Positions 1 through 26,282 of a stretch of DNA of 26,282 nt are shown in pieces. Position 1 is the stretch's first letter. Each line of letters begins with the position of its first letter. Made by a program: the position numbers and the translations under genes. A model generated the notes under the pieces. The model was not told where the DNA came from. It did no database searches and was given only the letters and a program-made list of their open reading frames with translations. The stretch is from a virus, in the IMG/VR virus record IMGVR_UViG_3300017783_000172, positions 1-26,282 of that record; one strand, written 5' to 3'.

Positions 1-1644
1 ACCCAATCAGAGTGGGATTACAAATATGGTAGAACACACAATCCGGATGGCTCTCCTAAAAGAATAAATCCAAAAAATTCAGAAAATAATCCTCAGGCAT
101 TAAAAAACAAACAAATCAAAAATAAAAAACTTAATTCTACTGACGTTAAAGATTTAGACAAAACAATTATACTTTTTAAAACACCAGGCAAGTTTGATGC
201 ATTCAGTGGTATAGGATCTGTCAAAGATGTTGGTGTATCGACATTACAGCAAAACTATAAAAAGTTAGGTGCAGAGAAAAATAAAGGTGTACTGGCTAGT
301 TATTTCAAAGACCAAGCACATACTGTATATGGTTTTGTAGACTCTTTTAGAGACAAAGATGTTAAAATTATAGACGATGAAAATATAGAAGGCGTTATAT
401 ACACAGGCGCCGACAAAGTCAAAAAAGGTCAAGCAAATAAATTAGTGCCTGGTCAGGATAAACTACCAGACACTGAACGGTTAAGTGCTGATTATAAAAA
501 CAGCATAATTAATTACTATAAAAAATTACATAAATTTTATAAACCTTATTATGACCAGTTCTCAAGCGATGATCCAAGTTTTATGGATCAAAGAAAATGG
601 GCATTGCGAAATTATAAACCAGAAGAAGATTATAAAGTCGAAGACATAAAACGAATACCACAATCTTTAAATATGGTAATAGCAATCAAAAATAGATTAG
701 CAGGATTAGGTTATTTTACAAATGATTTATATATGCCTGACTTTGGCAGTACATCATCAGACTTAGATTCTGAATTGAAATTTGTAACAATAGAACCTGC
801 AAAACAAGTTCAAGTACCAGATGATGCTGATGTTATAGGAACCAACCCCATAATCAAATATCAAAAGCAAGATAAACAGTTGTCTAAAGCCTATAACAAA
901 ATGCAACAAGAATTGCCTTTTGACGATCCTGAAGTAAAACCTAAAAAGAAAAAGGCAGATGTAGTTCCTATTCAAACAGGATATCCAGATGATTTTAAGT
1001 TTAGAGATAAAGTATCCAACGAAAGTATATTTAGAAAGGCTCTAAAAGAAAATCAACCTATTAGAACAGATTTAGAAGACATACCTGAACTTAATCCACA
1101 AACGGTGCAAATTGTAAATCCAGAATTAGCAAATGATGACACAGTTGTTCCTAGACCAGCAGATCCTGAGAGTGGAGAAAGAGGAGCACCTTCAAAGGTA
1201 GCAAGAGGTGATGGTTTAGGATGGGGCAACTTCACAGACGAAACCAAGAAAAATTGGGAGAAAATGTATGGCGGAAAATACCCTACCCCAACCAAAGTAG
1301 GACTCAGTGAAAAAGAACCAGGCCAAAGTCCTAACAGTGATAAAAGTGTTAAACAGAGATTCTTTGCAGTAGTATCACAAGACGGTGTGTTGTATGTGCA
1401 AGACAAAAAAGATGAACTATGGTATCCTTCACAAAACGATTTACTTTATGCTAGAGCAATAGAAAGATTATATGGTTTAGAAATAATAGACCACGAACAG
1501 GGAATATTTAAAGGTGCTATGAATGTAGGTACTGTTCTCAAAAGAATGTGGAAAGGCGGAGGCGATTTTATTGATAAGTGGAGAAACAAAGAAGGTAAGC
1601 CATACGATCCAGGTAAAACTAAACCTGATTACTTCGACAAATAA
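1..1644 (+). CDS. Unknown phage protein, 5' end outside the window
   Basis: The frame is open from the first base, so this gene starts upstream; 547 residues are visible. No ATG occurs before codon 149, which reads GTG, and that region has no convincing RBS, so I do not take it as the start. The protein is charged and rich in Lys, Asp and Pro, with a long low-complexity middle (about residues 280-420) and a more compact C-terminal part (about 440-547) containing a short strand-rich stretch (FFAVVSQDGVLYV) and many aromatic residues. I see no signal peptide or membrane segment. Its stop overlaps the ATG of the next gene (TAATG), so the two are translationally coupled. I do not recognise the family. 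Its place among late genes suggests a virion or head-associated protein, which is inference. Confidence 0.75.
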   Translation, partial: TQSEWDYKYGRTHNPDGSPKRINPKNSENNPQALKNKQIKNKKLNSTDVKDLDKTIILFKTPGKFDAFSGIGSVKDVGVSTLQQNYKKLGAEKNKGVLASYFKDQAHTVYGFVDSFRDKDVKIIDDENIEGVIYTGADKVKKGQANKLVPGQDKLPDTERLSADYKNSIINYYKKLHKFYKPYYDQFSSDDPSFMDQRKWALRNYKPEEDYKVEDIKRIPQSLNMVIAIKNRLAGLGYFTNDLYMPDFGSTSSDLDSELKFVTIEPAKQVQVPDDADVIGTNPIIKYQKQDKQLSKAYNKMQQELPFDDPEVKPKKKKADVVPIQTGYPDDFKFRDKVSNESIFRKALKENQPIRTDLEDIPELNPQTVQIVNPELANDDTVVPRPADPESGERGAPSKVARGDGLGWGNFTDETKKNWEKMYGGKYPTPTKVGLSEKEPGQSPNSDKSVKQRFFAVVSQDGVLYVQDKKDELWYPSQNDLLYARAIERLYGLEIIDHEQGIFKGAMNVGTVLKRMWKGGGDFIDKWRNKEGKPYDPGKTKPDYFDK

Positions 1645-2933
1645 TGAGACTCACAGAAATAAAAAAGAAAGTGGTTAGAACACTTGTATTCGAACATCTT
1701 TTACTAGAAGGCAAGAATACACATTTAACTCACTTAGAAGATTTAATTTACAAAGAAGGATACCAAGGAGCAAAAGACAGTATCAACTATCTAAATTCTT
1801 TGTACAATATGCTCAAAGGAAGTTCCGAATCAGGAATGAATATCACAACCAAATGGGATGGTAGTCCTGCAGTCTTTGTAGGCACGGATCCTGCTGACGG
1901 TAAGTTTTTTGTTGGTACTAAAGGTGTGTTTAACAAAAATCCTAAACTGAATAAGAGTTTAGCAGACATAGAAGAGTATCACGCAGACGTAACACAAAAA
2001 GGCGAAAACATCAGCAAAGAAGGGTTAAGAGAAAAACTTAGATATGCTTTTACACATCTACAAGACTTAAACATACAAGGTGTGTTACAAGGTGATTTAA
2101 TTTTTACTGACAAAGATATATCAGAAGCAAACATCAAAGGTGAAGACTTTATTATTTTTAAACCAAACACATTGATATATGCTGTACCCAAACAAAGTGA
2201 TTTAGCAAATGAAATACTGAGTGCAAAAATAGGCATAGTATTTCACACAGAATATAAAGGTGCTACATTAGAAGATATGGATGCCAAATTTGGTTTTAAT
2301 GCAGACAGTTTAACAAAAACACCTAATGTATGGTTTAGAGATGCCACTATAAAAGATGTTAGTGGTATGGTAAACTTAACGGCAAAAGAATCAAAAGATT
2401 TAGAACTTACTATTGCTCAATCAGAAAACTTGTTTAACAGCATAGATAAAAAAGTGTTTGACTTCTTAGAAATGTCAGAAGGTGGATTCAGTAGATTTAA
2501 ATTGAAGCAAGAAATGATGTCAGCCATCAATGCAGGTGTTATAGCAGGAACAGGGTTCACACAGGATCCGCAACAAATGGCTAAAACTTTTATACAAAGA
2601 TTTACAAAGAAAATGAAAGACGCAGAGGATAGTGTTTCAAATCCTGCTACAAAAGAAAAATGGATTCAAAAAGAAGTTGAAGGCGTGAGATTTTTAAGAG
2701 ATAATATCCAGGATATTATGACCACATATCAATTGTACTTACAACTTATCAAAGCAAAAGAACTATTAAGAAACAAACTAACTAGATTAAGAGTAATGGA
2801 TACTTTTACTAGAACAGAAGATGGCAGTTTCGAAGTAGTAGGCGAAGAAGGGTTTGTTGCTGTTGATAAAATAGGCAATGCAATCAAACTGGTAGACAGA
2901 TTAGACTTCAGTAATCTCAACTTCCAAAAGTAA
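1644..2933 (+). CDS. Nucleotidyltransferase/ligase-like phage protein (KxDG motif)
   Basis: 429 residues; the ATG overlaps the previous stop. Seen: K70-W-D-G73, then FFVGTKGVFN at 88-97, LQGDLIF at 148-154, FKPNTLIYAV at 172-181 and AKIGIVFHTEYKG at 194-206. This order resembles the motif I (KxDG), motif IV (acidic residue after a strand) and motif V (lysines) layout of covalent nucleotidyltransferases such as DNA/RNA ligases and capping enzymes. K70 would be the AMP- or GMP-accepting lysine. The C-terminal half is helical and has no motif I recognise. From memory, similar proteins are common in T4-like cyanophages; I know of no tested function. The N-terminus (MRLTEIKKK, then LLLEGKN at 20-26) resembles a capsid-targeting peptide with a prohead-protease site. 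The ligase-like assignment rests on motifs only. Confidence 0.6.
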   Translation: MRLTEIKKKVVRTLVFEHLLLEGKNTHLTHLEDLIYKEGYQGAKDSINYLNSLYNMLKGSSESGMNITTKWDGSPAVFVGTDPADGKFFVGTKGVFNKNPKLNKSLADIEEYHADVTQKGENISKEGLREKLRYAFTHLQDLNIQGVLQGDLIFTDKDISEANIKGEDFIIFKPNTLIYAVPKQSDLANEILSAKIGIVFHTEYKGATLEDMDAKFGFNADSLTKTPNVWFRDATIKDVSGMVNLTAKESKDLELTIAQSENLFNSIDKKVFDFLEMSEGGFSRFKLKQEMMSAINAGVIAGTGFTQDPQQMAKTFIQRFTKKMKDAEDSVSNPATKEKWIQKEVEGVRFLRDNIQDIMTTYQLYLQLIKAKELLRNKLTRLRVMDTFTRTEDGSFEVVGEEGFVAVDKIGNAIKLVDRLDFSNLNFQK

Positions 2934-2939
2934 TTTTAC

Positions 2940-2951
2940 TTAAATAATATT
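2940..2951 (+). promoter_or_regulatory. T4-type late promoter, leaderless spacing
   Basis: TTAAATA at 2940-2946 is followed by the 5-nt spacer ATATT and then the ATG at 2952. It is the weakest match to TATAAATA of the perfectly spaced set except 24268. No Shine-Dalgarno lies before the ATG. With T4 geometry the transcript would begin on the A of ATG. Confidence 0.6.
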
Positions 2952-3551
2952 ATGAAAGCAACTCCAGTATTTCCTAAATGGTTTTTCCTCGAAGAAAATG
3001 CCTTTACTCAAGAAGATTTAGATTGGTTCGAAGATACTGCTGATTGGAATCTAAATGAAAAACAAAGAAAAGTGTCTTTACAAAATGGTCAACAAAAGAC
3101 TATTGGTATGCCTGACAAGTGGCCCAAGCACATTCAAGATAAACTATATGCCTATATAGACAAAGTGTGTGAGTTCTATACACCACAAAAACCAGCATAT
3201 CGTATCGATACAATGTGGTTAAATGTAATGGACGAGGGTGGTTATAATGTACCTCACAACCATCAAGGCAGTTGGATATCGGGTATAATATATGTGAGAA
3301 ACTGTAAAGATATCAATACAGTATTTTTAACAGAACGTAATCTAGTTACACCTAACAAAGCATTCCAACATAATGTATATTCTCCAGCAGTCAAAGATGG
3401 AGACTTAGTTATATTTGAATCTGATTTATGGCACTGGGTACCACCAGTTCCTGATAACAAAGATAGATTAACCCTTGCATTCAATGTGCAACTCAATAAG
3501 TATCGTCAAGAGCAAACAATATTAGTACCAGAAATTAAATTTGATATCTGA
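2952..3551 (+). CDS. 2OG-Fe(II) oxygenase family protein
   Basis: 199 residues. The double-stranded beta-helix signature is visible: NVMDEGGYNVPHNHQGSW, with H102 and H104, then SGIIYV, then VIFESDLWHWVPP with H161, then DRLTLAFN with R172. H102 or H104 with H161 would be iron ligands, and R172 would bind the 2-oxoglutarate carboxylate. This matches the small stand-alone 2OG-Fe(II) oxygenases common in marine phages, usually of unknown substrate; hydroxylation of a protein or nucleotide is possible. It has its own late promoter with ATG directly at the predicted transcript start and no RBS. Family confidence is high, substrate unknown. Confidence 0.85.
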   Translation: MKATPVFPKWFFLEENAFTQEDLDWFEDTADWNLNEKQRKVSLQNGQQKTIGMPDKWPKHIQDKLYAYIDKVCEFYTPQKPAYRIDTMWLNVMDEGGYNVPHNHQGSWISGIIYVRNCKDINTVFLTERNLVTPNKAFQHNVYSPAVKDGDLVIFESDLWHWVPPVPDNKDRLTLAFNVQLNKYRQEQTILVPEIKFDI

Positions 3552-3562
3552 TAAATACTGTT
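3550..3562 (+). promoter_or_regulatory. T4-type late promoter, leaderless spacing
   Basis: GATAAATA at 3550-3557, spacer CTGTT, ATG at 3563. It overlaps the end of the oxygenase gene (the TGA lies at 3549-3551). There is no RBS upstream of the ATG. Predicted +1 is the A of the start codon. Confidence 0.75.
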
Positions 3563-4360
3563 ATGACCAGTAAAGAATCAAGCCAGTATAAATTTATAGA
3601 TGAACTTAATGAAAGTAGACTGTACAGACGTACACGGAACTTCAAAAGTTTTGACTTCAAAGATATTAAAGACTTGATTTATTTGTACACAATTACATTA
3701 TATATGATGAGTCAAACAGATTCATACAAGAACTTTGCTAGGCAATATGCCAAAGACACTATAAAGTTTAACAACTTTAGACAGGCTAGAAGTAATAACA
3801 ATGACTTGTATATGCTAGTACACGCCTTAAAACATTCAACAAACTCTATAAAAGATTCTTCAAATATGAAGGATAGAATACTTTTTAATGATAGAATGTT
3901 TATGGACTTTATGAGAAAACTATCTAGAGGTGCTATGGGATTAGATGATTATGCTAGAACTTACTTTGTGAGATTAGAGAATCAATTAATAGTAGACAGT
4001 TCGTATAAAGCAGTACGCAGAATTGTACAAGACTTTGGCAAAGTAAAATATAGACAAAAGCAATTAGCAGTTACTAGATTACTACAAGCCGTTAGGGCAA
4101 GAGGAATAGGAGGAGAAATTTATACTCCATTAATGACTTTAGCCAAGCAGAAGAAGTTTATTTTGCCCACAGCAGATGAAACAGAACTTACCAATCCAGA
4201 AAAAAGAAGCACGTTTAAGAAGTTAGCCGCCGCAGGTGTGGCAGGTTATGCCGCGGCAAAAGTTTTACCAAAAGCAACAAAAGGAAAGATAAAACCCAAA
4301 ACTGCAGGTAGTTTAGCGGCAATAGGTACATACTGGGCATTGGGTAGAAATAAAAAATAG
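3563..4360 (+). CDS. Unknown phage protein with Ala/Gly-rich C-terminus
   Basis: 265 residues, basic (many Arg and Lys) and mostly helical in appearance through residue 200. A short Ala/Gly-rich weakly hydrophobic stretch (LAAAGVAGYAAAKV, about 221-234) is followed by Lys-rich sequence and a second hydrophobic patch (SLAAIGTYWALG, about 249-260). The two patches could be membrane-interacting or simply flexible; neither is a convincing transmembrane helix. I do not recognise the family. It is its own unit behind a late promoter and ends just before the next one, so it is expressed late, possibly as a virion component. Confidence 0.7.
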   Translation: MTSKESSQYKFIDELNESRLYRRTRNFKSFDFKDIKDLIYLYTITLYMMSQTDSYKNFARQYAKDTIKFNNFRQARSNNNDLYMLVHALKHSTNSIKDSSNMKDRILFNDRMFMDFMRKLSRGAMGLDDYARTYFVRLENQLIVDSSYKAVRRIVQDFGKVKYRQKQLAVTRLLQAVRARGIGGEIYTPLMTLAKQKKFILPTADETELTNPEKRSTFKKLAAAGVAGYAAAKVLPKATKGKIKPKTAGSLAAIGTYWALGRNKK

Positions 4361-4372
4361 ATAAATATAGTT
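4360..4372 (+). promoter_or_regulatory. T4-type late promoter, leaderless spacing
   Basis: GATAAATA at 4360-4367 (preceded by TA, giving TAGATAAATA), spacer TAGTT, ATG at 4373. The first base overlaps the TAG stop of the previous gene. No RBS is visible, so the predicted transcript is leaderless. Confidence 0.75.
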
Positions 4373-5023
4373 ATGTTAATAGAGCAGATTTTAAAAGAAG
4401 CAGAAGCAATTAGGGATATTTTTCAGTTATTCAACCGATATCCTGAATATCAAAAACTGTTCACTCAGCAATATCAAATAGTAAGAACACAAGATCCAGA
4501 TGCAGATGAAGCCACAGTGGTAGGTCTTGCTCAGGAAAGAACAGGTATGTTATTGAGACAACAAGGTATAGAGTTAGACACAAAGAGCCAAAGAGGCTCA
4601 GACGTTGTACGTCAACTTAACCAAGATGAAACGTGGAGTAAGTTAAGACAAGACCTTAAAAACATTACCAAGCAGGCTCAGGCTGATACAGACAGAAGAT
4701 TACAAAATATCACAGGAAATAGTGGTACAGATAATCCAGGACAGAGATATGGTTCTGATGGTAGAAGATTAATGGATCCTAAATACTACAGAGACAAAAC
4801 ATTAGGTGATGTATTAGGAGATGTAGATACAATTAAAGCATTGCAAGGAGTTGGCTCTGCAATTCAATCAGGTTCGGCATTTGGTGCCGCGTCTGCAGGC
4901 AAAGACTTAGCAAAGGCGGCTATGTCTGATGTAACTAAAATACCAGGAGTAAGCGGAATTTCCAAAGGAATTCAAAACTACTCCAAAAACTCTGCGAAAT
5001 ATAGACCTCAGTACCAAAAATAA
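4373..5023 (+). CDS. Unknown protein with capsid-targeting-like N-terminus
   Basis: 216 residues. It opens MLIEQILKEAEA, very like the T4 internal-head-protein targeting peptide (MKTYQEFIAEA in T4), with LKE at residues 7-9 followed by Ala as a possible prohead-protease site. The body is helical and polar with many Gln, Asp and Arg. The middle (YGSDGRRLMDPKYYRDKTLGDVL) is followed by an Ala/Gly/Ser-rich stretch (about 163-185) and a basic, Tyr-rich end (KNSAKYRPQYQK). I do not recognise a domain. Late promoter and N-terminus together suggest a protein packaged in the head, which is inference. Confidence 0.7.
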   Translation: MLIEQILKEAEAIRDIFQLFNRYPEYQKLFTQQYQIVRTQDPDADEATVVGLAQERTGMLLRQQGIELDTKSQRGSDVVRQLNQDETWSKLRQDLKNITKQAQADTDRRLQNITGNSGTDNPGQRYGSDGRRLMDPKYYRDKTLGDVLGDVDTIKALQGVGSAIQSGSAFGAASAGKDLAKAAMSDVTKIPGVSGISKGIQNYSKNSAKYRPQYQK

Positions 5024-5060
5024 TAATTTACAAATAACCCCCGAAAAAATCCTTAGAAAG

Positions 5061-5098
5061 TATAAATACTTGTAACAAACATTTATTGGAGAAATAAA
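5061..5098 (+). promoter_or_regulatory. T4 late promoter (exact consensus) with leader and RBS
   Basis: TATAAATA at 5061-5068 is the exact T4 consensus. The spacer CTTGT leads to an A at 5074, the predicted +1. A 25-nt leader contains GGAG at 5088-5091, 7 nt before the ATG at 5099. Confidence 0.85.
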
Positions 5099-5467
5099 AT
5101 GGCACAATCAAAAGCAACAGGTAGTGTAGTTAAGCCAGGTCATTACAACGGATCACCTTTAGCAGGTATTCAGTTAGACTTCGGAGTTGACTGCTCAGCA
5201 AAACTTGCCGCTGACGGTGGGGTTGACGTTATAATTAAAGCAATTATGAATGAAGGTCTAACACCAGTGGCTATAGGCGCCGTAGATGCAACGGGTGGTA
5301 CTGGACAAGGAATGAAAATTCTTTTTGAAGGCGAGCACGGAACAGATACATACGACGGATCAAACAGTGAAACTTTAGCGGCTCACTTAGAAGACGTTGT
5401 ACAAGCAATTACTGATACAGATGGCATCACAATGTCAGCAGTAACAGTAGCGGCTTTCGACCTATAA
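5099..5467 (+). CDS. Small probable abundant virion protein A
   Basis: 122 residues, acidic, no Trp, one Cys, and rich in Gly, Ala, Thr, Val and Asp. The alternating hydrophobic pattern suggests beta-strands with one or two helices (VIIKAIMNEG, AAHLEDVVQAITD). No signal peptide or membrane segment. Its expression setup is the strongest kind in the window: exact-consensus late promoter, leader, GGAG RBS and its own intrinsic terminator. Its start region shares a 20-base identical stretch with the next gene, and both proteins begin MAQ and end with an SAVT...F.L pattern, so they may be distant paralogues. A head decoration or other high-copy structural protein fits; the family is not recognised. 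Confidence 0.75.
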   Translation: MAQSKATGSVVKPGHYNGSPLAGIQLDFGVDCSAKLAADGGVDVIIKAIMNEGLTPVAIGAVDATGGTGQGMKILFEGEHGTDTYDGSNSETLAAHLEDVVQAITDTDGITMSAVTVAAFDL

Positions 5468-5488
5468 GAACTAGTTTTTATACAATTT

Positions 5489-5515
5489 AAAGGGAGGCTT
5501 ATGTCTCCCTTTTTT
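5489..5515 (+). terminator. Intrinsic terminator
   Basis: GGGAGG at 5492-5497, loop CTTATG, TCTCCC at 5504-5509, followed by six T. Flanking AAA pairs with part of the T-run. It lies 22 nt after the stop of the small virion protein gene. Confidence 0.9.
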
Positions 5516-5524
5516 GTGGCTGTA

Positions 5525-5576
5525 GATAAATAAGTATATAGAGCATTTAAATGCTCGTAGAATTAGGAGAAATAAA
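5525..5576 (+). promoter_or_regulatory. T4-type late promoter with structured leader and RBS
   Basis: GATAAATA at 5525-5532, spacer AGTAT, A at 5538 as predicted +1. The leader holds a 16-base palindrome (5541-5556) close to the 5' end, then TAGGAG at 5564-5569 as RBS for the ATG at 5577. Confidence 0.8.
5541..5556 (+). promoter_or_regulatory. 5'-leader hairpin (16-base palindrome)
   Basis: GAGCATTTAAATGCTC is a perfect inverted repeat that can fold as a 6-bp stem with a TTAA loop. It would begin about 3 nt from the predicted mRNA 5' end and stop before the RBS. T4 uses 5'-terminal hairpins on some late messages to slow decay, so an mRNA-stabilising role is plausible. Confidence 0.5.
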
Positions 5577-5921
5577 ATGGCACAAGTAAGAGCAGGTGGT
5601 AGCACTACAGACTTTCAAAGTTTAGACGGTGTTTTATCATTCTTTTTAGTTGAAAACGGTGATACATTGGTTACTGGTTATAATGGTGCTGATGCTAACT
5701 CTTTAGAAGAAGTTAGACAAGTTATTGAGCAAAGAGGAACAGCAGTGATTTTTAATCATCACGCAAATGCTTCCAATTTCTCAATCGCAATAGCAAACAG
5801 CGATTGGACAGCAACAAACCTACAGGCAGGTATTAGAGCCTTAGGCGCAAGTGTTGGAGCCGATACAGCAGATTGTTCAGCATCTGCAGTAACAGAAACA
5901 GGGTTTGTATTACAAACTTAA
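5577..5921 (+). CDS. Small probable abundant virion protein B
   Basis: 114 residues, acidic, Ala/Asn/Ser-rich, with a helix-like segment (SLEEVRQVIEQRG) and several short strands. No membrane segment. It is a single-gene unit with late promoter, 5' hairpin, strong RBS and a terminator right after the stop, as for the gene before it. The bases from GGAG to the fourth codon are identical to those of the preceding gene (GGAGAAATAAAATGGCACAA at 5566-5585 and 5088-5107). This points to duplication of the unit or shared selection for high translation. Function unknown; a high-copy structural protein is the best guess. Confidence 0.75.
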   Translation: MAQVRAGGSTTDFQSLDGVLSFFLVENGDTLVTGYNGADANSLEEVRQVIEQRGTAVIFNHHANASNFSIAIANSDWTATNLQAGIRALGASVGADTADCSASAVTETGFVLQT

Positions 5922-5945
5922 TATAAATCAAAATAGATTTAGGAG

Positions 5946-5971
5946 AACCAGGCTAGTCCTGGTTTTCTTTT
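5946..5971 (+). terminator. Intrinsic terminator
   Basis: AACCAGG at 5946-5952, loop CTAGT, CCTGGTT at 5958-5964, then TTTTCTTTT counted from the stem end. It lies 24 nt after the stop of the gene at 5577. Confidence 0.85.
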
Positions 5972-5995
5972 GACTGCAACATCGAAACACAAATA

Positions 5996-6008
5996 GATAA
6001 ATACTGTT
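5996..6008 (+). promoter_or_regulatory. T4-type late promoter, leaderless spacing
   Basis: TAGATAAATA ends at 6003, spacer CTGTT, ATG at 6009. The octamer and spacer are identical to those at 3550-3562. It heads the long unit running to 15059, so the first gene would be leaderless while downstream genes rely on overlaps and internal RBSs. Confidence 0.75.
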
Positions 6009-6422
6009 ATGAATACAGTTTTGAATACTACACTAACTGATTATGATTTGGAAAATCCAGATACTAATTTAGAATTTTTTACATTGTATACAAAACTTAA
6101 TCTTAGACCATCTGAGAATTTTCGTTCTAAGTCCAGAAAAGATTTAGAAAGTGTTATACAGATGTTAGGATTAAGAGGCCAGCCTGTAATGATAGGAATG
6201 CCAATCAATGCCAAGGATAATAAATTAGATTTCTTTGGTTCTAAAAAGTTCAAGTGTTCAGGATGGGTATTAAAGTTTGCGTATGACTTAACAGGGTTAT
6301 ACTCCGAAGAGATGCTGTCAGAGATTTTTAATAAAACAGTACTTGCAGGAGGAATAATTAGAACAAAAGGAAAAGGCGTAAACACAGAAATTTTAAAGGT
6401 GCAAAATGTCAACAAAAGATAA
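6009..6422 (+). CDS. Unknown phage protein
   Basis: 137 residues, mixed helix and strand, basic C-terminus (RTKGKGVNTEILKVQNVNKR). A patterned middle (SRKDLESVIQMLGLRGQPVMIGMPINAKDN) looks like a folded small domain. Nothing in it tells the function, and I do not recognise the family. It is the first gene of the 6009-15059 unit, has no RBS, and its ATG sits on the predicted late transcript start. Its last 17 bases overlap the next gene. Confidence 0.7.
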   Translation: MNTVLNTTLTDYDLENPDTNLEFFTLYTKLNLRPSENFRSKSRKDLESVIQMLGLRGQPVMIGMPINAKDNKLDFFGSKKFKCSGWVLKFAYDLTGLYSEEMLSEIFNKTVLAGGIIRTKGKGVNTEILKVQNVNKR

Positions 6423-6657
6423 TAACCCGGATAACGAAGTTACTGTAACATCAGAGTTAGTAAAGAATGATCCGTTAACGACACAGATTTTGACAGATAT
6501 GTTAAGGATTGACCAATTGATTCAAGACGTCAAATCCTTAAAAATAGAAACTAAGCAACGATTCGACAAAGTAGAGAATTGGCTTATTGGTATTATGGGA
6601 GGAGTATTTACTACTTTACTTGCAATAGTAGTAGCATTGCTCACGAGAGGAATATGA
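6406..6657 (+). CDS. Small coiled-coil membrane protein (XhlA-like layout)
   Basis: 83 residues: a polar N-terminus, an amphipathic helix of coiled-coil type (about 23-58) and one C-terminal transmembrane helix (about 59-79, WLIGIMGGVFTTLLAIVVALL) ending RGI. This layout matches the small XhlA/haemolysin-type phage proteins that sit near holins, and also small phage membrane anchors in general. It overlaps the previous gene by 17 bases and the next by the four bases ATGA. A role in lysis or membrane anchoring is inference from topology; no endolysin is visible nearby. Confidence 0.7.
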   Translation: MSTKDNNPDNEVTVTSELVKNDPLTTQILTDMLRIDQLIQDVKSLKIETKQRFDKVENWLIGIMGGVFTTLLAIVVALLTRGI

Positions 6658-6932
6658 TAGTAGAAGATATTATTAAAGAAGCAAGAATTGTTTGGGCAAG
6701 AAAGGGAAACCAGGTTGTCAAAAAAGTTCGTTGCACTAGTGGAAGACGCAAAGGCAGGCTTGTATCTAAAGCAAGTCAATGTAGTGCACCACCTGATATC
6801 AAAAAAAGAATTACACTTAATAAGACTAGAAGAAGAATGGGTCCTAGAATGATGAGAAGGGCACAACGAACAAAACGTATTAATCCAGCAAGTAGAAGAG
6901 TACAAAGTATGAATAAGGCGAGACGTCGATGA
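6654..6932 (+). CDS. Very basic small protein, probable DNA-binding internal head protein
   Basis: 92 residues. I place the start at 6654: it overlaps the previous stop (ATGA) and has AGAGG upstream. A longer frame from 6579 would run through the membrane-helix codons of the gene before. About a third of the residues are Arg or Lys against four acidic ones. The N-terminus MIVEDIIKEA ends in an IKE site, and removing it would take off three of the four acidic residues, leaving an almost purely basic protein, as in T4 internal head proteins. A Cys pair (C27, C43) brackets a basic loop resembling two modules in the next protein. It ends in Arg runs. DNA binding or condensation in the capsid is inferred. 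Confidence 0.7.
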   Translation: MIVEDIIKEARIVWARKGNQVVKKVRCTSGRRKGRLVSKASQCSAPPDIKKRITLNKTRRRMGPRMMRRAQRTKRINPASRRVQSMNKARRR

Positions 6933-9900
6933 GATTTAAAAAAGTTATAGAAGGTTACGGAACATCATACAATGATTTAAAATCAGGTACAAATAAGCCT
7001 ACTGACTTTAGCAAAGCACTAGACAATGCAAAAGAACCTATAAAAGCAACAGACAAGAAAGGTAGCCAAGTTGATGTAATTTCTACAGCAGGAGAAAAAG
7101 ATGTTGTTGTACAACACACGAACAAAAGAAAGGAAATTGTTAAGTCAAAGGATTTAACAGTAGAAGACATAGCATTAGAATATAAACTTAAAAAAGCAAC
7201 ATCAATCAAAAACAAATATCGAAAACTCACAAATAAACTTGCTAAGAAACATTTAAAAGAACAGCCTGCAGAACTTTTCGAAATTAATTTTAATAGAAAA
7301 GAAATAGGCAAAGAAGCCATAGATGCTCCAGTCAAGTGTGGATTTGAAGCAGAAACATTTTTCTTTAATGTATCTGATGGAAGAGACATAGAAGAAATGT
7401 CTATAGATGATATAGAATACGAATACGGTGATTTACCAGAACAAGCATATGAAGATTATCAAGACTGGTTGTACAGCAAAGGACAAGAAGAATATATAGA
7501 TGACTTAGTAGTAGATAAGATACAAGAAGTTAGAGAAGATGAAGAATGGTTAAACGACTTTATAGATAGTGGCGATGGTCCAAGTTCAGAAGCAGTAGAA
7601 AGATACAAAGACAATTTTGAAGAGGAAGATCCTAAAGAATACGAAAACCGTGAAGAAGATGGCTGGGAGTATATAAATTGGGTAAGAGAATATGTCGAAG
7701 AAGAATACGAAGACGAATACCAAAATTGGTTAGACGGTGCTGTCCGAGAAGAATACGACTTAGATGATGAAGCCACAGAAGCCGCCAGAGACGATTACAG
7801 TATGAGCGATTGGATAAATGACAACTACAATTATATGAGTGACTTCCTAGGTGATTATGGTTATGACTATGGAGATGCCGGCGGCTCTATTGAAGGTGTT
7901 GCAGATGAATTACATAATTGGATTAAAGATAGCAGTGAATTCCCAGACTATCCGGAGTCAGGAGATTACGGAGATACTAATACTACTACAGGTTGGTCGG
8001 TTGAAAACGATAGCAGTATTGACGCAGATGAAGGTACTGGCGCAGAATTGATATCACCTGTATTTGACAGTCCCAGAGCAATGCTCAAAGAAATGAAAAG
8101 TCTATTTGACTGGAGTGCAAGAAACTTTGGCACAAACCGTTCAACAGGCTTACACATTACTATGAGTTGGCAGGGCGAGAAAGAAGTAGAACCAAACAAA
8201 TTAAAAATGGCATTGCTGTTAGGTGATGAATACTTATTAGCAGAGTTTGGTAGACTTAGAAATAGTTACTCAAAAAGTCAATATCAAAGTGTATTAAAAT
8301 ATGCTGAGAGAATGAAGAGAGGAGATGCTAAGGCATTTAAAGATTTTGAGAAAATGTTATCAAAAGGCATAGACGGTGGTAAAATGAATTCAATACATTT
8401 TAAAGGTGAAGAAGACAGAACATCAGGCAACAACCTAATTGAATTCCGTATTGCAGGTGGTAGTGATTACAACGAGATGTTTGATAAAGTGTTTAAGGCA
8501 ACAATCAGATATGCTACAATAATGAAAGCAGGGTACGATGAAGATGCCTTTAAAGAAGAATATGTAAAAGCAGTATTCAGACTTTTGCGTAAGTCACAGG
8601 AAATAGATCCTAAGAAATTAAAAGACTTAGAAGTAGTGAATCACGAAGTAATAGACGCCGCCAAAAGTATTGTGGGTAAAAAAGATTACTTTGATGTAAT
8701 AAAACTTTTAAATAGTTGTGTTGAATACTTGCAAAACTATGAAAAACTTAGTCAACCAAATGCTGACAAAGAATGGAAGCAGGAAATAAAAGATTACGAA
8801 AAAGGCACTGGCAGTAAATTTGAAATAGAAGAAGAAACAATCAAAGGATATATACAGCCTAACAGTATGGCGCCAAGCAAGAGAGCGGCAGGCGAACTAG
8901 ACAAAGCACAGGGCCATTTTGGTTCAGCATTAACGTTGTTAGCAAGAGATATAGCAGATGGTAATAACAGAGCACCTGTTAGTGCTAAAAGCATTGCCGC
9001 ATTTAGAAAGTTTGCCAAAGAACTACAATTAAAAAACGAGACTATAGAAAAACTTGCTTTTTCAAGTATGGATAATTTTAACTTTGATGGTACTGACAAA
9101 CAAAAAGTAGCAAGATTAAAGAAAGGGTTGAATACTTTATTCAGGCAAGACATAGTTAAAGAACCGGAGTATCTGACTCCGCAAAATATGGATATTATTG
9201 CTAGTAAGATGTGGCAATTCTTTATGTCCAAAGATTCTAAAGATAATGTTAAAAGAGACAAACTTGTAGACTTACTGGTTAATTTAACGCCTGCAAACAA
9301 CAAAGTAGAAGTCCAAGATACATTAAATGAATTAGATCACGAAAGAACACTGAATGGATTTGTTGCTAAGTTAAAAGGCAACGGCTGGAATACAAGGACA
9401 TCATTGTTAAAAACCAATGGGATTACAAGTAAAGATTCGGCAAAAGATATATTAAAATTCTTAGAACCTTATAAAGGATATGAACATCCAACAAGTCCGG
9501 ACCATCACGTCAATATCAAAAGCGATGATCCATATGAAGAAGTTGCTCAAATGTCAATGGTGCAAAAGTTAAGACACAGATTGGATCATTTAAATAATTT
9601 AGAAACAGATGATGCTGACAAGTATAATAAAATTAAAGCACAACTTCTCAAAGTAGGTGAGCAGTTAATCGACACAATTGGATATGATTACGAACAAGTA
9701 TTGCAAATGCGAAAAGAACACGGAATCTCAATAAGCCAATGGGCATTAGTTTTAGGTGAAAGAGATACTGAAAGAGCATTAGATTTTATAGAAAAGTCCA
9801 AAGACGATGATAATACATATAATTTTGTTACTGGGTATGACGATTACATAATAAGAAACAGTCTTAGTTTGCTACCATATTATTTCAAAGGAAAACAGCC

Positions 9901-12900
9901 TGGAGGCCAATCTGAACATTACAGAACAAATGCAGATGCAAATAAAATAATTAAGACACACTTTGCAGGATACAAAAAGTTCTTAAATGCTTTAGATAAA
10001 ATATTCACAGCAGAAGGATTTATAGATTTAAAAGCAGACATATCCAACAAAAACCGATTAGATAAACGCAACAAAGACTTTGAAAAGAATACCAGAGACA
10101 ATGCAAAAGCAAAATTAAACATACCTGAATACAGTTGGATGTACATAGACAAAGAATTCTTTGATACTATCACAGATGAAACCTATGACGACAGAGGGGC
10201 ATATTTAGATAATCACATAGACCACTTTAACAAAAATGTAAACAATACTAAAGTGTGGGTTATACCTTCCAGTCACTGGAGTGATGCCGAAGATGCCACA
10301 AACGGTTTAGAACTTATTGATACATTTGAAAAAAACAAAAACTATTATCACACTTGGCGTAAAAAAGGTTATAAAAAAATATTAAACAGGTTCACTAGGT
10401 TATATGGTTATAGTTGGTCTGACTTAGTTTTTGGTGATTCAATTATTAAAGGTGACGGTGATATATACGAAAAACTAAAAGACATTGGTATTGAGATAAC
10501 TCATCAAGGAGACAGCAGAAAAGGTGCAACTGGACAAGACGATTTATTTCCAGATGAAGAAACAGAAAATCCTATAAGTGGAGAACCACTAAACAGAAAC
10601 AGTAGTGACAGTTGGTCAAATATGGAAGACGACGCAAGTCAAAAACGTTTCGATGCATTTGATTGGGAGCAATACCCAGCAAAAATGAAAGATATTGTTG
10701 CTAAGGTTATGAAGCAAAAAGAACAATCAGGTTATGATAACAACAGTAGTTTTAAAGTAGCATTACAAGATGTATTGAACAAAGTTTTAGACGGTGATGT
10801 AGATATAGACCCAGACGATTTAGGCAAACCATTAGACAAGTTAGCCACAGCGGCAGGAATAGATCCTTTAGATGGTGGCTCCTCAAATGGTATAGCAAGT
10901 GCAACAGATTGGAAAAACTTGGCAGACTATTTAGGAATAGAACGCGGTGTTAACGACCAGGGTGCAGAGTTATTGAGAGTTATATATAATCGAACCGATG
11001 GCAATCACGAATGGAGACCTGCTGAAACCGACGAAGACGGTAAAAACGTAATTGGATTAAAAAGATGGGCCGCCGCAGTTAAACAAGCAGAAAAATATAT
11101 CAAAGACAACTACAATGTAAGTGGTGGAAACTATTTTAGAAAGAATGCAGACGGTAGTGATGGCGATGATGTAAGCACTATGTATAGTAATAGTGATAGT
11201 GATAATACAATATCAACACCACCAGAAAAAGAGTTTGATTCAGATTACGACAAAGCAAGAGCAAATCATACATTATTTAATAATATGATGGCTATGGGAA
11301 TGAACGACTATGTGAAACGAGGAGACGTAAATAATCTTGTTAATTTCCTAAACAACAGCGGTAATACAATTACTATGAAAACTGCTGTATTACAGGCTAT
11401 ACAACAAAACAAAGAAGGTGGCGGTGTACCTTTAGATTATCAAGACGCATTATCCCTAGGCTCACTTAGGTTACAACGTAGTAATGAAAGTGTGTTTGAT
11501 AGATTTGATAAACTGCCTTTACTAGAGCAGTTGCGTATTGTAAGCGAATCCAAAGTATTAGAAGGAACACGTTGCTGGAAAGGATACAAGAAGAAAGGCA
11601 CAAAGAAAATGTTTGGTAAAACAGTTCCTAATTGTGTAAAGAACGAAGGTGAAGTAGTTCCAATTAATAAAACAGAGCCTAAACGTGTAAGTTATCCACC
11701 TTACTTCTCACCAGAAGAAGCACAAAGAGCCTTCGATGAATGGAGGGACCAAGCACAGGTGGATCAAGGTGATGGTGTACTTATAAAAGACATAGACGGT
11801 AAACAGTATCGCATAATGACCAGTTATGGTAACCAAGCCTATGAAGATGGAGAAGTATTTTTACAAGGACTAACAGATCCTAATTATATAGAATTAGTTA
11901 ATAAAAAACCATATGGTCACCCGGACGCCGCAGAACTGTTATACTATCACACTAAAGATGGTACTTATGTACAAAATGTACAAATAGACGAAGGCGTTAA
12001 GGAAAATTTTGCTAAGTTAAAACAAGCATTGTCTATTGAGACAGGCGAAACAAAAGAGATGATGGATGTCTACCGACGTGCATTGAAAAATCAAGCAAGT
12101 TCAGGAGAAATTGATACAGCCAACAAACAGTTTAAAGATTTATTAAAACTGTTAGGTATAACAACCTTTGTAGCCGGAACGTCAATGATACCTGGAACAG
12201 GGCCAGCATTATTTCCTATTGAGAAGTATTTAAATACTAAGGGTATAAGTATATTACCAAATGGGTTCAAGGATGCCTTCCCACAGGCACTACCAAAAAG
12301 TTTACACAAAGTAGGCGATAAGGTAACATTAGGTGACGGTGCACCATATGATGTACTAAAAGTAGATGTTAATACAGGTACAGTTGATGTTAAAGACCAA
12401 AGTGGGAAAGTATGGACTAAGGTTAAATCAACTACTTTTTTCAAACAAGTACCAGAAAATTTCGCTGACGGCAAGAAGAAAGGCAAAAGCAGACCAGGCA
12501 GAGTAAAGAAAGCAGGTGCTAGTTGTAAAGGCTCAGTTACTGATTTGAAAGCAAAGGCTAAAAAGTATAGTGGTGAGAAAGGCAAAATGTATCAATGGTG
12601 TGCTAATATGAAAGGTGGCAAGAAGAAAGCAAACGAAGAGTTAGCAAACAAATTAAAATTAACAATCAAAGCAAACGCAATTAGTGAATCATTAATGATG
12701 ACTGAAGTAGATAGAGTAAAAGATATAAATGATATATTGTCTGTAGAATTTCCAGTAAACAATTATAAATTACAAATGAAAGCCTTTGTGGCATTACCAG
12801 TTCCTGAAATGTTAGACGCATTTAAAGACTTACACGCAAGGTATGGAGCAAAGAGTGATGCTAGAGAAATTGTAAGACATTTTGCAAAAAGCAGAATGCC

Positions 12901-12937
12901 AAAAGAACAACTAACAAAAATCAACCTAGGAGTTTAA
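6929..12937 (+). CDS. Giant protein with amidoligase (GS-fold) domain
   Basis: 2002 residues, overlapping the previous gene by ATGA. The N-terminus (MRFKKVIEGYG) resembles a capsid-targeting peptide. An amidoligase domain spans about 135-540: GFEAET (138-143, E140 and E142), WSVENDSSI (356-364), ELISP (373-377), TGLHITMSW (406-414, H409) and IEFRIAGG (504-511, E505 and R507), in the order of the Amidoligase_2 family. Such enzymes are predicted to form amide bonds using ATP. An approximately 200-residue, extremely acidic, Tyr/Trp-rich insertion (150-350) splits the domain. The rest (540-1540) is helical and unrecognised. Near the end come two Lys-rich Cys modules (1549-1569 and 1866-1891), with a short hydrophobic helix (about 1742-1760) and a strand-rich part between them. 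It is probably a virion protein with an enzymatic head. The domain call rests on motifs. Confidence 0.75.
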   Translation: MRFKKVIEGYGTSYNDLKSGTNKPTDFSKALDNAKEPIKATDKKGSQVDVISTAGEKDVVVQHTNKRKEIVKSKDLTVEDIALEYKLKKATSIKNKYRKLTNKLAKKHLKEQPAELFEINFNRKEIGKEAIDAPVKCGFEAETFFFNVSDGRDIEEMSIDDIEYEYGDLPEQAYEDYQDWLYSKGQEEYIDDLVVDKIQEVREDEEWLNDFIDSGDGPSSEAVERYKDNFEEEDPKEYENREEDGWEYINWVREYVEEEYEDEYQNWLDGAVREEYDLDDEATEAARDDYSMSDWINDNYNYMSDFLGDYGYDYGDAGGSIEGVADELHNWIKDSSEFPDYPESGDYGDTNTTTGWSVENDSSIDADEGTGAELISPVFDSPRAMLKEMKSLFDWSARNFGTNRSTGLHITMSWQGEKEVEPNKLKMALLLGDEYLLAEFGRLRNSYSKSQYQSVLKYAERMKRGDAKAFKDFEKMLSKGIDGGKMNSIHFKGEEDRTSGNNLIEFRIAGGSDYNEMFDKVFKATIRYATIMKAGYDEDAFKEEYVKAVFRLLRKSQEIDPKKLKDLEVVNHEVIDAAKSIVGKKDYFDVIKLLNSCVEYLQNYEKLSQPNADKEWKQEIKDYEKGTGSKFEIEEETIKGYIQPNSMAPSKRAAGELDKAQGHFGSALTLLARDIADGNNRAPVSAKSIAAFRKFAKELQLKNETIEKLAFSSMDNFNFDGTDKQKVARLKKGLNTLFRQDIVKEPEYLTPQNMDIIASKMWQFFMSKDSKDNVKRDKLVDLLVNLTPANNKVEVQDTLNELDHERTLNGFVAKLKGNGWNTRTSLLKTNGITSKDSAKDILKFLEPYKGYEHPTSPDHHVNIKSDDPYEEVAQMSMVQKLRHRLDHLNNLETDDADKYNKIKAQLLKVGEQLIDTIGYDYEQVLQMRKEHGISISQWALVLGERDTERALDFIEKSKDDDNTYNFVTGYDDYIIRNSLSLLPYYFKGKQPGGQSEHYRTNADANKIIKTHFAGYKKFLNALDKIFTAEGFIDLKADISNKNRLDKRNKDFEKNTRDNAKAKLNIPEYSWMYIDKEFFDTITDETYDDRGAYLDNHIDHFNKNVNNTKVWVIPSSHWSDAEDATNGLELIDTFEKNKNYYHTWRKKGYKKILNRFTRLYGYSWSDLVFGDSIIKGDGDIYEKLKDIGIEITHQGDSRKGATGQDDLFPDEETENPISGEPLNRNSSDSWSNMEDDASQKRFDAFDWEQYPAKMKDIVAKVMKQKEQSGYDNNSSFKVALQDVLNKVLDGDVDIDPDDLGKPLDKLATAAGIDPLDGGSSNGIASATDWKNLADYLGIERGVNDQGAELLRVIYNRTDGNHEWRPAETDEDGKNVIGLKRWAAAVKQAEKYIKDNYNVSGGNYFRKNADGSDGDDVSTMYSNSDSDNTISTPPEKEFDSDYDKARANHTLFNNMMAMGMNDYVKRGDVNNLVNFLNNSGNTITMKTAVLQAIQQNKEGGGVPLDYQDALSLGSLRLQRSNESVFDRFDKLPLLEQLRIVSESKVLEGTRCWKGYKKKGTKKMFGKTVPNCVKNEGEVVPINKTEPKRVSYPPYFSPEEAQRAFDEWRDQAQVDQGDGVLIKDIDGKQYRIMTSYGNQAYEDGEVFLQGLTDPNYIELVNKKPYGHPDAAELLYYHTKDGTYVQNVQIDEGVKENFAKLKQALSIETGETKEMMDVYRRALKNQASSGEIDTANKQFKDLLKLLGITTFVAGTSMIPGTGPALFPIEKYLNTKGISILPNGFKDAFPQALPKSLHKVGDKVTLGDGAPYDVLKVDVNTGTVDVKDQSGKVWTKVKSTTFFKQVPENFADGKKKGKSRPGRVKKAGASCKGSVTDLKAKAKKYSGEKGKMYQWCANMKGGKKKANEELANKLKLTIKANAISESLMMTEVDRVKDINDILSVEFPVNNYKLQMKAFVALPVPEMLDAFKDLHARYGAKSDAREIVRHFAKSRMPKEQLTKINLGV

Positions 12938-12941
12938 GTTG
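12926..12941 (+). promoter_or_regulatory. RBS deciding a TTG start
   Basis: TAGGAG at 12927-12932 lies 6 nt before TTG at 12939. The same TAG is an in-frame stop for that reading frame, so nothing further upstream can be the start, and the first internal ATG is at codon 194, after the whole SOD domain. The TTG start is therefore well supported. Confidence 0.8.
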
Positions 12942-15059
12942 AGACTTAAAAGCATAGTAGTCGATAAGTGTCCTAGGACAAAAGAGTCAAAGTGCCAATG
13001 CGACAAAGTAAATGCTATTACAGAAGCACAAGAAACTGTTAAAGCAGTATGCGAATTTGAACATAAGTCGATAGACGGCTTTACAGGCTATGCTACAGTA
13101 ACACAAAAACCCGATGAAGAAACAATTATTAAAGGTATCTTTAAAGGACTAACTCCAGGCAAACACGGATTTCATATACACGAATTTGGTGACCTTAGCA
13201 AAGGTTGTGAAAGTGCAGGTGGACATTACAACCCACACGGTGTTGACCACGGTGATATAAAATCAGGACACATAGGAGATTTAGGCAATGTGGTTGCAGA
13301 CCAAGACGGTGTTGCAAAATTTAAAATAGTTGCTCCTAGGATAGACCTAGTAGGCGAGTATAGTGTAGTTGGCAGAGCATTTGTTTTACATCAAGATGAA
13401 GACGACTTAGGCAATGGTGGAGATGACGAAAGTTTAAAAACAGGTAACGCAGGTGATAGAGTTGCTTGTGGTGTTATTAGATTAGCAGAATCATTAGAGG
13501 AAGACATTGCAAAAGAAATGTTTGACCAAGAAGCCTTTGATACGATTTTTAGTAAAAGAATAGCAAGAAAGAATATGGTACAAGTCAAAGAGCCTGACTT
13601 AATCAAAAATAAAATAAAATATGAAAGAATAGACGATTTTAATAGAGATGATATTGTGCCATCTCAAGACCCTAAAGATTTAAAACCAGACTTAGTTAGA
13701 AAAGTAATGAACGACTTTTATGGCAACAAAGATCCGCAGTATAAAGATAAGCCTATTATCATTGATAAAAACAATAGAATTATTAATGGACATCATAGAT
13801 TAAAAGCCGCAAAAAGATTACAAGTAAATGCAGTTACAGTATTAAAAGTATCAGATAAATCAGTAGAAGAGTTAAATGCTATGCCTGAATTACAAAGCAG
13901 TAAGCAGACAGAAAGCAAAGAACAACAGTGGAAGAGCAAACTTAATACTTTGATTGAAGCACCATTTAAAAAAGGTGCTGATACTTTTAAAGGAGTTCCG
14001 CCAAACGCATATCGTATTGCCACAACAGACACAACACCTAGATATGATTATGATCCTGAGAAAGATTATCGTGCAGGTACAAGTCTAGGACCTATACCTA
14101 CAATACAAAGTCCTACAGAAGTATGGTACAAAGATGGTAAACTGTTTATTTTTTACATAAAGAATGTGGAGGATGCAAATGATTTACCCAAGCAGACATT
14201 TATTCAGAAAGTTAAGGACTTCGTTTCGAGAACACCAGCAAAACAAGATCCAACAAGTCCTCAGTATAAAAAAGAAATTTTAGGATATCTAACATTGGAG
14301 CAATATAAAGACGGCTACAAAGTTTTAACAACAGCATTAGATCCTAGTATACAAGGACAAGGTAGAGCATTGAAACTGTACATTGCCTTTAGTGCCTGGA
14401 AGAATGTGCCCTTATATTCAGACTATACTCAAACACCATCTGCACAGAGAATGTGGAGTAGTTTGATTAAACGTTACCCCAACAGAGTAGTGGCTTATGA
14501 CCAGCAAAAAGATGTAGACATCAAACTAAACAAATTAACAGGCGATGAACTTTACCCAGAGTTTCCTCCTGAAGATGAACTACTTAGCAAAAGCAAAATT
14601 GGTGTAGCAAAGGTATTCCGGTCAACATACCTACTAAAGTTATTACCTGACAAAGCATACGAGTCTATAGATGAAAGTATAGATGTAATTAAAACATTTC
14701 TTTCAGTGTTTAGATCCTATGCAGAAAAACTTCCTATCAGAGTTGAAACCACTAACGAGTTTTTTAGAAAATTACAAGAAACAAAATCGCCTCAGGATGC
14801 AATCAGTGTGCTGGAATCTTATAGAGAATCTAAGGATTTACTAACAGCAATGGACGACTCTATTAAACAATTACAAACAATGGAAATGGGAGACTTAATA
14901 AAAAGACAAGTCAACATAGAACTTGAAAAAGCATTAGAAACAAAGTTTATTTTTGCTCCAGAAGACGTTCTACGATATCTTTATTTTTTAATGCCAGACG
15001 ATGTAAAGTCTCATACCAATGCTAAAAGTATTGCAAAACTAGTCGGCAGACTACACTAA
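12939..15059 (+). CDS. Cu/Zn superoxide dismutase - ParB/Srx - GNAT-like fusion
   Basis: 706 residues from a TTG start. Residues 34-183 are a complete Cu/Zn SOD: copper ligands H79, H81 and H151, bridging H96, zinc ligands H104, H111 and D114, disulfide cysteines C90 and C177, and active-site R174. No signal peptide is present; a 29-residue leader ends ITE-A. Residues about 225-308 are a ParB/sulfiredoxin-type fold (PIIID, then INGHHRLKAAKRL with GHHR at 284-287). Residues about 385-525 look like a GNAT acyltransferase (ILGYL strand, then LDPSIQGQGRALKLY at 467-481, the acetyl-CoA loop). The C-terminal 170 residues are helical and unrecognised. (L/I)xE sites lie at the domain borders (29, 188, 340). 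SOD assignment is near certain, ParB/Srx good, GNAT moderate. Confidence 0.9.
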   Translation: MRLKSIVVDKCPRTKESKCQCDKVNAITEAQETVKAVCEFEHKSIDGFTGYATVTQKPDEETIIKGIFKGLTPGKHGFHIHEFGDLSKGCESAGGHYNPHGVDHGDIKSGHIGDLGNVVADQDGVAKFKIVAPRIDLVGEYSVVGRAFVLHQDEDDLGNGGDDESLKTGNAGDRVACGVIRLAESLEEDIAKEMFDQEAFDTIFSKRIARKNMVQVKEPDLIKNKIKYERIDDFNRDDIVPSQDPKDLKPDLVRKVMNDFYGNKDPQYKDKPIIIDKNNRIINGHHRLKAAKRLQVNAVTVLKVSDKSVEELNAMPELQSSKQTESKEQQWKSKLNTLIEAPFKKGADTFKGVPPNAYRIATTDTTPRYDYDPEKDYRAGTSLGPIPTIQSPTEVWYKDGKLFIFYIKNVEDANDLPKQTFIQKVKDFVSRTPAKQDPTSPQYKKEILGYLTLEQYKDGYKVLTTALDPSIQGQGRALKLYIAFSAWKNVPLYSDYTQTPSAQRMWSSLIKRYPNRVVAYDQQKDVDIKLNKLTGDELYPEFPPEDELLSKSKIGVAKVFRSTYLLKLLPDKAYESIDESIDVIKTFLSVFRSYAEKLPIRVETTNEFFRKLQETKSPQDAISVLESYRESKDLLTAMDDSIKQLQTMEMGDLIKRQVNIELEKALETKFIFAPEDVLRYLYFLMPDDVKSHTNAKSIAKLVGRLH

Positions 15060-15063
15060 AACG

Positions 15064-15076
15064 AATAAATAGTATT
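15064..15076 (+). promoter_or_regulatory. T4-type late promoter, leaderless spacing
   Basis: AATAAATA at 15064-15071, spacer GTATT, ATG at 15077. One mismatch to TATAAATA at the first base. No RBS. It begins 5 nt after the stop of the SOD fusion gene. Confidence 0.7.
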
Positions 15077-15283
15077 ATGAAGGCAAAAGACATTGACAAA
15101 GTATTTGAAATGTACTATAATATAGAAGAAAGTGCTAGTGCAGGAGCCACTAGTGCAGGTGCAGTAGCCAGTGTGGCGCACAATATGAACAGCGGAAACA
15201 TAATTAAAAGAAAGCCTTCAAAGAAGAAAAGTAAGCATACATCAATTAAAGGTGCAATAGGAAAAGGCATCTACGACAAATGA
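15077..15283 (+). CDS. Small basic virion-type protein
   Basis: 68 residues. The N-terminus MKAKDIDKVFEMYYNIEES is amphipathic and capsid-targeting-like, with IEE followed by Ser. A small-residue stretch (SASAGATSAGAVASVAH) follows, then a Lys/Arg-rich tail. The ATSAGAVA-type stretch recalls the ends of small structural proteins of T4-like marine phages, from memory. After cleavage the mature peptide would be basic, fitting a capsid-internal DNA-binding role (inference). The ATG sits on the predicted late start. A perfect sigma70 promoter is embedded in codons 6-15, and the gene overlaps the next by ATGA. Confidence 0.65.
   Translation: MKAKDIDKVFEMYYNIEESASAGATSAGAVASVAHNMNSGNIIKRKPSKKKSKHTSIKGAIGKGIYDK
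15093..15121 (+). promoter_or_regulatory. Perfect-consensus sigma70 promoter inside a gene
   Basis: TTGACA at 15093-15098, 17-nt spacer, TATAAT at 15116-15121. Both hexamers are exact and the spacing is optimal. Expected start is near 15128, inside the 68-aa gene and about 150 nt before the gene at 15280. It would let the host polymerase transcribe the two following small genes early. Confidence 0.7.
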
Positions 15284-15504
15284 GAAGTATAACTAACAGT
15301 AAAGGCTATACAACATTTTTAAACAGTCAAGAGTCTCAGTTATTTGAGAGATTAGAAGAATTCGGTCCAATCGCAAAAAAAGGATTGGCAGAAAGGGAAC
15401 ATTATCTATTAGACCAAATGCGTCAAAGAGATATTGTGAAATTAGTTAAACTAAAGGATGGTACAAATGCTTACAAACACGTCAAACAAAAAAACTATAT
15501 CTAA
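15280..15504 (+). CDS. Small protein, possible winged-helix fold
   Basis: 74 residues, start overlapping the previous stop (ATGA). The pattern of helices (ESQLFERLEEFG, KGLAEREHYLLDQMRQRD) followed by a short hairpin (IVKLVKLKDGTNAYKHVK) looks like a winged helix-turn-helix, with the final strand-turn-strand as the wing. That is a resemblance only. It is charged, with a basic C-terminus and no membrane segment. A consensus sigma70 promoter lies about 150 nt upstream, so early expression and a regulatory role are possible. Its last 38 bases overlap the next gene. Confidence 0.6.
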   Translation: MRSITNSKGYTTFLNSQESQLFERLEEFGPIAKKGLAEREHYLLDQMRQRDIVKLVKLKDGTNAYKHVKQKNYI

Positions 15505-15898
15505 TCTATTAGAGTCTTTAATCGAGGACTATGTACACTCAAACGAAATGTTTGATTGGTGCATAGAAGATGACGAATCATATACAGTTTATAGTGTCAA
15601 AGATGATGAAGATGTACACTCAAGTATATTGCTAGTAGGTGTTGCTAGGTTTATTGCCGCAGGTTTGAATGCACAAATCTTCACAGAAGAAGATAATACC
15701 ATTACAAAACTATTGAAATTAGAAAGAAAATATGTAAGTGCATTAGCAGAAGTATCATTATATGAACATCTAATGGAGCAATCAGACCCATACACCGATG
15801 ATAAGTACGATATCTACGTTGCAAAGCACTCAGTAAGCACAGAAAAACTAGATATTGCTATTATGAGTATTGAAAGTTTATCTGAAAACATCTTTTAA
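15467..15898 (+). CDS. Unknown acidic helical protein
   Basis: 143 residues from ATG 15467, which I prefer because AAAGGA ends 8 nt upstream; an ATG at 15458 in the same frame overlaps that RBS. The protein is acidic and helical (NLLESLIEDYVHSNEMFDW, ITKLLKLERKYVSALAEVSLYEHLM) with a possible strand section (SYTVYSVKDDEDVHSSILLVGVA). No known motif. It follows the possible winged-helix gene and would share its late and sigma70 promoters. Function unknown. Confidence 0.65.
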   Translation: MLTNTSNKKTISNLLESLIEDYVHSNEMFDWCIEDDESYTVYSVKDDEDVHSSILLVGVARFIAAGLNAQIFTEEDNTITKLLKLERKYVSALAEVSLYEHLMEQSDPYTDDKYDIYVAKHSVSTEKLDIAIMSIESLSENIF

Positions 15899-15910
15899 AC
15901 TTGCATAATA

Positions 15911-15943
15911 GATAAATACTTACAATATATTAAGGAATCTATT
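15911..15943 (+). promoter_or_regulatory. T4-type late promoter with leader and RBS
   Basis: TAGATAAATA ends at 15918, spacer CTTAC, A at 15924 as predicted +1. A 20-nt leader carries AAGGA at 15932-15936, 7 nt before ATG 15944. Confidence 0.8.
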
Positions 15944-17098
15944 ATGTTAGTTAAAGAATTTAAAAATAGTAATTTAGAAAATGTATCTAAAATTTCTACT
16001 GACCTTAAAGAACAATTCGGTTATACTGTTGAAGTTAGTTCATTAAAAAAACTTCAAGAAAATATGAGAGCAACTGAAGAGAACATTGTAAATATCAAAG
16101 CAAACTCTCCAACTTTTCAACGTGACCCATTGTATGCTAAAAACATTATGCTTAAATCAGTTTATGCAAATATGTTAGCAGAAGGAATGTATTATGAAGG
16201 AGAAGTTTACGAGCAATGTCTAAGTGAATTAAAAGACCACGCAATCGGTTGTATGGCAACCGGTGATGATTATGATCAAGCAATGGATAGTGCTAGAAAA
16301 TCTTATGAGATTATGCCAGTTAGGTATCCATCAGATATGATTATGTTTAAACTAGGTGAGATGGTGCAAGAGCATATCAACAATTTAAGAGAAGCAGAAG
16401 CCGAAGCAGTTGCAAGTAGTGAATACACTGATGCAGTTGATGGTAAGTTACCTAAATACAAACACGCCTATAGAAAATTAGGATCAAGTGCTTCAGGTGA
16501 CGATAGGTCACAGGCAAAAGCAATGTGTTCAATTTTAAAAAGCAAAGGCATTGATGCATCGATTCCTGATGCAATGAAGTTCTTAAAAAGTTTAGACGAA
16601 ACAAAGTTAGCAGAAACACTTAAATTAATTAACGAATATATAGATAGCAACCCAGACGAGTTTATTACTGAAGATGTAGAAGTAGAAGAAGCAGAAGTAG
16701 TAATAGCCGCAAGAGCATTGAGTGACCAAATTCAAGACGCAGTAGAAGATATAGGTAGAGCATTCAACGAAGACTTACCTGCTATTGTTGACCAAATGAG
16801 AGGTCAGTTAGGTGTTGACAAAGCACAACCATTTGGTGAAACAGTTGGTTCAGCATTAGAAGGACTATTAGGTCAATTGAAAGATGCTAAAGAGCAAGTT
16901 GACGGTGCTATAGGCGGAGTTACTGGTGGAGAAACAATGACATCAATGGATATGGAAGATCCAGATTCAGAAATAGATGCTGTTAGTGACTTAGATGGAA
17001 TGGACGATTTAGACGGACTAGGAGGAATTGATGACTTTGCAGGAGCAGATGCTAATGCAGGTCCTGAAGATGATCCTTTAGGAAGAGAACTCAAGTAA
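15944..17098 (+). CDS. Probable virion structural protein with Asp-rich tail
   Basis: 384 residues, predominantly helical and acidic. Residues 1-150 form one helical part (SPTFQRDPLYAKNIMLKSVYANML at 55-78). At 241-243 an ITE site precedes a second helical part (VVIAARALSDQIQDAVEDI, then DLPAIVDQMRGQLG at 277-290). Residues 340-376 are an Asp/Gly repeat-like tail (DGMDDLDGLGGIDDFAGAD), which suggests a disordered, possibly cation-binding end. From memory, T4-like cyanophages have virion proteins with this same second part. A scaffold-like or inner-head role would fit the acidic tail and the ITE site but is inference. It has a leadered late promoter with RBS and heads a four-gene unit. Confidence 0.7.
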   Translation: MLVKEFKNSNLENVSKISTDLKEQFGYTVEVSSLKKLQENMRATEENIVNIKANSPTFQRDPLYAKNIMLKSVYANMLAEGMYYEGEVYEQCLSELKDHAIGCMATGDDYDQAMDSARKSYEIMPVRYPSDMIMFKLGEMVQEHINNLREAEAEAVASSEYTDAVDGKLPKYKHAYRKLGSSASGDDRSQAKAMCSILKSKGIDASIPDAMKFLKSLDETKLAETLKLINEYIDSNPDEFITEDVEVEEAEVVIAARALSDQIQDAVEDIGRAFNEDLPAIVDQMRGQLGVDKAQPFGETVGSALEGLLGQLKDAKEQVDGAIGGVTGGETMTSMDMEDPDSEIDAVSDLDGMDDLDGLGGIDDFAGADANAGPEDDPLGRELK

Positions 17099-17099
17099 T

Positions 17100-17444
17100 A
17101 TGAGACTCTTTAATATCATCAATGAGTTAGATTCTGACGCCGCTTTGAAGTCAGACGTTCGTGATATGATATTTCTTGCTAAGGGAGAAAAACTTCTTAG
17201 CCTAGACTTTAATAAACTAATAAAAAACCTTACTGATATGAATCACAGTATAGATGATGAATATCTAAAAACAATTTTAAATGATATACCTGCAGTAAAA
17301 TCTGTAAGTGACACTGAAGTTACTCTTGATAGTGAAGCAGAAGTACAAGATATTTCCGCTGAAAGACAAGACCAATTAGGAGACAGAGTGAATGATATGG
17401 CAAACGACAATGCTATGGCAGGTATCAAGGACGACCTAGTATGA
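17100..17444 (+). CDS. Unknown small protein with targeting-like N-terminus
   Basis: 114 residues, acidic, largely helical, with a disordered polar C-terminus (EVQDISAERQDQLGDRVNDMAND). The N-terminus MRLFNIINELD contains INE, a possible prohead-protease site, and matches the MR(L/F)xxI pattern of the genes at 1644, 6929 and 12939. It starts one base after the previous stop and overlaps the next gene by ATGA. Coexpressed with a virion protein, so probably structural or packaged. Family not recognised. Confidence 0.65.
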   Translation: MRLFNIINELDSDAALKSDVRDMIFLAKGEKLLSLDFNKLIKNLTDMNHSIDDEYLKTILNDIPAVKSVSDTEVTLDSEAEVQDISAERQDQLGDRVNDMANDNAMAGIKDDLV

Positions 17445-17761
17445 GCACAGTTTTTATAGACGCCACAACAGCAAGAAGAAGAACTAGAAATAGTACACTC
17501 ATACTAAACGAAATACGAGCATTAGAAGCCAACGTATTAACCCAAGTAGATGCCGGCAACCTAGCAGTTAGTGTTAGCACAGGCACAACCATTACCTCAG
17601 GAGTACCATACTACCAAGCATATAATGGTGTTACAACAGACGCAAACAAGAGTGACCAAATCAACGTAGTCAAGAAACACTTCACTGATTTAGGATATAC
17701 GGTAAGTATAAGTAATAACTCAACAACAGGTAACACACTTATATGGACAATAACTTGGTAA
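17441..17761 (+). CDS. Small beta-rich phage protein
   Basis: 106 residues. An N-terminal basic helix (TTARRRTRNSTLILNEIRAL) is followed by Ser/Thr/Asn-rich strands (AVSVSTGTTIT, TVSISNNS, LIWTITW at the end) and an amphipathic helix (SDQINVVKKHFTDLGY). No Cys and no membrane segment. From memory, similar short proteins occur among virion genes of T4-like marine phages; I cannot name the family. It overlaps both neighbours (4 and 19 bases). Confidence 0.65.
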   Translation: MSTVFIDATTARRRTRNSTLILNEIRALEANVLTQVDAGNLAVSVSTGTTITSGVPYYQAYNGVTTDANKSDQINVVKKHFTDLGYTVSISNNSTTGNTLIWTITW

Positions 17762-18441
17762 GTCTTCTCAACGAGAAATACAACTACCCCGCTCTAAAAC
17801 GAGTAACAGCAAAATCAGGACAACGACAATACACTGGTGAGGATAACAATCCTGTTCCTAGTGTTACAACAATACTATCTGCAACAGGCGATAAGTCAGG
17901 TTTAATTGCTTGGCGTAAACGTGTAGGTGAGCAAGAAGCAACTAGAATTAGTTCAGAAGCCGCAGGCTTAGGTACCAAAGTACATAATGCTATTGAGAAA
18001 TACATACTGGGCGAAGAGTACGAAATCAAAGGCAACAACGTTATTTCAGAAATGGCAAGACCTATGGTAAACAATATGATTACCGAAGGTGTTAGCAAAG
18101 TAGATGAGATATGGGGTGTTGAAGTAGGACTAATTGCAAAAGGATTATTTGCTGGAACAAGTGACTGTATAGGAGTTTACGAAGGCAAACCTACTATCAT
18201 AGACTTTAAGACTGCTAGAAAAATTAAAAAACGTGAATGGATTGAAGATTACTTTATGCAAGGGTGTGCTTATGCTATTGCACACAATGAAATGTTTGAA
18301 ACAGACATCAATCGAGTAACTATTTTTATGATAGACAGAGAAGGTGATTTCAAAGAGTTTACAATAGAAGGTGACGAGTTCGAAGAGTACACGAAGAAAT
18401 GGTTACTGAGATTAGAAGATTATTACAAACTCCAGAAATGA
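17743..18441 (+). CDS. PD-(D/E)XK nuclease, Cas4/RecB-like
   Basis: 232 residues. The motifs of the RecB/Cas4 exonuclease family are all visible: GTKVHNAIEKY (H81), E127 in WGVEVGL, GTSDCIG with D141, IIDFKTARK with D154 and K156, and QGCAYA with Q173 and Y177. These form the metal site of a DNA exonuclease or endonuclease. The N-terminal segment (PSVTTILSATGDKSGLIAWRKR) is the usual lead-in for phage members. A four-Cys Fe-S cluster like that of Cas4 is absent. Such nucleases are frequent in T4-like marine phages. Here it is the last gene of a late virion unit, so a role in packaging, recombination or host DNA breakdown is open. Confidence 0.85.
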   Translation: MDNNLVSLLNEKYNYPALKRVTAKSGQRQYTGEDNNPVPSVTTILSATGDKSGLIAWRKRVGEQEATRISSEAAGLGTKVHNAIEKYILGEEYEIKGNNVISEMARPMVNNMITEGVSKVDEIWGVEVGLIAKGLFAGTSDCIGVYEGKPTIIDFKTARKIKKREWIEDYFMQGCAYAIAHNEMFETDINRVTIFMIDREGDFKEFTIEGDEFEEYTKKWLLRLEDYYKLQK

Positions 18442-18471
18442 TAAATACTTACACTAACGGAGTTTTAATAA
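18440..18471 (+). promoter_or_regulatory. T4-type late promoter with leader and RBS
   Basis: GATAAATA at 18440-18447 overlaps the TGA stop of the nuclease gene. Spacer CTTAC, A at 18453 as predicted +1. The leader contains GGAG at 18459-18462, 9 nt before the GTG start at 18472. Confidence 0.8.
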
Positions 18472-20199
18472 GTGGCAAAAATAGTAATATCAAGGATTCA
18501 AAATAGAAGAGGTTTAAAAGCAGACCTACCTTCTCCATTACGTCCAGGTGAAATTGGATTAGCAACAGACAGTAATGAAGTATATATTGGATTAGATCCA
18601 GACTATGATACAACTGGACTTAAACATAATGTTGCAACAGTCAACAATGTTTTAAGTGGTGTTACTTATGCTAACAACTTCATAAACAATAATTTTATAA
18701 GATTCACATTACCAAGTAAAAAGTTAGGCTCATCAGAGTTTGACGGTGTAACAGATTCATTTACTTTTGATTGTAATGATGGTGCAGGGCATCTATATGC
18801 AGGACCTGTATTTAGAACAGCAATTACCAACAGTACTAATACTACTATTATTCAAAACCAAACTACCAATGCAGGATTTACTGCATCTGACGTTGTTGTT
18901 ATGAAAAATGGAGAATTACTTACTGGTAGTTCTGTAACAAACAAGCAAGATTTAAGTAGTAATGAATACAGAATAGAAAGCAGTACAAACCAAACAGGCG
19001 TACAAAAGATTGAGTTTGGGCAAACACCTGCTTCAAGTGATACTATTACTCTAAACTTCTATGGAAACGTCGCTGTGCGACATCTGTTAGAGTCTACGAG
19101 CAACATTGGAGCAAGTGGTAAGAAAGGTTTTAATGAAGAATATAATGTACCAACTCACAGACGAGTACCAAGTGACCAAGTGGTTTTTGATAGTGTTAAT
19201 TCAACAGGTTGGATAGCACTTAACTCTAATATACATTTAACACCTTATGTGGAATCTTCAGCAAACATAGTATTAGGAACACCTCTTGGTGGTTCAGATA
19301 ACATTGTTGTTAAAGAAACAGCGAATGTAAACAATAACGCCACTGTTAGTCTTAATGGATTAAGTACTGTAACTGCAATAGTAAATGCGGTTAACAATGC
19401 TAATACATTTATTAAAGCATATGAAGTACCTAATAACAGCAACAGGATTTATTTGGCAAGTGATACAGGGTTAGATGTTACATTTGATAGCATACCTGGT
19501 AACTTGCAGATGTCAGGTGGTACTGTTAGCAAAGCAGATAATTCTATTAAAGGACAACTTGAAAAGTATCTAGATGACTTAGTAGGTTCCAATACAGTTA
19601 ATATTGTTAATGATGTACAATATGCAGGACACTATGCAAGAAATCCTTCCAGTGCTAATACAAGTGTTTATGCACCATCTATTAATACTGACACCAAAGA
19701 GATTACATTCTTAGGTAAACGTGAAACACAGAACTTTGTAGACTTAGCCAATAAGTTATATTACGAAACAACAAGTTCAGAGATACAAGGATTAATGGAC
19801 CTTAACACTAACTTAAAACTACTAACTGGTTTAGCATCTGTACAGTCAGCAACATTGTTTAGCCAACCTTTACAAACAAGTATTTTGAATGGTGGGCCAA
19901 CTACGAATGCAGATTTAACATTTGATAGCACAATCAATGATGTAGTTGTAGTAGAATACAGTTTAAAGTATGTGAGCGGTTCAACTTACTATAGGAAAAC
20001 AGGACAACTATTCATCACAGCAGACAGCACAAACTCAGTAGCATCGTTAGACGACCAAGGGGTAGAACTATCCAATGGTATATCAGGAGGAGTAACATTT
20101 ACTTGTGCTTTCTCTGGTTCAAATATTGTAACTAGTACAACCAATGCCACAGGACAAACTGTCAATATGAAGTTTATTGTCCGTAAATGGCTTGGATGA
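18472..20199 (+). CDS. Fibre/baseplate-type virion protein
   Basis: 575 residues from GTG. The N-terminus contains RRGLKADLPSPLRPGEIGLA and continues TDSNEVYIGLDPD, the stretch typical of the attachment end of tail-fibre and baseplate proteins in T4-like marine phages. The rest is Asn/Thr/Ser/Gly-rich and strand-forming, with few charges and only one or two Cys, ending in a compact beta domain (about 480-575). This fits a trimeric fibre or baseplate appendage that may contact the host. No chaperone gene is obvious next to it, unless the following unknown gene is one. It heads the unit that reaches into the nrd genes. Confidence 0.75.
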   Translation: MAKIVISRIQNRRGLKADLPSPLRPGEIGLATDSNEVYIGLDPDYDTTGLKHNVATVNNVLSGVTYANNFINNNFIRFTLPSKKLGSSEFDGVTDSFTFDCNDGAGHLYAGPVFRTAITNSTNTTIIQNQTTNAGFTASDVVVMKNGELLTGSSVTNKQDLSSNEYRIESSTNQTGVQKIEFGQTPASSDTITLNFYGNVAVRHLLESTSNIGASGKKGFNEEYNVPTHRRVPSDQVVFDSVNSTGWIALNSNIHLTPYVESSANIVLGTPLGGSDNIVVKETANVNNNATVSLNGLSTVTAIVNAVNNANTFIKAYEVPNNSNRIYLASDTGLDVTFDSIPGNLQMSGGTVSKADNSIKGQLEKYLDDLVGSNTVNIVNDVQYAGHYARNPSSANTSVYAPSINTDTKEITFLGKRETQNFVDLANKLYYETTSSEIQGLMDLNTNLKLLTGLASVQSATLFSQPLQTSILNGGPTTNADLTFDSTINDVVVVEYSLKYVSGSTYYRKTGQLFITADSTNSVASLDDQGVELSNGISGGVTFTCAFSGSNIVTSTTNATGQTVNMKFIVRKWLG

Positions 20200-20639
20200 T
20201 ATTAGATAGATTTACAACACCTCAAAAACGATTAGACGCCTGGAGAGAGTTCAGGGAAATTCACGCCTCTAGTTCACCTGAAACCATAGTTGAAAGTTTC
20301 AATTTGGTTAAATATGATAGTAACAATTTTGATTATTACACTCACAAGTTCTGGCCCGATTGCTGGGATATCTTAACAAACAAAATGTTTTGTTACAGCG
20401 GAGTTAATCTTTTATTATTTGATACATTGACAGCACTAGATAAAGTGTGCTATAATAATGCAACTTGGCATATAGTAGATAATCATATCACTGGTCAAGC
20501 AGGATTAGTTTTTATGATAGACAATCAATGTTTTAATATTACACCTGGCAAGATAGATAATTATAATAACATTAAGGAAGATTTTCTAATCTTTAATACG
20601 ATAGGAAAGAATTCAGACATACAAAGGATAGTAAAGTAA
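20196..20639 (+). CDS. Unknown protein
   Basis: 147 residues; I choose ATG 20196 because it overlaps the preceding stop (ATGA), though an in-frame ATG lies 9 bases earlier. The protein has several Trp, Cys and Tyr, mixed charge, and a hydrophobic middle (SGVNLLLFDTLTALDKV, and GQAGLVFMID). No motif recognised. Position after a fibre-like gene would suit a fibre assembly factor, and position before nrdC would suit an accessory metabolic protein; neither is shown. It contains a perfect sigma70 promoter for the downstream genes. Confidence 0.6.
   Translation: MILDRFTTPQKRLDAWREFREIHASSSPETIVESFNLVKYDSNNFDYYTHKFWPDCWDILTNKMFCYSGVNLLLFDTLTALDKVCYNNATWHIVDNHITGQAGLVFMIDNQCFNITPGKIDNYNNIKEDFLIFNTIGKNSDIQRIVK
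20427..20456 (+). promoter_or_regulatory. Perfect-consensus sigma70 promoter for nrdC-nrdA-nrdB
   Basis: TTGACA at 20427-20432, 18-nt spacer, TATAAT at 20451-20456, preceded by TGC (extended -10 form TGn). It lies inside the unknown gene, with an expected start near 20463, about 175 nt before nrdC. No other promoter is visible between the late promoter at 18440 and nrdC. Confidence 0.75.
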
Positions 20640-20867
20640 ATGATAGTAGAAATATACAGCAAACCACAATGTCCATACTGCATTCAAGCAAAAGCACTAG
20701 CAGAGTCAAAAGGATATGAACTAACATACAAAATGTTAGATGAAGATTTCACAAGAGAACAGTTGTTCGAAACATTCCCAACAGCAAGAACATTCCCACA
20801 AATTATAGTAGATGGGGAAAAGATTGGCGGATTCACAGAATTTAAAGCATTAGTCGACAGTCAGTAA
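20640..20867 (+). CDS. nrdC: Glutaredoxin (NrdC-like)
   Basis: 75 residues, a minimal glutaredoxin. The active site is C11-P-Y-C14 after a first strand (MIVEIYSKPQ). TFPQI (about residues 51-55) supplies the cis-proline, and GEKIGGFTEF the GG turn that binds glutathione. It would re-reduce the C-terminal cysteines of the NrdA protein encoded next. It starts directly after the previous stop and ends 9 nt before nrdA. The pairing with nrdA/nrdB and the upstream sigma70 promoter suggest one functional unit for dNTP supply. Confidence 0.9.
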   Translation: MIVEIYSKPQCPYCIQAKALAESKGYELTYKMLDEDFTREQLFETFPTARTFPQIIVDGEKIGGFTEFKALVDSQ

Positions 20868-20876
20868 GGATTGATT

Positions 20877-23165
20877 ATGCAAGTAAGAAAACGAGACGGT
20901 ACCCTTGAAGATTTAAACATCGACAAACTACACAAGGTAGTACAATATGCTTGTGAAGGCATTACAGGTGTAAGTGCCAGTCAAGTTGAAATAAACAGTA
21001 ACATACAATTCTTTGATGGTATAGTAACTGAAGATGTACAAGAGACACTTATTAAAAGTGCCGCAGATTTGATATCAGAAGAAACACCAAACTATCAATA
21101 TGTTGCTGGTAGGCTAATCAATTACCATTTGCGTAAGCAAGTGTATAATACATTTGAGCCTCCTTGCTTATGTGATATAATACAAGACAATATAGATTCA
21201 GGCTTCTATGATCCAGAGTTTGTAGAACTGTATACCAAAGAAGAAATCAATACACTACAAACTTATATCAGACACGACCGAGATGAAGTTTTAACTTATG
21301 CGGCTATGGAACAATTCCGTGGTAAGTATCTTGTGCAGAACAGAGCAACAGGTGAAATATTTGAAACACCACAAGTAGCATATATGATGATTGCGGCTAC
21401 ATTGTTCAGCAAGTATCCAGCAGAAACTAGAATGAGTTATGTGAAATCATACTATGATGCTATCAGTACATTTAAAATTTCCTTGCCTACGCCAGTTATG
21501 GCAGGTGTGCGTACACCACAAAGACAGTTTAGTAGTTGCGTACTAATTGAAACTGATGACAGTTTGGATAGCATTAACGCAACGTCTAGTGCCGTAGTTA
21601 AGTATGTAAGTCAAAAGGCAGGTATTGGCATAGGTGCAGGTAGTATTAGAGCAATTGGCTCGCCTATTAGGAGTGGAGACGCAACTCACACAGGAGTTAT
21701 CCCCTTCTATAAACTATTCCAATCAGCAGTTAAGAGTTGCAGTCAAGGTGGTGTAAGAGGCGGAGCCGCTACATTATACTATCCTATCTGGCATTTAGAA
21801 GTAGAAGATTTGCTAGTATTAAAGAACAACAAAGGTACAGAGGACAATCGTGTTAGACACATGGACTACGGTGTACAGTTTAACAAACTAATGTACGAAA
21901 GACTCATAAGTGGCGGTAACATTACATTGTTCTCACCTAAAGACGTGCCTGAATTATACGAAAGTTTCTTTGCGGATCAAGACAAGTTCCAGGAACTATA
22001 TGAGAAAGCAGAGAGAATGACAAGCATCAGAAAGAAAAGTATTCCTGCTATTGACTTGTTCAGTGCTTTTGTAACAGAACGCAAAGACACAGGTAGAATT
22101 TATTTAATGAATGTTGACCACGCAAATACACACGGTTCATTCTTAGAAGATGTTGCACCTATTAGACAAAGTAATTTATGTTGTGAGATTAATTTACCAA
22201 CTAAGCCTTTGAATAATATTGCAGACGAAGAAGGCGAAATCAGTTTGTGTACATTGAGTGCTGTTAATTGGGGAGTTATAAAAGACTTTGCTGATATGGA
22301 TAAAGTTTGTAATCTAGCAGTTAGAGGATTAGATGAACTGTTAAACTATCAAGAGTATCCAGTACTAGCGGCAGAACTCAGCACAATGAAAAGACGACCA
22401 TTAGGCATTGGTATTATTAACTTTGCATATTGGTTAGCAAAACACGATACAACCTATCAAGATCCTAATTTAGAACTAGTCGATGAATGGGCAGAGGCCT
22501 GGAGTTACAGTTTAATTAAAGCAAGTGCCGATCTCGCAGTAGAAAAAGGTGCTTGTCCTGGCACAACGGAAACAAAATACGGACAAGGCATAACACCTAA
22601 CCAGACATACAAAAAGGATGTCGATGATTTAGTTAAACACAAAGAAAGGCAAGACTGGAAAACTTTAAGACAACAATTAAAAGACACAGGCATTCGTAAC
22701 TCAACACTGATGGCACTTATGCCTAGTGAAACATCTGCACAAATTAGTAATAGTACAAACGGCATTGAGCCACCACGTAGTTTTGTAAGTATTAAACAAA
22801 GCAAACACGGTATTCTCAAACAAGTCGTCCCTGGGTTTCCTTACTACAAGAATAAATATGATTTACTATGGGAGCAGAAGTCCCCACAGGGTTACTTAAA
22901 AATAATGGCTGTGCTACAAAAGTACATTGACCAAGGGATTTCGGTAAATACTTCTTACAATCCAGAACACTATGAAGATGAAAAAGTGCCAATGAGTGTA
23001 CTGATTCAGGATCTTCTAATGTTTTATAAGTATGGTGGTAAACAGTTATACTACAATAACACATACGATGGACAAGGTGAGATAGACATTAACAAAGATG
23101 AAAAACTAGAAGATTTGCCTATGGGCGAACTAGATGACGAAGATTGCGAGAGTTGTAAAATATAA
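20877..23165 (+). CDS. nrdA: Ribonucleoside-diphosphate reductase class Ia, alpha subunit
   Basis: 762 residues from ATG 20877, with TAAGGA ending 6 nt upstream; a TTG two codons earlier lies too close to that RBS. An N-terminal ATP-cone (about 1-90, RKRDGTLEDLN onward) gives dATP/ATP control. Catalytic residues are present: the redox cysteine in FSSCVLIET, the NLCCEINLPTKPL stretch holding the radical-site Asn, Cys and Glu, and the second redox cysteine in EISLCTLSAVNWG. The C-terminus ends DCESCKI, the mobile Cys pair reduced by glutaredoxin. Length is normal for the family. It makes deoxynucleotides for phage replication together with NrdB, whose ATG overlaps its stop. Confidence 0.97.
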   Translation: MQVRKRDGTLEDLNIDKLHKVVQYACEGITGVSASQVEINSNIQFFDGIVTEDVQETLIKSAADLISEETPNYQYVAGRLINYHLRKQVYNTFEPPCLCDIIQDNIDSGFYDPEFVELYTKEEINTLQTYIRHDRDEVLTYAAMEQFRGKYLVQNRATGEIFETPQVAYMMIAATLFSKYPAETRMSYVKSYYDAISTFKISLPTPVMAGVRTPQRQFSSCVLIETDDSLDSINATSSAVVKYVSQKAGIGIGAGSIRAIGSPIRSGDATHTGVIPFYKLFQSAVKSCSQGGVRGGAATLYYPIWHLEVEDLLVLKNNKGTEDNRVRHMDYGVQFNKLMYERLISGGNITLFSPKDVPELYESFFADQDKFQELYEKAERMTSIRKKSIPAIDLFSAFVTERKDTGRIYLMNVDHANTHGSFLEDVAPIRQSNLCCEINLPTKPLNNIADEEGEISLCTLSAVNWGVIKDFADMDKVCNLAVRGLDELLNYQEYPVLAAELSTMKRRPLGIGIINFAYWLAKHDTTYQDPNLELVDEWAEAWSYSLIKASADLAVEKGACPGTTETKYGQGITPNQTYKKDVDDLVKHKERQDWKTLRQQLKDTGIRNSTLMALMPSETSAQISNSTNGIEPPRSFVSIKQSKHGILKQVVPGFPYYKNKYDLLWEQKSPQGYLKIMAVLQKYIDQGISVNTSYNPEHYEDEKVPMSVLIQDLLMFYKYGGKQLYYNNTYDGQGEIDINKDEKLEDLPMGELDDEDCESCKI

Positions 23166-24262
23166 TGAGTGTATTAGACGTAAAAAATAAATCAGACCAC
23201 ACAAAGGCTAAGATGTTCTTGGACTCCAATGGTGGACTTGGAATGCAGAGGTTTGATATTTTAAAGTACAAACAGTTTGATAATTTAACTGACAAGCAAC
23301 TTGGTTTCTTTTGGAGACCAGAAGAAGTTGACATTACCAAAGATAGCAAAGACTTTAAGGACTTAACAGACTTTGAACAACATATTTTTACAAGTAACTT
23401 GAAGCGACAAATACTACTTGATAGTGTACAAGGTCGTTCACCTAATCTTGCTTTCTTGCCTATAGTTAGTATTCCAGAATTAGAGACCTGGATTGAAACT
23501 TGGGCCTTCAGTGAAACTATTCACAGTAGAAGTTATACACATATTATCAGAAACGTATATCCTGACCCCAGCAAAGTTTTTGATGAGATGTTAGACATCA
23601 AAGAGATATGTGATTGTGCAGACAGCATCACAGAAAATTATGACAAATTAATAGAGTACAATTTATTAAGAGAACAGGGTAGCAAAAAATACGACGAGTA
23701 CGAGCATAAGAGACGCATTTATAAATGTTTAATGAGTGTAAACATATTAGAAGGCGTACGTTTTTATGTATCATTTGCTTGTAGTTGGGCATTTGCAGAA
23801 CTTAAAAAGATGGAAGGTAATGCAAAAATTATTAAGTTTATTGCCAGAGATGAGAATGTTCACTTGGCAAGTACGCAACAAATGTTAAAACTATTACCAC
23901 GTGAAGACAAAGACTTTGAAAAGATTGCAAAAGAGTCTACAGAAGAATGTAGACAAATGTTCTTTGATGCAGTTGAACAAGAGAAGGCTTGGGCAGATTA
24001 CTTATTCAAAGATGGTAGCATTATTGGATTGAATGCAGAACTGCTAAAACAGTATGTGGAATTTATTGCTGGTAAACGAATGAGAGCAGTAGGTTTAGAT
24101 ACTCCATTCAGTACAGGCACAAATCCTTTACCTTGGACTCAGTCTTGGATTACTGGAGGTAGTGTTCAAGTAGCACCTCAAGAAACAGAAATCAGTAGTT
24201 ACGTTATTGGTGGTACTAAACAAGATGTCGACGATACCACTTTCAAAGGCTTCAGTCTATAA
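23165..24262 (+). CDS. nrdB: Ribonucleoside-diphosphate reductase class Ia, beta subunit
   Basis: 365 residues, starting on the last base of the nrdA stop (TAATG). All diiron ligands and the radical tyrosine can be placed: D86 in LLDSVQGRS, E117 and H120 in AFSETIHSRSY, Y124, E196 in ILEGVRFY, and E230 and H233 in FIARDENVHL. It is thus a class Ia, tyrosyl-radical type protein, not the Phe-containing class Ic. The C-terminus (DVDDTTFKGFSL) is the usual tail that docks on NrdA. Expression is expected from the nested sigma70 promoter and, later, from the late promoter at 18440. Confidence 0.97.
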   Translation: MSVLDVKNKSDHTKAKMFLDSNGGLGMQRFDILKYKQFDNLTDKQLGFFWRPEEVDITKDSKDFKDLTDFEQHIFTSNLKRQILLDSVQGRSPNLAFLPIVSIPELETWIETWAFSETIHSRSYTHIIRNVYPDPSKVFDEMLDIKEICDCADSITENYDKLIEYNLLREQGSKKYDEYEHKRRIYKCLMSVNILEGVRFYVSFACSWAFAELKKMEGNAKIIKFIARDENVHLASTQQMLKLLPREDKDFEKIAKESTEECRQMFFDAVEQEKAWADYLFKDGSIIGLNAELLKQYVEFIAGKRMRAVGLDTPFSTGTNPLPWTQSWITGGSVQVAPQETEISSYVIGGTKQDVDDTTFKGFSL

Positions 24263-24267
24263 TACAA

Positions 24268-24280
24268 CATAAGTAGTTGT
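24268..24280 (+). promoter_or_regulatory. Degenerate T4-type late promoter, leaderless spacing
   Basis: CATAAGTA at 24268-24275 has two mismatches to TATAAATA but keeps the exact 5-nt spacer (GTTGT) to ATG 24281. It sits inside an inverted repeat, TACAAC (24263-24268) and GTTGTA (24276-24281). Supported mainly by spacing. Confidence 0.45.
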
Positions 24281-24604
24281 ATGAAAGCAATACTAGACAA
24301 ATTAACAAAACACGATACTATAACAATTAAATTAGCAAGTGGCGAAGAAGTCGTTGCTAGTTTTCAAGAGGCTGATGATACTTCCTTATCAATCGATAAA
24401 CCATTAGCACTTAGTCCTACACCACAAGGCGGAGTTGGATTAGTTCCTTGGATCTTTAGTTGTAAGCCTGGCCCTACAACAATCAATATCAATAGTGTTT
24501 TAGCACTAGTTGGAACAGACTCTGAAGTTGCAGACGCATATCAGCAAAGTACATCAAACATAATTAGACCTTCCTCACCTGACAAACAAATCTTAACAGG
24601 CTAG
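24281..24604 (+). CDS. Sm-like (Hfq/LSm-fold) phage protein
   Basis: 107 residues. The segment DTITIKLASGEEVVASFQEADDTSLSIDKPLAL (about 12-44) has the strand pattern and the SGEEV turn of an Sm1 motif: a helix, then strands with a Gly in the second. A second strand pair (VPWIFSC, INSVLALVGT) completes a five-strand barrel. The last 25 residues are polar and probably disordered. Related short proteins occur in T4-like marine phages, from memory. RNA binding is the family's usual property, but a structural role is possible. It is the only gene between a weak late promoter and the next one. Confidence 0.6.
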   Translation: MKAILDKLTKHDTITIKLASGEEVVASFQEADDTSLSIDKPLALSPTPQGGVGLVPWIFSCKPGPTTININSVLALVGTDSEVADAYQQSTSNIIRPSSPDKQILTG

Positions 24605-24615
24605 TATTTACAGTA

Positions 24616-24628
24616 GATAAATACTTGT
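24616..24628 (+). promoter_or_regulatory. T4-type late promoter, leaderless spacing
   Basis: TAGATAAATA ends at 24623, spacer CTTGT, ATG at 24629. The spacer equals that of the exact-consensus promoter at 5061, whose +1 A falls at the same place as the A of this start codon. No RBS. Confidence 0.75.
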
Positions 24629-24943
24629 ATGAGACCAGTAGCAAGAATTTTTTTAGACTCAGCAATAGGACCTATCATAGGACCAGGAGCAATTGGTGTA
24701 GGCATATTTGGACCAGTACTAGTTAACGGCATACCAGCCGCACTACTAGGCGACTCTATTACTCCTCACCCACCAGCACCTGATGTACCAACCTGTGCTG
24801 TAAGCAAAATTGCCAGTGGTGCGTTTTCTCCACCTATGGCAGTACTCTTCAATGGTAGACCTGTAGCAAGGATGGGAGATTTAACAACTTGCGGACATCC
24901 TATTATGAGTGGCTCTTTTAATGTATTTGCTGGCTTGGCATAA
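24629..24943 (+). CDS. PAAR-domain spike-tip protein
   Basis: 104 residues, the length of stand-alone PAAR proteins such as T4 gp5.4. Seen: the opening strand with RPVAR, VNGIPAALLGDSITPHPP with H47, C56, the second half repeating the pattern (VLFNGRPVARMGDLTTCGHP with C88 and H90), and the SGSFNVFAGLA end. H47, C56, C88 and H90 are the likely metal ligands of the sharp tip. The N-terminus is Gly/Pro/Ile-rich and fits the family's glycine-rich strands. It caps the central spike of the contractile tail and pierces the outer membrane, so the host is presumably Gram-negative. The start is leaderless. Confidence 0.9.
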   Translation: MRPVARIFLDSAIGPIIGPGAIGVGIFGPVLVNGIPAALLGDSITPHPPAPDVPTCAVSKIASGAFSPPMAVLFNGRPVARMGDLTTCGHPIMSGSFNVFAGLA

Positions 24944-24944
24944 T

Positions 24945-26003
24945 ATGGAACAAAGAGATTATCAAGACAAAACAATACTAATAGACAACATTACAAATAG
25001 AGTAATGTTCAATTTCAAAGATAAAACATCTAACGATTTAAGTTGGAGTGATAACATACTAGAAGTAACTAGCAATCACAAAGATATAAATGTGTGTTGT
25101 AGTGGCGGATTAGACAGTGATATAATGCTTAGACTGTTTCACAAACACAGAAATGTGAAATGTTTTATAGGCAGATGGATGGATAATGGAGTATGCTATA
25201 ATGATTATGATATACAATATGCAGTACAAACTTGCGAAGAGTTAGACATACCATATCAATTCATAGACGTAAACTTTGCAAACTTCTTTGACAACGGAGA
25301 GTTTATTAGTTACGGAACTGCTTACAAGTGTACTAGTCCTCAGTTGTGTTTACATTTAAAAATGTTTGACATTATAGGAGAGGATGTAGCAATAGGAGGA
25401 AACTTCTTTATACCAAGAATGGCTCCAGGCCCACAGCCTGATATACCACAACTTATACCAGAGAATAACTCTATGGTGTATGATTTATTCTTCAGTGATA
25501 AAGGGTGTGACTTGGGTAACTTGCATTATTATAATACTAGTTTAGCACTTTGCACATACAAAACAATTAAGCATACACACTTAAATATGCAAGATAAGGC
25601 ATACTTAGAGTACGATAAGTTGCAACAAACAACATTATTTGATGTTAAAAAAGCAAATGATGAAATAGTAACTGAATATAAAGAAGGTAAGAAGTTAGAT
25701 GATGCAGTTTTAAGTAATACAGGAAGTAAAACTCCTGGTGCCTATTTAAGAATCATAATGAACTACATTAAAAGACAGCACTATTACTCTGCAGGAGGGT
25801 TTGAAGTGGTTGCTAAAAGCAACAAATATACCGGCTTCGAAGGAGTAAAACGTTACTATGTAGATAAATATAATGAACAACACGATGTTTTCGACAATAG
25901 ATTTCGTAAGCATCTAGAAAAGATTGTATCTATACCAACACTTGAAATAGATATAATAAACGAATATAAGAAACTCGGGGAAAAAGAATGGCAGAATTCA
26001 TAG
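24945..26003 (+). CDS. PP-loop (N-type) ATP pyrophosphatase
   Basis: 352 residues from ATG 24945, one base after the PAAR stop; an earlier in-frame ATG would run into the PAAR gene. The PP-loop is VCCSGGLDSDIMLRLF with SGGLDS at 53-58, after a first strand and before a helix, as in asparagine synthetase, argininosuccinate synthase and related enzymes that activate a substrate by adenylation. A second strand region follows (VKCFIGRWM, CEELDIPYQFIDV) with conserved-looking GGNFFIPRMAP at 159-169. The Cys cluster of QueC is not evident. The C-terminal 130 residues are helical and basic. Target unknown; amidation or similar modification of a small molecule or protein is possible. Confidence 0.75.
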   Translation: MEQRDYQDKTILIDNITNRVMFNFKDKTSNDLSWSDNILEVTSNHKDINVCCSGGLDSDIMLRLFHKHRNVKCFIGRWMDNGVCYNDYDIQYAVQTCEELDIPYQFIDVNFANFFDNGEFISYGTAYKCTSPQLCLHLKMFDIIGEDVAIGGNFFIPRMAPGPQPDIPQLIPENNSMVYDLFFSDKGCDLGNLHYYNTSLALCTYKTIKHTHLNMQDKAYLEYDKLQQTTLFDVKKANDEIVTEYKEGKKLDDAVLSNTGSKTPGAYLRIIMNYIKRQHYYSAGGFEVVAKSNKYTGFEGVKRYYVDKYNEQHDVFDNRFRKHLEKIVSIPTLEIDIINEYKKLGEKEWQNS

Positions 26004-26282
26004 TTAAAATTGACCAAGCAGGTGATACTGCTAATACGGCGATTACGGGACTTGGCGGAACGGTCTCTAAAAGATATCAAGACTTGTCAGAAGATACAAA
26101 ATCTTTATTACTAGTCGATGTTCCTGCGGATCAAGTTGATAACATAGATGGATTAACTGGATTTCAATTTAAAGAAGGTACTTCAGCAAACTCATTTATA
26201 TCAAGTGAGACAACAAGTCACTGGCATTTACAAAGATTGGTAACTAGAAACTTACCTTTAAGAACAGAATTTGATGCAACAT
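25988..26282 (+). CDS. Possible subtilisin-like protease, 3' end outside the window
   Basis: 98 residues visible from ATG 25988, overlapping the previous gene by 16 bases with a purine-rich RBS (GGGG) upstream. Residues 1-65 (MAEFIVKIDQAGD, then SLLLVDVPADQVDNIDGLTG) look like an I9-type inhibitor propeptide. SHWHLQRLVTRNLPL at 78-92 resembles the W.LQRI lead-in to the catalytic domain of S8 proteases. The catalytic Asp, His and Ser would lie beyond the window edge, so this is a suggestion only. It is in the same unit as the PAAR and PP-loop genes. Confidence 0.55.
   Translation, partial: MAEFIVKIDQAGDTANTAITGLGGTVSKRYQDLSEDTKSLLLVDVPADQVDNIDGLTGFQFKEGTSANSFISSETTSHWHLQRLVTRNLPLRTEFDAT

Follow-up and report, generated by a model that had tools for sequence, protein, structure and literature searches.

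Beta-lactam and carbapenam synthetases belong to the asparagine-synthetase (AsnS) branch of PP-loop ATP pyrophosphatases, lack a working glutaminase, and retain a degenerate N-terminal domain. A C-terminal lysine is catalytic in AsnB (K449) and beta-lactam synthetase (K443), and QueC carries a C-terminal four-cysteine zinc site (CxxC motif). According to an excerpt of one report, the products of AsnS-like enzymes include amides and lactams, as well as nitriles in one reported RiPP pathway (PMC13060819). Part of another article describes asnH of L. casei, an AsnS-like gene that alters peptidoglycan and whose mutants resist phage J1 (PMC3885529); by analogy, envelope amidation may matter to phages. 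Our search for PP-loop proteins or asparagine synthase together with phage, PAAR or desaturase found nothing relevant, and the literature searched gave no description of phage amidation of an envelope lipid, sugar or peptide. In a partial text, asnB is named in a KEGG table for viruses of a karst lake (PMC8226683). For phage PP-loop genes, QueC or asparagine synthase is an easy default annotation.

The window analysed here is a 26,282-nt virus record (IMG/VR IMGVR_UViG_3300017783_000172, positions 1 to 26,282) with a gene for a PP-loop protein, P0001. The gene is real and conserved, and its branch of a known enzyme class is apparently undescribed. Our preferred reading, to which we give a probability of about one half and which leans on the modelled fold of a homologue, is that P0001 is an ATP pyrophosphatase of the AsnS/beta-lactam-synthetase type, with a single domain and no glutaminase, carried by the phage as amide-forming cargo and not as a component of the tail tip. 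Most likely, P0001 would adenylate a carboxylate and pass it to ammonia or an amine to give an amide, and its target in the infected cell would be either a small molecule or a lipid, sugar or peptide of the envelope; its placement behind the PAAR gene would be happenstance fixed in this lineage.

The PP-loop gene and its close relatives

A sequence-only reading of this DNA had described a PP-loop ATP pyrophosphatase with SGGLDS at residues 53-58 and a basic, helical C-terminal half, its gene beginning one base past the PAAR stop codon and running into the next. The P0001 ORF translates with no internal stop, the motif lies where that reading placed it, and the enzyme identity is backed by the motif, by purifying selection, and by the fold of a homologue. 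The junction is also as described, with one base between the PAAR stop and the P0001 start (TAA-T-ATG) and a 16-nt overlap between P0001 and the next ORF. The C-terminal half is not basic, as residues 177-352 contain 26 K+R and 25 D+E (pI 7.7); its helical character is plausible, since the AF2 model of a homologue is predicted to consist mostly of helices past residue 186. Also encoded in the window are nrdA, nrdB and an exonuclease, and there are matches to structural proteins. At 12939-15059, a 706-aa protein combines a superoxide-dismutase-like N-terminal part with a ParB-like nuclease-type part, as judged from PHROGs matches.

Table 1. Features around the PAAR and PP-loop genes of the window
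Feature	Coordinates	Strand	Remark
107-aa phrog_527 protein, upstream neighbour	24281..24604	+	conserved in 12/12 contigs
PAAR-motif (tail spike tip) gene	24629..24943	+	Pfam PF05488, 45.4 bits (cut-off 27)
PP-loop protein P0001, 352 aa	24945..26003	+	probable stand-alone asparagine-synthetase-type synthetase
SGGLDS PP-loop motif, residues 53-58	25101..25118	+	SGG.DS invariant in 19/19 aligned family members
KYTGFE, residues 294-299, fits K.TG[FL][ED]	25824..25841	+	candidate counterpart of AsnB C-terminal catalytic lysine
Subtilase (Peptidase_S8) gene start	25988..26282	+	window end cuts gene; complete, 541 aa, in sister contigs

Close relatives of P0001 form a lineage of 12 IMG/VR contigs with identities of 100, 89 or about 79-81%, and the same 12 contigs were recovered whether the scan used the full-length protein, a conserved stretch, the 107-aa protein encoded upstream, or the motif pattern. 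All 12 keep the PP-loop gene, 11 at full length and one running to the contig end. Between the window and the sister contig L019, dN/dS is about 0.24 overall and, by segment, 0.08 for residues 1-150, about 0.49 for residues 151-275, and 0.14 for residues 276-352. These values show purifying selection on the PP-loop gene and indicate a maintained gene with a fast-evolving middle part. In a tblastn search of 50,697 phage records, P0001 had no match at 1e-3 and six chance-level matches at E<=10, one of them MnmA; against PHROGs, there was no match at 0.1, with QueC-like phrog_1550 appearing only at E 0.15.

Family tests, shared motifs and fold

More distant relatives came from a looser motif pattern, which returned 24 loci (the 12 known, two true relatives, and 10 unrelated), and from an alignment including the two relatives, which led to 13 IMG/VR contigs outside the window lineage. 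A 14th relative lies on one contig of an archaeal MAG, which could be a phage contig. Because this clade includes near-duplicates (L074/L076/L077; L072/L073 alike), the 14 contigs amount to about 11 independent cases. P0001 is 19-24% identical to distant members, about 22% (11 of the 14 aligned), and hhalign matches the window clade to the distant clade over N-terminal residues 47-145 (E 4e-14, probability 98). The sequence-only reading held that degraded PP-loop residues in homologues would speak against it; the PP-loop is intact in every homologue, and all 14 distant relatives carry both SGG.DS and K.TG[FL][ED]. Among 19 members, the invariant positions include, in P0001 numbering, SGG.DS, R63, R77, N86, Y88, D89, Y92, A93, C97, Y104, D108, F114, P132, G187, K294, T296, and G297.

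The lysine of KYTGFE is a candidate counterpart of the AsnB-type C-terminal catalytic lysine, and in a global profile alignment the R.K of the distant clade falls on R-Q-K-E-Q-F of AsnB. K.TG[FL][ED] arose by chance in 247 of 200,000 shuffled C-terminal sequences, and a C-terminal-region HMM separates P0001 poorly, with 31 of 2,000 shuffles scoring equally well; the sharing of this motif by P0001 and the distant clade is suggestive at the level of sequence. The second AsnB-type motif (G.G.D) takes the form G.[GS]D in most of the distant clade and GGNFF in the window clade, where the substitution may reflect a different metal or substrate site. The altered motif and the fast-evolving middle third (dN/dS about 0.49) are what one would expect if the PP-loop fold served as a non-catalytic scaffold or belonged to a degenerate protein, but SGG.DS, R77, N86, Y88, D89, D108, and K294 are invariant across clades and both ends of the protein are under strong purifying selection, which makes a loss of catalysis highly unlikely. 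Some distant loci have SGG(S/P/V)DS proteins in tandem with the AsnS-like gene (L074 5919-7088; L078 5909-7027 and 8266-9465; L075); two of these that we tested had no Pfam match, and single-linkage BLAST joins such proteins to the family.

Profile searches with P0001 gave near-threshold matches to the nucleotide-binding part of MnmA/NadE only, and members of the distant clade gave near-threshold matches to QueC. The best Pfam match of P0001 is MnmA (PF03054), at 20.8 bits just over the cut-off of 20.6. This match and the tRNA genes that two sister contigs carry some 4.5 kb downstream would fit a tRNA-modifying enzyme of the MnmA or TilS type. We regard such a role as very improbable, because the match covers residues 48-110, a generic nucleotide-binding part, and the full-length NCBIfam models are far under their cut-offs for P0001 (trmU/MnmA TIGR00420, 18.4 vs 236.95; lysidine_TilS_N, 14.4 vs 93.6). 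Pfam QueC was matched by 11 of 16 family members, over the PP-loop part only and with a best E of 4e-4, and QueC was the sole NCBIfam match of two distant members. P0001 itself had no match to QueC PF06508 at E<=1, one window-lineage record had a match below cut-off (12.7 bits), and the P0001 sequence has no QueC-type CxxC zinc motif. Asn_synthase PF00733 also had no P0001 match at E<=1, was absent from records G000-G003, and was matched weakly by 1 of 16 family members (E 0.094).

P0001 is too short to hold a fused N-terminal glutaminase domain, and a separate GATase_7 domain (PF13537) was found in 0 of 20 records, which are fragments, and in 14/14 control genomes. Without a glutaminase domain, the nitrogen donor would be free ammonia or an amine, barring assistance from a host glutaminase.

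AF2 prediction for P0001 with 10 close homologues gave an unusable model (pLDDT 35). We modelled a distant member in its place because the alignment of that member was deeper, and the 19-row family alignment led by it gave a pLDDT of 90.2 and a pTM of 0.89; given the pLDDT of 35 for P0001 itself, its fold is read across from this homologue at about 22% identity. The best PDB match of the homologue model was human ASNS (Z 15.1 over 265 residues, 4.2 Å), followed by E. coli AsnB (1ct9; Z 14.3), beta-lactam synthetase (13.9), and carbapenam synthetase (12.3). The next classes were NadE (9.9), LarE (9.5), ArtA (9.4), TilS (MesJ; 8.6), and GuaA (8.4), covering 144-176 residues, and together with TtuA these matches span Z 8.3-9.9 over 144-185 residues. 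Foldseek ranked beta-lactam synthetase first (E 3e-6). QueC chains were absent from the 50 matches listed in the fold search, an absence and nothing more. In the viral structure library BFVD, the nearest entry was A0A6J5TAF3 (TM 0.87, 27% identity to the homologue, E 3.7e-21), and the fourth match, A0A6J7WV94, is labelled "Asparagine synthase".

The sequence-only reading had proposed a fold-level comparison of PP-loop classes, and in this comparison, as modelled for the homologue, asparagine synthetase ranks ahead of TilS and the sulfurtransferases; the TilS match (Z 8.6) covers 162 residues, compared with 265 for ASNS (Z 15.1). We infer that the window protein shares the AsnS-type fold and chemistry. 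Amide chemistry is predicted from that fold, considered together with what AsnS-like enzymes are known to do.

Neighbours in two groups of phages

The order nrdB, 107-aa protein, PAAR, PP-loop and the PAAR spacing are constant in 12/12 lineage contigs. An S8 subtilase gene lies downstream of the PP-loop gene in 11/11 contigs that are long enough, and a radical SAM gene follows the subtilase in 9/9 contigs that reach further; both genes are above Pfam cut-offs. By eye, the catalytic domain of the S8 protein is preceded by a pro-domain-like start and followed by its own C-terminal extension. The radical SAM protein has no relative among the phage records, and we rejected its assignment as QueE-like (TIGR03365, E 0.03). 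In L019 the radical SAM gene (10679-11706) is in two frames (279 + 63 aa), owing to an assembly error or a mutation, and in other lineage contigs it matches in one piece. Downstream of these genes, L016 has four tRNA genes at 13614-14685 (Thr, Ala, Asp, Glu), and L019 has the same four. In the two records inspected out of 79 with PAAR matches, both Vibrio phages, PAAR is followed by a gene-25-like lysozyme or, with equal spacing, by an unnamed gene, and not by a PP-loop gene.

This arrangement is the basis of the main rival to the cargo reading, a maturation cassette in which the PP-loop enzyme, the S8 protease, and the radical SAM enzyme would modify a phage protein or peptide (e.g. the protease or the tip) in a RiPP-like manner, by AsnS-type amidation, cyclisation, or nitrile formation, from a co-directional, overlapping unit behind PAAR. 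Several observations bear on it. First, the PAAR-PP-loop-S8-radical SAM order, with overlaps or short gaps, is constant in the lineage (12/12, 11/11, 9/9). Second, AsnS-like enzymes are described as acting on peptides, including lasso peptides and RiPPs with C-terminal amides or nitriles, in the excerpt seen of PMC13060819. Third, and against a cassette, the S8 subtilase is absent from 10/10 distant records, and its pro-domain-like start, catalytic domain, and C-terminal extension would be in keeping with an independent protease, secreted or virion-borne. Finally, inspection of the small ORFs conserved between L016 and L019 revealed no plausible precursor peptide, and we dropped a RiPP precursor as a candidate. 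Taken together, we consider the cassette unlikely.

Distant relatives have other neighbours. PAAR occurs in 5 of 10 distant records, about 11-15 kb away, and is adjacent to the PP-loop gene in none. A fatty-acid-hydroxylase-like ORF is directly upstream in 8 of 14 distant loci, desaturase-like ORFs are found in 9 of 14, and one or the other or both lie within 5 kb in all 14; FA_hydroxylase (PF04116) and a DesA-type desaturase were each confirmed on one example. Desaturase PF00487 was detected in 6/10 distant records and in 0/10 window-lineage records tested. Some distant loci also encode a P450, a larger radical SAM protein, UDP-sugar dehydrogenase-like and HldE-like proteins, FolE, QueE, or a TGT-like protein. 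The cytochrome P450-like gene of L074, L075, L076, and L077, uncultured phage contigs (e.g. L074 8419-9558; PF00067, 56 bits on L074), lies near desaturases, a radical SAM protein, and AsnS-like genes.

Our preference for a cargo enzyme over a tail component follows from the non-adjacency of PAAR in distant records and from the hydroxylase-like or desaturase-like ORFs at 14/14 distant loci. The coupling to the tail tip suggested earlier stands insofar as PAAR adjacency is fixed in the lineage (12/12), but it is absent in distant relatives and thus looks like a lineage-specific neighbourhood; we dropped the PP-loop protein as a tail part, for which there was no evidence. P0001 probably works on metabolites or the envelope. 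As the desaturase context is absent from the window lineage, the type of cargo suggested by the distant loci is not directly transferable to it. A broader proposal, which we find quite doubtful, is that the wide phage AsnS-type family carries out amide formation in natural-product-like pathways encoded by phages. In distant relatives the partners would be di-iron hydroxylases/desaturases, radical SAM proteins, P450, UDP-sugar dehydrogenases, and PP-loop-like proteins, and in the window lineage they would be the radical SAM enzyme and the subtilase encoded after the tail spike; during infection, these phages would make or amidate a lipid, sugar, or peptide and so change the host envelope or the virion.

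The same neighbourhoods bear on a divergent QueC-like enzyme of the 7-deazaguanine pathway, acting in DNA or tRNA modification. Besides the Pfam QueC matches, this idea draws on FolE in 4/10 distant records, on QueE-like ORFs in five distant loci and TGT-like ORFs in three, on the finding of no full QueC in distant phage records, and on QueD in one window-lineage contig. However, FolE is missing from 6/10 distant and 10/10 window-lineage records and TGT (PF01702) from 20/20, all contigs being fragments; P0001 has no CxxC site; the modelled homologue fold ranks AsnS far above other classes; and singleton phage QueC-like proteins may be other N-type ATP-PPases, as stated in an extract of Hutinet et al. 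(PMC6884629). A search for 7-deazaguanine genes, proposed in the sequence-only reading, returned for the window lineage a QueD-like gene in 1/10 records and no FolE, TGT, or QueC at cut-off. A second radical SAM protein that could serve as QueE was also not found in these fragment records, where the sole one adjoins S8. We dropped a full queuosine pathway, as partners are missing, and judge a QueC-like role improbable; neither queuosine/7-deazaguanine nor tRNA roles are supported for the window lineage.

The QueD/PTPS gene of G001 (reverse strand, 7713-8111; 66 bits) lies ~25 kb downstream of the PP-loop gene, and by eye this contig also has ClpX-like, peptide-deformylase-like, UV-endonuclease-like, and c-type-cytochrome-like ORFs. 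L068, L071, and L073 (e.g. L073 224-1747) encode a 507-aa DSGGFQ protein with a weak tRNA-guanine transglycosylase match, near FolE/QueE; it is possibly a DNA 7-deazaguanine inserter in these phages.

Comparison with known enzymes

The family is now delimited, with a fold that points to glutaminase-free amide chemistry and with fixed but different neighbours in two phage groups. If the target of amidation is a lipid, sugar, or peptide of the envelope, the family would represent a phage route to altered host surfaces or virions, and gene order supplies concrete candidates to assay.

Among known enzymes, QueC resembles the family as the Pfam match of the majority of its distant members, in the PP-loop part only, but P0001 lacks the CxxC zinc site, pathway partners are mostly absent, and AsnS is the better fold match. 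A0A6J5TAF3 and A0A6J7WV94, "uncultured Caudovirales phage" proteins with no function assigned, are like the homologue, and the A0A6J5TAF3 match indicates that the wider family is already in UniProt, unnamed. Beta-lactam and carbapenam synthetases give the best Foldseek matches of the homologue model (E 3e-6), although the N-terminal part of the phage protein is just a short piece. Compared with AsnB (E. coli 1ct9, human ASNS), the phage protein has no N-terminal glutaminase, P0001 has no Pfam Asn_synthase match and about 10-15% identity, and the second motif (G.G.DE) is lost in the window clade. The phage family shares with AsnB the SGG.DS PP-loop, a homologue fold predicted to match over about 265 residues, and, as a candidate feature, a conserved lysine motif at a comparable C-terminal position.
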